A stretch of 64,000 bases of DNA from positions 124,001 through 188,000 of the forward strand of contig NZ_JAMXOD010000001.1 of NCBI RefSeq assembly GCF_024721305.1, written 5' to 3'. Both the position numbers and the translations under genes were made by a program. The notes under the pieces were generated by a model. It worked only from the letters and a program-made list of their open reading frames with translations, made no database searches and had not been told where the DNA came from. This stretch comes from Aequitasia blattaphilus. GTDB taxonomy: Bacteria; Bacillota; Clostridia; Lachnospirales; Lachnospiraceae. This document shows, in pieces, positions 1 through 64,000 of this stretch. Position 1 is the stretch's first letter, and every line of letters begins with the position of its first letter.

Positions 1-2
1 AT

Positions 3-797
3 TATTTTGGTGCAAATTTATTGCAGCATATTCTTCCTCATAATGAGGAGCAGCTGTTAGTAAAAGTCGATGTCATTCCTCCAAACGGAAAAGAAAAAGA
101 AATCGTTGATGGCATTTATGGAAAAGATGAGATTATCTTCGCTTTAGAAAATGCAAATGCTCAGATAGAAAAAGAGAACCCAGATAGAATTATTACGATC
201 GGCGGAAACTGTCTTGTTTCATTTGCACCTTTTGACTATCTGCATGGCAAATACGAAAATGTCGGAATTGTTTGGTTTGACGCACATCCTGATGTGTCAA
301 AGGCAGAGAATGGCTATCCGAATGCACATGCGATGGTGCTCGGCTCTCTTATGGGATATGGAGATAGCGTCATGACAGAGCGAATGAAAAACAAGCCGTT
401 TGACGCAAAGGATATTCTCTATATAGGCTTGCAGGAGATCCACGATTATCAGAAGAGTTTTCTTGATGAAACGGGTGTAAATTATAAAATTCAGACAGAG
501 AACTTTGTTAAGAATGGAGAAATTAAGGAGTTCGTAAGCCGATATGACCACATCTTATTGCATCTTGATATTGATGTATTAGATGCATCGTTATTCCATT
601 CTACTTATTTTGCAAATAAAGAATTAGTAGGAGACGGTGCTGGAAGCGGGAAAATGACTATGGAGAAATTAGGGAAGCTTCTTAAACTTGTTGAGGACAA
701 CAGCAGTATAAAAGGGTTTACAGTGGCAGAGTATCTGCCGTTCGATGAACATAAGCTTCATCAGATGTTTTCAAAACTGAATCTTTTCAAAGAATAG
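3..797 (+). CDS. arginase/ureohydrolase family protein, 5' truncated
   Basis: The reading frame is open to the window edge, and the residues before the first possible start (YFGANLL) look like the usual arginase-family N-terminus, so the start lies upstream of the window. Visible family motifs are WFDAHPDV (DAHxD metal ligands), HLDIDVLD (the DxD ligands) and a late AEYLPFDEHK in place of the usual substrate Glu region. The first ligand motif, normally GGDH, reads GGNC, so one metal-binding His is replaced by Cys. Members of this superfamily hydrolyse guanidino or formimino compounds (arginine, agmatine, formiminoglutamate), but the altered motif makes the substrate uncertain. Transcribed in the same direction as the next two genes. 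Confidence 0.8.
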   Translation, partial: YFGANLLQHILPHNEEQLLVKVDVIPPNGKEKEIVDGIYGKDEIIFALENANAQIEKENPDRIITIGGNCLVSFAPFDYLHGKYENVGIVWFDAHPDVSKAENGYPNAHAMVLGSLMGYGDSVMTERMKNKPFDAKDILYIGLQEIHDYQKSFLDETGVNYKIQTENFVKNGEIKEFVSRYDHILLHLDIDVLDASLFHSTYFANKELVGDGAGSGKMTMEKLGKLLKLVEDNSSIKGFTVAEYLPFDEHKLHQMFSKLNLFKE

Positions 798-900
798 CAT
801 CTGACCTATTACTGAAATACAGCGATTTTCTAGGTTTTTGCCTTTGACTCGTTCACGAAAGAGCAGATTACCTATACATAAGAAGGAGTAATAGAAAAGA

Positions 901-1716
901 ATGAAAGCTACAGTAATTGTTGATAATATAGGAAATGAAAGAATTTTTGGAGAGTGGGGACTTTGTATACACATTGAATATAAAGGAAAGAACATACTCC
1001 TTGATACAGGAGCATCCTCATTATTCATTCGAAATGCAGAACAACTAAACATTTCTCTCAAAGATATAGACTTTGCAGTGCTATCACATGCACATTACGA
1101 TCATGGAAATGGGATGTCTGATTTTTTTGAAATAAATGATAAAGCCACTTTTTATCTGCAGGAAGGATGCAAAGAGAATTGTTATGCGAAGAAGTGGGTT
1201 TTTCGTAAATACATCGGATTACCCCAAGGCGTTTTAGCAGCATACAAAGACCGAATTGTGTATGCCACGGATAATTTTGAAATCTGTGACGGAGTGAGCC
1301 TTATTCCTCATAGAACACCTCATTTAGAAGAGATTGGAAAAAGAGAAGGGATGTATCAGAAGAGTTCGACAGGCTGGATTCCTGATAACTTCTGTCATGA
1401 ACAAAGCTTGGTTCTGGACACTGCTGAAGGATTAGTTGTATTTAATTGCTGTTCTCACGGAGGCGTTATTAATATTATTCGTGAAGTGTCAGAGGCTTAC
1501 CCAGGAAAGACGGTGGCAGCGCTTATCGGAGGGTTCCATCTTTACAATAAATCCCAAAAGGAGGTTCGACAGTTGGCCAGGGAGATACAAAAAACTGGAA
1601 TTCAGTATATTTATACAGGACACTGTACTGGAAAGAAAGCTTTTGGGTGGCTGCATGAAGAATTGGGGGACATGATAAAACAACTGGAAATAGGATTGGA
1701 AATAAGTAATATATAG
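901..1716 (+). CDS. MBL-fold metallo-hydrolase
   Basis: A 271-residue cytosolic protein of the metallo-beta-lactamase superfamily. The metal-binding motif SHAHYDHGNG sits near residue 60, a later His is in NCCSHGG, and GGFHLYN and YTGHCTG supply the C-terminal His residues. The arrangement resembles the DHPS-like/RFA-P-synthase-like branch of MBL proteins rather than glyoxalase II. There is no signal peptide. Substrate unknown. A GGAG site lies upstream of the ATG. The following UPF0126 gene begins 18 bases after its stop, so the two are probably cotranscribed. Confidence 0.8.
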   Translation: MKATVIVDNIGNERIFGEWGLCIHIEYKGKNILLDTGASSLFIRNAEQLNISLKDIDFAVLSHAHYDHGNGMSDFFEINDKATFYLQEGCKENCYAKKWVFRKYIGLPQGVLAAYKDRIVYATDNFEICDGVSLIPHRTPHLEEIGKREGMYQKSSTGWIPDNFCHEQSLVLDTAEGLVVFNCCSHGGVINIIREVSEAYPGKTVAALIGGFHLYNKSQKEVRQLAREIQKTGIQYIYTGHCTGKKAFGWLHEELGDMIKQLEIGLEISNI

Positions 1717-1734
1717 CATAAAGGGGAATGAGGA

Positions 1735-2385
1735 ATGGATTTAACAAATTATATTTTTGGAGTTGCTGAGTGGCTTGGAATTATTGCTTTTTCAATTTCC
1801 GGAGCTATGCTGGCGGTTGAGAGGCGATTCGATTTATTCGGAGTCATTACTTTAGGTGTTATTTCAACGCTAGGGGGAGGAATTATTAGAGATTTGCTAC
1901 TGGGGCAGACACCGCCACGATTTTTTTACAATTATCGGTATGTCCTGGTTTCGGCACTTATATCAGTGGCTGTATTTGCAGTTGCCAAAAGGGTGTCCGG
2001 AAAGAATAATAGTTTGGGAATTGGGGAAAAGCTATTAAAGCTTAACATGATATTTGATGCCATTGGATTAGGAGCCTTTACCGTTACTGGGGTACAGGCA
2101 GCAATGGATTTTGGACATGAAAAGAATGCTTTCCTTTGTATATCCTTAGGAGTTATTACAGGTATTGGCGGAGGAGTGCTGCGGGATATGATGAGCCAGA
2201 GAGCTCCGGCTATTCTAGTGAAGCATATTTACGCAGTTGCAGCAATTATAGGTGCAATTCTCTATTATTGGTTGTTTATTATGGCCATAGACCAAAGAAT
2301 CTGCCTGATGGCAGGAATGGTCTCCACAGTTGTAGTTCGCTTGCTGGCAAGCCACTACAGATGGGGATTGCCAAAAGCATATTAA
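1735..2385 (+). CDS. trimeric intracellular cation channel family protein (UPF0126)
   Basis: A 216-residue, strongly hydrophobic protein with about seven predicted membrane segments. It has the internal duplication of the UPF0126/TRIC family: the signature LGGGIIRDLLLG in the first half is echoed by IGGGVLRDMMSQ in the second. The family forms small membrane channels; bacterial relatives have been proposed to carry cations or glycine, and the substrate is not established. A GAGGA stretch directly precedes the ATG. The gene ends before a strong bidirectional terminator hairpin. Confidence 0.85.
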   Translation: MDLTNYIFGVAEWLGIIAFSISGAMLAVERRFDLFGVITLGVISTLGGGIIRDLLLGQTPPRFFYNYRYVLVSALISVAVFAVAKRVSGKNNSLGIGEKLLKLNMIFDAIGLGAFTVTGVQAAMDFGHEKNAFLCISLGVITGIGGGVLRDMMSQRAPAILVKHIYAVAAIIGAILYYWLFIMAIDQRICLMAGMVSTVVVRLLASHYRWGLPKAY

Positions 2386-2402
2386 AAGATACGCAAAAAA
2401 AG

Positions 2403-2453
2403 AAAATGTCTGCTTACAGAATTTGTCTCACATTCAGTAAGCAGACATTTTTT
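2403..2453. terminator. bidirectional intrinsic terminator
   Basis: Perfect 15-base arms (AAAATGTCTGCTTAC and its reverse complement) are separated by a 19-base loop. They are flanked by A-runs on one side and T-runs on the other, so the hairpin can end transcription from both the UPF0126 gene and the convergent XRE-type gene. Confidence 0.9.
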
Positions 2454-2454
2454 G

Positions 2455-4041
2455 TTATTCTTTTATATCTTTTGGAATAAGTTCCCAATTACGTATCACG
2501 GCACTGTCATCAAAAGGTGTATCCAAATCTTTGCCAGTCAGCCATTTGCGTAAAGTGGAATGAACATTACGAAAACGTTTCCAACCAGGACGCAAGCGAT
2601 TCCAGGTGTATTTGGCTCCACTGAAAAAACTTCTAGACATAATAGGGTCAGTGGTGAGCATACTGTTACTTCCATCCATAAGCCAACCAAGGGCGATACT
2701 GTGATGCCAGTGTATCATCTCGAATTCCAACTTTTCAAAAGCACGTCGTGGGACAAGTGCAACTTGAAAGTTTGGATTTACCCTCATATAGGATTCAATT
2801 CGCCACATCATTGTATGAAGCATCTCATATGGAATGACAACCTCTCGTCCAAGAAGAAGACTAAGGGGAAGGCTTACTACTTTTTTCCCGCTGAGTCCAG
2901 TTCTTACGTCTTCACGACAGAGTATTATTTGGCAGGTTCCTTTTGCTAAGTTGTTTTCCTGTTCCAGATGGGAGAAGAGGTAGTCTGGAAGATCAGGAAG
3001 AGGGTTGGGAGCACAAAGAGCTTCCCACTCTTTTCGAGTCAAAATTCCAAAGCTTGGAATGCTGCTGCAGGAGGAGAAGCTTCCGTCAGGACTTGGTGCA
3101 TCTGCTTCGTCCCAAGGGGGTAGAACGGAGGGGAAACTATACTTTGCCTCGGTGTCAGCTGTACAAAAAGAGGACAGAAAACCAAATTGATCTAAGTGGA
3201 TACACCGGTCAAAGAAAGCATTGCAAGTGACTTGAGCGTTATATATGCTGCGGGAGTCCGTACTGTGAATGGTAATCAGCCCATCATCAGCTGTATTGTC
3301 GGATTCTACATAAGCCTGCCAATATCCAGGGATAACGGCATCGAAGAGCCTTGAGGTGACGGTACCATCATAATAAGCAGTCTTCAATATTCCTTTTAGT
3401 TGTATGGAAATCCAAAACATAGAAAAATAAGGACTTCCTTCTAAGTCATCAGTTTTGCGGTTTACCAATGTAAATGTGGTTCCTCGCTCTGTGGCTTTCT
3501 TCATTTTCAAAAGAAGACGAAGGGCGAAAGGAAGGTTGTTATGCCAAATACTGTCAAACTCCCCATGAACGCATATGACGATTTCTTGTCCAGGTGGAAG
3601 GAAATTTACGTATTCCAGCATGTCTATTGTTGCATCCATGACACCTTGTTTCCCTAGATATACCTCTGTGGTGAAATGGTATCTACCGGTCTGCTGTATT
3701 GGGGGAGGAATGGAACGTGTCCGCTTAACGGGAGCTTTATAATCGGTAAGAAATTTTCGAAGAGCTTCCTCTTTACTTTCTCCGCCAATACGTTGATTTA
3801 CGAAAAGATAATCCAGTTGTTGAGCCTGATCCAGTTGTGAAAGCACACGTGCCAATTCTAAAGAAGCCTGACTTCCAGCTTTAAGACGTCGGGTTCCCTT
3901 TTTATAACGGGAAATAATGGAGTTTGAAACCGCACATTGTTTCGAAAGTTCTAAAGCCGTAACGCCTAAGATATTCATTACTGTATTAAGAGGAGATGAG
4001 TCGAGCTCGTCATCATTTAAAATAAATTCAGATTGGGACAT
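2455..4041 (-). CDS. large XRE-type HTH regulator of unknown family
   Basis: A 528-residue protein with an N-terminal helix-turn-helix of the Cro/XRE kind (about residues 20-70, containing TALELSKQCAVSNSIISRYK). About 450 residues of predicted soluble sequence follow, with no membrane segment or catalytic motif that I recognise. It could be a ligand- or state-sensing one-component regulator. The start is set by GCGAGGT just upstream of the ATG. It is divergent from the GT2/GH18 transcription unit across a 307-base AT-rich region rich in palindromes, so that unit and itself are the natural candidate targets. The function of the C-terminal part is unknown. Confidence 0.65.
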   Translation of the reverse strand: MSQSEFILNDDELDSSPLNTVMNILGVTALELSKQCAVSNSIISRYKKGTRRLKAGSQASLELARVLSQLDQAQQLDYLFVNQRIGGESKEEALRKFLTDYKAPVKRTRSIPPPIQQTGRYHFTTEVYLGKQGVMDATIDMLEYVNFLPPGQEIVICVHGEFDSIWHNNLPFALRLLLKMKKATERGTTFTLVNRKTDDLEGSPYFSMFWISIQLKGILKTAYYDGTVTSRLFDAVIPGYWQAYVESDNTADDGLITIHSTDSRSIYNAQVTCNAFFDRCIHLDQFGFLSSFCTADTEAKYSFPSVLPPWDEADAPSPDGSFSSCSSIPSFGILTRKEWEALCAPNPLPDLPDYLFSHLEQENNLAKGTCQIILCREDVRTGLSGKKVVSLPLSLLLGREVVIPYEMLHTMMWRIESYMRVNPNFQVALVPRRAFEKLEFEMIHWHHSIALGWLMDGSNSMLTTDPIMSRSFFSGAKYTWNRLRPGWKRFRNVHSTLRKWLTGKDLDTPFDDSAVIRNWELIPKDIKE

Positions 4042-4181
4042 ATATACCTCGCAAATGTAAAGAAATAAAAAAACGGGTCAAAAATGTATACAAGAATATG
4101 CTATCACTATAGACAACGTATTTCAAGAATAAAGGGGGGATATGGCAAAATAATTACCGCAAAAAAGAATATCATTTGAAC

Positions 4182-4199
4182 TGAATTGAACACAATTCA
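4182..4199. promoter_or_regulatory. palindrome between XRE regulator and GT2 gene
   Basis: Perfect 7-base arms TGAATTG and CAATTCA with a 4-base spacer, 29 bases upstream of the GT2 -35 box. A plausible regulator-binding site; the protein is unknown. Confidence 0.4.
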
Positions 4200-4204
4200 C
4201 AAAA

Positions 4205-4236
4205 ATGCGCCAATTTCTTAAAATGCATTGACGCAT
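4205..4236. promoter_or_regulatory. inverted repeat over the GT2 -35 box
   Basis: Ten-base arms ATGCGCCAAT and ATTGACGCAT (one mismatch) flank a 12-base spacer. The right arm contains the TTGACG -35 hexamer, so a protein bound here would block RNA polymerase. The divergent XRE-type protein is the obvious candidate ligand; that link is inference. Confidence 0.45.
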
Positions 4237-4256
4237 ATTTATTGATTATTTATAAT
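4228..4256 (+). promoter_or_regulatory. sigma-A-type promoter of the GT2-GH18 unit
   Basis: TTGACG and a perfect TATAAT with a 17-base spacer. The predicted start near 4263 leaves a leader of about 85 bases before the GT2 gene. The rest of the 4042-4348 gap is AT-rich and shows no small gene. Confidence 0.7.
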
Positions 4257-4348
4257 TTTTATAAATATTTAATTAAAATGTCGTTTAAGTATTTTAAGAA
4301 TCACAGAGCACATTAACAACACAGGAATATTAAAAAGCGGGTAAAAAG

Positions 4349-6550
4349 ATGAAAAAAAGAAGACAGTTTAACACGGAAAAAAACACAACGCCTCTAGAGA
4401 TGGTTCATGCAACACCTTCGGCCACAAAAATAATGATGAATAAAATCTGTATATTATTAACGTTAATTTTTTGGGGCGTATATGTAGCATCCACAATCTT
4501 TGACCAGATGGTCAGAGGAAACAGGGAGTTCCAGAAAGTAGTAGAGGCATGGCTGTATATTTTGATTGTGACATCATTATGCTTTTCAGCGATGGTGTAT
4601 TTGATTTCACGACATGGAGCGTTAACGCGTTTTAAAGAGCATAGCCGCGTTCCTCGGGCAACGTTGGAAAAGTTTTTTTCAGAACATCAGGAGAGGATTA
4701 CTGTTTTAATTCCATCCTATGATGAAGAAGTGGCAGTTATTCGTCAAACGATGTTGTCTGCAGCTTTGCAGGAATATCCAGACATACAAATTCGGCTTCT
4801 GATTGACGATAAGCCAAATCCAAAGGACCCGGACAAGAAAGAAAAGCTGGATGCTACAATTGCGTTAGCAAAAGAAATAAACCAGCTGCTGGGAGAGCCT
4901 TGTTTACGTTTTCAAAAGGCTCGACAGGGTTTTGAAGAGTGTTATAAAGATAAAAGCCGTGTGAAGCCAAAGAGCTTAATTATGTTACAGAAAGAATATG
5001 ATTATGCCGCAAAATGGCTAAGGGACTTTGCGGATCAGGAACCGGAGACGGATCACGTGGATGACTTCTTTAATAATAGGGTTCTGCGAGATCTGGCGGC
5101 AGAATTAGAAACTACAGCAAGGGCACTTGAGCAGGCGGCAAAGGATAAAGATTATGCATTTTCTGTTACAAGAGTGTATCAGATGTATTCACGCTTAGTA
5201 TGGATTTTCACAGCAGAGGTGGATTACTTCCAAAGAAAGGAGTATATATCTCTGTCGAATGAAGCGAATAAAGCAATGAACCTAAATTCTTATATTGATT
5301 TGATGGGGGGAAGTTATCAGCTTATACATACCCCTGAAGGTAAGATTTTACAACGAGTTGAAGATGAAAAAAATGCAGACGTAATCATTCCAGATTCGGA
5401 ATATCTTTTAACGTTAGATGCGGACTCTATCTTATTACGAGAATACTGCTTACGCTTAGTATTCTTGTTAAATCAGGAAGGAAATGAAAGAGTAGCGGTT
5501 ACTCAAACACCCTACTCATCCTTTAGAGGATGTTCTACACGTATTGAGAGAATTGCAGGAGCGACAACAGACATTCAGCACGTTCTTCACCAAGGGACAA
5601 CTTATTATGGAGCCACGTTTTGGGTAGGGGCGAATGCGGTTATACGAAAAAGAGCGTTGGAAGATATCGCAGAGGAAGAAGAGGTTAACGGCTTTAAGAT
5701 ACGCCGCTTTATACAGGATAGAACGGTCATTGAGGATACAGAATCTAGTATTGATTTGGAAAAGCATGGTTGGACTCTTAAAAATTATCCGGAACGCCTG
5801 AGCTATTCAGCAACCCCACCAGATTATGGTTCGCTTATTATTCAGCGTCGTCGTTGGGCAAATGGAGGACTTTTGATTTTAACAAAGCTTTTTTCGACCA
5901 TACGTCGTCGTAAGAAGGAAGGGAAACCTCTTAGAAAAATGGAGATTGCACTACGGGTAAACTACATGGCATCCATTGCGTGGGCGAGCTTTGGCTTGAT
6001 TTTCCTTTTAGCGTATCCCTTTGATGACCGTCTGTTGAGTGTTTATATTGTAGCGGCAGCTGTTCCATATTTTGCATGTATGGCCAGTGATTTAAAATAT
6101 TGCCGTTATCGGCGAAGTGATATTTTCAGAATTTATGGTTTTAACTTATTACTTTTAGCAGTAAATTTGGCGGGAGTAATCAAATCTTTACAACAGATGC
6201 TATCTGGGGAAAAGATTCCTTTTGCCCGGACACCGAAGGTAAAAGATAGAACTGGCTCACCAACTCTATATATTATATCTCCATTAGTGATTATTGGCTT
6301 TTCGGCATTTATGAGCTGGAGGTCATTCAATAAGGGAAACTGGGCAAATAGTGCCTTTGCATTCTTTAATGCCTTTACCTGCTTATGGGCGGTATTATCC
6401 TATGTGGGAGTATTCAATATGTTGGCTGATTTATTGAATAATTTTTATAATTGGCTGTTTGTAGAAGTAAAGGAAGAGGTTGCAGGCGAAAACGGGAATA
6501 CGGAGGAGCTCGATTGGAAATCCGTACTCTATTACGGAAGTGGGAAATAA
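4349..6550 (+). CDS. family 2 glycosyltransferase, chitin/cellulose-synthase-like
   Basis: A 733-residue membrane glycosyltransferase. Two N-terminal membrane segments (about 28-50 and 66-86) precede a GT2 domain starting at ERITVLIPSYDEE. Catalytic landmarks are LLIDD (about 150), the DAD motif at D357-D359, the ED pair at E462-D463 and QRRRW at 499-503, which is the signature of processive synthases such as chitin, cellulose and hyaluronan synthases. Four or five C-terminal membrane segments would form the translocation pore. A helical insert of roughly 180 residues separates the UDP-binding Asp from the DAD motif and is longer than in simple synthases. With the next gene it forms a synthase plus hydrolase pair, suggesting an exported beta-linked polymer, perhaps of GlcNAc. 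No PilZ domain or separate c-di-GMP partner is visible here. Confidence 0.85.
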   Translation: MKKRRQFNTEKNTTPLEMVHATPSATKIMMNKICILLTLIFWGVYVASTIFDQMVRGNREFQKVVEAWLYILIVTSLCFSAMVYLISRHGALTRFKEHSRVPRATLEKFFSEHQERITVLIPSYDEEVAVIRQTMLSAALQEYPDIQIRLLIDDKPNPKDPDKKEKLDATIALAKEINQLLGEPCLRFQKARQGFEECYKDKSRVKPKSLIMLQKEYDYAAKWLRDFADQEPETDHVDDFFNNRVLRDLAAELETTARALEQAAKDKDYAFSVTRVYQMYSRLVWIFTAEVDYFQRKEYISLSNEANKAMNLNSYIDLMGGSYQLIHTPEGKILQRVEDEKNADVIIPDSEYLLTLDADSILLREYCLRLVFLLNQEGNERVAVTQTPYSSFRGCSTRIERIAGATTDIQHVLHQGTTYYGATFWVGANAVIRKRALEDIAEEEEVNGFKIRRFIQDRTVIEDTESSIDLEKHGWTLKNYPERLSYSATPPDYGSLIIQRRRWANGGLLILTKLFSTIRRRKKEGKPLRKMEIALRVNYMASIAWASFGLIFLLAYPFDDRLLSVYIVAAAVPYFACMASDLKYCRYRRSDIFRIYGFNLLLLAVNLAGVIKSLQQMLSGEKIPFARTPKVKDRTGSPTLYIISPLVIIGFSAFMSWRSFNKGNWANSAFAFFNAFTCLWAVLSYVGVFNMLADLLNNFYNWLFVEVKEEVAGENGNTEELDWKSVLYYGSGK

Positions 6551-6567
6551 AGAAGGGCAGGAATAAT

Positions 6568-8223
6568 ATGGAAAAGAAAAAAAAGAGGAAACGAAAGTTA
6601 GCATGGTCCCGGTTGCTTATAGTTTGTCTGATTTTGGGAGTGGCAGGAACAGGGTATTTTTATAGAGATGTGTTGTCGGCAGAGGGGGCATCCGAATCAG
6701 AAGGTGATGTTCAACCCTGGTTTGCATCTTATGTGGATGCAACATTAACGCCAGAATATCCGTTTGAAAAACGGAAGGACAATGTGGTACTATCATTTGT
6801 TGTTGCAGATGATAAGAAGGAACCGAGTTGGGGAAATGCATACACTTTGCAAGAAGCGGCGGAAGACTTGGATTTGGAACGCCGAATCGCTCGTCTGCGG
6901 CAAAATGGAGGTGAAGTCATTGTTTCCTTTGGAGGCCTGCTCAATAAAGAATTGGCTTTAGTTTATGAAGATACAGACGCCCTTAAGAAGGCTTATGAAT
7001 CGGTAATTAATACCTATGACATTAGTACAATTGATTTGGATTTAGAACAAGAAGGCCTGGCCAATAAAGAAGCAGGGAAAAGGCGTGGAGAAGCATTGGC
7101 TAAGCTGCAAAAGGAACGGGCAAAAAAAGGAAATGAGCTGGCTATATGGGTGACTTTACCGGTAATTCCTCAAGGACTAACGGAAGAAGGAACTGCTGCA
7201 ATTGAAACATTATTAGATGCTGGAGTGGATTTGGCAGGCGTTAATATTATGACGATGAATTACGGTGAGGCTCGTGATGAAAAGCTTTCAATGGCCGAAA
7301 ACTCTATTAATGCACTTAAGAAAACACATAGGCAGCTAAGAATAATATACCAGGAAGACGGGATACGATTAAGCGATCAAGCTTTGTGGAAAAAACTGGG
7401 AGCAACTCCGATGATTGGGCAAAATGATGTTGCAACCGAGATATTTACGTTAAAAGATGCAAAAAAGCTAAATGATTATGCACAGGAAGTAGGTCTTGGA
7501 CGATTGTCGATGTGGTCAGCTAACCGAGATAGCGTATCGAATGAAAACTCTGTGGGAAATCAAGTGGTATCTAATTATTATAGTGGGGTTGTACAGGAAA
7601 GCTATGCTTATGCAGATGCATTATCGAAACATATGAAAGGAAGCATTGCGGCAGGAGCAAAGCAGCGTACGGTTTCAGATATTACAAAAGACGAAGTAAA
7701 TAAAGCCGATGATCCTGAAACTTCGCCCTATGAAATTTGGTCAGAGTACAAGGCCTATTTAGCAGATACAAAAGTAGTTTGGAGACGAAATGTTTATCGG
7801 GCGAAATGGTGGACAAAAGGTGACATGCCAGATGCACCGGTATTACAGGAAAGTGCTATACCCTGGGAATTGGTAGGTCCTGTTATGCCAGGTGAAAAGC
7901 CAATTGAGAATGTATCGCTGCCAAAGGGACATTATATGGCATGGGATGAAGCAGCGGAATACCATTCTGGTGACCGGGTTATGTATGGTGGAAATGCATA
8001 TGAGGCAAAATGGTGGAACCAAGGAGAAAATCCGGAAAAATCCATCTCGGGTGGAGATGATGTTCCGTGGCAGGCAATCAGTCAAGACGAGATTAAAAAG
8101 ATTGTCCGAGGAGATATCGTTGACATGAAAGCGGTTGCTCAACCGGAAGAAACGACAGAGGTTATGGAAGATCCGGCTGTACCTGCCGCAGAGTCAGTAG
8201 ATGCAATTCCGGAATCAGAATAA
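6568..8223 (+). CDS. membrane-anchored GH18 (chitinase-like) protein with two chitin-binding modules
   Basis: The start is the ATG at 6568, 18 bases after the GT2 stop and behind AGGGCAGGA; the longer frame into the GT2 gene has no ribosome site. The 551-residue product has a lysine-rich N-terminus and a membrane segment (about 12-30), then a GH18-like barrel. The catalytic motif reads STIDLDLE with the acid Glu at E160 and Asp at 156 and 158; the first Asp of the usual DxxDxDxE is Ser. Two CBM5/12-type modules follow, each with an AKWW core (residues 412 and 480) and a trailing PW. The C-terminal tail is acidic and Pro-rich. The protein probably binds or trims the polymer made by the GT2 enzyme outside the membrane; activity is inferred. 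Confidence 0.85.
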   Translation: MEKKKKRKRKLAWSRLLIVCLILGVAGTGYFYRDVLSAEGASESEGDVQPWFASYVDATLTPEYPFEKRKDNVVLSFVVADDKKEPSWGNAYTLQEAAEDLDLERRIARLRQNGGEVIVSFGGLLNKELALVYEDTDALKKAYESVINTYDISTIDLDLEQEGLANKEAGKRRGEALAKLQKERAKKGNELAIWVTLPVIPQGLTEEGTAAIETLLDAGVDLAGVNIMTMNYGEARDEKLSMAENSINALKKTHRQLRIIYQEDGIRLSDQALWKKLGATPMIGQNDVATEIFTLKDAKKLNDYAQEVGLGRLSMWSANRDSVSNENSVGNQVVSNYYSGVVQESYAYADALSKHMKGSIAAGAKQRTVSDITKDEVNKADDPETSPYEIWSEYKAYLADTKVVWRRNVYRAKWWTKGDMPDAPVLQESAIPWELVGPVMPGEKPIENVSLPKGHYMAWDEAAEYHSGDRVMYGGNAYEAKWWNQGENPEKSISGGDDVPWQAISQDEIKKIVRGDIVDMKAVAQPEETTEVMEDPAVPAAESVDAIPESE

Positions 8224-8244
8224 TAGAATAAGATAGAGCTGCTA

Positions 8245-8299
8245 AAATGCGCTTGTGTTAAGAGGAAAAGGATATTACCTCTCACGCAAGCGCATTTTT
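8245..8299 (+). terminator. intrinsic terminator after the GT2-GH18 unit
   Basis: Eleven-base arms AAATGCGCTTG and CAAGCGCATTT with further internal pairing (AGAGG with CCTCT), followed by a short T-run. It separates the polysaccharide unit from the sipW transcript. Confidence 0.8.
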
Positions 8300-8310
8300 G
8301 ACTTAATTAA

Positions 8311-8328
8311 CACAAAATAAATTTTGTG
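8311..8328. promoter_or_regulatory. perfect palindrome upstream of the sipW promoter
   Basis: CACAAAAT and ATTTTGTG with a 2-base spacer, a perfect 8-2-8 palindrome ending 4 bases before the -35 box. A half-site, GTTTTGTG, recurs at 8340-8347 inside the promoter spacer. It is a probable operator for the filament genes; the regulator is unknown. Confidence 0.5.
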
Positions 8329-8332
8329 CACG

Positions 8333-8361
8333 TTGATTGGTTTTGTGAATTATAGTAAGAT
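8333..8361 (+). promoter_or_regulatory. promoter of the sipW/filament gene cluster
   Basis: TTGATT and TAAGAT with a 17-base spacer, about 33 bases before the first sipW start codon. GGAGAGAAG provides the ribosome site. Confidence 0.6.
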
Positions 8362-8394
8362 ATGCCTCTATAAAGACACATTGGAGAGAAGTAA

Positions 8395-9018
8395 ATGAAA
8401 AAGACCACAATGAAACATAAGTTTCTTACCGTAATCGGAACTGCACTATGTGTTTTATTAATTCCGATACTGCTGATAAACATAACATTGATTATCAAGA
8501 GCTACACCAATCCAGAGGAGGTGCCAAGTGTAGGGGGATTTGTTCCAATGATTGTGTTAACGGATTCTATGTATCCCCAGATCCATTCAGGAGATTTGAT
8601 TGTTGGAAAAACAATTAAAGCAGAGGATGTAAAGGTAGAAGATGTTATTATCTTCTTCGACCCTCAAAGCAAGGATGATGCAGTTGTCACTCACCGTGTT
8701 ATGGAGGTAAAGAATGAGAATGGAAAGATTTCTTTTGTGACAAAGGGTGATGCCAATAATGCAAATGATGATATGGCCGTTCCGGCTAAAAACTTGGTAG
8801 GCATTTATGATTGGAGAATCCCAGGAGCCGGCAATATTGCCATGTTCATGCAGACAACGCAAGGATTAATTCTCTGTGTAATATGTCCGTTGATTTTATT
8901 AGTTGGTTATGACCTTTTAAGAAGGCGTAAATATGAAAAGGAAAAAAGGAAGGACACAGAGGCTCTGAAAGCAGAGCTGGAAGCACTTAAGGCACAGAAC
9001 CTTAAGAAAAAGAAGTAA
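8395..9018 (+). CDS. sipW: signal peptidase I, SipW (Ser/His) type
   Basis: A 207-residue membrane protease. The nucleophile is S58 in VLTDSMYPQIHSGD, and the general base is H100 in VVTHRVME rather than the Lys of ordinary bacterial signal peptidases. This Ser/His pairing defines the SipW/archaeal/ER branch. An N-terminal membrane segment (about 12-35) and a second one near the C-terminus (about 163-180) flank the catalytic domain. The tail after the last segment is cytosolic, strongly charged and looks like a short coiled coil. It lies 32 bases before a gene whose product has a SipW-type signal peptide, so that product is the likely substrate. Confidence 0.9.
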   Translation: MKKTTMKHKFLTVIGTALCVLLIPILLINITLIIKSYTNPEEVPSVGGFVPMIVLTDSMYPQIHSGDLIVGKTIKAEDVKVEDVIIFFDPQSKDDAVVTHRVMEVKNENGKISFVTKGDANNANDDMAVPAKNLVGIYDWRIPGAGNIAMFMQTTQGLILCVICPLILLVGYDLLRRRKYEKEKRKDTEALKAELEALKAQNLKKKK

Positions 9019-9050
9019 AGACAGTATTTAGTTTACAGGAGGAAGAAGGA

Positions 9051-10040
9051 ATGAAAAAGAATAAGGCAATGAGAATGGCATCAGCCCTTTTAGTGGCTAC
9101 TCTTCTCACAACGTCAGTTATTAGTGGAGTATTTGCGAAGTATACCACAAAAGCAGAGGGAAACGATACTGCCCGGGTTGCAAAATGGGGAGTTGTGGCT
9201 AAGCTGGAGGGATCACTGTTTGGTCCGGAATATGCAGATGCCGCAGGAGGAAATACCGTTGACACATCGGGCAAGACGATTTCTGTCTCATCAAAAATGG
9301 GAAGAGACAGTTCCGATGCAGGCTACGGAGAGAATCTAGTAGCCCCAGGAACAAAAAGTAAAGACGGAGCCTTTACCTGCACCGTTACAGGTACGCCAGA
9401 GGTTGCCGGCGTTATTGACATAAAGGCAAAAGGGAAAAATATTTCTTTAGCCAAAGGAACTTATGCAAGGATGACGTTTGTTGGAAAAATCACGAAAGAT
9501 GAGTATGATGCTGGTGGAGAATATTATTACGACTATAAGAGAGATAATGATCCAAATAAGGAGAAAGCAGGTTATCGAAAGGCTACTTCGTGGGAGGCCA
9601 GCAAAGAATACTATCAAGCTGAAGAAATATGTACATTAGATACAGACTATTACCCAGTTGTCTTTAATCTTTCAAGTACAAGCAATACGGTTTCATCCGA
9701 CAGTTTGGCGGCAATTATAGGGCAGCTGAACACAGCAGCTTCCTTTGCACCAGGTGACACACTTGATACTAAGGTTCCGCAGATATCTTGGGAGTGGAAG
9801 TTCTGTAATAGTTCTCCAGCTTGTGGAGGATATAGCACGGAGACAGGTAGTGGAGCTTCAGCTTGTGTCTATTGTATTGCAGATACCATTTTGGGAGATG
9901 TCATGGCAGGTCATGACCCTTATATCTATACATCCGGTACGAATACGGATGGTGGCGGTCCATATTATCCGATGGCTTCAAATAAGAGTATCACAAATCT
10001 TTCGCTGGATATCAATATGGCGGTAAGACAAGTAGACTAG
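9051..10040 (+). CDS. SipW-dependent exported matrix protein (TasA/BsaA-like), four-Cys type
   Basis: A 329-residue exported protein. The N-terminus (RMASALLVATLLTTSVISG, then FAKYTTKAEGNDTARVAKWGV) matches the alternate signal peptide cut by SipW-type peptidases, as in TasA and the C. perfringens BsaA-type biofilm proteins. The mature part looks like a beta-sandwich. Near the C-terminus is ISWEWKFC, then a four-Cys cassette (C-x5-C-x13-C-x2-C), then ADTILGD, which lines up with the WPFE...DTYLGN segment of the third exported protein of this locus. It ends LDINMAVRQVD, echoed in the second four-Cys paralog. A good ribosome site (AGGAGGAAGG) precedes the ATG. The likely role is a filament or matrix subunit; this is inference. 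Confidence 0.75.
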   Translation: MKKNKAMRMASALLVATLLTTSVISGVFAKYTTKAEGNDTARVAKWGVVAKLEGSLFGPEYADAAGGNTVDTSGKTISVSSKMGRDSSDAGYGENLVAPGTKSKDGAFTCTVTGTPEVAGVIDIKAKGKNISLAKGTYARMTFVGKITKDEYDAGGEYYYDYKRDNDPNKEKAGYRKATSWEASKEYYQAEEICTLDTDYYPVVFNLSSTSNTVSSDSLAAIIGQLNTAASFAPGDTLDTKVPQISWEWKFCNSSPACGGYSTETGSGASACVYCIADTILGDVMAGHDPYIYTSGTNTDGGGPYYPMASNKSITNLSLDINMAVRQVD

Positions 10041-10061
10041 TCTGAGATACGAAGAAGATAG

Positions 10062-10093
10062 TACCCCTCAGTTTGCAATAGGGCTGAGGGGTA
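10062..10093 (+). terminator. intercistronic hairpin after the first matrix gene
   Basis: Perfect 10-base arms TACCCCTCAG and CTGAGGGGTA with a 12-base loop and no proper T-run. It may act as a partial terminator or as a 3' stabiliser, giving more of the abundant subunit mRNA than of the genes downstream. Confidence 0.55.
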
Positions 10094-10119
10094 AAGTTTC
10101 ATTATAAAGCAGGGTGTAA

Positions 10120-10872
10120 ATGGAAAAAAGAAGTGATAAAAAGAAAGAGATATTCATAGGTTTTCTTATACTATGGGTTATTCTGTCTGTGGCAATATTA
10201 GGGAATCGATTAGTGGAAGCAGCAAAGGCTGAAGGAAATACGATTTCCTTGCTGCAAACGACTGGAACTTCTGCCAATAATGAGGAGCAGATATGGGAAA
10301 CAACAACAGAGATTGAGGTTTTTCGTGCCGCCTATCAAAACGACAGCAAAGAGATTTCAGTTTTGTCTTCTAATGAGGATAAGGTAATTGCCCCGGGAAC
10401 GAATCAAGAATATACTTTTAAAATCAAGAATAATAGTGATGAGACTATGAGCTATAAAATGACCTGTGAAGTTTTCACAGAGCCAAAGGATTTGTTTTTT
10501 CCAGTTGAGATGTCTCTAAAAAGTTACAGTGGAAGCTACCTTTTAGGTGACGAAGACACCTTAGTAAATGTGGAGGATATTTCACTGATTACGGATTTGG
10601 CAGATTTGGCAGGGAATCATTATGCTTTCTACACCTTGAACTGGCAATGGCCCTTCGAGTGGGGAAATGATGAATATGATACTTATCTGGGAAACAGGGC
10701 TGTGGAGGAAGATTTAAAGGTAACCGTCGTCATTAAGACAATTGCAGAGATGGATACGGAAAGAAACGGAGAACCAAAAACAGGAGATGGTGCAAAAATC
10801 AAGTTGTGGCTTGGGATTGCAGGATTATGTTTGCTGATTATAATTGTTTTATACTTCAAAAGGAAAAAGTAG
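10120..10872 (+). CDS. TasA-like surface protein with LPXTG-like C-terminal anchor
   Basis: A 250-residue protein with a Lys-rich N-terminus and a membrane segment (about 11-28). The extracellular part carries NWQWPFEWGNDEYDTYLGN, the WxW...DTxLG signature of SipW-exported TasA-like proteins, without the four-Cys insert seen in its neighbours. The C-terminus is EPKTGD followed by a hydrophobic stretch and FKRKK, the layout of a sortase sorting signal, although the usual Leu is Glu. It is therefore likely to be held at the wall or membrane and could anchor or nucleate filaments of the neighbouring proteins, comparable in role to B. subtilis TapA. No sortase gene is in the window. Without sorting it would be a membrane protein with two segments. 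Confidence 0.65.
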   Translation: MEKRSDKKKEIFIGFLILWVILSVAILGNRLVEAAKAEGNTISLLQTTGTSANNEEQIWETTTEIEVFRAAYQNDSKEISVLSSNEDKVIAPGTNQEYTFKIKNNSDETMSYKMTCEVFTEPKDLFFPVEMSLKSYSGSYLLGDEDTLVNVEDISLITDLADLAGNHYAFYTLNWQWPFEWGNDEYDTYLGNRAVEEDLKVTVVIKTIAEMDTERNGEPKTGDGAKIKLWLGIAGLCLLIIIVLYFKRKK

Positions 10873-10876
10873 GAAA

Positions 10877-11431
10877 ATGAAAAGATCAAAAGCAATTATT
10901 CGAACGATTATGCTTTGTATGGTAGGAATATTCATAGGAATCAGCCTCTATATGTTTAATGCAAACAAAATAATGGGAAATGCACTTCCCATGCCTTTCG
11001 GATACGGAGTGGCTATGGTACTATCTGGAAGTATGGAGCCGAAGCTTTCGGTAGATGATTTGATCTTTGTGAAGCAGACAGATGATTTTAAGGAAGGTGA
11101 TATTGTTGTCTATCAGGAATCAGGATACCTGATAGTACATAGAGTTGTCAGCATGGATGGAGAGCGGGTTCAAACAAAAGGAGATGCAAACGATACAGGT
11201 GATGAGCCAATTGAGAAAAAGAAAATAGAAGGTAAGGTTATTGGCAGAGTTCCCTTTGTTGGAGGTATTATAAAAGTTCTTAAAACCCCAGTTGGTACAA
11301 TCAGTGTGCTTGTGTTGGCCTTTTTATTATTGGAGTTTTCCTATAAAAAAGAAAAGAACAAAGATGATGAAGAAATTGAAAAGATAAAGGAAGAAATTGA
11401 AAGGCTTAAGAAAGAGGAAGAAGCAAGATGA
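10877..11431 (+). CDS. sipW: second SipW-type signal peptidase I
   Basis: The start is taken at the ATG at 10877, directly after the previous stop with AGTAGG before it; the longer frame would overlap the preceding gene. The 184-residue product has an N-terminal membrane segment (about 9-27), nucleophile S52 in VLSGSMEPKLSVDD and base H88 in LIVHRVV, so it is again a Ser/His enzyme. A second membrane segment near 140-158 is followed by a highly charged helical tail (EEIEKIKEEIERLKKEEEAR). Its stop overlaps the next start (ATGA), coupling it to the second four-Cys exported protein, its probable substrate. Confidence 0.88.
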   Translation: MKRSKAIIRTIMLCMVGIFIGISLYMFNANKIMGNALPMPFGYGVAMVLSGSMEPKLSVDDLIFVKQTDDFKEGDIVVYQESGYLIVHRVVSMDGERVQTKGDANDTGDEPIEKKKIEGKVIGRVPFVGGIIKVLKTPVGTISVLVLAFLLLEFSYKKEKNKDDEEIEKIKEEIERLKKEEEAR

Positions 11432-12339
11432 AAGAAAACAGAGTAATGCGGATCGTAGCTTTTCTTTTACTAGGGGGATTGGTATCAACGGCTATTGTAA
11501 GTGGAGTGACTGCAAGGTATACCAGTAAAAAAGAGGGGAGCTATTCTGCAAAGGTTGCACCCAGTGGCGTTCTTACCGCTACAACAGGTACACTTTTTCA
11601 TGAAACGGTTGAACCCAACACGACCAGTCCAGAGGGCGGATTGACACTGGGGGTTCATGGGGTTTCAGAGATGCGGGGAGAAGTTTTATGCTCAGTAGAT
11701 TATCAAAATATTTTTCTGGGAGAAGGGGTCTGGGGAATTATGATTCCAGATGAAAGCGTAACGGAAGAATCTTATGGATATAGAACCTATTACACGTTTG
11801 ATTCTACAAGAGAAGTATACACAATAGAAGATACGTTTGCTCCAGATAAAGTATATTATTATATGGAAAATGAGGTTTATGTTGAGCCAGGAGGATATTG
11901 GCCGATTGCCTTCCAAATAGCAGATAATAGCGGAGGATATGTGGTGCAGGAGGATGCAAAAACGACAACAAATACTCTGGAAGAAGCAGTAAACGTAATG
12001 GAAAGCGGAGTAACAGGAACCTTTGAAGCATATGAAAATTTAACAGATCGTTTCGGAAACCAAAATATAACATGGAGTTGGATGAACTGTATAAGGGATA
12101 ACTTCTGTGAAAAAAATGGCATTGTAATTGAAGGTGGAGAAGGAAGTGAAGGAAATATCTGCGATAATTGTAAGCGTGACAGAATCATACAGAATCTGAT
12201 GAATGGAAGCACAGCGAGTGTTGTGAGAAAAGAATCAGAAGAACCGGAAATAACCTATAAAATCCAGGATCATACATCAGACAGATGCAATCTTAATGTG
12301 GATTTGAATTTAAATATTGTGGTAAACCAAATCGATTGA
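11428..12339 (+). CDS. second SipW-dependent exported matrix protein, four-Cys type
   Basis: A 303-residue paralog of the protein at 9051-10040. It starts with a SipW-type signal peptide (VMRIVAFLLLGGLVSTAIVS, then ARYTSKKEGSYSAKVAPSG). It shares the block ITWSWMNC, a four-Cys cassette C-x5-C-x17-C-x2-C, the following RDRIIQNLM, and a C-terminus LNLNIVVNQID. Overall similarity outside these blocks is low, so the two have diverged for a long time. Its start overlaps the stop of the second sipW by 4 bases. It is probably a minor or alternative filament subunit with its own dedicated peptidase. The Cys residues could bind metal or form disulfides; which is not decidable here. Confidence 0.72.
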   Translation: MKENRVMRIVAFLLLGGLVSTAIVSGVTARYTSKKEGSYSAKVAPSGVLTATTGTLFHETVEPNTTSPEGGLTLGVHGVSEMRGEVLCSVDYQNIFLGEGVWGIMIPDESVTEESYGYRTYYTFDSTREVYTIEDTFAPDKVYYYMENEVYVEPGGYWPIAFQIADNSGGYVVQEDAKTTTNTLEEAVNVMESGVTGTFEAYENLTDRFGNQNITWSWMNCIRDNFCEKNGIVIEGGEGSEGNICDNCKRDRIIQNLMNGSTASVVRKESEEPEITYKIQDHTSDRCNLNVDLNLNIVVNQID

Positions 12340-12346
12340 TACAAAC

Positions 12347-12376
12347 CAAAAGGGGCTCATCTCAGGATGGCCCCTG
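12347..12376. terminator. hairpin between convergent matrix and niaR genes
   Basis: AGGGGCtCATC and GATGGCCCCT pair around a 4-base loop. A T-run follows only when read on the minus strand, so it is a better terminator for niaR than for the matrix operon. Confidence 0.6.
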
Positions 12377-12379
12377 AAT

Positions 12380-12895
12380 TTAAATAATCAGGTATTTTTT
12401 TTCTTTTAAGGCGTTTTCCACATCATCCAATATCTCTTCGGAATCTGCTTCGATGGTATGGTAATGATAGCCAGAAGTAATATTCATAAGTGGAGTGGAC
12501 TTTCCGGATTTTATATCATTCAAAAAAAGGTTAGCATCCCGCCGGGATTTGATATTCATCGGTGCTTCTACACGTCCATAAATTTTATGATTCACAAAAA
12601 CATTGAGAATGCGGGCTCCATGATCGACAAAAGTATAGAGTTCATCCAGTATATCATCGGAACTGTGTCGAACCTTAAGAATGCGACGAGGAGTATCTGT
12701 ATCCCCGGCAGTATTTAGCACATACCCTTTATTAGTGGCAACAATATTATAATCAGCAACACGAAGAAGGGCAATATCTTGTACAATAACCTGACGGCTT
12801 ACTTGAAAATGTTTGGCAAGCTCGCTTCCGGATATGGGTATATCAGCGTCCTTTATATGTGATAATATGAGTTCTCTTCTCTTTTCCCCAGTCAA
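12380..12895 (-). CDS. niaR: NiaR-type transcriptional repressor of NAD synthesis
   Basis: An N-terminal winged helix (HTH_11, with ELAKHFQVSRQVIVQDIALL) is followed by a 3H domain with His residues in KVRHSS, TFVDHGARI and GYHYHTIEAD that would bind metal and niacin. The family represses NAD biosynthesis and niacin uptake genes when nicotinate is present. The best start is TTG at 12895: GGGAGG lies 5-6 bases ahead of it, just after the nadC stop. Upstream GTG and ATG codons (12919, 12910) lack such a site and would overlap nadC. It is the last gene of the nadA-nadB-nadC-niaR unit and so probably controls its own operon. Confidence 0.88.
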   Translation of the reverse strand: MTGEKRRELILSHIKDADIPISGSELAKHFQVSRQVIVQDIALLRVADYNIVATNKGYVLNTAGDTDTPRRILKVRHSSDDILDELYTFVDHGARILNVFVNHKIYGRVEAPMNIKSRRDANLFLNDIKSGKSTPLMNITSGYHYHTIEADSEEILDDVENALKEKKYLII

Positions 12896-12911
12896 AAAAA
12901 TACCTCCCATT

Positions 12912-13766
12912 CTATACACTGTGTAAATTTTTAAGTGATAAATCCAATATTGGTGAAGAATGTGTTAATGCTCCACTTGATATAAAGTCTACACCAATGG
13001 AGGTATAGTTTTCAACATTTTCTTTTGTGACATTTCCAGAACATTCGGTTTGTGCTCTTCCGTCGATATATTCAATTGCCTCCTTCATTTCTTCAACAGA
13101 CATATTGTCCAGCATAATAATATCAGCACCAGCTAAAACAGCTTCTTTTACCATGTCAAAATTTTCTACTTCCACCTCAATTTTACGCACAAAGGGTGCA
13201 TATTCCTTTGCCATGCGGACTGCATTTGCGACTCCACCGGCAGCACCGATATGATTATCCTTTAGTAAAATTCCGTCAGATAAATTATAGCGGTGGTTGT
13301 ATCCCCCGCCAACAGTAACTGCGTATTTCTCAAATATACGCATATTAGGAGTTGTTTTTCTGGTATCTAACAGTTTTGTCTTGCTTCCGTTTAAAAGCTT
13401 GGCTATGCTATTGGTATAGGTGGCAATTCCACTCATTCGTTGAAGAAAATTAAGGGCAGTGCGTTCTCCGGAGAGAAGTACTCTGATGTCCCCTCTTAAC
13501 AATGCAAGATGCTGACCCGGTTTTACCAAATCCCCATCCTTTACAGTGAATATAATTGCTACAGAAGGATCTAAAAGCTGGAATACACGTTCAAAAACAC
13601 CGAGGCCGGCAATAATACCTTCCTCTTTGCAAATCAAGGAAACTTCTCCTTCCTGCCCCTCTGGCATGACGGAGTTTGTCGTAATGTCTTCGCTGGTAAT
13701 ATCCTCCTTTAAAGCCTGTAATATTAAATCATCCGCATTTAATCCCATTGATATTTGATCTCTCAT
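12912..13766 (-). CDS. nadC: nicotinate-nucleotide pyrophosphorylase (carboxylating)
   Basis: Converts quinolinate and PRPP to nicotinate mononucleotide, the third step of de novo NAD synthesis. Family blocks seen include GERTALNFLQRMSGIAT, LDTRKTTPNMR, the Lys/His cluster KYAVTVGGGYNHRYNLSDG with ILLKDNH, and the IEVEVEN and IMLDN strands. About 284 residues, normal for the family. The start at 13766 (MRDQISMG) has AAAGGA upstream; ATGs at 13793 and 13748 are alternatives. It overlaps the end of nadB, which suggests translational coupling. Confidence 0.95.
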   Translation of the reverse strand: MRDQISMGLNADDLILQALKEDITSEDITTNSVMPEGQEGEVSLICKEEGIIAGLGVFERVFQLLDPSVAIIFTVKDGDLVKPGQHLALLRGDIRVLLSGERTALNFLQRMSGIATYTNSIAKLLNGSKTKLLDTRKTTPNMRIFEKYAVTVGGGYNHRYNLSDGILLKDNHIGAAGGVANAVRMAKEYAPFVRKIEVEVENFDMVKEAVLAGADIIMLDNMSVEEMKEAIEYIDGRAQTECSGNVTKENVENYTSIGVDFISSGALTHSSPILDLSLKNLHSV

Positions 13767-15051
13767 GATGTTTTCTCGTCCTTTCGATTTCATCTTTTAC
13801 AAGTTTACGATACGTCTTTTTCAAACCTTCATAGTCCTCATAAGGCTCTAAGCTTATGCGGTTTGTATGGCCATGGTTTACGATAGAGGTACTAATTGTT
13901 TTCTTAATTTCCTGAGCACATCGTTTGGCAAATACAAGGCTTTCCAATAAGGAATTACTAGCCAGTCGGTTTGCCCCGTGAACCCCATTGCAGCTGGTTT
14001 CTCCTATGGCGAAAAGCTGAGCCATGGAAGTTGCACCCCTGGTATCGGTTTCGATACCGCCCATATAGTAATGCTGAGCTGGTACGACAGGGATACATTC
14101 TTGTGTTAAATCATAGCCCTCTTCTAAACAGCGTTGATAGATATTGGGAAAGCGTTCCAGTATCTTTTCTTTGGAAAGAGCCTCCAAAGACAGCCATACA
14201 TAAGGGGTATTGTCAATCTCCATTTGCTTGTATATTGCATGGGCTAACAAATCCCGGGGAAGAAGCTCGTCAACAAATCTTTTCATCTGTGCATCGTACA
14301 GAAAAGCCCCTTCACCCCGGAGAGATTCGGAAATTAAAAAGCGCCTTCCCGGTTTCTTCATATATAAGGTAGTTGGATGAATCTGCACGTAATCCACATC
14401 TTTGAGCTTGATACCGTTCTTTATCGCAACAGCTAAACCATCTCCGGTTAAATGCGGGTAATTGGTAGAGTGCTCGTATAGTCCGCCAATACCTCCGCAG
14501 GCCAGGACTGTACGGCTGGCTTCAATTTTGATTAAAGAGCCATCTATTGTACGACCAATAATACCATAGCAGGTGTTTTTTCCGCAAATAAGGTCTACCA
14601 TAGTAAGATGGGGAATAAGCTCGATATTATTCCGTTCTCTGACCCTTTGAAGAAGCTTTGTGGTAATTTCCTCGCCAGTAATATCCTTGTGATAAAGGAT
14701 ACGTGGTTTGGAGTGGGCTCCTTCTCTGGTGAATTTAAGATGCTGATTTTGACGTTCAAATTCAACGCCGTAGTAAATTAAATCCTGTATGATTTTCTGG
14801 GAAGATCGAATCATAATGTCTACGGATTCCTTACAATTTTCATAGTGGCCAGCTTTTAAAGTGTCCTCCATATAGGAATCATAATCCTCAGAATCCGGGA
14901 GGACGCAGATACCCCCTTGTGCCAAAAAAGAATTACTCTCGGATAAATCCTTTTTAGAGATTAGAAGGATATTCAAATTCCTTGGTAAATTTAAAGCACA
15001 GAACAGGCCGGCAACACCTGTTCCAACAATAATTACATCTTTTCTTCTCAT
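13729..15051 (-). CDS. nadB: L-aspartate oxidase
   Basis: A 440-residue flavoprotein that oxidises aspartate to iminoaspartate, feeding quinolinate synthase. The N-terminal FAD motif reads VIIVGTGVAGLFCALNL; SNSFLAQGGI, LACGGIGGLYEHSTNY, HPTTLY and GETSCNGVHGANRLASNSLL are characteristic NadB segments. Somewhat shorter than the about 530-residue E. coli enzyme because the C-terminal helical domain is reduced, as in many Clostridia. In anaerobes fumarate can replace oxygen as acceptor. It begins 9 bases after nadA and overlaps nadC. Confidence 0.95.
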   Translation of the reverse strand: MRRKDVIIVGTGVAGLFCALNLPRNLNILLISKKDLSESNSFLAQGGICVLPDSEDYDSYMEDTLKAGHYENCKESVDIMIRSSQKIIQDLIYYGVEFERQNQHLKFTREGAHSKPRILYHKDITGEEITTKLLQRVRERNNIELIPHLTMVDLICGKNTCYGIIGRTIDGSLIKIEASRTVLACGGIGGLYEHSTNYPHLTGDGLAVAIKNGIKLKDVDYVQIHPTTLYMKKPGRRFLISESLRGEGAFLYDAQMKRFVDELLPRDLLAHAIYKQMEIDNTPYVWLSLEALSKEKILERFPNIYQRCLEEGYDLTQECIPVVPAQHYYMGGIETDTRGATSMAQLFAIGETSCNGVHGANRLASNSLLESLVFAKRCAQEIKKTISTSIVNHGHTNRISLEPYEDYEGLKKTYRKLVKDEIERTRKHHERSNINGIKCG

Positions 15052-15060
15052 GTCATTTCC

Positions 15061-15969
15061 TCATTTTGCTAATTCAAGCATCCGCTCTAATGGTTTATAG
15101 GTTTGTTGTCTTAAGTCTTCATGAATAAGCACTTCGTTTTCTCCAGTTTTTAATGTATGATGGACTTTCTCTAAAGTGATTTTCTTCATATCAGGACAGA
15201 TTTGTTTAACTTCTACACTATGAAAAATCTTGTTGGGGTTCCTTCTTAAGAGTTCATGGGTTACGCCTGTTTCCGTACAGAGAATGAATTCTTTAGCATT
15301 ACTGTTTGTAGCATATTCTATAATTCCAGAGGTACTTCCCACATAGTCACCAAGTTCGATTATTTCCATAGGACATTCTGGGTGTACCAGAACCTTCGCA
15401 GCTTTTTTCTCCCACATTAGCTGGATTAGATTTTCTTTCTGTATACTGGCATGAACGTGGCAGTAACCAGGATTGAAAATAAAATTCTTTTCCGGAAGCA
15501 GGGAGGCAATATAGCGTCCGAGATGCTCATCCGGGATAAAAAGAATATTTTTGTTGGGAAGTGCTGCTACAATTTTCAGTGCATTTGATGAGGTTACACA
15601 AACATCTGAAACAGCCTTTAGCTTTGCAGATGAATTGATATAACAGACAACAGCAAGGTCTTCAGTTTCTTCACGCAATTTGCGAATGTGTTCTGCTTCC
15701 GCCATATGAGCCATGGGGCAATCGGCTGTTGGTTCTGGAAGAAGAACGGTTTTTTGAGGGTTTAGAATTTTTGCACTTTCACCCATAAAGGACACACCAC
15801 AGAATACAATTGTATTTTGAGGTACTTTTGTTGCAAGTTCACTTAGATAGTAGGAATCACCAATATAGTCTGCGATTTCCTGGATTTCATCTGGCACGTA
15901 ATAGTGAGCGAGTATAACAGCATCCTTTTCCTTCTTTAGAGATTCAATCTCTTTTACTAGTTTTTTCAT
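15061..15969 (-). CDS. nadA: quinolinate synthase
   Basis: Condenses iminoaspartate with dihydroxyacetone phosphate to quinolinate, using a [4Fe-4S] cluster. Typical segments are ILAHYYVPDEIQEIADYIGDS near the N-terminus, VFCGVSFMGESAKIL, FIPDEHLG, HPECPMEI and STSGIIEY. The conserved Cys residues (VFCGV, VHPECPM and IKQICPDM-like KQICPDM) are present as cluster ligands. The start at 15969 is set by GAGGAGGATGTT before the ATG; the longer frame adds 8 residues without support. It is first in the NAD operon and carries the only clear promoter. Confidence 0.95.
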   Translation of the reverse strand: MKKLVKEIESLKKEKDAVILAHYYVPDEIQEIADYIGDSYYLSELATKVPQNTIVFCGVSFMGESAKILNPQKTVLLPEPTADCPMAHMAEAEHIRKLREETEDLAVVCYINSSAKLKAVSDVCVTSSNALKIVAALPNKNILFIPDEHLGRYIASLLPEKNFIFNPGYCHVHASIQKENLIQLMWEKKAAKVLVHPECPMEIIELGDYVGSTSGIIEYATNSNAKEFILCTETGVTHELLRRNPNKIFHSVEVKQICPDMKKITLEKVHHTLKTGENEVLIHEDLRQQTYKPLERMLELAK

Positions 15970-15991
15970 AACATCCTCCTCGTGGCAATTC

Positions 15992-16004
15992 ACTGACAGT
16001 CAGT
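15992..16004. promoter_or_regulatory. 13-base palindrome at the nadA transcription start
   Basis: ACTGACAGTCAGT is a perfect palindrome around one central base. It sits at the predicted transcription start and touches the -10 box, so it is a second possible operator beside the repeat in the promoter spacer. Confidence 0.4.
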
Positions 16005-16030
16005 ATAACACAAGTGTTTACAGGTGACAA
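16002..16030 (-). promoter_or_regulatory. nadA operon promoter with candidate NiaR operator
   Basis: On the minus strand TTGTCA and TATACT are separated by 17 bases. On the plus strand the spacer region carries ACAAGTGTTT and ACAGGTGACA, two related half-sites exactly 10 bases apart. Position and the presence of niaR in the operon point to NiaR binding; the assignment is inference. Confidence 0.6.
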
Positions 16031-16059
16031 GACAGATGCAGGGGTAAGATATATTATCC

Positions 16060-16088
16060 TTTACTTTTTTTGATGAATAAATCATAAT
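16060..16088 (+). promoter_or_regulatory. probable ddl promoter
   Basis: TTTACT and CATAAT with a 17-base spacer, about 44 bases before the ddl start. Confidence 0.5.
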
Positions 16089-16131
16089 AAGGAATATGAA
16101 ACAGATTTAGAGTGGTGGTTTAGAAGGGAGA

Positions 16132-17205
16132 ATGAATATGGGAAAACAAAGGGTAGTGGTTTTATTTGGCGGACAGTCTTCGGAACATGAGGTGTCTTGC
16201 TTATCAGCTCAGACAATCATAAAGAATATTGATACAGATGAAAATGACATTTTAATGGTAGGTATTACCAAAGGTGGTAAGTGGATACTGGTAGATGAGT
16301 TGGCAGATATTAAAAATAATACATGGAGAGAAAAAGGTTATGAAGTAGTGATTTCTCCAAATGCAGAGAAAAAGGAACTGATTATTTTGAAGGATGAAAC
16401 GTACAAAACGCAGAAAATTGACGTTGTATTTCCTGTTCTTCATGGACTCTATGGAGAGGATGGTACGGTTCAGGGGTTATTAGAGCTAAGTAAAATACCT
16501 TATGTGGGTTGTGGGGTTTTATCTTCAGCAGTATCTATGGATAAGCTTTATACGAAGATTATTGTAGACGATTTGGGAGTGAAACAGGCAGAATATGTGG
16601 GTATTCGCAGAGATGAATTAAAAGATATGGATAAGGTAATTCAAAGAGTGGAGGCGAAGTTTTCTTATCCCGTTTTCGTAAAACCTTCAAGGGCAGGCTC
16701 ATCTTGTGGAGTGAGCCGAGCAGATAATGGAAAGGAATTGATTGATAGTTTAAGACTTGCGGCAGACCATGATCGTAAAATCCTGGTGGAAGAGGCAATT
16801 AAGGGGAGGGAGATTGAGTGTGCTGTGTTGGGCGGAGAGGAAGTAGTTGCTTCAGGAATTGGTGAAATACTTGCAGCAGCGGATCATGCTTTTTATGATT
16901 ACGATGCCAAGTATAACAGCGAGGAATCGAAGACGGTGATTAACCCGGAAATGCCCAAAGAGGTGGTGGAGAAGATTCAACAAGCATCCAGAGATATTTT
17001 TATGGCAGTGGATGGATTTGGTTTGTCCAGAGTGGATTTTTTTGTGGAGAATGGAAGTAATGAGGTAGTATTTAATGAGATTAATACTCTGCCAGGGTTT
17101 ACTTCAATTAGTATGTACCCAATGCTTTTTGAAGCAGCGGGAATTGACAAAAAAGAATTGGTTCGCAAGCTTATTCAATTAGCAGTGGAAAGACAGGAGG
17201 CATAA
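16132..17205 (+). CDS. ddl: D-alanine--D-alanine ligase
   Basis: An ATP-grasp ligase making the D-Ala-D-Ala end of the peptidoglycan stem. Recognisable parts are VVLFGGQSSEHEVSCLSA at the N-terminus, FPVLHGLYGEDGTVQGLLEL, PVFVKPSRAGSSCGVSR in the ATP-binding domain, DYDAKYNS in the omega loop and FNEINTLPGFTSISMYP at the Mg-binding end. At 357 residues it has the usual length. The Tyr in DYDAKYNS is the residue normally linked to D-Ala specificity, and no vanH- or vanX-like neighbour exists, so it is read as housekeeping. GGGAGA precedes the start; ATG codons at 16132 and 16138 are both possible. Confidence 0.93.
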   Translation: MNMGKQRVVVLFGGQSSEHEVSCLSAQTIIKNIDTDENDILMVGITKGGKWILVDELADIKNNTWREKGYEVVISPNAEKKELIILKDETYKTQKIDVVFPVLHGLYGEDGTVQGLLELSKIPYVGCGVLSSAVSMDKLYTKIIVDDLGVKQAEYVGIRRDELKDMDKVIQRVEAKFSYPVFVKPSRAGSSCGVSRADNGKELIDSLRLAADHDRKILVEEAIKGREIECAVLGGEEVVASGIGEILAAADHAFYDYDAKYNSEESKTVINPEMPKEVVEKIQQASRDIFMAVDGFGLSRVDFFVENGSNEVVFNEINTLPGFTSISMYPMLFEAAGIDKKELVRKLIQLAVERQEA

Positions 17206-17208
17206 AGT

Positions 17209-17994
17209 ATGAATTTATTTGGGGGATTAATGATTCCCTTTATTGGAACTTCTCTTGGAGCAGCGTGTGTTTATTTAATGAAAGATGAGATGAATATCCA
17301 GGTGAGAAAAGCTTTGCTTGGATTTGCATCTGGGGTTATGGTTGCTGCATCAGTATGGTCTTTGCTGATACCAGCTATGGATATGTCAGAAGATATGGGA
17401 CGCTTTGCTTTTGTACCGGCAGCAGTTGGATTTTTGCTGGGAATACTATTCCTATTAATTTTAGACGAGATCATTCCTCATCTTCATGCAGGAAGCGAAG
17501 AACCTGAGGGAAAACATACGAAGAGAACACTCAAAAAGAATACGATGATGGTATTGGCAGTTACTCTTCATAACATTCCGGAAGGTATGGCAGTAGGAGT
17601 TGTATTTGCAGGAGTATTAGCAGGAACAGAGAATCTATCTATGGCGGGAGCGTTTGCGTTATCGATTGGTATTGCAATTCAGAATTTTCCCGAGGGTGCA
17701 ATTATATCAATGCCTCTGAAAAGTGAAAATGGAATGTCGAAGAATAAAGCATTTTTAGCGGGATTGGGTTCTGGGATTGTCGAGCCGATTGCAGCAGTCA
17801 TTACGATTGTCTTAACAAGATTTGTAACACCGATACTTCCTTATTTACTGGCCTTTGCAGCTGGAGCCATGCTTTATGTGGTGGTAGAGGAATTGATTCC
17901 AGAAACGGCAGAAGGAAAGCACAGCAACTTAGGAGTCATAGGGTTTGCTGTGGGATTTGTAATAATGATGGTATTAGATGTGGCATTAGGATAA
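17209..17994 (+). CDS. ZIP family divalent metal transporter
   Basis: A 261-residue membrane protein with about eight hydrophobic segments. The metal-transport signature HNIPEGMAVGV and the paired NFPEGAIIS helix are both present, as is a His/acid loop (EIIPHLHAGSEEPEGKH) between segments. The family imports Zn or other divalent metals down their gradient. It starts 3 bases after the ddl stop and is very likely cotranscribed with it; no functional link between the two is evident. It ends in a strong terminator. Confidence 0.9.
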   Translation: MNLFGGLMIPFIGTSLGAACVYLMKDEMNIQVRKALLGFASGVMVAASVWSLLIPAMDMSEDMGRFAFVPAAVGFLLGILFLLILDEIIPHLHAGSEEPEGKHTKRTLKKNTMMVLAVTLHNIPEGMAVGVVFAGVLAGTENLSMAGAFALSIGIAIQNFPEGAIISMPLKSENGMSKNKAFLAGLGSGIVEPIAAVITIVLTRFVTPILPYLLAFAAGAMLYVVVEELIPETAEGKHSNLGVIGFAVGFVIMMVLDVALG

Positions 17995-18023
17995 AAACCT
18001 CCCTATTTTATAGGGAGGTTTTT
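17993..18023. terminator. bidirectional intrinsic terminator
   Basis: Perfect 13-base arms AAAAACCTCCCTA and TAGGGAGGTTTTT with a 5-base loop, serving the ZIP transporter gene and the convergent kinase gene. Confidence 0.93.
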
Positions 18024-18026
18024 GTA

Positions 18027-19049
18027 TTATCGATCCATTTCTAATTTGATGCCAGTATTTTGATGCTCTTTTATAATTCTTTCGATTTCATCTAAGGTAG
18101 AAGAAGGCATATCACCTGGGATTGTGTTTTTTACGGAGCCAGTTGCATTTCCATATTGTAAAGCTTTTTCACAGTCCATATTTGTGGAAAGAAGTCCATA
18201 GAGGACACCGGAGATATACGCATCACCGCTGCCAATGCGGTCTACAACGTCAATACTCTTATAGGGGTCTTCCGTATAGTAATAGTCTTTTTCTGCATCA
18301 TAGATTACAGAGCCAAAATCATGAATCTTTGGGCTGTGTACAATACGTTGTGTGGATGCAACAACGGAAATATTGTATTCGTCTGAGAATTCTTTCATCA
18401 TATCAGTTAAAGCACCATTTTTTTTGAAGGTGAGCTTTGCTGTGTCCTCTGAGCAGAAGAATATATCTACGAAGGGAAGAATTTCTTCAATTGTCTTACG
18501 GGCTTCTTCGCCGGTCCATAAATTTCCACGAAAGTTTACATCAAAGGAAATGAGAGTACCTCTTTCTTTGAACCGTTTTATCATTTCGATTGTTGTAGCT
18601 CTCGTATGTTCTCCCAGGGCTAACATAATACCTGTGGTATGAAAGATTCTGGCAGATGAAAAGAGGGAGGCATCATAGTCGTTTAAATTGATTTTATGAA
18701 TAGAGGTATAGTCTCTGTCATATACCACACTAGGTTTTCTGGGGTAAGCTCCGTTTTCATAATAGTAAATTCCCAGTCTTTGGTCATCAGCGGCATCATA
18801 GGTTAGGTAGTCATCGCTGACACCAAAAAAACGCACCCTGTTTTTTACATATCGTCCCAAACTGTTTTGGGGCAGTTTGGAAATGATTCCGGTACGCAGT
18901 CCTAAAAGAGACACGCCAGAGGCCACGTTTAGTTCTGCGCCTCCTACTTGTTTGTAGAAGAGGTCGCCTCGGTCTATTCTTTCATTGTCAGGGGGAGATA
19001 AACGAAGCAATATTTCTCCCAGGGTTAATAAATCAAAATCTTTACTCAT
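18027..19049 (-). CDS. PfkB-family sugar kinase
   Basis: A 340-residue ribokinase-fold kinase. The family signature near the C-terminus is DVVDRIGSGDAYISGVLYG, with the catalytic Asp in GSGDA; VGGAELNVASGVSLLG is the N-terminal sugar-binding block. It resembles 2-keto-3-deoxygluconate (KDG) kinases but is clearly divergent from the adjacent kinase. It lies downstream of that kinase and of the KDPG aldolase on the same strand, separated by a hairpin. Substrate could be KDG, an epimer such as 2-keto-3-deoxygalactonate, or another keto sugar acid. Confidence 0.8.
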   Translation of the reverse strand: MSKDFDLLTLGEILLRLSPPDNERIDRGDLFYKQVGGAELNVASGVSLLGLRTGIISKLPQNSLGRYVKNRVRFFGVSDDYLTYDAADDQRLGIYYYENGAYPRKPSVVYDRDYTSIHKINLNDYDASLFSSARIFHTTGIMLALGEHTRATTIEMIKRFKERGTLISFDVNFRGNLWTGEEARKTIEEILPFVDIFFCSEDTAKLTFKKNGALTDMMKEFSDEYNISVVASTQRIVHSPKIHDFGSVIYDAEKDYYYTEDPYKSIDVVDRIGSGDAYISGVLYGLLSTNMDCEKALQYGNATGSVKNTIPGDMPSSTLDEIERIIKEHQNTGIKLEMDR

Positions 19050-19064
19050 AAGAACCTCCTTATG

Positions 19065-19106
19065 TGCATAAGGGGATCCAATAAAATTGGCTCCCCTCTT
19101 TATGCA
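19065..19106 (-). repeat. long inverted repeat between the two kinase genes
   Basis: TGCATAA, GGGGA and CCAAT on one arm pair with ATTGG, TCCCC and TTATGCA on the other, with small bulges and a 3-base loop. No T-run follows on either strand. It ends just before the ribosome site of the downstream kinase, so it looks like an mRNA processing or translation-modulating structure rather than a terminator. Confidence 0.6.
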
Positions 19107-19136
19107 TTGCGACTTTATGATATCAATAGTATGAAA

Positions 19137-20162
19137 TTAGCGTTGTACACGTCCGGAACCATCTCCTCCGGCAAGTTTTAGGACTTCATCTTTGGAAACC
19201 ATGTTATAGTCTCCTTCAATAGAATGTTTTAGGCAAGATGCTGCAACAGCGAACTCGATTACGTCTTGGGGAGATTTTTCATCTAAAATAGCAGTAATTA
19301 GACCGCCACCGAAGCTGTCACCGCCACCAACACGGTCCACAATACGCATTGCATATTTTTTGCTGAAGAAATAATCATTCCCATCGTAAAGCATAGCAGA
19401 CCAGTTGTTGTCATTGGCCGAGATGGATTCTCTCAGAGTAATTGCTACGTGAGTAAATGAAAAACGATTCATCAACTCTTTCGCAACTTCTTTATAGCCT
19501 TCGTGATTTACCTCACCAGTTGTTACATCAGTATCTTTTGCCTTGATTCCAAATACATCCGATGCATCTTCTTCGTTTGCAATACACACGTCAACGTATT
19601 TACAGATTTCGCCCATAACCTTGGATGCTTTTTCTTTTGACCAAAGTTTGTTTCTATAATTTAGATCACAAGAAATAGTGATATTTTTTTCTTTTGCTTT
19701 TTTACAAGCTTCAATACAGATATCAGCTACATCGTCCCCAAGGGCAGGAGTGATACCGGTAAAATGAAACCAATCAACATCCTGGAAAATTTCATCCCAG
19801 TTAAAATCTTCGGATTTTGCAGTTGCAATCGCTGAACCTGCCCGGTCATAAATTACCTTTGAAGGTCTTTGAGACGCTCCTTTTTCAAGGAAGTAAATCC
19901 CTACTTTTTCTCCACCTCTTGTGATATGAGAAGTGTTAACACCAAATTTACGAAGGGAATTTACAGCAGCTTGTCCGATTTCGTGTTTTGGGAGCTTTGT
20001 TACGAAACTTGCATCCAATCCGTAATTTGCTAAAGAGACAGCTACGTTTGCTTCCCCGCCACCGTAGGTGGCACCAAAGGTATCAGCTTGAACAAATCGT
20101 GTATATCCTTCAGGTGCTAATCGAAGCATTACTTCTCCAAATGTTACTACTTTTTTTGCCAT
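19137..20162 (-). CDS. kdgK: 2-dehydro-3-deoxygluconate kinase
   Basis: A 341-residue PfkB kinase closely resembling KDG kinases: GEVMLRLAPEGYTRF at the N-terminus, YGGGEANVAVSLANYGL in the sugar site, and RIVDRVGGGDSFGGGLITA with the catalytic Asp in GGGDS. It phosphorylates KDG to KDPG, the substrate of the aldolase encoded 17 bases upstream. The two genes therefore form the lower part of a sugar-acid pathway feeding pyruvate and glyceraldehyde-3-phosphate. Good ribosome site (AGGAAAG) ahead of the ATG. Confidence 0.88.
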   Translation of the reverse strand: MAKKVVTFGEVMLRLAPEGYTRFVQADTFGATYGGGEANVAVSLANYGLDASFVTKLPKHEIGQAAVNSLRKFGVNTSHITRGGEKVGIYFLEKGASQRPSKVIYDRAGSAIATAKSEDFNWDEIFQDVDWFHFTGITPALGDDVADICIEACKKAKEKNITISCDLNYRNKLWSKEKASKVMGEICKYVDVCIANEEDASDVFGIKAKDTDVTTGEVNHEGYKEVAKELMNRFSFTHVAITLRESISANDNNWSAMLYDGNDYFFSKKYAMRIVDRVGGGDSFGGGLITAILDEKSPQDVIEFAVAASCLKHSIEGDYNMVSKDEVLKLAGGDGSGRVQR

Positions 20163-20179
20163 GATACTTCTTTCCTTTC

Positions 20180-21139
20180 CTATTTCTGTAATAGATGAAT
20201 TGCGAATCCACCGATTTCTTTTTTCATGTAAATTGCGACTAATTTATCGTTTTTGTATTTCCCGGTTGATTGATCAAACTCTACGCCTTGGGTTTCCAGA
20301 TAGTTGACGGCACGGTTCAGACTATTGGTCTTAATTGCAATATGACCCTTTGCGCCGAGATAAGGGCTTTTCATAGCTTCTATAGCAGTACCCGCAAAGA
20401 CAGAAGATGTTCCTTCCTTATTCTCAAATCCAAAAAGTGAAGAGAAGGAAGATGCAGTGTCAGAAGCTTCTTTTTCATCATTGCAATTGATGCCAAGGTG
20501 GCCGAGTTCAAAACCAAGCATGGTCATAACGGCTTCTTTGGTCAGCTCTGTTATTTTTGCAAAATCTTTTGCTTTTACAAGCTCTCCTTTTACCATCCAG
20601 CTTCCGCCGCAGGCTAAAATTTTATCGAATGCAAGATAATCATTAATATTGTGAGCACCGATTCCACCTGTTGGCATAAATTTGACCGTTGTATAAGGCG
20701 CCGCCAAAGACTTAATCATATTCAATCCCCCAGAAGCTTCGGCAGGGAAGAATTTTACAACTTCTAAGCCAAACTCAAGGGCTCTTTCTATATCGGAAGG
20801 GTTTGAAGCTCCCGGTGTGATAGGGATATTGTTTTCAACACAGTATTTTACAACAGTAGGGTTAAATCCGGGGCTAACGATGAATTTTGCACCGGCGGCT
20901 ACCGCCTTTTTAACATTTTCAATGGTAAGTACAGTACCTGCGCCAACTAACATATCAGGAAAAGCCTCTGTCATTTTTTGAATGGATTCTTCAGCAGCGG
21001 CAGTACGGAAAGTTACCTCTGCCAGAGGCAAACCACCCTCGATTAAAGCCTTGGCCAGCGGAACGGCATCAGCAGCATCGTCTAATACCACAACGGGAAC
21101 AATACCAATTTTTTGAATATCCTCTAATACTTTGTTCAT
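20180..21139 (-). CDS. eda: KDPG/KHG aldolase fused to a C-terminal VOC-like domain
   Basis: The N-terminal 205 residues form a class I aldolase: E41 in AEVTFRT, the Schiff-base Lys K129 in VVKFFPAE, and TPGASNPSDIERALEFG. About 110 additional residues follow (from GFELGHLGINCNDEKEAS to the end) that resemble one glyoxalase/VOC half-module, with His in LGHLGI and GHIAIK and a terminal strand GGFAIHLLQ. Ordinary Eda enzymes end near 210 residues, so this is a fusion. The VOC part may bind metal or a metabolite and tune the enzyme, or handle a reactive carbonyl; its role is unknown. First gene of the operon, behind a strong promoter and tandem operators. Confidence 0.88.
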   Translation of the reverse strand: MNKVLEDIQKIGIVPVVVLDDAADAVPLAKALIEGGLPLAEVTFRTAAAEESIQKMTEAFPDMLVGAGTVLTIENVKKAVAAGAKFIVSPGFNPTVVKYCVENNIPITPGASNPSDIERALEFGLEVVKFFPAEASGGLNMIKSLAAPYTTVKFMPTGGIGAHNINDYLAFDKILACGGSWMVKGELVKAKDFAKITELTKEAVMTMLGFELGHLGINCNDEKEASDTASSFSSLFGFENKEGTSSVFAGTAIEAMKSPYLGAKGHIAIKTNSLNRAVNYLETQGVEFDQSTGKYKNDKLVAIYMKKEIGGFAIHLLQK

Positions 21140-21153
21140 AACAACCTCCTAAA

Positions 21154-21188
21154 TTTCATATCGTGAAACTACATTTTGTAATGTGAAA
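21154..21188. promoter_or_regulatory. tandem operators in the eda leader
   Basis: Two copies of a TTTyr-N5-TGAAA element lie exactly 20 bases apart: TTTCAtatcgTGAAA at 21154-21168 and TTTTGtaatgTGAAA at 21174-21188. They lie downstream of the eda -10 box, as expected for a blocking repressor. The divergent IclR-family gene, 80 bases away, is the natural candidate. Confidence 0.55.
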
Positions 21189-21204
21189 CTATGTACATAT
21201 CACC

Positions 21205-21232
21205 ATTATAGCGCTATAATAGAATCTGTCAA
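21205..21232 (-). promoter_or_regulatory. eda operon promoter with palindromic -10 region
   Basis: On the minus strand TTGACA and a perfect TATAAT are 16 bases apart. The stretch 21205-21220 (ATTATAGCGCTATAAT) is a perfect 16-base palindrome, so it also offers a TATAAT on the plus strand for the IclR-family gene. The two divergent promoters may share this element. Confidence 0.65.
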
Positions 21233-21267
21233 TGTATTTTTAGAAAAAAATAAATTTGGAGGTTTAT

Positions 21268-22029
21268 ATGGAAATGAAATCAAACCCGATACAGGTTGCA
21301 GATAAGCTCTTTGCAGTGATCGAACTACTAGCGGCTAAAGGTTCTATGGGGTTAATCGATATAAGTAATGATTTGGATTTAAATAAAACAACGGTACACA
21401 GGTTACTGAATTCTCTTGTTTATATGGGATATGTTTTTCAGAACCCGGACACTCATAAGTATCGGCTTGGGTTTAAAATCTGTGGAATTTCAAATCAGAT
21501 ATTGAATCAAATCGATATTACAAGGGTTGTAAGACCTTATTTGAAAGAATTGGTGAATCTTACAGGGGAAACTGTACATTTGGTACAGCTCGATGGAATA
21601 AATGCTGTTTATATTGATAAGATTGAATCTACAACGAATTCGATTCGACTGGTTTCTCAGTTGGGAAAGCAGCTTCCCCTCTATAGCTCTGGAGTGGGAA
21701 AAGCCTTGATGGCGGATATGATGGAAGAAAAAGTAGTCCGTATATGGGAAAAAAGTGAGGTCAAAAAAGTAACAGAGCACACAATAACAGATTTTGCAGT
21801 TTTACAAAAGGAGTTAAAAGAAATAAGGAGCAGAGGGTACGCAATTGATAACGAAGAGAATGAGGAGGGAATCCGCTGCGTTGCTGCGAGCTTAGAAACA
21901 AAGAATGCTGGCTCATCCTATGCCTTTAGCATTTCAGCACCTATTTACCGGATGGATGAAAATAGAATAAAAGAAATAGCCAATCATATTTTAACCATTA
22001 AAGGGAAAATACAAGAGGCTATATCATAG
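21268..22029 (+). CDS. IclR-family transcriptional regulator
   Basis: A winged helix (about residues 8-65, with GLIDISNDLDLNKTTVHRLLNSL) precedes the IclR ligand-binding domain (LGKQLPLYSSGVGKALMA and EENEEGIRCVAA are characteristic). The family senses aromatic or sugar acids; KdgR of enterobacteria is a member and responds to KDG. It is divergent from eda-kdgK, so a KdgR-like role over that operon is the simplest reading. The start is the ATG at 21268 behind GGAGG; an upstream TTG at 21256 overlaps that ribosome site. It ends directly against the convergent HAD gene, with no terminator between them. Confidence 0.88.
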   Translation: MEMKSNPIQVADKLFAVIELLAAKGSMGLIDISNDLDLNKTTVHRLLNSLVYMGYVFQNPDTHKYRLGFKICGISNQILNQIDITRVVRPYLKELVNLTGETVHLVQLDGINAVYIDKIESTTNSIRLVSQLGKQLPLYSSGVGKALMADMMEEKVVRIWEKSEVKKVTEHTITDFAVLQKELKEIRSRGYAIDNEENEEGIRCVAASLETKNAGSSYAFSISAPIYRMDENRIKEIANHILTIKGKIQEAIS

Positions 22030-22659
22030 TTACAACTCTTTCATAATAGTAGGCAGCTCACAGAAGCTGTCTATTTTTTTGTGGTAGCCTTCGACTTCAC
22101 CAAAACCATAAGCGGCATAGATAAAAGGAACCTTTGCTTTTATAGTGGCTTCGTAATCGCCTTGAGTATCTCCGACATAGACGGGAGATTTCATTTGATG
22201 CTTTTCCACGATTTCCATAATATTATCACCCTTTGGATTTCCAGTGTCCCCAGGACATAAGTGATCTGCAAAGTAATGGGAAAAGCCTGTGGCAGCCAGG
22301 AAGTCCTCAATATAACCTGCCTGACAATTGCTTACAATATACAGCGGATACGTTTTCTTTAATTCTTTTAAAGTTTCTTCTAACCCAGGATAAAGAACTC
22401 CGGATGAAACTTGCAATTCTTTATGCTCTTCTTCTATACATAATTCGATGAGTTCCTGGTGTTGTTCTTTTGTGCAGTCTGGAAAGAGCATGACAGCAAT
22501 ATCAATTAAAAGCTTTCCTAAACAAGCACCAATTTGTTCCTTCGTAAATTTTGGATCAACGCCGGTGTATTTCTTCGCAGCCCTTGACCATGCGACAGCT
22601 ACTAACTCGGTAGCATCCCATAGGGTTCCATCCAAATCAAAAATAATTCCATCTACCAT
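22030..22659 (-). CDS. HAD-superfamily hydrolase (phosphatase)
   Basis: A 209-residue HAD protein: motif I DGIIFDLDGTLWD, motif II YIVSNCQ, motif III K near 150 and motif IV VYVGDTQGD. The helical cap after motif I makes it a subfamily IA phosphatase like phosphoglycolate phosphatase. Substrate unknown; given its neighbours, a sugar phosphate or sugar-acid phosphate is possible. The start at 22659 has AGGAGAAGGAAAG in front; the longer frame lacks a site. Confidence 0.85.
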   Translation of the reverse strand: MVDGIIFDLDGTLWDATELVAVAWSRAAKKYTGVDPKFTKEQIGACLGKLLIDIAVMLFPDCTKEQHQELIELCIEEEHKELQVSSGVLYPGLEETLKELKKTYPLYIVSNCQAGYIEDFLAATGFSHYFADHLCPGDTGNPKGDNIMEIVEKHQMKSPVYVGDTQGDYEATIKAKVPFIYAAYGFGEVEGYHKKIDSFCELPTIMKEL

Positions 22660-22762
22660 AATCTTTCCTTCTCCTAGTTTTCTTGTTAATCTCCATTTTA
22701 GTTGAATGTGCATAAAAAGTCTAGGTTTTAATTAGAGATATCGCTGAAATAATAAAACATAA

Positions 22763-22791
22763 TTGACAAAGAGAGGAAAGAGAAATATTAT
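22763..22791 (+). promoter_or_regulatory. promoter of the kduD-gntP operon
   Basis: TTGACA and TATTAT with a 17-base spacer, about 48 bases before the SDR start. Confidence 0.7.
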
Positions 22792-22802
22792 TATAGGCAT
22801 AA

Positions 22803-22822
22803 GACGTATGACGACATATGTC
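22803..22822. promoter_or_regulatory. candidate GntR-family operator
   Basis: GACGTATG and CATATGTC (one mismatch) around a 4-base centre, located just after the predicted transcription start of the kduD-gntP operon. The core has the GT-N-AC-like symmetry of FadR-subfamily sites, and such a regulator is encoded at 25079 in the same cluster. Confidence 0.5.
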
Positions 22823-22838
22823 TGGAAAGGAGCACCAA

Positions 22839-23600
22839 ATGAATCTATTTGATATTACTGGAAAGAAGGCGATTGTCACTGGTGGAACAAGAGGCTTAGG
22901 CTTAAGTATGGCAGAAGGCCTTATGGAGTCTGGTTGTGAAGTAGTAATCGTAGGAAGCAATGAGAAAGTATATGAAACCGCCAAAGAGTTTTGTGGCAAA
23001 GGATATATTTGTCATAGTATCAAAACGGATTTGTCAAAGAGAGATAAAACCTATGAATGTTTTAAGGAATGTATGAATAAACTTGAAAATGAAGTGGATA
23101 TTTTAGTGACAGCTCATGGTCTGCAAAGAAGACATAGTGCGGAAGAGTTCCCAATTGAAGAGTGGGATGAAGTTTTAAATGTGAATTTGAACTCTGTTTT
23201 TATTCTTTGTCAAGAAGCAGGGAAGGTGATGCTTCAAAAAGGATATGGTAAAATTATTAATATTGCATCGATGATGTCATTTTTCGGAGGTCAGACGATT
23301 CCGGCATATGCAGCATCAAAAGGAGGAATCGCTCAGCTAACAAAAGAATTAAGCAATGATTGGGCAGCAAGAGGTATTAATGTAAATGCTATTGCACCTG
23401 GATATATGGCAACAGAGATGAATGAAGCATTGCTAGATCCATTAAATCCAAGATATAGCCAAATCACAGAGCGTATCCCTAAAAAGAGATGGGGAACTGG
23501 TGATGATATGAAGGGAGCTTGTATTTTTTTAGCATCGAAAGCAAGTGATTATGTAACTGGAACGATTCTACCTGTAGATGGTGGTTATTTAGTAAAGTAA
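22839..23600 (+). CDS. kduD: KduD-like short-chain dehydrogenase
   Basis: A 253-residue SDR: cofactor motif TGGTRGLG, the NIASMM serine block and YAASKGG with catalytic Tyr and Lys. It resembles 2-dehydro-3-deoxy-D-gluconate 5-dehydrogenase (KduD), including LQRRHSAEEF, VNAIAPGYMATEMN and the ending DYVTGTILPVDGGYL. KduD reduces 2,5-diketo-3-deoxygluconate to KDG in uronate pathways; a gluconate 5-dehydrogenase role is the main alternative, and no kduI is in the window. The start is the ATG at 22839 behind AAAGGAG; an in-frame ATG at 22818 lacks a site. Confidence 0.8.
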   Translation: MNLFDITGKKAIVTGGTRGLGLSMAEGLMESGCEVVIVGSNEKVYETAKEFCGKGYICHSIKTDLSKRDKTYECFKECMNKLENEVDILVTAHGLQRRHSAEEFPIEEWDEVLNVNLNSVFILCQEAGKVMLQKGYGKIINIASMMSFFGGQTIPAYAASKGGIAQLTKELSNDWAARGINVNAIAPGYMATEMNEALLDPLNPRYSQITERIPKKRWGTGDDMKGACIFLASKASDYVTGTILPVDGGYLVK

Positions 23601-23620
23601 AGAGTGAGAAAGGGATTATT

Positions 23621-25006
23621 ATGTTTGGAGAAAAAATTGTAACGGGACCGTTATTGATGGGAATTTTTATTTTAGCAATTGTAGTGTTATTAGTTTTGAT
23701 TATTAAGTTTAAGCTGAATGCATTTGTTGCTCTTTTGGTAACAGCTTTTGCAACTGGAATACTGGTAAATATGCCTCTCAATGACGTGGCACAGACGGTA
23801 ACAGATGGATTTGGAGGAACCTTAGGAAGCATCGGTATGGTAACTGGACTGGGTGTAATGCTGGGGAAATTCATGTTTGAATCTGGTGGGATTGAATCCA
23901 TATGTAACAGGATTTTAAAGGTTTTCGGAGATAAAAAATCACCGATTGCAGTTGCACTTTCTGGATTTATTACCGGAATTCCAGTATTTGGAGATGTGGT
24001 TTACATTATGTTTGCACCAATGCTCCGGGTCTTGTCTAAGAAGACCAAGATTTCAATGGTAACTTATGCCTGTGCAATTTCTGTGGCAACAACCTGTACC
24101 TTTGCCTTGGTTCTTCCCACAGCCCCACCTCTTGCAGTGGCTGAAACGGTTGGAATTGATATTGGAATCTTTTTCTTTTATGCTCTGATTTCTGCATTTG
24201 TTGGAATGTTTGCTGGTGGAATAATCTGGGGTAAGATCTTGGATAAACAGGATCAGAAAAAAGGACATTTTTATACATTTGACGATTTGGAAGAGGAAGA
24301 GGCACAAATCGAAAAGAAATCCGACAAAGAACTTATGGGGGCAGGAAAAGCTCTTTCAATTTTATTAGTTCCTATTATTCTTATTTTATTAGGAAGTTTT
24401 GTTCCTTTAGCAGTGGGCAGTGACGCGGCGATTATGCCAGTAGTTACTTTTATTGGAAATAAGAACTTTGCTATGATGTGTGGAGTTATTTACGCAGCAC
24501 TGATATCCAGAAAATATATCGAAAAGACAGCGACAGATGTGATGACAGAAGCCGCGGATCAAGTGGGACTTATTCTATTGATTACAGGTGCCGGTGGGGC
24601 TTTTGGTAAGATTCTTCAGGCAACAGGAATAGCAGATTACGTAGCCGGATCACTTTCCCAGTTTAGTATTCCTATTTTAGTGCTGTGTTTCTTAATTGCA
24701 CAGATTATTCGATGCGCACAAGGGTCAACAACAGTAGCTCTCATGACAACAGCAGCAATTTTGGCCAACACAATTGCAGCAAGCGGTGTTTCACCTATAC
24801 TTTGCTCCATTGCAATTTGTGCAGGTGGAATTGGTTTGTCTTTGCCAAATGACTCAGGTTTCTGGGCAATCAGCAGATTTTTCAGAATCTCTGTTACGGA
24901 TACCATAAGAGGATGGACCATAGGAGGATTTATAGCCGGAGTTGCAATATTGATTTTTGTGTCAGTACTTTCATTATTCCAAGGTGTACTGCCAGGACTT
25001 GTGTAA
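23621..25006 (+). CDS. GntP-family sugar-acid permease
   Basis: A 461-residue membrane protein with about twelve hydrophobic segments, matching the GntP family of gluconate/sugar-acid proton symporters. Conserved stretches include ITGIPVFGDVVYIMFAP, LPTAPPLAVAE and RCAQGSTTVALMTTAAI, and LPNDSGFWAISRF near the end. It follows the SDR by 20 bases, so substrate entry and the first oxidoreduction appear cotranscribed. Exact substrate (gluconate, idonate, glycerate-like or a uronate derivative) is not visible from sequence. Confidence 0.9.
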   Translation: MFGEKIVTGPLLMGIFILAIVVLLVLIIKFKLNAFVALLVTAFATGILVNMPLNDVAQTVTDGFGGTLGSIGMVTGLGVMLGKFMFESGGIESICNRILKVFGDKKSPIAVALSGFITGIPVFGDVVYIMFAPMLRVLSKKTKISMVTYACAISVATTCTFALVLPTAPPLAVAETVGIDIGIFFFYALISAFVGMFAGGIIWGKILDKQDQKKGHFYTFDDLEEEEAQIEKKSDKELMGAGKALSILLVPIILILLGSFVPLAVGSDAAIMPVVTFIGNKNFAMMCGVIYAALISRKYIEKTATDVMTEAADQVGLILLITGAGGAFGKILQATGIADYVAGSLSQFSIPILVLCFLIAQIIRCAQGSTTVALMTTAAILANTIAASGVSPILCSIAICAGGIGLSLPNDSGFWAISRFFRISVTDTIRGWTIGGFIAGVAILIFVSVLSLFQGVLPGLV

Positions 25007-25012
25007 ATTCAC

Positions 25013-25042
25013 TTCAAAAGTATATTCTTTTCATGCTATACT
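25013..25042 (+). promoter_or_regulatory. promoter of the GntR regulator-dehydratase pair
   Basis: TTCAAA and TATACT with an 18-base spacer. The -10 box sits directly on an upstream GTG codon at 25043, which rules against that codon as the start of the regulator. Confidence 0.5.
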
Positions 25043-25078
25043 GTGAGTGTTGAAAAAGTACGAATGGTGGGGACAAAT

Positions 25079-25822
25079 ATGGAAAAATCATTTAAGGCAA
25101 TCGGACAAAAAGCACAAGTTTTACCGGAGCAGGTAGCAGAGCAGATTAAAGAGTTGATTATTGTAAATAAATGGGAAGCAGGACATAAGCTTCCCAATGA
25201 ATTCGAGATGGCTGACCAGCTAAAGGTCGGACGTGGTACTATTCGAGAGGCTGTTAAGATTTTAGTGGCTCAAAATATTGTAGAGATTCAGAGAGGAAGA
25301 GGAACCTTTGTGAGTGACAAGCCGGGAGTGGTTGATGATCCCTTAGGTCTTTCTTTTATGAGTGATAAACACAAACTCGCATTGGATATGTGTGAAACCA
25401 GATTGATGATTGAGCCTCAAATTGCAGAGATTGCTGCAAAACGTGCAACGGCAGAAAATATTCAAGATTTAGAGCGATTGTGTAAATTGGTAGAAGATAA
25501 AATTCATCAAAATATTGCACATACTCAGGAGGATGTTGATTTTCACGAAGCAATTGCTGCATGTACGGGAAATCAGGTAGTACAGCAGATTGTACCAATT
25601 ATTCAAAGCAGTATCATGCTTTTTATAGATATTACAAAATCTGGTTTAAAGCACCATACAATCGAAGAGCATCGCATGCTGGTTGAGGCAATCAAGGAGC
25701 ATGATACCAAAAAAGCAAATGAAGTTATGACCGCCCACATAAAACAGAATCAGAGAAACATCGAGCTGATCATTGGGGAGTCTAAGAAAGGTGATAAAAA
25801 TGTTGAAAAGTCAGGAACTTAG
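25079..25822 (+). CDS. GntR/FadR-family regulator (FCD domain)
   Basis: A 247-residue regulator. The winged helix (VAEQIKELIIVNKWEAGHKLP then FEMADQLKVGRGTIREAVKIL) is followed by an FCD effector domain with the metal-binding His pattern of DVDFHEAIAAC, HHTIEEHRMLVEAI and MTAHIKQN. FCD regulators typically bind sugar acids or other carboxylates. The start is the ATG at 25079, with GGGGA ahead. The end overlaps the dehydratase start by 23 bases, so expression is coupled. It probably controls this cluster through the palindrome at 22803. Confidence 0.88.
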   Translation: MEKSFKAIGQKAQVLPEQVAEQIKELIIVNKWEAGHKLPNEFEMADQLKVGRGTIREAVKILVAQNIVEIQRGRGTFVSDKPGVVDDPLGLSFMSDKHKLALDMCETRLMIEPQIAEIAAKRATAENIQDLERLCKLVEDKIHQNIAHTQEDVDFHEAIAACTGNQVVQQIVPIIQSSIMLFIDITKSGLKHHTIEEHRMLVEAIKEHDTKKANEVMTAHIKQNQRNIELIIGESKKGDKNVEKSGT

Positions 25823-27518
25823 AAAAGTGGCTCCAGAACTTGATCCCTTGAGACTGGGTACAGGCTGGAAAGTTGAAGATTTAGATAAGCCACAGATTAT
25901 GATAGAAAGTACATTCGGAGATAGTCATCCGGGGAGTGTGCATTTAATAGAGCTTGTGGAGGAAGCACGCCAGGGAATTGAAGAAGAAGGCGGAAAAGGA
26001 GCCCGGTATTTTACTACAGATATTTGTGATGGAGAGGCTCAGGGACATGATGGGATTAATTACTCTCTGGCATCTCGGGACACCATTGCAAATATGATTG
26101 AGATTCATGCTGGAGCAACGCCTTTTGATGGAGGTGTCTATATTGCAAGCTGTGATAAAGGGATGCCGGCACATTTGATGGGGTTGGCACGAGTAAATAT
26201 GCCAGCTATTGTAATGAGTGGTGGTGTAATGGATGCGGGACCAAATCTTTTGACTCTTGAGCAAATTGGCGCATACAACGCTATGTATGAAAGAGGAGAA
26301 ATCACAGAAGATGAGTTGAAGTTTTATAAGCATAATGCATGTCCATCTTGTGGAGCATGTTCTTTTATGGGAACAGCCTCCACCATGCAGGTCATGGCAG
26401 AGGCATTAGGACTCAGTCTTCCTGGGAGTGCTCTTTTGCCTGCAACAGGAGAGAAGATTAAGGAGTATGCAAAGAGTGCAGGGAAGCAGGCAATCTATCT
26501 TGCAAAACATAATATTAAGCCAAGGGATATTGTTACATTAAAATCATTTGAAAATGCAATCATGGTTCATGCAGCGATATCCGGGTCTACAAATTCCTTG
26601 CTTCATATTCCGGCAATTGCCCATGAATTTGGAATTGAAATTGACGGAGATACCTTTGATCGTCTACATCGGGGGGCGCATTACTTACTCAATATCAGAC
26701 CGGCAGGAGAATGGCCAGCACAGTTTTTCTACTATGCAGGTGGTGTTCCACGAGTGATGGAAGAAATCAAGAGTGTTCTCCATTTAGATGTCATGACTGT
26801 TACCGGAAAAACCTTGGGAGAAAATCTGGAAGAGCTTAAGCAAAACGGTTTTTACGAAGAATGTGAAGCTTATTTAAAGGACTATGGAATTCAAAGAGAA
26901 GATGTGATTCGTTCCTTTGATAATGCTTTTGGAGAAGATGGAAGCATTGCAATATTAAAAGGGAATCTGGCACCTCTCGGAGCCGTCGTGAAACATACTG
27001 TTGTGCCAAAAGAAATGTTTGAGGCAAAGTTAAATGCCAGGGTTTTTGACTCGGAAGAAGAGGCAATAGATGCTGTTTTAACCCATAAAATCAGACCGGG
27101 AGATGCTGTGTTTATTCGTTACGAGGGTCCAAAAGGAAGCGGGATGCCAGAGATGTTTTACACCACAGAAGCCATTGCATCTGATGAGGAATTGAGTGCC
27201 TCTATAGCTTTGATAACAGATGGAAGATTTTCAGGGGCATCAAAAGGACCGGCGATTGGACATGTCTCGCCAGAAGCAGCAGAGGGTGGCCCGATTGCAT
27301 TGGTTGAAGAAGGAGATGTTATCGAAATTAATATTCCGAATCGAGTTTTACGAATCTGTGGCATACAAGGGGAAGAGAAAAGAGAAGAAGACATACTTGC
27401 TGTTTTAGAAGAACGAAAGAAAAAGCTGAAACCATTTACAAATAAATATACAAAAGGTGTTTTAAAATTATTTGCAGATCGCGCAGTATCTCCAATGAAG
27501 GGTGGATATATGGAGTAA
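25800..27518 (+). CDS. IlvD/Edd-family sugar-acid dehydratase
   Basis: A 572-residue Fe-S dehydratase. Cluster-ligand regions are TTDICDGEAQGHDG, YIASCDKGMPAHLMG and CPSCGACSFMGTASTMQ; LITDGRFSGASKGPAIGHVSPEA is the conserved C-terminal domain. HAAISGSTNSLLHIPAIAHE and VMTVTGKTLGENL are closer to the sugar-acid dehydratases (YjhG/YagF, xylonate or gluconate type) than to biosynthetic dihydroxyacid dehydratase. With GntP, KdgK and Eda nearby it most likely turns an aldonate into a 2-keto-3-deoxy acid. The ATG at 25800 has AAAGGTGA ahead and overlaps the regulator. Confidence 0.85.
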   Translation: MLKSQELRKVAPELDPLRLGTGWKVEDLDKPQIMIESTFGDSHPGSVHLIELVEEARQGIEEEGGKGARYFTTDICDGEAQGHDGINYSLASRDTIANMIEIHAGATPFDGGVYIASCDKGMPAHLMGLARVNMPAIVMSGGVMDAGPNLLTLEQIGAYNAMYERGEITEDELKFYKHNACPSCGACSFMGTASTMQVMAEALGLSLPGSALLPATGEKIKEYAKSAGKQAIYLAKHNIKPRDIVTLKSFENAIMVHAAISGSTNSLLHIPAIAHEFGIEIDGDTFDRLHRGAHYLLNIRPAGEWPAQFFYYAGGVPRVMEEIKSVLHLDVMTVTGKTLGENLEELKQNGFYEECEAYLKDYGIQREDVIRSFDNAFGEDGSIAILKGNLAPLGAVVKHTVVPKEMFEAKLNARVFDSEEEAIDAVLTHKIRPGDAVFIRYEGPKGSGMPEMFYTTEAIASDEELSASIALITDGRFSGASKGPAIGHVSPEAAEGGPIALVEEGDVIEINIPNRVLRICGIQGEEKREEDILAVLEERKKKLKPFTNKYTKGVLKLFADRAVSPMKGGYME

Positions 27519-27541
27519 AGTGTGGTAATCTAAAAATAAAA

Positions 27542-27586
27542 AAAGAAGACTGCTACAAGAAATATATTCTTGGGTGGTCTTTCTTT
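27542..27586 (+). terminator. terminator after the dehydratase gene
   Basis: AAAGAAGAC and GTCTTTCTTT arms (one bulge) with inner pairing CAAGAA/ATTCTTG; the T-rich right arm acts as the tail. Confidence 0.65.
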
Positions 27587-27609
27587 GAATATTACAGGAG
27601 GAAATGCAG

Positions 27610-29292
27610 ATGCAGGAATATCCAAGACCAATGCTAAGAAGAGACAGCTTTCTTTCATTGGACGGCACATGGCTCTATGCGATTACAAGAAAGCCTCAAA
27701 AACCAAAAAAATTTGACGGCAATATACGAGTGCCTTTTTCGCCGGAAGCGCCACTCTCAGGAGTGAATCGGAAAGTGCGTCCTTACGAATATTTGTGGTA
27801 TCGCAAGGAGTTTCAAGTAGAAAAAGTTCATGGAATGAGATGGATTCTTCATTTTGGAGCTGTGGATCAGATTGCTTTTGTATACATCAATAATATATTG
27901 GTTCAGAAGCATGTGGGCGGATATACTCCGTTTTCTGTTGATATTACACCATGGATCCAGAAAGACAATACAGTGGAAGTGATGGTAAAAGATTTTACGG
28001 ATTCCTCTTATCTGGCAAGAGGGAAACAAAGCCTTAAACCAGGGGGAATGTTCTACACAGGACAGAGTGGAATCTGGCAAAGTGTATGGTTAGAGGAGGT
28101 TCCAAGGGAATACATTCAAAACATTGTCTATACTCCCATTTATGATGAAGAAGCAATCCAAATACGAGTGGATGGGAACCAAGATGCTCCGGTGGTAATT
28201 GTCATTGGTGAAGGAGAGGAACGCATTACATTTATTGGGAAAAGCAATCAAAACAATATTATAAAGATTCAGAATATGAAATCCTGGTCACCAGATAATC
28301 CGTATTTGTATCCGGTAGAAATTACCTTTCGGGAGGATAAGGTCAAGAGCTATTTTGCCATGCGTAAAATTGAAATAAAGAAGGATGGGGAAAATATACC
28401 GAGAGTCTATCTGAATAATGAAGCTTGTTTCCAGAAAGGAGTCATTGACCAAGGATATTGGCAGGAGGGCTTGATGACACCTACCTCGGATTGGGATTTT
28501 ATCCGGGACATTCAAAACATGAAAGACTTAGGATTTAATATGATACGCAAGCATGTGAAGATAGAGCCACAACGTTGGTATTATCACTGTGACCGTCTGG
28601 GAATGATGGTATGGCAGGATATGATTAATGGAGGAGAGGGACATAGGCCTTGGTTTATTACTTATATGGCGACTCTCTTTGAGTGGACTCATATTTCATT
28701 GAAAAATCCACCGGAAAGTTTGACAGGACGGAAGAAAAAAAATGCAAAACTGCGATTTATTAGAGAAATGAAGGATACCATTAAAGTGCTTTATAATCAT
28801 CCGTCTATTGTCTGCTGGACGATATTCAATGAAGGCTGGGGACAGTTTGAAACCAACTTTATGACGGACATAGTTCGGAAAATAGATGCTTCAAGATTAA
28901 TTGATCAGGCAAGTGGATGGTTCGATCAAAAAGGTGGAGATTTTAGAAGCATCCATAATTATTTTCTTCCCTTGAAGATAAAGCAAGAAGCAAATCGAGT
29001 TGCTGCCCTCACAGAATTCGGTGGATATTCTTATAGCATGAAAGGACACAGAACGAAGGAGAAAACATATGGATATCGTATTTATAAGAGTAAAAAAGCT
29101 TTGACAAAAGCTTATGAGTCCTTAATGAAGAGAGAGGTGATTCCTCAAATTAAGAAGGGATTGTCCGTTGTAATTTATACACAACTTTCAGATATTGAAG
29201 AAGAAACAAACGGAATATACACCTACGATAGGGAAGAATTAAAAATAGAAAGGGAAGTAGTCCTAAGGTGTAATAACTTATTAAAGTATTAA
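27610..29292 (+). CDS. glycoside hydrolase family 2 enzyme
   Basis: A 560-residue intracellular GH2 protein: jelly-roll sugar-binding domain (WYRKEFQV ... HVGGYTPFSVDITPWI), immunoglobulin-like domain, then a TIM barrel. The acid/base is E408 in FNEGWGQFE and the nucleophile E469 in LTEFGGYS. The protein lacks the extra C-terminal domains of large beta-galactosidases. The N-x-K signature of beta-glucuronidases is not obvious, so specificity (galactoside, glucuronide or other) stays open. No signal peptide, so it acts on imported glycosides. The ATG at 27610 has AGGAGG 8 bases ahead; the one at 27604 is too close to it. Confidence 0.85.
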   Translation: MQEYPRPMLRRDSFLSLDGTWLYAITRKPQKPKKFDGNIRVPFSPEAPLSGVNRKVRPYEYLWYRKEFQVEKVHGMRWILHFGAVDQIAFVYINNILVQKHVGGYTPFSVDITPWIQKDNTVEVMVKDFTDSSYLARGKQSLKPGGMFYTGQSGIWQSVWLEEVPREYIQNIVYTPIYDEEAIQIRVDGNQDAPVVIVIGEGEERITFIGKSNQNNIIKIQNMKSWSPDNPYLYPVEITFREDKVKSYFAMRKIEIKKDGENIPRVYLNNEACFQKGVIDQGYWQEGLMTPTSDWDFIRDIQNMKDLGFNMIRKHVKIEPQRWYYHCDRLGMMVWQDMINGGEGHRPWFITYMATLFEWTHISLKNPPESLTGRKKKNAKLRFIREMKDTIKVLYNHPSIVCWTIFNEGWGQFETNFMTDIVRKIDASRLIDQASGWFDQKGGDFRSIHNYFLPLKIKQEANRVAALTEFGGYSYSMKGHRTKEKTYGYRIYKSKKALTKAYESLMKREVIPQIKKGLSVVIYTQLSDIEEETNGIYTYDREELKIEREVVLRCNNLLKY

Positions 29293-29296
29293 AGTG

Positions 29297-29325
29297 TTGA
29301 TATTAGGAAAAGTATTTGTTAATAT
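29297..29325 (+). promoter_or_regulatory. probable promoter of the 29401 gene
   Basis: TTGATA and TAATAT with a 17-base spacer, about 75 bases before the start codon. Confidence 0.45.
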
Positions 29326-29400
29326 TAGATGGAATAAACGGGTTTATCAAGAAACGGAAAAATTTACAAAGAGCGAAATTAGTATTACAAGGAGGAATAT

Positions 29401-30267
29401 ATGCCTAATTTAACATTTGCAGAACAAGTAAAAATAATTTTAAGCCGTAAAGGCATGACCATTAAAGAGCTGGCAGAAACCATTGAAGGACAAACTGGAA
29501 AAAAGATGTCCAGACAAAATTTAACACAAAGGTTAGGGCGAGATAATTTCCAGGAGAAAGATATGAGGATGATTGCCGAAATCTTAGGGTGTGGATTTCA
29601 ATTGGATATCTTAGGTACTGCTGTAGAAGAACGTATGACAGTAAAACCGGTATCAAAGCCGGCAATCGAAATTATTCCCCAGGAAGAAATGCTGGAAGAA
29701 GCGGAAAGAGACATCACAGTGGGTGAACTTGTAGATATTAGCCAGGAGTTAGATGAAATAGAGAAGCAAGCAGATCAGGAAATTCAGCCAGAAGAGCCAG
29801 CTTTCCAGCCAGAAGAGTCTGTACCTCAGCCAGAGCTTTCACTTTCGGAAGAAGAAATGACTGCGATTTTAAATGATGGAGAAGTAACGCTGGAGGAAAC
29901 AGCTAAGAAAGCTGGATGGAAGGGTTATTTATCAGGCATCTTTAAGAAAAGCAGTAAGGAAGAGGAAGATGGAACTGGACTTGAGGAAGTGGAAGAAGAG
30001 AAAGATGTAATTGCATCTCAGGGAGAGAAATCATCAGAAACCCCAGAAGCCAAAGGGGATGGAAAAGCAGAAATCAATCCTTTTACTGGAGTGGAATATG
30101 AAAGCAACAGTGTTCGTGTGCACCCGAATCGAATCGGATATGTACAAGTCTATGACCGAAAAGACCACAAATGGACAGATATGACGGAGTGGGCATTTCT
30201 TGGCTATCAGGAAAGAAAGAAGGTTCTTCTTGGAAAAGACTATGAACCACCAATTTATTTAGACTAG
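29401..30267 (+). CDS. HTH protein with acidic linker, function unknown
   Basis: A 288-residue protein. The N-terminus looks like an XRE-type HTH (EQVKIILSRKGMTIKELAET, then RQNLTQRLGRDNFQEKDM). Residues from about 85 to 225 are Glu-rich, low in order and Pro/Gln-repeating (EEPAFQPEESVPQPE). The last 65 residues are compact again, from INPFTGVEYES to YEPPIYLD, and look like a conserved small domain. I do not recognise a named family. The dGTPase gene starts 4 bases after its stop, so they probably form one unit. Confidence 0.6.
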   Translation: MPNLTFAEQVKIILSRKGMTIKELAETIEGQTGKKMSRQNLTQRLGRDNFQEKDMRMIAEILGCGFQLDILGTAVEERMTVKPVSKPAIEIIPQEEMLEEAERDITVGELVDISQELDEIEKQADQEIQPEEPAFQPEESVPQPELSLSEEEMTAILNDGEVTLEETAKKAGWKGYLSGIFKKSSKEEEDGTGLEEVEEEKDVIASQGEKSSETPEAKGDGKAEINPFTGVEYESNSVRVHPNRIGYVQVYDRKDHKWTDMTEWAFLGYQERKKVLLGKDYEPPIYLD

Positions 30268-30270
30268 AAA

Positions 30271-31698
30271 GTGAGAAAGAAATTGAATTGGAAGCAGCTA
30301 TTATCAGATAAAAGAAGCAGAGGCGCATATACAACGGGTGCCCGACGAGAGAATCCGGATTTACGGAGCGAATTTGAGAAGGACTATCACAGAATTATTG
30401 GAAGCGCGTCCTTTCGAAGACTTCAGGATAAGACACAAGTATTTCCTTTGGATAAAAGTGATTTTATTCGGACTCGTTTGACTCATTCTTTGGAGGTTTC
30501 ATCCTTCGCGAAATCTTTGGGACAAAATATAGGAGAAAACATTCTGTTTTATGAAAAGGATCCGGATTTCACACCGCGGATGAAGGAGGACATCAGCTCG
30601 ATCCTACAGTGCAGCGGTTTAATACATGACATTGGAAATCCGCCCTTTGGACATTTTGGTGAGACCGCTATACGTGAATGGTTTCAAAAAAATTTGAAGA
30701 ATATTTCCTTTCATGGTCGAAGTGTTGAGGAAGCATTATCACCGCAAATGCTAGAGGATTTGTATCATTTTGAAGGAAATGCCCAAGCATTGCGGTTAGT
30801 AACGAAGCTTCATTTTTTAGTGGATGAGCACGGAATGAATTTAACATATGCGTTGTTAAACACCATTGTAAAATACCCGGTTTCTTCCCTGGAGATTGAT
30901 GGGAAATCGAAAGATATAAAATACAAAAAACTAGGGTTCTACTATGCAGATGAGGATATTTACAAGGAAATAGAGGAAGCCACTGGGACAAAAGGGGCGA
31001 GACATCCTTTGACATTTATACTGGAAGCGGCAGATGATATTGCCTATAAGACGGCAGATATTGAAGACGCATACATAAAGGGGATGTTATCTTATCAAAG
31101 ACTTTTTGAGGCATTAAAAGAGCTTGAGGAAGCCCATCCAGAGGAGGAATTCAAACCGGCAGCTATTTTATCAAGACTGTATAATAGAGGGGTAGAAAAG
31201 CAACTGGAAAAGCCGGAAGAGTACGGGGTAAAGAATTGGATTATACGGGTGCAAGGCTATGTAATAGGTGGAGCGACCAAAGGTTTTACAGACCATTATG
31301 ATGAGATTATGTCCGGAACCTATCAGAAAGATTTGTTCTATGGAAATTATGTAAAGGATATTATGGATGTTTTGGGAAAACTTGCCTATGAGGAGGTATT
31401 TACTTCACGAAAAATCTATGGAATGGAGGCTCAGGAAGCAGTGATTCTAGAATTTTTGCTGGATCGTTTTATGTCTGCAGCAATTAAATTCGATGATGAT
31501 CAGCCGCTGACTTCCATTGACAAAAGAATGATTGCATTTATTTCCAGTAATTATCTTGAGGCGTATCACACGCATGGAAAAGGGAAGAGTAAGGAAGAAA
31601 AACTTTATCTACGTCTCCTTTTAGTTACAGATTATATCTGTGGAATGACTGACAGCTATGCAAAAAGGCTGTATCAGGAATTGAATGGATTTATGTAG
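30271..31698 (+). CDS. dgt: deoxyguanosinetriphosphate triphosphohydrolase-like HD protein
   Basis: A 475-residue dGTPase-family enzyme that removes triphosphate from dNTPs. HD-domain ligands are visible in RLTHSLEVSS, GLIHDIGNPPFGHFGE (the HD pair) and AADDIAYKTADIEDA; FRRLQDKTQVFPL is the family's N-terminal signature. The start is GTG at 30271; a TTG 12 bases later is an alternative. The gene lies between the HTH/acidic protein and tadA, which begins 9 bases downstream. Confidence 0.9.
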   Translation: MRKKLNWKQLLSDKRSRGAYTTGARRENPDLRSEFEKDYHRIIGSASFRRLQDKTQVFPLDKSDFIRTRLTHSLEVSSFAKSLGQNIGENILFYEKDPDFTPRMKEDISSILQCSGLIHDIGNPPFGHFGETAIREWFQKNLKNISFHGRSVEEALSPQMLEDLYHFEGNAQALRLVTKLHFLVDEHGMNLTYALLNTIVKYPVSSLEIDGKSKDIKYKKLGFYYADEDIYKEIEEATGTKGARHPLTFILEAADDIAYKTADIEDAYIKGMLSYQRLFEALKELEEAHPEEEFKPAAILSRLYNRGVEKQLEKPEEYGVKNWIIRVQGYVIGGATKGFTDHYDEIMSGTYQKDLFYGNYVKDIMDVLGKLAYEEVFTSRKIYGMEAQEAVILEFLLDRFMSAAIKFDDDQPLTSIDKRMIAFISSNYLEAYHTHGKGKSKEEKLYLRLLLVTDYICGMTDSYAKRLYQELNGFM

Positions 31699-31706
31699 GG
31701 GGTCAA

Positions 31707-32180
31707 ATGATAAAGACAGATGAATACTATATGAAGGAAGCATATAAGCAAGGAAAGAAGGCGTATAAGCTGGGAGAAGTTCCAATTGGGTGTGTCATAG
31801 TGCATCAGGGAGAAGTTATCGGAAGAGGATATAATAGACGCATGAAGGATCAAAACACCTTGTCTCATGCCGAGCTGATTGCCATCAAACGTGCCAGCAA
31901 GAAGCTTAATGACTGGAGATTGGATGATTGTACGATGTATGTGACGTTGGAACCTTGCCAAATGTGTGCCGGTGCAATTGTTCAAGGACGCATTAAAAGG
32001 GTGGTAATAGGCTGTATGAATCCGAAGGCCGGCTGTGCAGGATCCATTTTGAATCTTTTGGATATGAAAGAATTTAATCATCAGGTAGAGATTACTTCTG
32101 GAATAATGGAAGAAGAATGTGGAAAGCTTATGAAAGATTTCTTTAAAGAATTGCGAAAAAAAGGCAGTAATCCATCTTAG
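31707..32180 (+). CDS. tadA: tRNA-specific adenosine deaminase
   Basis: A 157-residue zinc deaminase converting A34 to inosine in tRNA-Arg(ACG). The active site is HAELIAIKRA (zinc His and catalytic Glu) with LEPCQMCAGAIVQ supplying the two Cys ligands. Length and MNPKAGCAGSILNLL fit TadA rather than a free-base deaminase. The stop codon lies inside the terminator stem that also ends the convergent SRP RNA gene. Confidence 0.93.
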   Translation: MIKTDEYYMKEAYKQGKKAYKLGEVPIGCVIVHQGEVIGRGYNRRMKDQNTLSHAELIAIKRASKKLNDWRLDDCTMYVTLEPCQMCAGAIVQGRIKRVVIGCMNPKAGCAGSILNLLDMKEFNHQVEITSGIMEEECGKLMKDFFKELRKKGSNPS

Positions 32181-32194
32181 GATTGCTGCTTTTA
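32156..32194. terminator. shared terminator of tadA and the SRP RNA gene
   Basis: GGCAGTAATCC and GGATTGCTGC pair around a 6-base loop. An A-run on the left and a T-run on the right allow it to work on both strands. Confidence 0.85.
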
Positions 32195-32459
32195 TACGTG
32201 CGTTACGCTTCGAATCAAGTTTCATCTGCGTTACCTTGGTAGTTGACTAGACCCAGGCTACCTTACGGCACCCGAAAGGTTCCACTTAGTGCTGCTTCGT
32301 TCCCGACCTGACACGATTCATGGATTTTCGTCGCGTAAGACCCAAATCGTAAACGCCACTTGCCAAGGGCAGCCAAACAAAATCTGACCCTCTACGTAAC
32401 ATCACCCCTGCTATAGCGGATTGCAGGTGCAAGGTACCGCTAACACCCCGGCTGCACGA
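32195..32459 (-). ncRNA. ffs: signal recognition particle RNA, large bacterial type
   Basis: On the minus strand the conserved SRP helix-8 core reads GTGTCAGGTCGGGAACGAAG followed by CAGCA. The 5' domain contains CCTGCAATCCGCTATAGCAG, as in other clostridial SRP RNAs. The length of about 265 bases includes the Alu-like part found in Bacilli and Clostridia, unlike the short 4.5S RNA of enterobacteria. The ends are set from the promoter and the terminator and are accurate to a few bases. It forms the targeting particle with Ffh for membrane insertion. Confidence 0.93.
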
Positions 32460-32465
32460 GTCTTT

Positions 32466-32494
32466 ATTTTACATGGTTCTTGCATAAAAGTCAA
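32466..32494 (-). promoter_or_regulatory. SRP RNA promoter
   Basis: On the minus strand TTGACT and TAAAAT with a 17-base spacer; predicted start near 32459. Confidence 0.75.
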
Positions 32495-32507
32495 ATCCCT
32501 TTATAAT
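32480..32507 (+). promoter_or_regulatory. promoter of the B12-radical SAM gene
   Basis: TTGCAT and a perfect TATAAT, 16-base spacer. It overlaps the SRP promoter on the opposite strand. Its predicted start falls on or next to the ATG at 32514. Confidence 0.6.
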
Positions 32508-32513
32508 GGAGAT

Positions 32514-34208
32514 ATGATGAAAATATTATTAATTGCAATTAATTCAAAGTACATACACTCAAATTTAGCTGTGTATAGCATCAAAGCCTATACAGAGCAG
32601 CATTGTCATGAAGAGAAAGCGGAGTTGATTATCAAAGAATATACAATCAATCAGCAGAAGGATGATATCTTGATGGACATCTACAAGGAGGGGGCAGATA
32701 TTCTAAGCTTCTCCTGCTATATTTGGAACATCGATTTTGTAACAGAGCTTGTAGGAGAACTAAAAAAAGTCAAATCTGGGACAGAAATATGGCTGGGTGG
32801 TCCGGAGGTGAGTTTTGATACCATTAATCGGATGGAAGGGAACAAGAATATTGATCTTATTATGGAGAAAGAAGGAGAAGAGACTTTCCTTGAATTAGTG
32901 GAGGGAAAAGAAAGAAAAAAGGTCAAAGGGATTACATATCGTGATTCACTGGGGAAAGTACAAAGAAATTCACCAAGAGAGATTATGGATATGAGCCGAA
33001 TTCCATTTGTATATGAGGATATGTCGCCATTTGAAAACAAGATTATTTACTACGAAAGCAGCAGAGGATGTCCTTTTTCATGTAGTTATTGTCTCTCATC
33101 GGTAGATAAGAAGTTGCGGTTCAGAGAAACGAATAAGGTATTAAACGAAATCAAAAAGTTTCTGGAAATGGAAATATCTCAGGTAAAATTTGTAGACAGA
33201 ACCTTTAATTGTAATCCGAATCATTCCAGAGAAATCCTGAAATTTATTCAAAAGAATGACAATAGAATTACGAATTTTCACTTTGAAATTGGAGCAGATT
33301 TGCTTCGGGAAGAAGATTTTCAAATCATTGAAAAAATGCGTCCAGGGCAAATTCAGTTTGAAATTGGGGTACAATCCACCAATGAAGATACACTAAAAGA
33401 AATCAGGCGAGTAATGAATTTTGACCAGGTGGCAGCCTGTGTGAGAAGAATTAAAGAATATAATAATACACATCTGCATTTAGATTTGATTGCCGGGCTT
33501 CCCTTTGAAGGAGTGGAGAGCTTTAAAAGATCATTTAACATGGTTTATGATTTGCATCCGGAGCAACTTCAGCTGGGATTTTTAAAGGTTTTAAAGGGCT
33601 CCTTTATGGAAGAAAATGCAAAAGAATATCAGCTCACGTATAAGAGTCATCCGCCTTATGAGGTTTTATCTACAAAATGGCTGTCTTATGATGAAGTTAT
33701 TAATCTTAAGAATGTGGAAAACGTTCTGGAGATATATTATAACAGTGGACAGTACAGAAATACGATAGGTGTCCTGGAAAAAGAGTTTCCAACCTATTAT
33801 GATTTTTATAGTCAGCTTGGTGCATTTTATGAAGAGCAAGGGTATAGCAAAGGACTTCATAAGCGAGGAAAGCAGTATGAAATCCTTTTGGATTTTGTCA
33901 GTGCAACAATGAACAAAGATATTGAAGAATATAGAGAGCTTCTTACATTGGACTATTATCTAAGAGAAAATGCAAAATCCAGACCAGAATTTTCTTTTCC
34001 GCCAGTGCTGTCCAAGGATGAGGTGGCAAAATTTTATGAAGAGGAGTCCAGCAATTATAGGTATTTAGAGAATTATCAGGGCTATGATAAGAATCAGATG
34101 AGAAAAATGACTCACTTAGAGAAGTTTCCTCTTCTTGGAAAGACCTATCTTTTTGACTACCGCAGGAGGAATCCGATGAATTATGAAGCAAGGACGTGGG
34201 AAATATGA
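32514..34208 (+). CDS. B12-binding radical SAM protein (DUF4080 type)
   Basis: A 564-residue protein. The N-terminal half is a cobalamin-binding fold (ILLIAINSKYIHSNLAVYSI to ELVGELKKVKSGTEIWLGGPEV). The radical SAM core follows with the cluster motif GCPFSCSYCLSS, and the C-terminal part has the DUF4080-like region. The reaction is unknown; relatives methylate or rearrange unactivated carbons, often in tRNA or lipid modification. Tandem ATGs at 32514 and 32517 are both possible. The stop overlaps the nth start by 4 bases (ATGA). Confidence 0.85.
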   Translation: MMKILLIAINSKYIHSNLAVYSIKAYTEQHCHEEKAELIIKEYTINQQKDDILMDIYKEGADILSFSCYIWNIDFVTELVGELKKVKSGTEIWLGGPEVSFDTINRMEGNKNIDLIMEKEGEETFLELVEGKERKKVKGITYRDSLGKVQRNSPREIMDMSRIPFVYEDMSPFENKIIYYESSRGCPFSCSYCLSSVDKKLRFRETNKVLNEIKKFLEMEISQVKFVDRTFNCNPNHSREILKFIQKNDNRITNFHFEIGADLLREEDFQIIEKMRPGQIQFEIGVQSTNEDTLKEIRRVMNFDQVAACVRRIKEYNNTHLHLDLIAGLPFEGVESFKRSFNMVYDLHPEQLQLGFLKVLKGSFMEENAKEYQLTYKSHPPYEVLSTKWLSYDEVINLKNVENVLEIYYNSGQYRNTIGVLEKEFPTYYDFYSQLGAFYEEQGYSKGLHKRGKQYEILLDFVSATMNKDIEEYRELLTLDYYLRENAKSRPEFSFPPVLSKDEVAKFYEEESSNYRYLENYQGYDKNQMRKMTHLEKFPLLGKTYLFDYRRRNPMNYEARTWEI

Positions 34209-34852
34209 TTAAGAAGAGAACAAAAGAAATTATTGAGATCTTTGATAAAGAATTCGGAACGACAATTGTGCATTATCTGGACTATGAAAATGCGTGGCAG
34301 CTACTAGTTGCCACAACTCTTAGTGCTCAGTGTACAGATGCCCGGGTAAATATTGTGACCAAGGAATTATTTAAAAAATATCCTTCGATAGATGCTTTGG
34401 CATCTGCAAATCTAAAAGATGTTGAAGAAATAATTCGCTCCACAGGTTTTTACCACAATAAGGCGAAAAATATTATTGGAAGTATGAAAGAAGTAAGAGA
34501 CCGCTTTCATGGTGTGGTGCCCAGTGGGATTGAGGAGCTGACTAGCTTGCCGGGAGTGGGAAGAAAAACGGCCAATGTAGTGCGTGGCAATATTTTTCAT
34601 GAACCTAGTGTGGTGGTAGATACCCATGTAAAAAGAGTTTCCAATCGTTTGAAGCTTACGAAAAATCAAGATCCAGTAAAAATAGAGATGGATTTGATGA
34701 AAGAATTACCAAAAGATCACTGGATTCTTTTTAATATACAGGCGATTGCATTTGGGCGCAAAATCTGTCATGCCAGAGGACCTAAGTGCGATATTTGCTC
34801 TTTCCAGCGCTATTGTAAAAAATATCAGGAAGATATGAAGGGAAAAATTTGA
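34205..34852 (+). CDS. nth: endonuclease III
   Basis: A base-excision repair glycosylase/AP lyase of 215 residues. The helix-hairpin-helix is LTSLPGVGRKTANVV with the catalytic Lys in GRKTA and Asp in VVDTHVKRVSNRL. The [4Fe-4S] loop is C-x6-C-x2-C-x5-C (CHARGPKCDICSFQRYC). The start at 34205 makes a 4-base overlap with the upstream gene; the GTG at 34196 is less likely. Confidence 0.95.
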   Translation: MIKKRTKEIIEIFDKEFGTTIVHYLDYENAWQLLVATTLSAQCTDARVNIVTKELFKKYPSIDALASANLKDVEEIIRSTGFYHNKAKNIIGSMKEVRDRFHGVVPSGIEELTSLPGVGRKTANVVRGNIFHEPSVVVDTHVKRVSNRLKLTKNQDPVKIEMDLMKELPKDHWILFNIQAIAFGRKICHARGPKCDICSFQRYCKKYQEDMKGKI

Positions 34853-34909
34853 TTTCTTACTATTTAACGTTTAGAATATAAGGAGTAAATTAAAGAAGGT
34901 GTAGGACGT

Positions 34910-35008
34910 ATGAATTTTAACAACAAACGAACAAAAAGAATTGTATCCATTGTAATTCTCGTTATTATTGCTGCAATGCTTTTGACAAGCATTGTTCCAT
35001 ATCTTTAG
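34910..35008 (+). CDS. 32-residue single-span membrane peptide
   Basis: A short open frame with a basic N-terminus (MNFNNKRTKR) and one hydrophobic helix of about 20 residues ending SIVPYL. GAAGGTGTAGGA lies at the right distance before the ATG. It sits 14 bases before the VanW gene and is transcribed with it. Small basic-plus-helix peptides of this kind are common in Clostridia and usually lack a known role. The coding call rests on the ribosome site and membrane topology. Confidence 0.6.
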   Translation: MNFNNKRTKRIVSIVILVIIAAMLLTSIVPYL

Positions 35009-35022
35009 AGGCTGAATGAATC

Positions 35023-36549
35023 ATGGGGAAAATCAGTCAGCAAAAAAAGAGAATGGAAAGAAGAAAACGGATGAGGCGAAAAAGACAAATTGCTCTTTTT
35101 GGCCTTATTTGTGTTATCGCAATAATCATTTTTGGAATTATTACAATAAGTACCTATAAATACGTAAAAAATCATACAGATGATAAAATATGTAATAATA
35201 TATACGTAGATGACATTAATATTTCTGGAAAAACTAAAAAAGAAGCAAAAAAAATTGTGAACGAGCATTTGGAGGAGGTAAAAGCCGCAAATGTTACGGT
35301 TTTAGTGGGAGAACAGGAGGTTGTTCTGCCTTTAAGTGCATTGGGGATTCAATATAAGGAGCTGGACAAAACCTTGGAAGATGCGGTAAATTATGGAACT
35401 AAGGGAAATATATATTCCCGATATTTCCAGTTGAAGAAGCTGGAAAAGGAAAAGAAGACTTTTCCAATCCTATTTACTTTGGATGAAGGTGCTGGAAAAG
35501 AACAGATACAAAGCATGGTTTATCCACTCAGTAATTTTGCGAAAAATGCAACTTTAATTGTGGAAGGGGATACAATTAAGGTGGAAAAGGAAGTGGATGG
35601 AACGAAGGTTGATGTGGACAAAACCTTCCAGAAGATGATACAGAAGTTGAACAATGCATGGGATCACAATGATTTTAGAATGAAGGCAAAGATTGTGGAA
35701 GATGTACCAAGTGTGAAAGAGGAAGATTTGAAAGATATCAAAGATTCCTTAGGAAGCTTTTCAACGGATGTGGGGTATGGTGATAACAGAGTCAATAATA
35801 TTCGAGTCGGTGTCCAGCGGACACTGGGCTTTCTTCTCCCTCCGGGAGAAGAATATTCCTTTTTGGAAAAAGCAATGCCTTTTACCGAAGAAAGCGGCTA
35901 CCTTCCGGCGGGAACCTACGAAGGTGGAGAGGTAGTAGATAGCTTAGGAGGCGGGATTTGTCAGGTATCGACAACTCTATACAATGCACTTTTGTATGCA
36001 GAACTGGAAATGGTAGAGCGCTATCCTCATTCCATGACAGTACCTTATGTAAAGCCATCAAGGGATGCAGCAATCGCTGAAGATGCTTTAGACTTGGTAT
36101 TTAAAAATAACTATGATTACCCCATTTATGTTTATGGTGAAATTACACCGGAGAACCAGCTTTCAATAGTGGTTTACGGAAAAGAAACCAGAGACCCGGG
36201 ACGAAGAGTAGAATACGAAAGTGAGGTAGTTTCAACAGAAGATTATCAAACAACCTATGTGGAAGATTATCAATCTCCAATAGGCTCTACTATGGCAAGT
36301 GGAAATGCAAGTACAGGAATTGAAGCGCGATTGTGGAAGATTGTATATGAGAATGAAGTTGAGGTTTCCAGAGATGTGGCAAACAATAGTCATTACCAGA
36401 GATCGGATCGAGTGGTGAAAGTTGGTACCGCATCGGAGAACCCAAATGCCAGTAGTCTTGTAAGGAGTGCGATTTCATCTCAGGATTCAACTGCTATAGC
36501 CAATGCAATCTCACAGGCTGCAAGCATGGAAACGGGAACGGGAGAGTAG
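35023..36549 (+). CDS. VanW-family cell-wall-associated protein
   Basis: A 508-residue protein with a cytosolic Lys/Arg-rich start, one membrane segment (about 20-45) and a long extracytoplasmic part. It contains two peptidoglycan-binding-like (PG_binding_4) repeats, then the VanW domain (AGTYEGGEVVDSLGGGICQVS, with YPHSMTVPYVKPSRDAAI) and a Ser/Thr-rich tail. VanW proteins occur in vancomycin clusters but are mostly general envelope proteins; no other van gene is nearby. Likely role: L,D-bond or wall-polymer interaction at the cell surface, not established. Confidence 0.85.
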   Translation: MGKISQQKKRMERRKRMRRKRQIALFGLICVIAIIIFGIITISTYKYVKNHTDDKICNNIYVDDINISGKTKKEAKKIVNEHLEEVKAANVTVLVGEQEVVLPLSALGIQYKELDKTLEDAVNYGTKGNIYSRYFQLKKLEKEKKTFPILFTLDEGAGKEQIQSMVYPLSNFAKNATLIVEGDTIKVEKEVDGTKVDVDKTFQKMIQKLNNAWDHNDFRMKAKIVEDVPSVKEEDLKDIKDSLGSFSTDVGYGDNRVNNIRVGVQRTLGFLLPPGEEYSFLEKAMPFTEESGYLPAGTYEGGEVVDSLGGGICQVSTTLYNALLYAELEMVERYPHSMTVPYVKPSRDAAIAEDALDLVFKNNYDYPIYVYGEITPENQLSIVVYGKETRDPGRRVEYESEVVSTEDYQTTYVEDYQSPIGSTMASGNASTGIEARLWKIVYENEVEVSRDVANNSHYQRSDRVVKVGTASENPNASSLVRSAISSQDSTAIANAISQAASMETGTGE

Positions 36550-36554
36550 AGAAA

Positions 36555-37070
36555 ATGGAAATCATATTGGGAAATTACGCCGGACTTTTCGGTACAATTC
36601 AATTGGTAAAGGAAAAAGAGGCAGAGTTGAGTCTTCGTTTTCCAGGGTTTTTTCTGAAAAATATTTTGGAGATTGAGCCTTTCTGGGAAAAAAATGTGAA
36701 AGAGTATATAAAGCATATACCGGATACCTTTGTCATAAATGGAGGTAGAGGAGGTATATATGCGGCACTGTATCAGCTTTCCATTCAACAAAAGACAGGG
36801 TTTGAAATCTATTTAAAGGAGATTCCGATTTGCCAGGAAACCATAGAAATTACAGAGGTTTGGGGATTAAATCCCTATTGTTTAAATGCAAAAGGATGCG
36901 TTGCGATTGCAACGAAAAATGGAGAAGAGGTTTTAAAGGAATTAAGAAAAGAACAGATCATTAGTGCTCGGGTTGGAGGTTTTACCAAGGGAAAGGAACG
37001 TAAAATTTTCGTTGGTGAAAGTTGGAAACGCATTAATAAACCGGGAATTGATGAATTGGAAAGAATCTGA
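36555..37070 (+). CDS. stand-alone AIR-synthase-like C-terminal domain protein
   Basis: A 171-residue protein resembling the C-terminal half of the AIRS/HypE/SelD superfamily (TFVINGGRGGIYAALYQLSI, GLNPYCLNAKGCVAIAT, and ISARVGGFTKGKE). The N-terminal ATP-binding half is missing, so it cannot be a complete synthase. It could pair with another protein or act as a ligand-binding module. It lies between VanW and the Lrp regulator, with short gaps on each side. Confidence 0.55.
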   Translation: MEIILGNYAGLFGTIQLVKEKEAELSLRFPGFFLKNILEIEPFWEKNVKEYIKHIPDTFVINGGRGGIYAALYQLSIQQKTGFEIYLKEIPICQETIEITEVWGLNPYCLNAKGCVAIATKNGEEVLKELRKEQIISARVGGFTKGKERKIFVGESWKRINKPGIDELERI

Positions 37071-37082
37071 GGAAGGAAAGAC

Positions 37083-37574
37083 ATGGAAAAGGTAAGAAAA
37101 TCAATATTAAAATATATAGAAAAGAATAGCCGTGTGGATTTAAAGGAGCTGGCAATTTTAATCGGAAGTGATGAGATTACAGTGGTAAATGAACTGGCTG
37201 GAATGGAACAAGAAGGGATTATCAAGGGATTTCATACCCTTATTGACTGGTCAAGGACAGGAGTAGAAAGAGTAACTGCTCTTATCGAAGTGCGAGTGAC
37301 ACCAACCAGGGGAGAGGGATTTGACAAGTTAGCAAAGAGAATCTGCAAGTATCCAGAAGTGACATCTGCGTATCTTATTTCTGGTGCGTATGATTTGCTT
37401 ATTACATTGGAGGGCAAGACGTTACTGGAGATATCCACTTTCGTTTCTGAAAGACTTTCTCCAATGGAGGATGTAATGAGTACGGCAACCCATTTTATCT
37501 TAAAAAAATATAAAGATTATGGAATCACTATGTTTAGCAGCGAGAAAGCGGAAAGGATGCCGGTGACCCCCTAA
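37083..37574 (+). CDS. Lrp/AsnC-family regulator
   Basis: A 163-residue regulator with an N-terminal HTH (DLKELAILIGSDEITVVNELAGMEQ) and a RAM/AsnC ligand domain (VTPTRGEGFDKLAKRICKYP and SGAYDLLITLEGK). Members respond to amino acids. The stop and the start of the downstream aminotransferase share a base (TAATG), so it is probably a specific partner of that gene. Confidence 0.85.
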   Translation: MEKVRKSILKYIEKNSRVDLKELAILIGSDEITVVNELAGMEQEGIIKGFHTLIDWSRTGVERVTALIEVRVTPTRGEGFDKLAKRICKYPEVTSAYLISGAYDLLITLEGKTLLEISTFVSERLSPMEDVMSTATHFILKKYKDYGITMFSSEKAERMPVTP

Positions 37575-38746
37575 TGAGAAATCCATTGTCAGATAAAGTA
37601 ACAGCAATTAAGCCATCGGGAATCCGAAAGTTTTTTGACTTGGTAAGTGAAATGCCAGATGCCATTTCACTAGGGGTAGGAGAACCCGATTTTGAAACAC
37701 CTTGGCGCATTAGAGAAGAGGGAATTTATACGTTAGAAAAAGGAAAAACCTTCTATACGTCAAATGCAGGGTTAAAGGAACTAAAGGATGAAATTGGGAA
37801 ATATTTGAAGCGTAAAATAAAGGTAAAGTATAAATCAGAGGAGATTTTGGTGACGGTAGGAGGAAGTGAAGGGATTGACTTAGCATTCCGTGCTATGTTG
37901 GATCAGGGTGATGAGGTATTGATTCCCCAGCCGAGCTTTGTATCTTATCTTCCTTGCGTTAGCCTTGCAGGGGGAACTCCTGTTGTAATTGATTTGCAGG
38001 AGAAAAATGACTTTAAGCTGACGAAGGAAGAATTAGAGGCAGCCATTACGCCTAAGACAAAAATGTTGGTAATGCCTTATCCGAATAACCCAACGGGTGC
38101 AATTATGACTAGAGAAGAACTGGAGCCGATTGCAGAGCTAGTGAAAGAACATGACCTTTATGTATTGTCGGATGAAATCTATAGTGAGCTGACTTATGGA
38201 CAGGAGCATACATCAATCGCATCTCTTCCAGAAATGAAAGAAAGAACTTTAATTATTAATGGATTTTCAAAAAGCTATGCCATGACTGGATGGAGACTGG
38301 GGTATATCTGCGGACCTGGAAATATTGTGGAACAAATGCTTAAGATTCATCAGTTTGCAATTATGTGTGCGCCAACGAATAGCCAGTATGCGGCAATAGA
38401 AGCACTAAAGCATTGTGATAAAGATGTGAAGGAAATGAGAACCGCCTATAATCAAAGAAGAAGATTTTTAATGCATTCATTTGAAAAAATGGGATTGCAA
38501 TGCTTTGAACCTTTTGGAGCTTTTTATGTATTTCCAAGTATTCAAGAATTCAATATGACTTCTGAGGAATTTGCAACCAGGCTTTTGGAGGAAGAAAAGG
38601 TGGCAGTGATACCGGGAACGGCATTTGGTGAATGTGGAGAAGGTTTCTTACGTGTATCTTACGCCTATTCTATTGACAGCTTAAAGATTGCGATGGAAAG
38701 ACTGGCGTGTTTTATTAGTCGATTAAGAGAAGAGGAAAGAGCATGA
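37574..38746 (+). CDS. class I/II PLP aminotransferase
   Basis: A 390-residue fold-type I aminotransferase. The PLP Lys lies in NGFSKSYAMTGWRLGY; YPNNPTGAIMTREEL, LSDEIYSELTY and the C-terminal FLRVSYAYSIDSL Arg complete the active site. It resembles PatA/AspC-like enzymes acting on aspartate or aromatic amino acids. Coupled to the Lrp gene and to trmL (4-base overlap). The preferred substrate cannot be assigned. Confidence 0.9.
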   Translation: MRNPLSDKVTAIKPSGIRKFFDLVSEMPDAISLGVGEPDFETPWRIREEGIYTLEKGKTFYTSNAGLKELKDEIGKYLKRKIKVKYKSEEILVTVGGSEGIDLAFRAMLDQGDEVLIPQPSFVSYLPCVSLAGGTPVVIDLQEKNDFKLTKEELEAAITPKTKMLVMPYPNNPTGAIMTREELEPIAELVKEHDLYVLSDEIYSELTYGQEHTSIASLPEMKERTLIINGFSKSYAMTGWRLGYICGPGNIVEQMLKIHQFAIMCAPTNSQYAAIEALKHCDKDVKEMRTAYNQRRRFLMHSFEKMGLQCFEPFGAFYVFPSIQEFNMTSEEFATRLLEEEKVAVIPGTAFGECGEGFLRVSYAYSIDSLKIAMERLACFISRLREEERA

Positions 38747-39234
38747 TACACATTGTATTATTAGAACCGGAAATACCGGCTAATACCGGGAATATTGGAA
38801 GAACTTGTGTGGCTACAGGTACGAAACTGCATTTGATTGAGCCTCTTGGATTTCGATTAAATGAAAAGAATCTAAAGCGGGCGGGAATGGACTACTGGAA
38901 AGATTTAGATGTAGCCACTTACATTAATTTTGAAGATTTTATGGAGAAAAACAATTCACCAAAGCTTTACATGGCAACGACAAAGGCAAAACAGACTTAT
39001 GCAGAGGTAGAATATGATTCGGACTGCTATATTATGTTTGGAAAAGAAAGTGCCGGAATTCCGGAGAGTTTATTAAAAGGCAATATGGAAAATTGCATAC
39101 GAATCCCTATGAGCGGAGACAGTAGGTCTCTCAATCTAGGGAATTCTGTAGCAATTATTTTATACGAAGCGTTAAGGCAAAAGGGATTTGCAGACCTTCG
39201 AATGGAAGGCGAACTTCACGGAACAAAGGAATAG
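38743..39234 (+). CDS. trmL: tRNA (cytidine/uridine-34-2'-O)-methyltransferase
   Basis: A 163-residue SPOUT methyltransferase. Motif 1 is VLLEPEIPANTGNIGRTC, motif 2 IMFGKESAGIPE and motif 3 IPMSGDSRSLNLGNSVAI, the knot that binds AdoMet. TrmL methylates the wobble ribose of tRNA-Leu isoacceptors. It overlaps the aminotransferase by 4 bases. The converging EamA gene follows after 9 bases with no visible terminator. Confidence 0.93.
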   Translation: MIHIVLLEPEIPANTGNIGRTCVATGTKLHLIEPLGFRLNEKNLKRAGMDYWKDLDVATYINFEDFMEKNNSPKLYMATTKAKQTYAEVEYDSDCYIMFGKESAGIPESLLKGNMENCIRIPMSGDSRSLNLGNSVAIILYEALRQKGFADLRMEGELHGTKE

Positions 39235-39243
39235 AGTCGTGTT

Positions 39244-40191
39244 TTAGTTTTTTTCTCGGTTTACAATCACAATTCCTACGCTGACCATCAGAAGTGCTAA
39301 GATATTTTGAACCGATAGGATTCTCTCCCCCAGAAGGAGACCGGATAAGAAGACGCCAAAAACCGGGATCGTAAATCCGAAAATGGCGACCTTTCCAACG
39401 GGATTGTATTTTAAAAGCATGGACCAAAGGCTAAAAGCAACAGCCGTAAGGAGCCCAAGATAGAGGAAAAGTAAAGCAGACTTGGGTGTGAACCCGCCTA
39501 CGTTCCCGCCTAAAATCAAACCAAGAGCAATCAAAAGGAAGCTCCCAAACAGAAGCTGAAAGGCTGTAATTGTAATGGGGCTTTCTTTTTTTGAAATCAT
39601 TTTCAGGGTAACGGTACTGGTTCCATAGAGAATGGAGCAAAGTAGAATAAGCCCTTCACCGTTCCATGCAAATCCGCCTCCCATTTCACCGGAAGACAGA
39701 TTGACCACAATCACGCCCAAAAGACCGAATATACAGCCGATTACCTTCTTGCCGGTCATCTTCTCGGATTTCAAGAGGAAGTGAGCGACAATAATAGAGA
39801 CGAATCCATTTGTGGCATTAATAATGGAGCCCTTTGCTCCTGTTGTATGAGCAAGACCAATGTAAAAACAGATGTACTGCAGAGTAGTCTGTAATAGTCC
39901 CTGACCGAAAATATACGGAATGGAAGAGGGCTTCATACGAAGAACCCTCTTTTCCAAAATGCTTCCAATCACAAAGACGATGATTCCTGCCAGAAGAAAG
40001 CGATACCCGGCAAAGAGTATCTGACTTCCGGCGCCTTTGATTTGAAACCATTGATATCCTATTTTGATAGCGGGGAAAGCACTCCCCCATAGGCAGCAGC
40101 ACAAGGATGCAAGTAAAAAAATAACTACGGGATTTGTAAATCCACTTTTTCGTTTAGTTGAAGCTTTGTTCTGTTCGGTTAATGATTTCAT
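39244..40191 (-). CDS. EamA/DMT-family transporter
   Basis: A 315-residue membrane protein with ten predicted segments in two EamA repeats (CLWGSAFPAIKIGYQW in the first, and LLCSILYGTSTVTLKM in the second). It is the last gene of the hypE-hypD operon and its start (AAGGA site 9 bases ahead) overlaps the end of hypD by 38 bases. The family exports or imports amino acids and small metabolites. Hydroxyproline uptake or export of a product is a reasonable guess from position only. Confidence 0.85.
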   Translation of the reverse strand: MKSLTEQNKASTKRKSGFTNPVVIFLLASLCCCLWGSAFPAIKIGYQWFQIKGAGSQILFAGYRFLLAGIIVFVIGSILEKRVLRMKPSSIPYIFGQGLLQTTLQYICFYIGLAHTTGAKGSIINATNGFVSIIVAHFLLKSEKMTGKKVIGCIFGLLGVIVVNLSSGEMGGGFAWNGEGLILLCSILYGTSTVTLKMISKKESPITITAFQLLFGSFLLIALGLILGGNVGGFTPKSALLFLYLGLLTAVAFSLWSMLLKYNPVGKVAIFGFTIPVFGVFLSGLLLGERILSVQNILALLMVSVGIVIVNREKN

Positions 40192-42529
40192 CTTGTAGTT
40201 CCTTACTTAAATTACGGAAATGATCACTATATCCTGCAACCCGAACGATTAAATCTTTATAATCCTCAGGATGTTTCTGGGCTTGAATGAGGGTCTCCCG
40301 GTCAATTACATTAAACTGGATGTGATGTCCGTCCATGTTAAAGTAGGTGCGAACCAGATTTGCCATCTGTTTTAGACCCTCCTCACCAGCAACTACTTGG
40401 GGTGTGAATTTTTGGTTTAAAAGAGTTCCTCCCGTTTGAAGGTGGTCCATTTTAGAGGCAGATTTGATTACTGCAGTAGGACCATTTATATCGGCACCTT
40501 TTTCAGGAGAAATTCCTTCGGACACAGGTTTGTGTGCCAGTCTTCCGTTGGGGCTGGCTGTCATTACTTCTCCAAAGTACACATGGCAGGTAGTGGGAAG
40601 CATATTAATACGATAAAAGCCTCCGTTCATATTGGGGCGGCCTGTTACTTCTTTTCGGTACATTTCAAAAACACTTTTCATAATATCGTCTGCGTAATCC
40701 TCGTCATTACCATACTTTGGCGTTTTATTGCGCACCATATTTAGAAGCTGGTCATGACCCTGGAAGTTATCTGAAATTCCAGCCATAAGCTCTTCCATTG
40801 TAAAGTTTTTCTTGTCATATACGTTGTACTTTATAGCAGCAAGGGAATCGGTAATCGTTCCAATACCAACTCCTTGGATATATTTTGTGTTATAGCGGGC
40901 TCCTCCGGCATTATAATCTTTTCCGGTGGAAATACAGTCATTGGTTATAATCGAAAGGAAGGGCGCAGGCATATAATTTGCATAGATTTGTTCAATCACA
41001 TTGCTTCCCTTTACCTTGATATCGATGAAGTATTTAATCTGTTTTGAGAAAGCTTCAAAAAGCTCCTCGTAAGTTTGAAAATCTTTTGCTTCTCCAAGCT
41101 TAAGACCTAACTGTTTCCCGGAAACCGTATCATAGCCATTTGTCAATGTCAACTCAAAAATCTTAGGGATATTAAAATAACCGGTTAAGATATAAGCTTC
41201 ATTTCCAAAGGCACCTGTTTCGACACAACCACTGGTTCCGCCACATCTTGCATCTTCCAGTGATTTCCCCGCATTTAGAAGCTCTTGGATGATGGCTTCC
41301 GTGTTGTAAAAGGCAGGTTGTCCCCAGCCGTGTCTGGACACTTCACATGCTCTTTTCAGGAACTTTGCAGGTGTTTTTTTACTGATTTGAACATTAGAAC
41401 TAGGCTGTAAAAGCTGCATTTCCTCCATACAATCTAAGATTAGATAGCTGACATTATTCACACCATTTTCGCCAGTGGGAGTAATTCCACCGGTGTTAAT
41501 ATTTGCGAAATCTGTGTAAGTACTACTTTCCTTTAGAGTAATACCTACTTTTGGAGGTGCTGGCTGGTTGTTAAATTTAATCCAGAGACATTCTAAAAGC
41601 TCCAGGGCTTTTTCATCATCCAGAGTACCTTTTTCTACGTCATTTTCATAAAAGCCATTTAGATGTTGATCCAATCTGCCTGGACTATAGGCATCCCATG
41701 GGTTTAATTCCGTTGTAACTCCTAAGTGTACGAACCAGTACATCTGAATTGCCTGCCAATAGGTCTGGGGTTTATGTGCAGGAACAACATCACAGTTTTG
41801 GGCAATTTGAAGAAGCTCTTCTTTTCTCTGTTCGTTGGTTTCTGTTTCAGCCAGCTCTCTTGCGTAAGCGGCATATCGCGCCCCCAGAATCAGAATTCCA
41901 TCACAAGCAATCATCATTCCCTTTAACTGATCCATTTTTTTTGTTGCGTGAGGATCATTTAATAAATCTAAGTTGTCCATAGAATTTTGAATGTCTTTTT
42001 TGTAGTCTAAAAATCCTTTTTCGTATATTTTAAATGAGCCCACTGTATGACCAGGACCACGCTGTTCCATGAATTCAGTGAAAAGACCGGCTTCATAAGC
42101 ATTTTTCCAGTCCTCTGTCATGTTGTCAAGAATTCGTTTTCGAATGGAGCGCTTTTCCCAAAAAGGTATTACAGAGTCTTTCTGATAAGTATAATCTTCC
42201 TCTTTTACCTGGAAGTTTATCAGTTCCCTGTCATTCATAACGTGCATGTCTTCAATGGTATGACAGCAGAGCTCTGGAAAGGTAGGAGAAGCTTGGGGAG
42301 AATCTCCTTTTTCCCCGACAATCAATTCGCCATCTCCAATGTAGAGTTTTTTGGTAGAGAAATAGTCTTTTAAAACCATTGCACGAAGCTCAGGAACTGA
42401 CATAGAACCTTCATACCTTTCATAGGTTTTCGTCATACTTTTTGTTCGCTCCATATCAATGTGTGCTCTGGTCTCTAAGCTTTTCCTTCTCAAACTGCGA
42501 ATACGTGCATTCATGCCTCTTTCTTCCAT
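40154..42529 (-). CDS. hypD: trans-4-hydroxy-L-proline dehydratase (glycyl radical enzyme)
   Basis: A 791-residue glycyl radical enzyme. The catalytic thiyl Cys is C435 in GGTSGCVETG and the radical Gly is G766 in RVAGYSDHF near the C-terminus. Long stretches such as ITLKESSTYTDFANINTGGI, the PSSNVQISKKTP block and NMDGHHIQFNV, together with the length, match HypD of C. difficile as I recall it, not pyruvate formate-lyase or choline lyase. The enzyme converts hydroxyproline to pyrroline-5-carboxylate, which ProC reduces to proline. The start at 42529 is supported by GGAGG 8 bases ahead; it begins 4 bases after the activase stop. Confidence 0.92.
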   Translation of the reverse strand: MEERGMNARIRSLRRKSLETRAHIDMERTKSMTKTYERYEGSMSVPELRAMVLKDYFSTKKLYIGDGELIVGEKGDSPQASPTFPELCCHTIEDMHVMNDRELINFQVKEEDYTYQKDSVIPFWEKRSIRKRILDNMTEDWKNAYEAGLFTEFMEQRGPGHTVGSFKIYEKGFLDYKKDIQNSMDNLDLLNDPHATKKMDQLKGMMIACDGILILGARYAAYARELAETETNEQRKEELLQIAQNCDVVPAHKPQTYWQAIQMYWFVHLGVTTELNPWDAYSPGRLDQHLNGFYENDVEKGTLDDEKALELLECLWIKFNNQPAPPKVGITLKESSTYTDFANINTGGITPTGENGVNNVSYLILDCMEEMQLLQPSSNVQISKKTPAKFLKRACEVSRHGWGQPAFYNTEAIIQELLNAGKSLEDARCGGTSGCVETGAFGNEAYILTGYFNIPKIFELTLTNGYDTVSGKQLGLKLGEAKDFQTYEELFEAFSKQIKYFIDIKVKGSNVIEQIYANYMPAPFLSIITNDCISTGKDYNAGGARYNTKYIQGVGIGTITDSLAAIKYNVYDKKNFTMEELMAGISDNFQGHDQLLNMVRNKTPKYGNDEDYADDIMKSVFEMYRKEVTGRPNMNGGFYRINMLPTTCHVYFGEVMTASPNGRLAHKPVSEGISPEKGADINGPTAVIKSASKMDHLQTGGTLLNQKFTPQVVAGEEGLKQMANLVRTYFNMDGHHIQFNVIDRETLIQAQKHPEDYKDLIVRVAGYSDHFRNLSKELQDEIINRTEQSFN

Positions 42530-42533
42530 TTCA

Positions 42534-43400
42534 TTATCCTCCAATCTTCGTATTGTGAAATCCTGCATTTATAAAGAGTTTTTTAAAATTCTCCATCTCT
42601 TCAGGAGAGGGTGGAGTAAAAGCTTTTCCCTGATATTGCTTTCCAAGCTTTTCGTATTTTCCAGATCCCGTGTTGTGGTAAGGAAGAAGATGAATACGTT
42701 GTACAAGGATATTATTGTTTGTAAGAAAATCTATGATCTCCTGCAAATCCTCTTTTGAACCATTCACTTCTTTTATCACCGGAATGCGAATATGAAGCTT
42801 TCCCCCATCTTGTGAGAGACGAATCAAGTTTTCAAGGATTAATTGGTTATCCTTACCGATATACTTCTTATGCTTCTCTTGATTCACCAGCTTGACATCA
42901 TAGAGAAATGTATCTGTAAAAGGGAGGATACGTTGAATATTTTCATAGGGGACATAACCACAAGTATCAATATTGGCAGGAATCCCAATACGTGACAGCC
43001 GCATCATAAGCGTTTCAATGTAATCCATGTCCTGAGCTAATACCTCGCCGCCGGAAAGGGTCACACCCCCGCCGGATTCCTCATAAAACATTTCATCTTT
43101 TTTTAGCTCCTTTAAGAGATTGGGTATGGTATATTCTTCACCAGCAATCTCCCGCAGGTTTAAAGGACATACATCCACACAAGTGCCACAGCTTTGACAA
43201 GAGTCAAAGGGACAGGCAGCTTTACATTTCCCACAGTTAATGCAAGCCTCTTTGTCGGAAAGCAATTCTCGTTGATAGCTTTGGGTTTCAGGATTATGGC
43301 ACCAAATACAATTCAAAGGGCATCCTTTGAAAAAAACGGTAGTGCGAATCCCATCTCCATCATGTATGGAATACTTTTGTATTCCGGTAATTAGAGTCAT
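42534..43400 (-). CDS. hypE: glycyl radical enzyme activase for HypD
   Basis: A 288-residue radical SAM activase. C27, C31 and C34 in FKGCPLNCIWCHNPE hold the AdoMet-cleaving cluster, and a ferredoxin-like insert (CINCGKCKAACPFDSCQSC, then CVDVCP) holds two more clusters. SGGGVTLSGGEVL is the family Gly-rich motif. It installs the glycyl radical on HypD, which is encoded immediately downstream. The ATG at 43400 is preceded by AAGGAGG. The name is not related to the hydrogenase factor HypE. Confidence 0.93.
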   Translation of the reverse strand: MTLITGIQKYSIHDGDGIRTTVFFKGCPLNCIWCHNPETQSYQRELLSDKEACINCGKCKAACPFDSCQSCGTCVDVCPLNLREIAGEEYTIPNLLKELKKDEMFYEESGGGVTLSGGEVLAQDMDYIETLMMRLSRIGIPANIDTCGYVPYENIQRILPFTDTFLYDVKLVNQEKHKKYIGKDNQLILENLIRLSQDGGKLHIRIPVIKEVNGSKEDLQEIIDFLTNNNILVQRIHLLPYHNTGSGKYEKLGKQYQGKAFTPPSPEEMENFKKLFINAGFHNTKIGG

Positions 43401-43410
43401 AAGCACCTCC

Positions 43411-43442
43411 TTTTAGACTGTAGTTTGAACTATAGTCTAAAA
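43411..43442. promoter_or_regulatory. 32-base palindrome overlapping the hypE promoter and leader
   Basis: Fifteen-base arms (TTTTAGACTGTAGTT and AACTATAGTCTAAAA, one mismatch) around a 2-base centre. It covers the end of the -10 box to the hypE ribosome site. A strong operator candidate; in RNA it would also fold next to the ribosome site. Confidence 0.65.
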
Positions 43443-43468
43443 GTAACAATGAAACAAAGAATTGTCAA
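43440..43468 (-). promoter_or_regulatory. hypE-hypD operon promoter
   Basis: On the minus strand TTGACA and TACTTT with a 17-base spacer. The -10 box touches the 32-base palindrome. Confidence 0.65.
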
Positions 43469-43469
43469 G

Positions 43470-43503
43470 AAAAAAACTGCAGCCCATTAAAGAGTTGCAG
43501 TTT
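43470..43503 (-). terminator. terminator of the GntR regulator gene
   Basis: TGCAGTTT and AAACTGCA arms enclose the stop codon in a 14-base loop and are followed on the minus strand by a T-run. It isolates the regulator from the hypE promoter. Confidence 0.7.
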
Positions 43504-44116
43504 CTTTTCCTGTCACAAAATGATCTTTTTCTAAGATACTATAGGCGCCTTCAAAGTCATTGCTTCGCATAAGTTCAACCATTCTTCGCAAATTTTCATT
43601 GGTTTGATGAATTGCCATACCGTGTTTTACAGAATATTGGCCCATACGAACAAGTTCATAGAGATTGTTTTCATAAATCCGGTTGATACGACTGTTTTCA
43701 AAGACGCTGATAATTTCCATATGCATCTCGATATCGGCAATCTCCCAGTCATAGATATCTTCGGCATTGGCAAACATACGGACAACCTTTTCTTCAATGC
43801 GGTAAGAGAACTCTGTCATACGATTTTCATCAAATATCATACGAAAGGCTTTGGACTCTAAGATTTCCCGTAATTGATAGATTTCGTCAATATCTTTTTG
43901 CGTGATGGGTTTTACAATGATGGATTTGTGATAATCCGTTAGAAGCAGTCCTTCGATTTCTAACTGCTTCACAGCTGTTCGTATTGGATTTCTGCTCATC
44001 CCAAGCTCATTTGCAAGACCAGTTTCTGTCAAAGCTGAGCCGGGAGGATAGACAAGCTTTAAGATGTTATCTTTAATGCTCTCATAGGCTAAATCGGATA
44101 AGGATGCTTTCTTCAT
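43487..44116 (-). CDS. GntR-family (FCD) regulator of the hydroxyproline cluster
   Basis: A 209-residue regulator: winged helix (SLSDLAYESIKDNILKLVYP then LANELGMSRNPIRTAVKQLE) and an FCD effector domain. The start is ATG at 44116 with AGAGG 8 bases ahead; upstream codons are too close or lack a site. It lies between hypE-hypD-EamA and the divergent proC, so regulation of hydroxyproline use is the obvious inference. Candidate sites are the mirrored TTGTATACA elements at 44150 and 44233 and possibly the palindrome at 43411. Confidence 0.85.
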   Translation of the reverse strand: MKKASLSDLAYESIKDNILKLVYPPGSALTETGLANELGMSRNPIRTAVKQLEIEGLLLTDYHKSIIVKPITQKDIDEIYQLREILESKAFRMIFDENRMTEFSYRIEEKVVRMFANAEDIYDWEIADIEMHMEIISVFENSRINRIYENNLYELVRMGQYSVKHGMAIHQTNENLRRMVELMRSNDFEGAYSILEKDHFVTGKETATL

Positions 44117-44149
44117 AATCATAACCTCTTTTCTACGTTGGTTACTTGT

Positions 44150-44162
44150 AATTGTATACATT
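44150..44162. promoter_or_regulatory. GntR-type operator, first copy
   Basis: AATTGTATACATT, the exact reverse complement of the copy at 44233-44245. The TTGTATACAn core is typical of FadR-subfamily sites. Confidence 0.5.
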
Positions 44163-44232
44163 TAGGCATGAAAAATCAAGGAAGCTATTGACAAAAGAAG
44201 GAGTAAATGGTAAGTTGTATTCAAAATAATAC

Positions 44233-44245
44233 AATGTATACAATT
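44233..44245. promoter_or_regulatory. GntR-type operator, second copy at the proC promoter
   Basis: AATGTATACAATT, mirrored to the first copy. TACAAT within it could be the proC -10 box with TTGTAT at 44215 as -35 (18-base spacer), so binding would shut off proC. Confidence 0.5.
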
Positions 44246-44277
44246 AAAGAAAACGAATACAATAGAGGAGGAATAAG

Positions 44278-45075
44278 ATGTATAAACTAGGATTTATTGG
44301 ATGTGGCAATATGGCAAAAGCAATGCTTGGAGGAATACTGGAACATAAGACTTATGATGCAATCGAAATAATCGGATCAGACCCCTTTGAGCCAAGCAGG
44401 AGGAGTGCAGAAGAAAAGTTTGGAATTCATGTGACCGAGGATAATTGTGAGGTGGTTCAGAATTCAGAGATTGTTATACTATCTGTGAAACCGCAATATT
44501 GTGAAGCGGTTATTCGGGATATTAAAAAAGCAGCAAGAGAAGATCAGCTGTTTATTACGATTATTCCGGGGAAGACATTGGGATGGCTGGAAGAGAAAAT
44601 GGAAAAAAAAGTAAAGGTTGTTCGTACCATGCCGAATACTCCGGCAATGGTGAATGAAGGTATGACAGGTGCTTGTTGTAATGAAGCTGTTAATGAAGAG
44701 GAAATTGAAAAGGCAAAGAAAATTTTATCCGGGTTTGGAAAAGTTGAGTTTGTACCAGAGAATCTTATGGATATTGTAACAGGAGTAAGTGGAAGCTCTC
44801 CAGCCTATACCTTTCTCTTTATAGAAGCATTAGCAGATGGTGCAGTGGCAGGAGGGATGCCAAGAAGTCAGGCATATCGATTTGCGGCTCAGGCTGTTCT
44901 TGGAAGTGCAAAGCTGCTCTTAGAGACAGGAAAACATCCAGGAGAGTTAAAGGATATGGTATCAAGTCCAGGTGGAACTACCATAGGTGGAATAAGGATT
45001 CTCGAAAAAAACGGATTCCGAAGTAGTGTCATGGAAGCGGTTTTAGAAGGAGCCAGGATTGCAAAGACATTATAA
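44278..45075 (+). CDS. proC: pyrroline-5-carboxylate reductase
   Basis: A 265-residue NAD(P)H-dependent reductase making proline. The Rossmann start is KLGFIGCGNMAKAMLGG; TMPNTPAMVNEGMTG, SGSSPAYTFLFIEA and the terminal SPGGTTIGGI block are ProC hallmarks. Placement next to hypD indicates that it reduces the pyrroline-5-carboxylate made from hydroxyproline, although it could also serve glutamate-derived synthesis. AGGAGG precedes the ATG. Divergent from the GntR-family regulator. Confidence 0.95.
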   Translation: MYKLGFIGCGNMAKAMLGGILEHKTYDAIEIIGSDPFEPSRRSAEEKFGIHVTEDNCEVVQNSEIVILSVKPQYCEAVIRDIKKAAREDQLFITIIPGKTLGWLEEKMEKKVKVVRTMPNTPAMVNEGMTGACCNEAVNEEEIEKAKKILSGFGKVEFVPENLMDIVTGVSGSSPAYTFLFIEALADGAVAGGMPRSQAYRFAAQAVLGSAKLLLETGKHPGELKDMVSSPGGTTIGGIRILEKNGFRSSVMEAVLEGARIAKTL

Positions 45076-45117
45076 ACACGGTATACTTGTGACACCAGAT
45101 AACAAGGAGATAAAAAA

Positions 45118-45699
45118 TTGAGTGAGAACAAGTTAAGTGTTAAAAATAGAATTATTCAGTCAGCATGGGAGCTTTTTCGAAAAAAGGGATATGAGGAAAC
45201 AACGGTGGAGGATATTATCATAAATTCGGATACATCCAAGGGCTCCTTTTATTACCATTTTTCTGGGAAGGATTCACTTTTAGATACTTTGGCTGATATG
45301 TTAGATAAAAAATACTATGAGTTGGAAGAGAAAATGGATCCGAAGATGAATAGTTTTGACAAGCTTCTCTTTCTGAATTATGAAATGCATCGCTATATGG
45401 AGGATAAAATCAGTTTGGATTTGCTTGCCTCACTGTATTCTTCTCAGCTCTCCTCAAAAGGTGAAAAGAAGTTGCTGGACCGGAATCGAAAGTATTATCG
45501 TTTGATTTCTTCGATTATTGAAGAGGGGCAAAGCAGGAACCAGATCGTAAGAGATAAGACAATACATCAAATTACTCAGTATTATGCCATATGTGAACGG
45601 GCTCTGGTTTCGGATTGGTGTATGAACAAGGGAAGCTATTCTCTTGCGGCATATAGTAGAGAAACGATGCCTATTATGATGACTTATTACAAGATATAG
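45118..45699 (+). CDS. TetR/AcrR-family regulator
   Basis: A 193-residue regulator beginning at TTG, with AAGGAG 8 bases ahead. The HTH is NRIIQSAWELFRKKGYEETT followed by DTSKGSFYYHFSGKDSLLD. The rest is the helical ligand-binding domain. It leads a run of six closely spaced genes without an efflux pump or obvious enzyme target, so its ligand cannot be guessed. It starts 42 bases after proC. Confidence 0.85.
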   Translation: MSENKLSVKNRIIQSAWELFRKKGYEETTVEDIIINSDTSKGSFYYHFSGKDSLLDTLADMLDKKYYELEEKMDPKMNSFDKLLFLNYEMHRYMEDKISLDLLASLYSSQLSSKGEKKLLDRNRKYYRLISSIIEEGQSRNQIVRDKTIHQITQYYAICERALVSDWCMNKGSYSLAAYSRETMPIMMTYYKI

Positions 45700-45709
45700 G
45701 GAGCGGACT

Positions 45710-46300
45710 ATGAAAAAGGGCAGGAAAATAAATCGGGAAGATATGCTGGAGCTTACCAGAAGAATGACCACGACACGAAATTGCTTTACTCGGATTGCAG
45801 GTGCATACTTTGATGAAGAGGGATATATAGATGGAACCTTTAATACCAGTTTTTTAAAGCTTTCACCAAAAGAGAAGAATAAAAATCTGGAAATCGCTAA
45901 AGCAATTCCTTTTTCAGAAACGAATGTTCAATTAATTGGATACCAGTTTGAGAAAGAGGATGAAAAGACGGGAAGCCTTTGGCAGATGTTAATGGCACTG
46001 AAAGAATGTGAGCTTAAAAATGATGGATTACTGGATGTTTTTTACGAGGTAATGGGAGAGAGGTATTCCTTAAAGGGGCCTTTTGCAATTTATCTGTTTT
46101 ATGGAAATTATGATGTGCCAATGAAGGCAAAAGACGGTGAGAGATTAGATGAATCGGAAGAGGTGTATAGCTTTATTATCTGTGGGATTTGTCCCTTTCA
46201 TGGAGACTATGAGTTGGATCCTCCGAAAAAGGGATTTCTTTTTCCGGCTTTTGTGGATCGCAGCAGTGATATTCACGGGATTGGGATTTATAAGGAGTAG
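45710..46300 (+). CDS. DUF4317-like protein, short form
   Basis: A 196-residue protein resembling DUF4317 proteins of Clostridia: MLELTRRMTTTRNCFTRIAG at the start, LDESEEVYSFIICGICP and GFLFPAFVDRSSDIHGIGIY near the end. DUF4317 proteins are normally much longer (near 400 residues in my memory), so this is the conserved N-terminal part only, with a normal stop. Function unknown. Ten bases separate it from the TetR gene. Confidence 0.7.
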   Translation: MKKGRKINREDMLELTRRMTTTRNCFTRIAGAYFDEEGYIDGTFNTSFLKLSPKEKNKNLEIAKAIPFSETNVQLIGYQFEKEDEKTGSLWQMLMALKECELKNDGLLDVFYEVMGERYSLKGPFAIYLFYGNYDVPMKAKDGERLDESEEVYSFIICGICPFHGDYELDPPKKGFLFPAFVDRSSDIHGIGIYKE

Positions 46301-46305
46301 ATGCT

Positions 46306-46917
46306 ATGGGAAACATAGAGATATTTGAGCGTATTGCGTATCAATATGATACAGAGAAGCGTATAGAGGTAGCGAAAATCTGTTCCGATGTGATTCGGAC
46401 GAATATCCAGCAGGGCAATACAAAAGAGAAAGCACTGGTTGATTTTGGGTGTGGAACAGGGCTTGTTGGCATGGAATTTCTGGAAGACTTTAAAACCGTT
46501 TTATTCATTGATTCCGCACAAAAAATGACAGAAGTTGTAGAGCAGAAAATTGAACAACTACAGACAGAGAATGCCACAACACTGTGTCTGAATTTAGAAG
46601 AAGAGAGTGTGAGAGATATTAGAGGAGATTATATTTTCATCGTACAGACGCTTCTTCATATTAAGGATACGGAGTTTATATTAAAGCAGTTGTTTCAGAT
46701 GCTGAATCCAAATGGTCATCTTATCATTATTGATTTTGATAAGAATCCAACCATTGTGTCCCAAGATGTTCACAATGGATTTGACCAGAACGACTTAAAG
46801 AGGACAATGGAAAAAGTGGGTTTTTCTAAAGTGCAGAGTGCGTTATTTTATCACGGAGAAAAGCTGTTTATGAACGAGGATGCTGCACTATTTATTATGG
46901 ATGGAGAGAAAGAATGA
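46306..46917 (+). CDS. class I SAM-dependent methyltransferase
   Basis: A 203-residue Rossmann methyltransferase with AdoMet motif I ALVDFGCGTGLVGME, acidic residue in VLFIDSAQKM and motif IV FIVQTLLHIKD. Substrate unknown. Its stop overlaps the NUDIX start (ATGA), so the two are translationally coupled. Confidence 0.85.
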   Translation: MGNIEIFERIAYQYDTEKRIEVAKICSDVIRTNIQQGNTKEKALVDFGCGTGLVGMEFLEDFKTVLFIDSAQKMTEVVEQKIEQLQTENATTLCLNLEEESVRDIRGDYIFIVQTLLHIKDTEFILKQLFQMLNPNGHLIIIDFDKNPTIVSQDVHNGFDQNDLKRTMEKVGFSKVQSALFYHGEKLFMNEDAALFIMDGEKE

Positions 46918-47384
46918 CAGATATCAGTACCTTGTGTTACATTGAGCGGGATAATCAATATCTTATGCTCCACAGAATTTCGAAGAAAAATGACGTGAAT
47001 GCCGGGAAATGGATTGGCGTGGGCGGTCACTTTAAAGAGAACGAGAGCCCGGAAGAATGTCTCCTAAGGGAAGTGAAAGAAGAGACGGGATTAACCTTAA
47101 CCTCATATCAATTCAGAGGAATTCTGACCTTTATATCAGGAACCGGTATTACGGAATATATCATGTTATATACGGCAGATGGATTTGAGGGAGACTTAAC
47201 CGACTGTGATGAAGGACATCTTGAGTGGATCGAAAAAGAAAAGCTTTTTAATCTTTCGCTTTGGGAAGGAGATAAGATATTTTTAAAACTCTTACAAGAG
47301 AGAAGAGAGTTCTTTTCTTTAAAGCTTGTTTACGATGGAAACGACAACTTGATTGAAACTATCTTGGATGGAAAGGCAGAGTAA
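46914..47384 (+). CDS. NUDIX hydrolase, MutT-like
   Basis: A 156-residue pyrophosphatase. The Nudix box is GGHFKENESPEECLLREVKE followed by ETGL, matching G-x5-E-x7-REUxEExGU. Relatives sanitise oxidised dNTPs (8-oxo-dGTP), and the overall length fits the MutT/YtkD-like class; exact substrate uncertain. Confidence 0.88.
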   Translation: MTDISTLCYIERDNQYLMLHRISKKNDVNAGKWIGVGGHFKENESPEECLLREVKEETGLTLTSYQFRGILTFISGTGITEYIMLYTADGFEGDLTDCDEGHLEWIEKEKLFNLSLWEGDKIFLKLLQERREFFSLKLVYDGNDNLIETILDGKAE

Positions 47385-47430
47385 TGGATAAAAACATGCA
47401 ATTTACAACCTATGTAATGGAGGAAGTGAT

Positions 47431-47874
47431 ATGGACTTGGACTATATGTTGCTACTTTTAGAGGATAAGGATACATCGAAAGCATTTGAAGCGTTGAAAG
47501 AATTAGAGCTAATGTCGGATGATACAGCAATATTATATCCTTATATAGATAAATTTGTAGAAATGATAGGCGATAAAAAATATGTGATACGAGTACGAGG
47601 ATTTCGATTGTTCTGTAAACAAGCGCAATGGGATTCGGACGGTGTAATTGATGAAAACATAGAAGAGGCACTTTGTATTCTTAATGATGAAAAACCAACA
47701 GCTGTCAGGCAAGCACTTGCGTCATTAAAAGATTTGGTTCTATATAAAGAGGAGTTAAGAGATATCGTGAAGGAAAAGGTATTGGCAATTGATTACTATA
47801 AGTATAAAGACACAATGCACAGTCTGATTGCAAAAGATATTGATTCCTTATTAGAGGCTATGTTGGAAAAGTAA
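47431..47874 (+). CDS. HEAT-repeat-like helical protein
   Basis: A 147-residue, all-helical acidic protein. Helix pairs such as TSKAFEALKELELMSDD, YVIRVRGFRLFCKQAQ and PTAVRQALASLKDLVLY recur at about 40-residue spacing, like HEAT/armadillo repeats; homologs are sometimes called SufBD-like without evidence. It probably acts as a protein-binding scaffold. It starts 46 bases after the NUDIX gene, with GGAGG before the ATG, and lies 22 bases before the DUF5131 gene. Confidence 0.65.
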   Translation: MDLDYMLLLLEDKDTSKAFEALKELELMSDDTAILYPYIDKFVEMIGDKKYVIRVRGFRLFCKQAQWDSDGVIDENIEEALCILNDEKPTAVRQALASLKDLVLYKEELRDIVKEKVLAIDYYKYKDTMHSLIAKDIDSLLEAMLEK

Positions 47875-47896
47875 ATCAAATGTTAAGGAGCGGTGT

Positions 47897-48619
47897 ATGA
47901 ATTGGGAACCATGGACAGGCTGTTATAGAATGAGTGCTGGTTGTGATCAGTGCTATTTCTACGGGCCAAATGCGAAAAGATATGGTCAAAACACAATTGA
48001 AAAAACGGATAAATTTGATTGGCCAATTAGGAGAAATAAAAAGGGTGAATATAACATTAAGGGAGATAAAATTCTGGCCACTTGCTTTGCAACGGATTTT
48101 TTTCTTCCCGAAGCTGATGAATGGCGTAAAGAAGTTTGGAAGATGATAAAAGAGCGGCAAGATATTGATTTTTTGATTTTAACGAAGCGGATTGACCGAT
48201 TTCTGGAATCTCTTCCCGAGGATTGGGGCGAAGGGTATGATAACATTAATATTGGATGTACGGTTGAGAATCAGGAAATGGCGGATTACCGCCTTCCTCT
48301 GTTTTTATCCTATCCCATGAAGCGCCGATTTATTGCCTGTTCTCCCTTGTTAGAGGAAATTGATCTGTCACCTTATCTTGCAGGAGTAGATCATGTCTCT
48401 TTAAGCGGTGAGAATGGGCGGGATGCAAGAGAGTGTGACTATGATTGGGTGCTAAATATTCGTGATCAATGTGTTAAAGCAGGAGTCACATTCTGGTTTA
48501 AGAGTACCGGAACATTTTTCAAGCGTGACGGTGTAGTGGAGAAAATCAATCCTTTCAAACAGGGAAGCTTAGCAAAAGAATTGGACATCAGCTTTTTAGA
48601 TGGGAAAAAGCTATTTTAA
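47897..48619 (+). CDS. DUF5131 (phage Gp37/Gp68-like) protein
   Basis: A 240-residue protein. The N-terminus NWEPWTGCYRMSAGCDQCYF carries the C-x6-C-x2-C pattern typical of the DUF5131/Gp37-Gp68 family, which has radical-SAM-like features. The middle IDFLILTKRIDRF and HVSLSGENGRDARECDYDW blocks are family signatures. The family occurs in phages and defence islands as well as chromosomes; function unknown. No phage genes are nearby. A strong terminator follows. Confidence 0.8.
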   Translation: MNWEPWTGCYRMSAGCDQCYFYGPNAKRYGQNTIEKTDKFDWPIRRNKKGEYNIKGDKILATCFATDFFLPEADEWRKEVWKMIKERQDIDFLILTKRIDRFLESLPEDWGEGYDNINIGCTVENQEMADYRLPLFLSYPMKRRFIACSPLLEEIDLSPYLAGVDHVSLSGENGRDARECDYDWVLNIRDQCVKAGVTFWFKSTGTFFKRDGVVEKINPFKQGSLAKELDISFLDGKKLF

Positions 48620-48644
48620 TATGGGAGATAAGTCCGAAATATAA

Positions 48645-48685
48645 TTGGGTATTCTACAAGAATTTGAAGGATACCCAATTTTTTT
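48645..48685 (+). terminator. intrinsic terminator after DUF5131 gene
   Basis: TTGGGTAT and ATACCCAA arms, 18-base loop and a seven-base T-run. Confidence 0.88.
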
Positions 48686-48724
48686 GAGGTATAACTTGCT
48701 AGTTAGTGAAATACTCTACTATTT

Positions 48725-49750
48725 TTAGACTAATTCTTTCGTAATAATCTCGACGGGGATTTCAAAAAAATGAGAGGATGGTCTTTGTTTTTTCATAAGG
48801 TAGTCAAAAAGTTCTTTGACCAATTGGTACCCTTGTACTTCAGCACTTTGGCTTAAAACAAAATCAAGTGAGTCATCCTCCAAAAGCTTCTCTGTTTCTG
48901 GAACTAAGTCATGGCAAATCAGCCGCGTATTATAAAGGCGATTAACAAGCGACAAAGCGTTAACGGCGCCATCGCAACCGCTACTGGTGAGATAAATTCC
49001 GTCAATTTCAGGATAGAGGTTACAGTATTCTAATGTCAATTTGAAAGCCTCGTCCCTTTTATCTTGGTTTTCCCTAATTTCCAAAATTTTAAAAGGATTT
49101 TTACACTGGGATATTCTTTGTGTAAAGCCTTCTAACCGATCTTGGTGGCAAGACAATTCACGAGAACTGGTAATAATACAGATGTTTCCACCGGCAGGTA
49201 ATAATTTTTCCATCAACCCTGCAGCAATGCGTCCTCCTTTGACGTGATCTTGTCCAACGTAACGAAAGTCTTGTATGCCTTCTAATTTTGAATTCCAAGT
49301 TAAGATAGCAATGCCATTTTTCGCTAATTGGTTGGCTTTGAGGATTACTTGTTCGTCGTCAAGTGGAATGAAAGCGATTCCCTCTACGCCCAAAGTTTCC
49401 AATTCGCTTAGAATGCTTACGAGTTCGGCGGGTTCTAATGTGGTTAGCATCTTGACTATAATGGTGAAGCCGAATTGACTATACTCTTGTTCGGCTCTTC
49501 GTATACCGTGCAGAATTGTCTGGATAAATGGATTGTGATCGGGGGTTAATATGATTCCAATCTTCATTGGTTCCTTGCTTTGCACCAGTGCTTTGCCTAG
49601 AAGATTAGGTTGATAATTTAATTCCTCGATAATTGTTTCAATTCTATCACGAGTTTCCTTTTTTACACCGGGTCTATGGTTTATGACTTTATCTACGGTG
49701 GCACGAGAAACATTTGCTAACTGTGCAATTTCTTTAATTGTTACGGACAT
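48725..49750 (-). CDS. LacI-family repressor of the sugar ABC locus
   Basis: A 341-residue repressor. The LacI HTH is TIKEIAQLANVSRATVDKVI with the hinge region before NYQPNLLGKAL; the rest is a periplasmic-binding-protein fold (IGIILTPDHNPFIQTIL to the C-terminus). The start at 49750 has AAGGAG ahead; the longer frame adds 46 hydrophobic residues without a ribosome site. It is divergent from the ABC transporter genes and probably binds the 22-base palindrome at 49960. A palindrome around TACGTA at 49779-49790 could give autoregulation. Confidence 0.88.
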   Translation of the reverse strand: MSVTIKEIAQLANVSRATVDKVINHRPGVKKETRDRIETIIEELNYQPNLLGKALVQSKEPMKIGIILTPDHNPFIQTILHGIRRAEQEYSQFGFTIIVKMLTTLEPAELVSILSELETLGVEGIAFIPLDDEQVILKANQLAKNGIAILTWNSKLEGIQDFRYVGQDHVKGGRIAAGLMEKLLPAGGNICIITSSRELSCHQDRLEGFTQRISQCKNPFKILEIRENQDKRDEAFKLTLEYCNLYPEIDGIYLTSSGCDGAVNALSLVNRLYNTRLICHDLVPETEKLLEDDSLDFVLSQSAEVQGYQLVKELFDYLMKKQRPSSHFFEIPVEIITKELV

Positions 49751-49778
49751 CGTGATTCTCCTTACTATCAAGTATTTT

Positions 49779-49790
49779 ATATACGTATAT
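49779..49790. promoter_or_regulatory. palindrome upstream of the LacI-family gene
   Basis: ATATACGTATAT, a perfect 12-base palindrome with the central CG common in LacI-family operators, 28 bases before the repressor start. Confidence 0.35.
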
Positions 49791-49923
49791 GCTATCATAA
49801 ATATCGAAATGTGTCTACTAATACGGCAAAAAAATATATACGAGCACATTGAATAAGCAATAAAAACTAACGATGAGTAAAAATGCACAAAAAAAGAAAG
49901 AAATTAGTGTGAATAATTACAGA

Positions 49924-49952
49924 TTGCACAGTGAAATAGAGTGTGATAGTAT
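49924..49952 (+). promoter_or_regulatory. promoter of the sugar ABC operon
   Basis: TTGCAC and TAGTAT with a 17-base spacer; predicted start near 49959, at the edge of the operator. Confidence 0.55.
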
Positions 49953-49959
49953 ATGAATT

Positions 49960-49981
49960 AAATTGAGCACGAGCACAATTT
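49960..49981. promoter_or_regulatory. LacI-family operator
   Basis: A 22-base palindrome of the form AAATTGnGCnCG with the mirror half CGnGCnCAATTT, central CG at 49970-49971. It starts right at the predicted transcription start, the usual place for a blocking LacI-type repressor. Confidence 0.65.
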
Positions 49982-50006
49982 GTAAAAAGCGAGAAGGAGA
50001 AAGATT

Positions 50007-50873
50007 ATGAAATTTGGTACGAGTTATTCTTACTGGGGAAATGTATGGAGTTGTAATTATTGTGAAGTAATAGAGAAAGTGGCAAAGATTGGCTTTGACA
50101 TGTTAGAAGTTGGAGCTGATCATTTATATCATATGGATGATGATGAGTTAGAAAAGTTACGTAAATTAGCAATAGAATATGGTGTCGAGCTGGTTGCGAA
50201 CAGTGGACCGGCAAAAGAATATGATTTGGCCAATAAAGATAAGAATATTCGGGAGAACGGTATTTCATTTTTTGAAAAAGTGATGGAACAGATGAAAAAG
50301 ATAGATAGTCATAAATTGATTGGGGCAATTTATTCATTTTGGCCAAGTGATTTTATGGAAACGGATAAAGTTATTGCGTGGGAAAGAAGCATTGATTCCT
50401 TGAAAATACTTGCAAAGAAAGCAGAAGCCATGGATATACATATATCCCTGGAAGTTTTAAATCGCTATGAAACTTTTATACTAACAGATTGTAAAGAAGC
50501 GAAAAAGTACTGCGAGCAGGTGGGTAGCCCGAATATAGATATTCTATTGGATACCTTCCACATGAATATCGAAGAGGATAATATGGCAGAGGCAATTCGT
50601 GAGTGCGATGCTATGCTTGGTCATTTCCATGTAGGAGAAGGAAATAGAAAATTACCGGGCATGAACAATTCGATTGATTGGGATGCAGTTGCGCAAGCAT
50701 TGAAGGACATTGCTTATAATAAAGGCGTGGTAATGGAGCCATTCATGATTTCGGGCGGTGAAGTTGGAAGAGATATAAAAGTATGGCGCGATTTAAGTGA
50801 AGGTGCATCTCAGGAACAACTTACTATGCACATAACCGAATCGTTACGGTTTCTAAAGAAAAAGTTTTTGTAA
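50007..50873 (+). CDS. ketose 3-epimerase-like TIM-barrel protein (allulose/tagatose epimerase type)
   Basis: A 288-residue sugar isomerase/epimerase. The four metal and catalytic positions of D-allulose (psicose) 3-epimerases are present: E149 in SLEVLNRYE, D182 in LLDTFHMNIEED, H208 in GHFHVGEGNRK and E244 in VVMEPF. Lengths and spacing agree almost exactly with the C. cellulolyticum enzyme as I recall it. First gene of the operon; it probably converts the imported rare sugar to a kinase substrate. Exact sugar not fixed. Confidence 0.82.
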   Translation: MKFGTSYSYWGNVWSCNYCEVIEKVAKIGFDMLEVGADHLYHMDDDELEKLRKLAIEYGVELVANSGPAKEYDLANKDKNIRENGISFFEKVMEQMKKIDSHKLIGAIYSFWPSDFMETDKVIAWERSIDSLKILAKKAEAMDIHISLEVLNRYETFILTDCKEAKKYCEQVGSPNIDILLDTFHMNIEEDNMAEAIRECDAMLGHFHVGEGNRKLPGMNNSIDWDAVAQALKDIAYNKGVVMEPFMISGGEVGRDIKVWRDLSEGASQEQLTMHITESLRFLKKKFL

Positions 50874-50885
50874 GGAGGTACAAAA

Positions 50886-51824
50886 GTGGCAGAAGTTTGG
50901 ATTATGGGTGAAATGATTGTTGAGATTATGAGGGAGAAAGAAGATGTTTCGTTGGATGTTGAGGGAACATTTAGAGGACCTTACCCAAGCGGAGCACCAA
51001 CAATTTTTATTGATACAGTAGCTAGATTGGGACATAGTGCCGGTATTATTGGCGGGGTTGGGAATGATGATTTTGGAAAAAACTTATTGGACAGAATGCA
51101 GAAGGATGGTGTGAATATTTCTCAAGTGATTAAAAGTGATGAAAAATCCACCGGGGTAGCATTTGTGACTTACTTTTCAGATGGATCGAGAAAATTTATT
51201 TTCCATATGGGAAATACTCCGGCAGTGGAAGCAAAAATGCCAGCGGAAGATATCTTTGATGGTATTAAATATTTTCATATTATGGGATGTTCGTTGATGG
51301 CAAGTAAAGCATTTGCAAAGGAGATTGTCAAAACAATGAAGTTGGCAATTCGCAGAGGTGCAAAAATATCTTTTGACCCCAATATACGAAAGGAGCTTTT
51401 ACAAGATGATTCAGTGAATCAGGTGGTTGCAGAAGTCGTAAAACATACGAATATTTTCATGCCTGGAGTTGAGGAGTTACTTAGTATAACTGGCAAGAAG
51501 GATGTAAAAGAGGCGATTTTACAGTGTTTTGAAAATGAGAAGTTAGAAATACTGACTTTAAAAAATGGATCCCAAGGGTGTACGGTGTATACGCGTGGTG
51601 AAACGCTACAGGTGGGAGTATATCCGATTATCCAAAAAGATGCGACTGGGGCAGGAGATAGTTTTGATGGAGCCTTTATTAGTGGATTGTTAGAAGGAAA
51701 ATCATTATTGGACACTACAAAAATGGCTGCTGCTGCTGGTGCCCTAAACGCAGCAGAATTTGGCCCGATGGAGGGGAAAATAAATCAAGAAACAATACAA
51801 AGAATCATAAATGAAAATGCCTGA
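50886..51824 (+). CDS. PfkB-family ketose/sugar kinase
   Basis: A 312-residue ribokinase-fold kinase starting at GTG with AAGGAGG 7 bases ahead. PYPSGAPTIFIDTVARLG forms the sugar-binding region, FDPNIRKELL the Asn/Asp pair, and DATGAGDSFDGAFISGLLEG the catalytic GAGDS motif. It likely phosphorylates the sugar produced by the epimerase, 12 bases upstream. A fructokinase, allulokinase or ribokinase role are all possible. Confidence 0.85.
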   Translation: MAEVWIMGEMIVEIMREKEDVSLDVEGTFRGPYPSGAPTIFIDTVARLGHSAGIIGGVGNDDFGKNLLDRMQKDGVNISQVIKSDEKSTGVAFVTYFSDGSRKFIFHMGNTPAVEAKMPAEDIFDGIKYFHIMGCSLMASKAFAKEIVKTMKLAIRRGAKISFDPNIRKELLQDDSVNQVVAEVVKHTNIFMPGVEELLSITGKKDVKEAILQCFENEKLEILTLKNGSQGCTVYTRGETLQVGVYPIIQKDATGAGDSFDGAFISGLLEGKSLLDTTKMAAAAGALNAAEFGPMEGKINQETIQRIINENA

Positions 51825-51845
51825 TAGAAAAGGTAGGGAGGTATT

Positions 51846-53336
51846 ATGGAAAAGGATATCAAACTTGAACTGGTAGGAATATCAAAAAGTTTCCCCGGTG
51901 TAAAGGCATTGGATGGTGTAGATATTGTTCTGCGTAAAGGTTCAGTGCATGCAGTTGTTGGAGAAAATGGTGCTGGTAAATCAACTTTGATGAAAATAAT
52001 TAATGGGTTGTACAAAAGAGATGCAGGTACGGTTCGTTTGGATGGAAAAGAGGTAATGTTTTCAGGACCGATGGAATCCTCGGAAGCAGGAATTGCAATG
52101 ATATATCAAGAATTAAATTTTTTCCCGGAGCTTTCAATTGCAGAAAATATATTTATGAAAAGACAGCCAGGTAAAACCGGCATTGTAAACTGGAAGACAA
52201 TGGTGGAAGAAACACAACGGATTCTTGATGCAAACGAGTTGTCTTATGATCCCAAAATGAAAATAAAAAATTTGCCGATTGCCAGTATTCAGATGCTTGA
52301 AATTGTAAAAGCAGTTGCTTTTAAAGCACAAGTCATTATTATGGATGAACCAACCTCGTCAATATCTGACAAAGAAGTGGCATTACTTTTTAAAACAATT
52401 GAACGATTGAAAAAGCAGGGAATTAGTTTTCTATATATCAGTCATAAAATGGAAGAGATATTTAAAATAGCAGATGATATCACGATTATTCGTGATGGTA
52501 AAACGATCATCTCGGGGGCAGTATCAGATTTTGATGAAGATTCTATTATTGCCCATATGGTTGGTCGATCTATCGACAACATTTATCCGAAAGAAAATAT
52601 ACCGATTGGAGAAGTTGCATTTGAAGCAAAACACTTATCAAGTAAGGGAATGTTTGAAAAAGTATCATTTGATGTTAAAAAGGGTGAAATAGTTGGACTG
52701 GCAGGCTTAGTAGGAGCAGGAAGAAGTGAGGTGTGCCGAGCAATATTTGGATTGGATTCGTTGGATTCAGGTGAGATTTTGTTGAATGGGAATGCCTATA
52801 AACCGAAAGATGTTACTCATGCTATAAAAAATAAGATTCTCATGATTACTGAAGATCGAAAAAAAGAAGGTATTGTAGGTGTTAGAAGTTGCCGTGAAAA
52901 CATCACCCTTACAAGTCATCATATTCGTAAAGGGATATTAATGGATTTGAAAAAGGAAATTAAAGAGGCAACCGAAATGTCGAAGAAACTGAATGTAAGA
53001 TTTGCAGGTATCGAAACTCCGATTGGGTCATTAAGCGGAGGGAATCAGCAGAAGATACTTTTGGCTAGATGGTTGATGCTGGAGAGTAACCTATTGATTT
53101 TGGATGAGCCAACAAGAGGAATTGATGTTGGAGCGAAATTAGAAATATATAATATAATAATTGATTTGGCAAAGAAGGGTTACTCAATATTGATGATTTC
53201 CTCAGAACTGCCGGAGTTACTGGGGATGTGTGACAGAATTTATGTAATGAGTCAAGGGCGTGTTACGGGCTGTTTGGAGCGTGAAGAGTTTGGTCAAGAA
53301 GAAATCATGCAGCTGGCAACTCGGTTGGTTAAATAG
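51846..53336 (+). CDS. sugar ABC transporter ATPase, RbsA type
   Basis: A 496-residue ATPase with two nucleotide-binding domains in one chain, as in RbsA/MglA. First domain: Walker A GENGAGKSTLMK and Walker B IIMDEPTSSIS. Second domain: degenerate Walker A GLVGAGRSEVCR, signature LSGGNQQKILLARWL and ILDEPTRGIDVGAK. It energises uptake by the permease encoded 29 bases downstream. Confidence 0.95.
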   Translation: MEKDIKLELVGISKSFPGVKALDGVDIVLRKGSVHAVVGENGAGKSTLMKIINGLYKRDAGTVRLDGKEVMFSGPMESSEAGIAMIYQELNFFPELSIAENIFMKRQPGKTGIVNWKTMVEETQRILDANELSYDPKMKIKNLPIASIQMLEIVKAVAFKAQVIIMDEPTSSISDKEVALLFKTIERLKKQGISFLYISHKMEEIFKIADDITIIRDGKTIISGAVSDFDEDSIIAHMVGRSIDNIYPKENIPIGEVAFEAKHLSSKGMFEKVSFDVKKGEIVGLAGLVGAGRSEVCRAIFGLDSLDSGEILLNGNAYKPKDVTHAIKNKILMITEDRKKEGIVGVRSCRENITLTSHHIRKGILMDLKKEIKEATEMSKKLNVRFAGIETPIGSLSGGNQQKILLARWLMLESNLLILDEPTRGIDVGAKLEIYNIIIDLAKKGYSILMISSELPELLGMCDRIYVMSQGRVTGCLEREEFGQEEIMQLATRLVK

Positions 53337-53365
53337 TGTTAAAGGAAGATTAGGAGGATAAAAAC

Positions 53366-54340
53366 ATGAAATTGAAAACGAAACCAAATCTGAGTAAATA
53401 TTCGTTGATACTGATTTTAATCGGTATGATTGCAATTTGCTCGCTCTTGTCTGAGAATTTTCTGACCAGAGCAAATATTACCAATATTTTTAAGCAGGTT
53501 AGTATAGTAACAATATGTGCATTTGCACAAGGGATGATTATTATTTCGGGTGGAATTGATTTGTCAATTGGATTTTTGGCTGGGATGTCTGGAACTTTTG
53601 CCTGTATTATGTATGTTTCAACAGGGAATTTGCTAATTGCATTTCTGTTCGGTTTGTTATTAGGTGCAGCAGTGGGAGCAGTAAACGGGTTATTTGTGGC
53701 ATATTTTGATTTACCACCATTTATTGTTACGCTGGCAATGCAGTCGGTATGTTTCGGAATAATTTGTTTATATACGGGTGGACAAAATGTTTACAAAATA
53801 GGAGGATTTAAAGTACTAGGTCAAAGCAGTGTGGCTGGAGTTATACCTATTACTGTTGTATTTATGCTGGTAATGCTTTTAATTACTCATTTCGTTTTAA
53901 AGTACACGAAATTTGGTCGCTATTTATATGCGATTGGTGGGAACCCAGAAGCATCAATCGCTGCGGGGATTCAGGTTTGCAAGGTGAAGTGGGCCGCGTT
54001 TATTGTATCCGGGTTATTTGCGGCCGTTGCGGGAATGGTTATGATGGGTCGCTTAAATGCAGGAATTCCAAGTGAAGGTGGTGGGTTTGAAACGGATGCA
54101 ATTACGGCTACGGTCATTGGTGGAACTAGCTTTTCAGGAGGTGCAGGTACTGCATTTGGTACATTCCTGGGTTCAATTATTATTGGTGTGCTAAATAATA
54201 TTATGAATCTGATGGGTGTGGATTCCTATCTACAGATGATTATAAAAGGATTCATTATTGTATTGGCGGTATTGGCAGATAGCTTGTCAAAGAAACAAAA
54301 GACGAGTGTCAAAATTATGGCATCAAGCTCTGATGCATAG
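53366..54340 (+). CDS. sugar ABC transporter permease, RbsC type
   Basis: A 324-residue membrane protein with eight to ten segments. ISGGIDLSIGFLAGMSGT is the conserved BPD_transp_2 entrance, and AIGGNPEASIAAGIQVCKVKW is the cytoplasmic coupling loop. Works with the upstream double ATPase and the downstream lipoprotein. Confidence 0.93.
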   Translation: MKLKTKPNLSKYSLILILIGMIAICSLLSENFLTRANITNIFKQVSIVTICAFAQGMIIISGGIDLSIGFLAGMSGTFACIMYVSTGNLLIAFLFGLLLGAAVGAVNGLFVAYFDLPPFIVTLAMQSVCFGIICLYTGGQNVYKIGGFKVLGQSSVAGVIPITVVFMLVMLLITHFVLKYTKFGRYLYAIGGNPEASIAAGIQVCKVKWAAFIVSGLFAAVAGMVMMGRLNAGIPSEGGGFETDAITATVIGGTSFSGGAGTAFGTFLGSIIIGVLNNIMNLMGVDSYLQMIIKGFIIVLAVLADSLSKKQKTSVKIMASSSDA

Positions 54341-54368
54341 GCAGAGAAAAATAAAGGAGGAAAATTTA

Positions 54369-55379
54369 ATGAGAAAGAAAAGAGTTTTAAGCGTGCTAAT
54401 GGTAATGGTGATGGCAATATCCATGCTTGTTGGATGTGGAAAATCAGCAGGAGGAAGTGAAGCAGGTGACAAGAAGGAGAGTAAGAAAGACGTTTTCAAA
54501 GTGGCATTTTTACCGACAGATATGTCTCTTACATTTGCATCGTGGTTAGCAAGTGAATTGCAAACTGCATTTGAAGGCTATGATGATATGGAATTGACAG
54601 TCATTGACTCAAAAAATCAATTGGAAACACAGCTTAGTTCTATGGAAACTTGTGTATCTCAAGGATATGACTACATTATCTTGCTTCCAATCGAGCCAGC
54701 GGCAGAAGATGACATTGTACAAGGATATGTTGAAGATGGAACTCCAGTTATGATGATTAATCTTGACGACTTTGGTGTTGAAGAAGCTTCTAGTGTAATT
54801 GCGAACCCTTACGATCTTGGAACTGTAGTTGCGACACATGCAATGACATTGCTTGAAGAAGATGCTAATGTGGTAGTTTTATTAGGACCATCAGGCAATA
54901 CCGATTCTATAGAACGTCGTAAAGCATATGAAGATATCATGTTTCAAAAGTATCCTAATGTTACCATTTTAGATGAACAATTGGGGGATTGGGAGAAATC
55001 AAAAGGCATGGATTTGATGGAAAGCTGGATTCAGGTACATGGTGATAAAATTGATGCAGTTGTATCAATGAATGATGCAATGGCAATAGGTGCTTATGAG
55101 GCGGCAAAGGATGCTGGCCTAGCTGACAAAATGATGTTCTTTGGAGTAGATGGACTTGCTGATGCAGCAGTTTCGATAGAGGACGATGAGTTGACGGCAA
55201 CTGCACTACAAGATGCTAAGGTAATGGCAGAAGAAGGCGCACGTGTATGTCATGAAGTATTAACAGGAAAAAACGAAAAGGGCTTTGAAAAAGTTCAGAT
55301 TCCGGTTACACTAATTACAAAAGAAAATGTTGAGGAGTTCATTACGCGTTATAAAGAAAATGGAATGCTTACAGAGTAG
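54369..55379 (+). CDS. sugar-binding lipoprotein of the ABC transporter
   Basis: A 336-residue exported lipoprotein. The signal peptide (RKKRVLSVLMVMVMAISM) ends in lipobox LVGC with lipidated C23, followed by a Gly/Ser/Lys linker. The mature part is a type I periplasmic-binding fold (DVFKVAFLPTDMSLTFASWL, then NPYDLGTVVATHAM, and GVDGLADAAVSIED), like ribose, allose or galactose binding proteins. The start at 54369 follows AGGAGG. The ligand defines the pathway and cannot be read from sequence. Confidence 0.9.
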   Translation: MRKKRVLSVLMVMVMAISMLVGCGKSAGGSEAGDKKESKKDVFKVAFLPTDMSLTFASWLASELQTAFEGYDDMELTVIDSKNQLETQLSSMETCVSQGYDYIILLPIEPAAEDDIVQGYVEDGTPVMMINLDDFGVEEASSVIANPYDLGTVVATHAMTLLEEDANVVVLLGPSGNTDSIERRKAYEDIMFQKYPNVTILDEQLGDWEKSKGMDLMESWIQVHGDKIDAVVSMNDAMAIGAYEAAKDAGLADKMMFFGVDGLADAAVSIEDDELTATALQDAKVMAEEGARVCHEVLTGKNEKGFEKVQIPVTLITKENVEEFITRYKENGMLTE

Positions 55380-55419
55380 ATGTAGAAGAATGATGAACTG
55401 ACAATTGGAGGAAATATTA

Positions 55420-56439
55420 ATGAAACAAGCGATACTAACAGCACCAGAAACAATTGAATTTAGTGAAATCTCAAATCCAGATATTATGCCACATCAAATT
55501 CTGATAAAAGTTAAGAATATTGGGATATGTGGATCCGATATCCATGCATACTATGGGAAACACCCATTTATGTCATTTCCGATTCGACTAGGACATGAAA
55601 TGGCTGGAGAAGTTATGGAGTTCGGGAGTCAGGTGACAGGATATGAAGTGGGTGATCTCGTGACAATTATGCCACAAGAATTTTGTCATGAATGTGAACC
55701 TTGCCAACAAGGAAGGTATAATATATGTAATACGTTAGATGTTATTGGTTGTCAGACACCAGGAGCTGCTTGTGAATATTTTTCAGTTGATGCTGCATTG
55801 GTGAAAAAAATCCCTCTAGGAATGTCCGCTGAGATGGCGGCGACAATTGAGCCAGCAGCAGTAGGTGTTCATGCAGTACGTCAGGGGACTTCTGTGAAAG
55901 GTAAAAATGTTGTGGTTATGGGAGCAGGAACAATAGGGAATGTGACTGCCCAGGCGGCAATGGCTGAGGGTGCAAAAAGTGTTTTGATTACAGATCTTTC
56001 AGAATATCGTTTGGAGCTAGCGAAAAAGTGTGGAATACCCTATGGTGCGAATACAGGGAAGAAGTCTATGAAAGAAGCCATTGCAGATTCCTTTGGTTCC
56101 GAAGGAGCAGATATATTTTTTGAATGTATCGGAATTGGATCCGCAGTAAACCAAGCAATTGAATGTTCCAAGAAGGGGCATGATATTATTATTGTTGGTG
56201 TTTATGGTACAACACCTGAAATCAATATGGCCTGGGTGCAGGATCGTGAATTTCGGTTGATTGGTTCCTTGATGTATGTGGAAAAAGACTTCCAAGATAC
56301 AATTGATTATATGGCAGTGAAAAAAATCAATATGGAACCATTGATTTCTAAGGTGTTTTCTTTTGATGAATATGCAGAAGCATTTCACTATATTGAAGAG
56401 AACAAAGATACGAGCTTGAAGGTATTAATAGAAATGTAA
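55420..56439 (+). CDS. zinc-dependent medium-chain dehydrogenase (polyol/sugar type)
   Basis: A 339-residue MDR protein: catalytic zinc ligands in GICGSDIHAY and GHEMAGEV, structural zinc Cys cluster in EFCHECEPCQQGRYNIC, and the NAD motif VVVMGAGTIGNVTAQAA. It resembles sorbitol, galactitol-phosphate and threonine dehydrogenases. Position at the end of the transporter operon suggests oxidation of a polyol to a ketose or of a sugar intermediate. The start is the ATG at 55420 behind GGAGG. Confidence 0.85.
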   Translation: MKQAILTAPETIEFSEISNPDIMPHQILIKVKNIGICGSDIHAYYGKHPFMSFPIRLGHEMAGEVMEFGSQVTGYEVGDLVTIMPQEFCHECEPCQQGRYNICNTLDVIGCQTPGAACEYFSVDAALVKKIPLGMSAEMAATIEPAAVGVHAVRQGTSVKGKNVVVMGAGTIGNVTAQAAMAEGAKSVLITDLSEYRLELAKKCGIPYGANTGKKSMKEAIADSFGSEGADIFFECIGIGSAVNQAIECSKKGHDIIIVGVYGTTPEINMAWVQDREFRLIGSLMYVEKDFQDTIDYMAVKKINMEPLISKVFSFDEYAEAFHYIEENKDTSLKVLIEM

Positions 56440-56726
56440 GCAATACATAGCGTATTATTTATTATAGTTATCTGTGGGTGTACAGGTGACACAAAATTTG
56501 TCAACACTTTTTGTCCACTGATAGCTGAAACAAGCAACCGAAAGACTATGTTCATAGACAGCTGTGGTGCTGTGTTGGGTATTACAGATACTATACAGGT
56601 AAGAAATCTAGGGGGATTTAAAAAGAAGAGTTAGGGGGCATTGTCCAACAGTTACAGGTGGGATTGGTAAGGGAATGACGATGATTTTACATGTAACTGT
56701 TGGCAGTGCTGACACAAATTCTATTC
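56440..56726. other. 287-base non-coding gap with inverted repeat and IS-like remnants
   Basis: No gene is apparent. There is a perfect 12-base inverted repeat, CCAACAGTTACA (56645-56656) and TGTAACTGTTGG (56692-56703), with a 35-base loop and no T-run. Near the left end, TTTGTCAAC and TTTGTCCAC occur in tandem, and GACACAAA recurs at both ends of the gap; such repeats resemble ends of IS21-type elements. It lies between convergent genes. A degraded mobile element is possible; this is a weak call. Confidence 0.35.
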
Positions 56727-57188
56727 TTATAGATATGAGGTAAGAGAAATCATTTCCAATAAGCCTTGAGCGGTTTCGCTTCCCTTATTTCCAGCTTTGG
56801 TACCGGCACGCTCAATTGCCTGCTCAATGGTTTCTGTCGTTAAGACACCGAACATAACGGGAATATCTGCTTCCAAGCAAATGTGGGAGATTCCCTTAGC
56901 AACTTCGTTTGAGACTAGCTCATAGTGGGTGGTAGAACCGCGAATAACGGCACCGAGGGTAAGAACACCATCATATTTCCCGCCATCCACAATTTTCTTT
57001 GTAACATAGGGAATCTCAAAGGCTCCCGGTACCCAGTAAACATCTATGTTTTCTTCTGGCACACCGTGACGGAGGAGATTATCCTTTGCTCCAGATAACA
57101 GACTTGAGGTGATAAAATCATTGAAGCGAGATATCACAATTCCTACTTTAATATTTTTTCCTTGAAATGTACCTTCAAATGTATTCAT
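56727..57188 (-). CDS. ribH: 6,7-dimethyl-8-ribityllumazine synthase
   Basis: A 153-residue enzyme, penultimate step of riboflavin synthesis, forming icosahedral or pentameric shells. [45 protein letters not shown] and [20 protein letters not shown] are invariant segments. Last gene of the rib operon, 13 bases after ribBA. Confidence 0.95.
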
Positions 57189-57201
57189 ATGTTTTCCTTT
57201 C

Positions 57202-58377
57202 TTATAGAGACAAACGATGGTTGAATTTTTCTTGTTTTGTTTTCAAATAGTTGATGTTTTCTTTAAGGGGAGAAATCTGTAAAGGAATTTGCTCTACTAC
57301 CTTAACACCAGATTTTTCAAGAGAGCTTACTTTTTCCGGATTATTCGTTAATAATCGAATGTTATAAATTCCCAGGGATTTTAATATTTCAGCAGAAAAG
57401 GTGTAATCCCGTTCATCTGGAGCAAATCCTAATGCAATGTTTGCATCATAGGTATCCATTCCTTTTTCCTGCAATTGATATGCCAACAATTTGTTCTTTA
57501 ATCCAATGCCTCTTCCTTCCTGGCGGAGATACAGAATTGCACCCACTCCTTCTGCATGAATTAATTCCATGGATCGCTGTAACTGCGCGCCACAATCGCA
57601 GCGATGTGATTGGAAAATATCACCAGTTAAGCACTCTGAATGAATCCTTACCAGCAAGGGTTGTTGAGCATCCTGTATATTCCCCTTGGAAAGAAGCAAA
57701 TGCTCCTTTTTGGCTGCATCCTCGAAGAGTGTCAGGTTAAAGTCACCGAACTCAGTTGGAAGCTGAACCTTTATGGCCTCATCCTTTAAGAGATAGGCTG
57801 TTAAATCCTCTACCGTAATAAGAGGCAGCTCCCACTTCTTTGCAAGTTTTTTTAATTCATCTAAGCGAGCCATTGTCCCGTCTTCCTTTAAAATCTCACA
57901 AATGTAGGCAGCTTCATATCCGTCGGAGAGCTTGGCTAAATCAACGGCTGCTTCCGTATGTCCCCGGCGTTCCAGAACCCCTCCTTCCTTTGCAATAAGA
58001 GGAAAGATATGTCCGGGACGCAGAAAGTCATCACAAGAGGTGTTGAAATTTGCCAGTTGTCGAATTGTTTCAGCACGGTCTCCGGCTGAAATGCCAGTGG
58101 ATGTATTTTTATGATCAATACTAATGGTAAAAGCAGTCCGGTAAGGATCTGTATTATTCTCGATCATTTCCGTTAGATGAAAACGTGTTGCCAATGATTT
58201 TGAAATAGGAGCGCAGATTAAGCCTCGTCCAAATTTCGTCATGAAGTTAATGGTTTCGGGAGTTGCATATTCCGCAAGGCCGACCAAATCCCCTTCCGAT
58301 TCCCGGTCTTCGTCGTCTGCGACGATAATAAGTCCCCCTTGCTGCAAGTGTTTGATTGCTTTATCTATTTTGTTCAT
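57202..58377 (-). CDS. ribBA: bifunctional DHBP synthase / GTP cyclohydrolase II
   Basis: A 391-residue fusion. The N-terminal half (to about 200) is 3,4-dihydroxy-2-butanone-4-phosphate synthase ([27 protein letters not shown]). The C-terminal half is GTP cyclohydrolase II with zinc Cys in [15 protein letters not shown] and the [10 protein letters not shown] loop. Together they start both branches of riboflavin synthesis. The N-terminus overlaps the ribE end by 17 bases. Confidence 0.95.
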
Positions 58378-58969
58378 GTGAAAGTCCTCCTTGTGCTTTG
58401 ATGTATTTGCCGATGATATCGGTTTCGATATTTACGATTTCCCCAGGTGTTAGATCGTGAAGGGTTGTTTTTTGCTGAGAATGAGGAATCAAGCCGATTG
58501 AAAATGTCCCCGGAGTAACAGCTGTAACGGTTAAGCTAACCCCATTAATCCCAATGGAGCCTTGGGGTATAATTTCAGCCTGTAAGGCGGGAGGATAGTA
58601 AAAGGTTAATAGGGTTGCATTTTCATTTTTTGTTTTTTTAATGAGTTTTGAAGTGGTATCAATGTGACCGCTGACAAAGTGTCCTTCAAATCTTCCCTGG
58701 CTGGACATGGCTAACTCAAGATTTACCTTATCCCCAGACTTCAATTTTGAAAAGGAAGTTCGTTTAAAGGTCTCTGGCATAATATCAACGGTGAAGGTCG
58801 TCTCTTTTTTATCAATGGCGGTCAGGCAGGCTCCATTGATTGCCATGCTGTCTCCGATTTTGTAGTCCTGCAAAAATTCTTTCGAAGCCTCACAGGTTAG
58901 CTGAATGGTATGAGCACATACCTGAATTTTTTGGATCCTTCCAATTTCCTGAATTAATCCTGTAAACAT
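58361..58969 (-). CDS. ribE: riboflavin synthase alpha chain
   Basis: A 202-residue dismutase with two tandem lumazine-binding domains: MFTGLIQEIGRI with INGACLTAI in the first half, and GHFVSGHIDTTSKL with INGVSLTVTAV in the second. Normal length. It overlaps ribD by 16 bases and ribBA by 17. Confidence 0.95.
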   Translation of the reverse strand: MFTGLIQEIGRIQKIQVCAHTIQLTCEASKEFLQDYKIGDSMAINGACLTAIDKKETTFTVDIMPETFKRTSFSKLKSGDKVNLELAMSSQGRFEGHFVSGHIDTTSKLIKKTKNENATLLTFYYPPALQAEIIPQGSIGINGVSLTVTAVTPGTFSIGLIPHSQQKTTLHDLTPGEIVNIETDIIGKYIKAQGGLSHEQNR

Positions 58970-60033
58970 AACGTATCCGTTCTCCTTCCGCTTATTCTAA
59001 AGTCTGTTCCTAACTGTTCAAAGGCAACGGAATGAAGGGGAGTGATGCCAGTTGCTTCACGGTGACTGGAAAATCCCGGTAAGCTGTTCCCCCCTATTAT
59101 TTTTGGAGAAATATAAGTAACTATTTCATCCCAAAGGTTTTCTGCGAAAAAGGCATCGTGAATCCTACCGCCACCTTCAACATAAAGGGAATGAATGCTT
59201 CGTTCAGCCAATTCCGTTAGAACCCCATTGAGAGTAAGAGTTTCTTTTCGAATAACTGTTACGTGGGGCAGGTCTGGAATCACTTCCTCTGATTCTGTAA
59301 AAATCCACAGGGGTGCCAATTTGTTCTTGAAGAGATTCAGTTCTCTTGCTTTTAAAATCCGGCCTTGTCGATCTAAGACGATTCGAACGGGTGGGTAAAG
59401 AGAGCTTCCCAGAGATAGAAGAGTTGGGTTATCAGATAGAATCGTCTGACTTCCAACTAAAATCCCCTGATATTTACCTCGTTCTTTGTGGACTCTATCC
59501 CAAACTGCTTGTCCGGTAATAGAGGCAGGGCTGTTTCTGTTCATAGCAATTCGCCCATCTAAGGTGAGTGCCTGCTTTAACACGATATAGGGACGCTTGT
59601 TTCGATGGAGGAAGTTATAATATTCATTCAAGTGATAAACCTCCTCTTCATTTACACCCACAATTACCTGGATTCCATGGTCTTCTAAAAAGGCTTTTCC
59701 CTGTCCTTTTACCAAAGGGTTTGGGTCAAGCTGCCCGATGATAACCCTTTTAATTCCCTTCTCCACAATCAGGTGTGAGCAGGGGGGTTGTTTTCCAAAA
59801 TGGTTGCAGGGCTCTAAGGTAACATAAAGGGTTGAATCAAATAACTCTTCGGGAGATTGGCAGTGATTGATTGCATTTCTTTCAGCGTGTTCGCATCCAT
59901 ATTTTAGGTGGGCACCTTTTGCGATGACACGGTTATCTTTCACAATTACTGCGCCAACCAAAGGATTGGTATAGGTATTTCCGATTCCTTTTTTGGCTTC
60001 TTCAATTGCTAAGTTCATATATTGTTTATGCAT
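58954..60033 (-). CDS. ribD: bifunctional pyrimidine deaminase/reductase
   Basis: A 359-residue fusion. The deaminase part has HAERNAINHC and EPCNHFGKQPPC zinc ligands; the reductase part from about 145 has LKQALTLDGRIA and VEGGGRIHDAF. It performs steps two and three of the GTP branch. First gene after the riboswitch; AAGGAGG precedes its ATG. Confidence 0.95.
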   Translation of the reverse strand: MHKQYMNLAIEEAKKGIGNTYTNPLVGAVIVKDNRVIAKGAHLKYGCEHAERNAINHCQSPEELFDSTLYVTLEPCNHFGKQPPCSHLIVEKGIKRVIIGQLDPNPLVKGQGKAFLEDHGIQVIVGVNEEEVYHLNEYYNFLHRNKRPYIVLKQALTLDGRIAMNRNSPASITGQAVWDRVHKERGKYQGILVGSQTILSDNPTLLSLGSSLYPPVRIVLDRQGRILKARELNLFKNKLAPLWIFTESEEVIPDLPHVTVIRKETLTLNGVLTELAERSIHSLYVEGGGRIHDAFFAENLWDEIVTYISPKIIGGNSLPGFSSHREATGITPLHSVAFEQLGTDFRISGRRTDTLCLQD

Positions 60034-60073
60034 TGTTTCCTCCTTTCCAACTCCGAAGTATGTTTTTGGACAA

Positions 60074-60099
60074 TAAAAAAACCTCGCAAAAACGAGGCA
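60074..60099 (-). terminator. intrinsic terminator controlled by the FMN riboswitch
   Basis: On the minus strand GCCTCG and CGAGG pair with a short loop, followed by a seven-base T-run, about 70 bases after the aptamer and 41 before ribD. Confidence 0.88.
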
Positions 60100-60168
60100 T
60101 ACGAAAATAAAACAAACAGAAATCCAATTTTGAAAAAAGCTTCAAATATCGAAAACTGCCGTTTTTTC

Positions 60169-60297
60169 TTCTCCCATCCAGACTTTAACTGTCGGTACCA
60201 GAATCCCACTGGTTCAGCCGCAATATGCGGGTCACGGACTTTAGACATTCACAATGCCTATCACCGTCGGTCGGGAATTACACCCTGCCCCGAAGAA
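60169..60297 (-). promoter_or_regulatory. FMN riboswitch (RFN element)
   Basis: The minus strand shows the RFN hallmarks in order: CTTCGGGGCAGGGTG, TTCCCGACCGACGGT, GTCCGTGACCC, GGCTGAACCAGTG, GATTCTGGTACCGACAG and GTCTGGATGGGAGAAG. FMN binding is expected to favour the downstream terminator and stop ribDEBAH transcription. Confidence 0.97.
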
Positions 60298-60317
60298 TTA
60301 TATTCAATTCATGACTT

Positions 60318-60346
60318 ATTCTAAACGCAATTCTTACTTTAGTCAA
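60318..60346 (-). promoter_or_regulatory. rib operon promoter
   Basis: On the minus strand TTGACT and TAGAAT with a 17-base spacer, just upstream of the riboswitch. Confidence 0.7.
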
Positions 60347-60366
60347 CTAAAATATGAAAAAGTCTA

Positions 60367-60395
60367 TTGACAAATATAAAAAATAGGTTTATCTT
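60367..60395 (+). promoter_or_regulatory. promoter of the alanine/glycine symporter gene
   Basis: TTGACA and TATCTT with a 17-base spacer; predicted start near 60402, immediately before a terminator hairpin. Confidence 0.6.
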
Positions 60396-60408
60396 AATAA
60401 ACATATTT

Positions 60409-60452
60409 AGGAGACAATGGAGTTTCGAAAACTTCCCTGTCTCCTTTTTTTT
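60409..60452 (+). terminator. leader terminator ahead of the symporter gene
   Basis: AGGAGACA and TGTCTCCT arms with additional inner pairing and an eight-base T-run. It starts within about 10 bases of the predicted transcription start and would give an RNA of roughly 50 bases, so it is either an attenuator or a small-RNA end. A second small hairpin (CAACA/TGTTG, about 60467-60484) follows before the ribosome site. Confidence 0.75.
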
Positions 60453-60503
60453 ATGCAAAGAGATGAGACAACAACACATTGTTGAAGAGAGAAGGAGGGA
60501 ATT

Positions 60504-61907
60504 ATGCTAAATGTTATGAATGACGTAATAACCAAAATCAATTCAGTTGTATGGGGATGGCCAATGATTATTTTACTATTGGGAACACATCTTTTTATGA
60601 CCATTCGTTTGAGGTTTATTCAAAGAAAGACCATCACAAAAGGCATTAAGTTATCGGTTACGGCAGATCCAAATGCAGAAGGGGAGGTATCCCAGTTTGG
60701 AGCGCTGACAACTGCACTGGCAGCAACAATTGGTACCGGGAATATTATCGGTGTTGGTACAGCGATAGCAATGGGTGGACCAGGAGCCGTGCTATGGTGC
60801 TGGTTAACCGGGGTATTTGGAATTGCAACGAAATATGCGGAAGCGTTGATTGCGGTTAAATACCGGGTAAAAACAAGGGATGGACGTATGCAAGGTGGTG
60901 CGATGTACGCACTTGAGCGTGGGCTGAATATGAAATGGCTTGGTATGCTATTTGCAATCTTCGGCGGTTTGGCTTCTTTTGGGATTGGCTGTGCAACACA
61001 GGTAAATGCCATTGCCACCGTGCTTAACGAGAATCTAAGTATACCGGGATGGACAGTTGGTATCGTGATTGCTGTTTTGACGGCAGTGGTAATCTTTGGT
61101 GGAATTAAGTCAATTGCAAAGGTCTGTGAAAAACTTGTCCCCTTTATGGCACTTTTTTATGTATTGGGATGCATCATTATTCTGATTATGAATTATGATT
61201 TTATTGGACCGGCAATTGCGACAATCTGTAAGCTGGCATTTACACCTGGTGCTGCAGCTGGTGGTCTTGTTGGGGGAGGATTAATGGCAGCAATGCGTTA
61301 TGGAGTTGCCCGTGGACTCTTCTCTAATGAGTCTGGAATGGGTTCAGCACCGATTGCTGCGGCGGCAGCACAGACGAGAAACCCGGTGCGTCAGGCATTA
61401 GTATCTTCAACAGGTACATTTTGGGATACAGTAGTTGTTTGTTTGATGACAGGTCTTGTACTGGTATCAACAATTATGAAAAACCCAGCAATTAATGCGA
61501 ATGAAGTTTCCAATGGTGGAGTTTTAACCTCTATGGCATTTAGCCAGATTCCTTACTTAGGGCCGATTATTTTAACACTGGGAATTATTTCTTTTGCGTA
61601 TTCAACCATCCTTGGCTGGGCATACTATGGTGAAAGATGTGTGGAATATTTTGCAGGCAGCAGAGTACTGTTAGGCTATCGTATTCTTTACATATTGGTA
61701 GCAGCGATTGCACCAGTTGTTGCATTGGATTTAATATGGCTGATTGCGGATACGCTGAATGCGTTTATGGCAATTCCAAACCTGGTGGCCATTTTACTCT
61801 TGTCCAATGACATTGTAAAAACCACCAAAGAATACATCAATGATTTGGGCAAGATAGACTCAACTCCAGTGCCAATTATTGATGATTCAAAAGAGAAAGC
61901 GGCTTAA
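60504..61907 (+). CDS. agcS: alanine/glycine:cation symporter
   Basis: A 467-residue transporter with about eleven membrane segments. GALTTALAATIGTGNIIGVG, AMGGPGAVLWCWLTGVFG, FSNESGMGSAPIAAAAAQT and AYSTILGWAYYGERC are AGCS-family signatures. It imports alanine or glycine with Na+ or H+. A strong terminator separates it from the D-amino-acid aminotransferase gene, which could use alanine. ATG at 60504 has GGAGGG ahead. Confidence 0.93.
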   Translation: MLNVMNDVITKINSVVWGWPMIILLLGTHLFMTIRLRFIQRKTITKGIKLSVTADPNAEGEVSQFGALTTALAATIGTGNIIGVGTAIAMGGPGAVLWCWLTGVFGIATKYAEALIAVKYRVKTRDGRMQGGAMYALERGLNMKWLGMLFAIFGGLASFGIGCATQVNAIATVLNENLSIPGWTVGIVIAVLTAVVIFGGIKSIAKVCEKLVPFMALFYVLGCIIILIMNYDFIGPAIATICKLAFTPGAAAGGLVGGGLMAAMRYGVARGLFSNESGMGSAPIAAAAAQTRNPVRQALVSSTGTFWDTVVVCLMTGLVLVSTIMKNPAINANEVSNGGVLTSMAFSQIPYLGPIILTLGIISFAYSTILGWAYYGERCVEYFAGSRVLLGYRILYILVAAIAPVVALDLIWLIADTLNAFMAIPNLVAILLLSNDIVKTTKEYINDLGKIDSTPVPIIDDSKEKAA

Positions 61908-61927
61908 AGTTAAAAGAATATTGAGAA

Positions 61928-61977
61928 AAAGGTACAGACAAAGGGGTCTAAATACGCCATGTCTGTACCTTTTTTTA
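61928..61977 (+). terminator. intrinsic terminator after agcS
   Basis: Perfect 13-base arms AAAGGTACAGACA and TGTCTGTACCTTT, 19-base loop, T-run. Downstream genes need read-through or another promoter. Confidence 0.9.
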
Positions 61978-62001
61978 TTTGAAAATCAGGAGGATGTTAA
62001 G

Positions 62002-62862
62002 ATGAAAACTTTAGGATATTACAACGGTAAGTACGGTGAGTTAGAGGATATGGCAATTCCTTTTAACGACAGAGTACATTTTTTTGGTGACGGAGTCTAT
62101 GATGCCGGACCGTCGAGAAACTATGTGATTTTTGCTATAGATGAACACATTGATCGTTTTTTTAATAGTGCAAAGCTTTTGGAAATTCAGATGCCTGTCA
62201 CAAAGGCAGAATTAAAGCAAATATTACAGGAAATGGTAAACAAAATGGATACGGGTAATCTTTTCGTGTATTACCAAGTGACCAGAGGAACCGGCATTCG
62301 TAACCACGTATATACAGAAGGGCCGGGAAACTTGTGGATTATGCTAAAGCCAGCAGAAATTTCAGACGGTATAGAGCCAATCAAGCTCATTACTCTTGAG
62401 GATACCAGGTTCCTGCACTGTAATATTAAGACGTTGAATCTGATTCCTTCCTGTGTAGCTAACCAGAGAGCGAAAGAGGCAGGAGTTCAAGAAAGTGTAT
62501 TCTATCGTGAAGGTGGAAGGATAACAGAGTGTGCACACAGTAATGTACATATCATTAAAAACGGAGAGCTGTATACAGCCCCTACAGATAATTTGATTTT
62601 ACCGGGAATTGCCAGAAGACATCTGATTGATAAATGCAAAGAGTTGGGAATTAAGGTAAATGAAGTACCTTACTACCTGGACGACTTATTTACAGCAGAA
62701 GAGGTTCTTGTTACAAGCTCCTCCAACTTGTGCCTTCATGCAAATGAAATTGATGGAATGGCAGTGGGAGGGAAACAATCTGAGTTATTAGAAAAAATAC
62801 GAAAGGCAGTTTTAGGCGAGTTTGTTGAGGCAACTCAATTGATACAAAAAAAGGCAGTGTGA
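62002..62862 (+). CDS. dat: class IV aminotransferase, D-amino-acid type
   Basis: A 286-residue fold-type IV PLP enzyme. The Schiff-base Lys is in CNIKTLNLIPSCVANQRAK, a block characteristic of D-alanine aminotransferases, while ITECAHSNVHII and VLVTSSSNLC are general class IV signatures. It would interconvert D-alanine and D-glutamate. The start at 62002 has AGGAGG ahead; the longer frame reading through the terminator is not used. A branched-chain aminotransferase is the less likely alternative. The next gene overlaps its stop (GTGA). Confidence 0.85.
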   Translation: MKTLGYYNGKYGELEDMAIPFNDRVHFFGDGVYDAGPSRNYVIFAIDEHIDRFFNSAKLLEIQMPVTKAELKQILQEMVNKMDTGNLFVYYQVTRGTGIRNHVYTEGPGNLWIMLKPAEISDGIEPIKLITLEDTRFLHCNIKTLNLIPSCVANQRAKEAGVQESVFYREGGRITECAHSNVHIIKNGELYTAPTDNLILPGIARRHLIDKCKELGIKVNEVPYYLDDLFTAEEVLVTSSSNLCLHANEIDGMAVGGKQSELLEKIRKAVLGEFVEATQLIQKKAV

Positions 62863-63590
62863 TAAAGATGAAATATTATCCAGTAGGAGATAGAGCGTTG
62901 CTTGTGGAGCTAAGTAAAAGTATCCATGAAGAAGTGAACAATCAAATTCATGAATTAACAAAAAGAATCAAGAACAGTAGAATCACCGGTGTAGTAGAGC
63001 TGATTCCGGCGTACTGTTCGGTTTTGATTAACTACAATCCCCTTCTGATTGGTTATGAAGAATTAGTTGGTAAGGTAGAGAGTCTATCCTTTGAATTGGA
63101 GGGAACTCAAGGGAAAAAGAAACGGATTCATAAAATTCCATGCTGCTATGGTGCACGGTTTGGGCAAGATTTAGCAGATATGGAAAAGTACACGGGACTT
63201 GATCGTGATGAAATCATTAAAATCCATAGCAGCGTAGATTACAAAATATTTATGTTGGGATTTTTACCGGGTTTTGTCTATCTTGGTGGTTTGGATAAGC
63301 GTTTGGAGATGCCGCGGTTAGAGAATCCACGAGTAAAAATATATTCTGGAGCTGTAGGGATTGGTGGAAGCCAGACGGGGGTATATCCTTTGGCTTCTCC
63401 AGGAGGCTGGAGATTAATTGGAGGTACTCCGGTAGAATTTTACAATCCGGAGAGAGAACGGCCAATTCTTTGTAATGCAGGAGAGTATATTCGTTTTGTT
63501 CCAATTTGCCTTGATGAGTATTATGATTTGCGCCGCCAGGTAACAAAGGGTCAATACGAAGTAGAATTGTGTGAGGAGGTAGAGGAATAA
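62859..63590 (+). CDS. pxpB: 5-oxoprolinase subunit B (KipI-like)
   Basis: A 243-residue protein with the Pxp/KipI allophanate-hydrolase fold: YYPVGDRALLVELSKS at the start, and the FMLGFLPGFVYLGGLD and GIGGSQTGVYPLASPGGW blocks. With PxpA and PxpC it forms the ATP-dependent 5-oxoproline hydrolase that recycles pyroglutamate to glutamate. The start is read as GTG at 62859 because of the 4-base overlap; ATG at 62868 is the alternative. The pxpC start overlaps its stop. Confidence 0.9.
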   Translation: MIKMKYYPVGDRALLVELSKSIHEEVNNQIHELTKRIKNSRITGVVELIPAYCSVLINYNPLLIGYEELVGKVESLSFELEGTQGKKKRIHKIPCCYGARFGQDLADMEKYTGLDRDEIIKIHSSVDYKIFMLGFLPGFVYLGGLDKRLEMPRLENPRVKIYSGAVGIGGSQTGVYPLASPGGWRLIGGTPVEFYNPERERPILCNAGEYIRFVPICLDEYYDLRRQVTKGQYEVELCEEVEE

Positions 63591-64000
63591 TGAGTGTGGT
63601 TATTGAGCTGCCGGGAGTATTGACGACTGTGCAGGATCGGGGCCGGTTTGGTTATCAGGAATCGGGGATTACCTCTTCAGGGGCGATGGATCAGGAAGCG
63701 TATGAAAGAGCCAACTACTTGGTAGGAAATAGTGATGGAGAGGCTGTCCTGGAACTGACACTATTTGGTGGTGAAATGCTGATTACCCAGGATGCAGTTA
63801 TTGCGATTACCGGGGCAGATATGAAGCCATGCCTGGAAGGAAAAGAAATACCCATGTATCAACCTGTTATGGTGACTGCCCAAAGTCACCTTACTTTTGG
63901 GTTTGCGGAAAAAGGTTGTCGTACGTATTTGGCCTTTGCAGGAGGAGTGGATGTACCAATCAGACTTGGAAGCCGTTCGACAAATCTTAAATGTGGCTTG
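63590..64000 (+). CDS. pxpC: 5-oxoprolinase subunit C, 3' truncated by the window
   Basis: The 137 visible residues match the start of PxpC (biotin-dependent carboxyltransferase-like/KipA fold): VIELPGVLTTVQDRGRFGYQ, SGAMDQEAYERANYLVGN, AVLELTLFGGEM and TYLAFAGGVDVP. Start and pxpB stop share a base (TAATG). The remainder, and perhaps pxpA, should lie past the window end. Confidence 0.9.
   Translation, partial: MSVVIELPGVLTTVQDRGRFGYQESGITSSGAMDQEAYERANYLVGNSDGEAVLELTLFGGEMLITQDAVIAITGADMKPCLEGKEIPMYQPVMVTAQSHLTFGFAEKGCRTYLAFAGGVDVPIRLGSRSTNLKCGL

Follow-up and report, generated by a model that had tools for sequence, protein, structure and literature searches.

Do the neighbouring genes for a polymer synthase, a chitinase-like protein and a SipW system in Aequitasia blattaphilus build one surface matrix, or are they two systems that happen to adjoin? 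The genes lie at positions 4349–12339 of the window, i.e., the whole 64,000-nucleotide stretch of contig NZ_JAMXOD010000001.1 that was analysed. The initial annotation read them as a single functional locus, in which protein fibres that depend on SipW form on the polymer of a GT2 synthase or are linked to it.

Layout of the Locus and the SipW Block

All seven open reading frames are present in the ORF list of the window at the positions given in Table 1. They look like two units, a GT2 gene with a GH18/CBM5-12 gene (4349–8223) and a SipW block (8395–12339). A promoter-like site precedes the GT2 gene; the consensus scan returned 31 sites of this type in the region, where 21.9 would be expected, and such a site alone is no proof of function. 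The region 8224–8320, between the units, has a folding energy of −28 kcal/mol (z = −5.3), and none of 200 shuffles was equally stable. The hairpin at 8244–8298 escapes a simple terminator scan limited to loops of 3–8; judged by its stem and U run, it is a probable terminator separating the GT2 and GH18 genes from the SipW genes.

Table 1. Features of the GT2–GH18 unit and the SipW block, in window coordinates.
Feature	Position	Strand	Basis
Promoter-like site TTGACG-17-TATAAT, 5′ of GT2 gene	4228..4256	+	Consensus scan, 11/12
Predicted processive membrane GT2 synthase, 733 aa	4349..6550	+	
GT2 helical insert (mostly), about residues 156–305	4814..5263	+	phmmer alignment to BcsA; helices in predicted model
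GT2 QRRRW motif, residues 499–503 (QxxRW signature)	5843..5857	+	
GH18 chitinase-like protein, predicted N-terminal anchor, two CBM5/12, 551 aa from ATG at 6568	6568..8223	+	
GH18 catalytic motif DLDLE (D156, D158, E160)	7033..7047	+	
Stem-loop with U run, probable terminator between units	8244..8298	+	Folding energy vs shuffles
SipW-type signal peptidase 1 (SipW1), unit separate from GT2–GH18	8395..9018	+	TIGR02228, 107.5 bits; relatives in SipW loci L096–L100
TasA-like secreted protein 1, unit separate from GT2–GH18	9051..10040	+	Relatives in 5 other genera, next to SipW genes
Membrane/wall-anchor-like protein, PKTGD sorting-type motif, separate unit	10120..10872	+	TIGR01167, 18.3 bits
SipW-type signal peptidase 2 (SipW2), unit separate from GT2–GH18	10877..11431	+	TIGR02228, 82.7 bits
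TasA-like secreted protein 2, separate unit	11428..12339	+	Resemblance to protein 1 and to relatives of that protein

The content of the SipW block largely agrees with the initial annotation. Both peptidases pass the NCBIfam model TIGR02228 for ER/archaeal-type signal peptidases (107.5 and 82.7 bits, cut-off 51.85) and, at 99 and 75.5 bits, stay below the cut-off of 190 set for the Bacillus SipW equivalog. With 18.3 bits, the wall-anchor-like protein exceeds the 15.9-bit cut-off of TIGR01167 (LPXTG_anchor). The two proposed SipW substrates are backed by their resemblance to each other and to relatives found beside SipW genes in other genera; a family assignment did not follow, as neither matches any Pfam family at E 0.1, hence not TasA/camelysin M73 either. 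A single M73 match is reported for the genome, at another place and below the cut-off. TasA-like protein 1 has no PDB match by sequence, and its predicted structure gave no Foldseek match at E 0.001, with TasA only among the weak rows. The block recurs in five other genera of Lachnospiraceae, and TasA-like protein 1 is present in 8 of 299 sampled family genomes, its own included. Response-regulator genes lie near two of five SipW-locus relatives (L096 and L098), and a terminator-like hairpin follows the first substrate gene in the window.

In the composite reading, the two blocks would act together. They directly adjoin on the same strand, each is a plausible matrix system, and both are missing from the stretch read in a sister genome (L112 has no match to either block; the genome, G077, keeps nadABC). 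However, searching the flanks (up to 10 kb; full on both sides in 61 loci) of 80 GT2 loci at E 1e-4 revealed no SipW, TasA-like or anchor protein, except that SipW2 has one weak match, in L040 (E = 4.6e-5). Among the 299 family genomes, GT2 was found in one, that of A. blattaphilus itself, and thus in none of the seven others that carry TasA-like protein 1. Of the seven other SipW loci, all but those of G055 and G253 were read (8–14 kb each), and none of these five matched GT2 or GH18. The blocks are therefore adjacent only in their own genome among the samples searched and, with the strong hairpin terminator standing between them, a single composite is highly improbable and was rejected. The SipW block is probably an independent neighbour with its own protein-fibre system.

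The GT2 Synthase and Its GH18 Partner

The GT2 protein scores 110.3 bits against Pfam Glyco_trans_2_3 (cut-off 27). Two plus about five membrane segments are predicted, and the structural model has a GT-A domain connected to a multi-helix membrane channel. This predicted fold is of the cellulose/hyaluronan/chitin-synthase type, the nearest solved structures being cellulose synthases. The D, DxD, ED and QxxRW motifs of processive synthases (D153, DAD 357–359, IED 461–463, Q499, R502 and W503) are present in 84 of 84 GT2 members. The form QRRRW occurs in 82 of these, and two Lactococcus plasmid copies (L083 and L084) have QRGRW. According to the phmmer alignment, about 137 more residues separate the first conserved Asp (D153) from the DAD than in BcsA, and the helical insert in this interval features a DHVDxFF-type motif conserved among the relatives. 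By its catalytic motifs and predicted fold, the enzyme is assigned to processive membrane synthases of the BcsA/HAS/chitin synthase kind; the modelled fold cannot separate cellulose from chitin or hyaluronan synthesis. The score is far under the cut-off of every named family, including CelA (68.8 against 699.1 bits), PgaC/IcaA (55.9 against 422.3 bits) and Pfam Chitin_synth_2, PF03142 (12.7 against 27 bits, E = 0.048). CelA and PgaC are the best named families, though sub-threshold.

The best PDB chitinase match of the GH18 protein by sequence is 9buf_A, called Exochitinase 1 (E = 9.6e-45), and 2dsk is matched with E = 1.7e-28. The catalytic acids D156, D158 and E160 are invariant in all 83 aligned members. 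The window copy scores below the cut-off of Pfam Glyco_hydro_18 (23.4 against 29.6 bits) and is among the non-matching proteins at E 0.001, where 18 of 24 scanned members match. CBM5/12 (PF02839) is found in two stretches (49.7 bits, cut-off 26.2) and in 24 of 24 scanned members. Of the membrane-anchored, chitin-binding GH18 protein proposed at first, the chitinase relation and the CBM5/12 modules are borne out, and the anchor is a predicted N-terminal hydrophobic segment. The catalysis of GH18 enzymes requires the N-acetyl group of the substrate, and cellulose is no substrate for this chemistry; GH18 enzymes can also act on other beta-GlcNAc glycans.

The pairing was assessed with tblastn in the best 80 of 178 GT2 relatives from a scan of GTDB species contigs. 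The GH18 gene was located near GT2 in 79 of them, within 516 bp in 78, and the contig of the 80th ends there. Overall, the genes adjoin in 82 of 83 loci in several phyla. The hosts belong to Bacillota, Actinomycetota, one Chloroflexota bin and several Patescibacteria lineages, and the pair is also carried by Lactococcus plasmids. The two proteins diverge in parallel, with a distance correlation that is inflated by the kinship of the loci. GT2–GH18 is a conserved two-gene module with strong and specific pairing, and the synthase does have a chitin-binding hydrolase of its own, as was initially suggested. No description of this pair was found among the literature matches listed, which cover few subscription-journal papers and no preprints.

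Clustering of the neighbours gave no third gene generally common to these loci. The GT2 and GH18 clusters comprise 70 loci each, as the simple ORF caller lost genes, presumably to antisense frames where records are GC-rich; counts of the pairing rest on tblastn and not on these clusters. Pfam families of the neighbouring ORFs (112 of 130, from 20 loci) indicate scattered functions among the 25 commonest of 184 families, and polysaccharide deacetylase is absent from these 25. A GGDEF-EAL cluster extends over 17 loci: in the 14 from Arthrobacter the gene is close to GT2 on its downstream side, in two from Agreia it is 4–5 kb away, and in the one from Actinomyces it is on the other side. Capsule genes are located near the pair in L004 and L005. 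Further GH18 matches were found in Cetobacterium and Kocuria. A phage or viral origin of GT2 was rejected, with no relative in viral_contigs and none in phages at E 1e-10.

Proposed Product and Spread of the Pair

The unit at 4349–8223 is interpreted, with modest confidence, as a self-contained synthase–hydrolase module. Its product would be a homopolymer of an amino sugar outside the cell, with chitin-like beta-1,4-GlcNAc as the likeliest candidate. The near-constant pairing, the conserved catalytic residues of both enzymes, their parallel divergence, the predicted synthase fold and the probable terminator support such a module. GlcNAc is the presumed substrate because GH18 chemistry needs the N-acetyl group and the CBMs are of the chitin type. 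GT2 would take UDP-GlcNAc at the cytoplasmic face, elongate the chain and pass it to the outside via the helices of its own membrane part. The GH18 protein, tethered outside the cell by a hydrophobic segment, would grip the chain with two CBM5/12 modules and cleave it, either setting chain length or freeing chains. The trimmed or released chains may then enter a capsule or biofilm matrix; both the trimming role and the matrix role are inferred.

Several features point away from chitin. The closest folds among solved structures are those of cellulose synthases, the PF03142 match is not significant, and QRRRW is not universal, the Lactococcus QRGRW being as in the aligned BcsA. Together with the sub-threshold CelA and PgaC scores, the folds and the QRGRW copies would suit a beta-glucan such as cellulose, beta-1,6-GlcNAc (PNAG) or a mixed GlcNAc polymer that GH18 binds or edits. 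Such a product is unlikely: the GH18 catalytic acids are invariant, yet cellulose is not their substrate, and the commonest neighbouring families include no polysaccharide deacetylase. Alternatively, the pair might yield soluble chito-oligosaccharides, as a signal or nutrient store, from chains that GT2 builds and GH18 cuts down. The nearest solved GH18 structure is called an exochitinase, and the accessible part of PMC5122149 raises the same option for fungal-type chitin synthases in proteobacteria. However, with two CBMs and a predicted membrane anchor, the enzyme would stay attached to an insoluble chain, and the capsule-gene context of L004 and L005 also speaks against this option, which we regard as very unlikely.

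Among Lactococcus plasmid records, GH18 was found in 25 and GT2 in 13, with GH18 but not GT2 in 12. In one of the latter (L103), ISS1-family elements flank the chitinase gene; hence, the pairing can be broken. These 12 records, and a distant GH18 (33%) without GT2 in the family genome G054, would fit a nutritional or antifungal chitinase beside a GT2 with an unrelated product. That the two genes adjoin in 82 of 83 loci from several phyla, and that their proteins diverge in parallel, makes this exceedingly improbable. Plasmid carriage and patchy distribution suggest that the chitin-like module spread in part by horizontal transfer. In the tree, a single branch separates the Actinomycetota from all other loci, and another does so for the four Bacillota loci that are not on plasmids; therefore, much of the spread may be vertical. 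The lactococcal p41 polysaccharide was rejected as the same system, being assigned to a Wzx/Wzy cluster in the available portion of PMC11942015. The word 'chitin' does not occur in the main text, as far as available, of the pan-plasmidome paper PMC6458302.

More tentatively, the pair can be taken as a bacterial enzyme dedicated to chitin synthesis and its near-obligate chitinase, present across Bacillota, Actinomycetota, Patescibacteria and dairy Lactococcus plasmids, two genes possibly sufficing for a true chitin coat in unrelated bacteria. Long-chain chitin is commonly regarded as a eukaryotic polymer. If this reading is true, bacterial chitin would come from a two-gene synthase–chitinase module in Gram-positives and Patescibacteria, plasmid-borne in Lactococcus, a safe and genetically tractable host in which it would be directly testable. 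The module would then serve as a minimal model of a synthase that shares its chain with a hydrolase, and would cast the surfaces of Patescibacteria and the lactococcal prtP plasmids in a new light.

Comparison with Known Systems

In contrast to BcsA of the Bcs cellulose system, the GT2 protein has no Pfam PilZ match, a first Asp–DxD interval about 137 residues longer and a score of 68.8 bits where CelA requires 699.1; its partner is a GH18/CBM5-12 protein, whereas that of Bcs is the cellulase BcsZ. In the PNAG systems PgaABCD and IcaADBC, the polymer synthase is a GT2 enzyme. The likeness extends to an extracytoplasmic glycoside hydrolase domain in a GlcNAc polymer system, which resides in PgaB; according to the accessible text of PMC5933820, this domain belongs to GH153, has no GH18 consensus motif and shares its polypeptide with a deacetylase domain. 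The GT2–GH18 loci, unlike PNAG loci, have no third general partner, and GT2 scores 55.9 against the PgaC cut-off of 422.3 bits.

QRRRW is a typical hallmark of fungal chitin synthases. GT2 shares with the fungal-type enzymes the membrane GT2 architecture, this motif (82 of 84 members) and possibly a chitin product, but its PF03142 match is not significant. The hosts also differ: the part of PMC5122149 available describes fungal-type chitin synthases in a dozen bacterial hosts, mainly Gammaproteobacteria. The GH18 catalytic domain resembles 9buf and 2dsk by sequence and differs from them in the predicted N-terminal anchor, two C-terminal CBM5/12 modules and the near-constant GT2 neighbourhood.

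The SipW block resembles SipW–TasA of Bacillus and the sipW-bsaABCRSD operon of C. perfringens in combining a SipW peptidase with several secreted proteins. The response-regulator genes near two of five relatives and the hairpin after the first substrate gene also recall the latter operon, for which the accessible text of PMC7395162 gives a predicted terminator after bsaA. The block is distinguished from both systems by substrates that match no Pfam family, and by an operon with an additional SipW gene as well as an anchor protein of the PKTGD type.

Gene content of the locus

All seven genes named in the initial annotation are present as open reading frames on the + strand. Pfam Glyco_trans_2_3 (110.3 bits) places the synthase in GT2. 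The gene directly after it encodes a chitinase-like protein that scores under the Pfam GH18 cut-off but whose catalytic part aligns with GH18 chitinases of the PDB (9buf, E 9.6e-45); two CBM5/12 modules lie C-terminal to that part. The SipW block encodes two ER/archaeal-type signal peptidases, one protein with a C-terminal PKTGD-type anchor and two secreted proteins related to each other; these substrates could not be assigned to the TasA fold by predicted-structure comparison. GT2 carries a conserved insert of helices at a place where cellulose synthases of plants also have their plant-conserved region. The protein encoded divergently from GT2 has no Pfam or NCBIfam match; its N-terminal start looks helix-turn-helix-like by eye, and a 41% relative is found in the sister-species genome G077, on a different contig.

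Features of the locus (window coordinates)
Feature	Position	Strand	Remark
528-aa protein	2455-4041	-	divergent from GT2
GT2 synthase	4349-6550	+	
Helical insert in GT2	4814-5263		conserved
GH18 protein	6568-8223	+	chitinase-like
SipW1	8395-9018	+	signal peptidase
TasA-like 1	9051-10040	+	secreted
Hairpin	10062-10093		terminator-like, 13 pairs
Anchor-like protein	10120-10872	+	
SipW2	10877-11431	+	signal peptidase
TasA-like 2	11428-12339	+	secreted

The GT2-GH18 pair and its hosts

GT2 relatives were collected in one GTDB species contig scan, and the best 80 of 178 were used. GH18 lies beside GT2 in 79/80 loci, at a gap of up to 516 bp in 78 and of 2313 bp in L042; the sequence of the sole exception, L081, ends 46 bases past the GT2 match. 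With three plasmid loci included, the pair is found in 82/83 loci, GH18 being downstream on the same strand in 54 and divergent in 28. GT2 and GH18 distances correlate (r 0.85, 83 loci; 0/1000 permutations as high), shared ancestry contributing to r. GT2-GH18 is a near-obligate two-gene module over several phyla.

Going by record titles, hosts among these 80 relatives include Bacillota (Neobacillus, Bacillus, Gottfriedia, Enterococcus), many Actinobacteria (Arthrobacter, Leifsonia, Cryobacterium, Curtobacterium, Microbacterium and others), one Chloroflexi bin and Patescibacteria (Saccharibacteria, Dojkabacteria with one complete MAG chromosome, WWE3, Collierbacteria, Moraniibacteriota). A HAMP-GGDEF-EAL cluster gene 76-745 bp downstream of GT2 in 14 Arthrobacter loci (domains scanned in one, L035, 12716-14251) suggests c-di-GMP control there.

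Plasmids carry GT2 in 14 records (13 Lactococcus, 1 Arthrobacter) and GH18 in 29 (25 Lactococcus), including all 13 Lactococcus records with GT2. The pair adjoins prtP and prsA in the three Lactococcus GT2 plasmids examined. Two Lactococcus plasmid copies of GT2 (L083, L084) have QRGRW, where the other 82 of 84 aligned members have QRRRW. GH18 occurs without a GT2 match in 12 Lactococcus records; in the one examined, L. cremoris pB26D (L103), ISS1-family transposases lie on both sides of the chitinase, suggesting that dairy strains lost the synthase secondarily.

In a 40-row GT2 tree, the window copy clusters with Bacilli loci (96% SH-aLRT), and the Lactococcus copies form the next step out (100%). 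Actinomycetota occupy one side of a branch, so vertical descent may account for some of the spread. From plasmid carriage and the isolation of the window copy within its own family, we infer transfer between lineages.

Association with the SipW block

Immediately 3' of the GH18 gene lies a stable hairpin with a U run (-28 kcal/mol, z -5.3, 0/200 shuffles), so transcription of the SipW genes is probably separate from that of GT2-GH18. A simple consensus terminator scan, which allows short loops only, did not report this hairpin.

Among 299 genomes drawn evenly from 298 genera of the family, probably Lachnospiraceae, GT2 (E 1e-30) was found in the source genome only and TasA-like 1 relatives (E 1e-5) in eight; both occurred together in the source genome only. 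GT2 was likewise confined to it in the genus (1/3, E 1e-10) and in a phylum sample (1/398, E 1e-20). Five of seven other SipW loci (L096-L100, 8-14 kb each) were examined: all have SipW and TasA-like genes, 4/5 carry a second SipW gene, 4/5 encode a relative of the anchor protein, and GT2 and GH18 have no match in any of them. The operon thus recurs in five further genera of this family, in two cases next to response-regulator genes (L096, L098). Around the 80 GT2 relatives (flanks up to 10 kb, complete for 61), a single weak SipW2 match was found, in L040. The sister species keeps nadA, nadB and nadC, and neither block was matched within the 19 kb examined. As far as these samples show, the two blocks adjoin in the source genome only and are therefore neighbours by circumstance; the proposal of one composite surface-matrix locus has lost most of its weight. 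The surviving part, a near-obligate module in several phyla, is better than a curiosity and makes bacterial chitin a testable prediction.

Comparison with known systems

With its two peptidases, the SipW block is a variant form of SipW operon, and the recurring operon is possibly a two-peptidase fibre system. In the C. perfringens sipW-bsa operon a hairpin is predicted after bsaA, and the longer transcript arises by read-through (PMC7395162); the hairpin at 10062-10093 similarly follows the first substrate gene. No description of the GT2-GH18 pair was recognised among the literature matches listed, a search with preprints and most subscription journals outside its scope, so that absence is not proof. 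Fungal-type chitin synthases occur in proteobacteria (PMC5122149); in contrast to those, the GT2 here belongs to another family and other hosts. We class the module as a new form of the known synthase-dependent exopolysaccharide systems with their own hydrolase.
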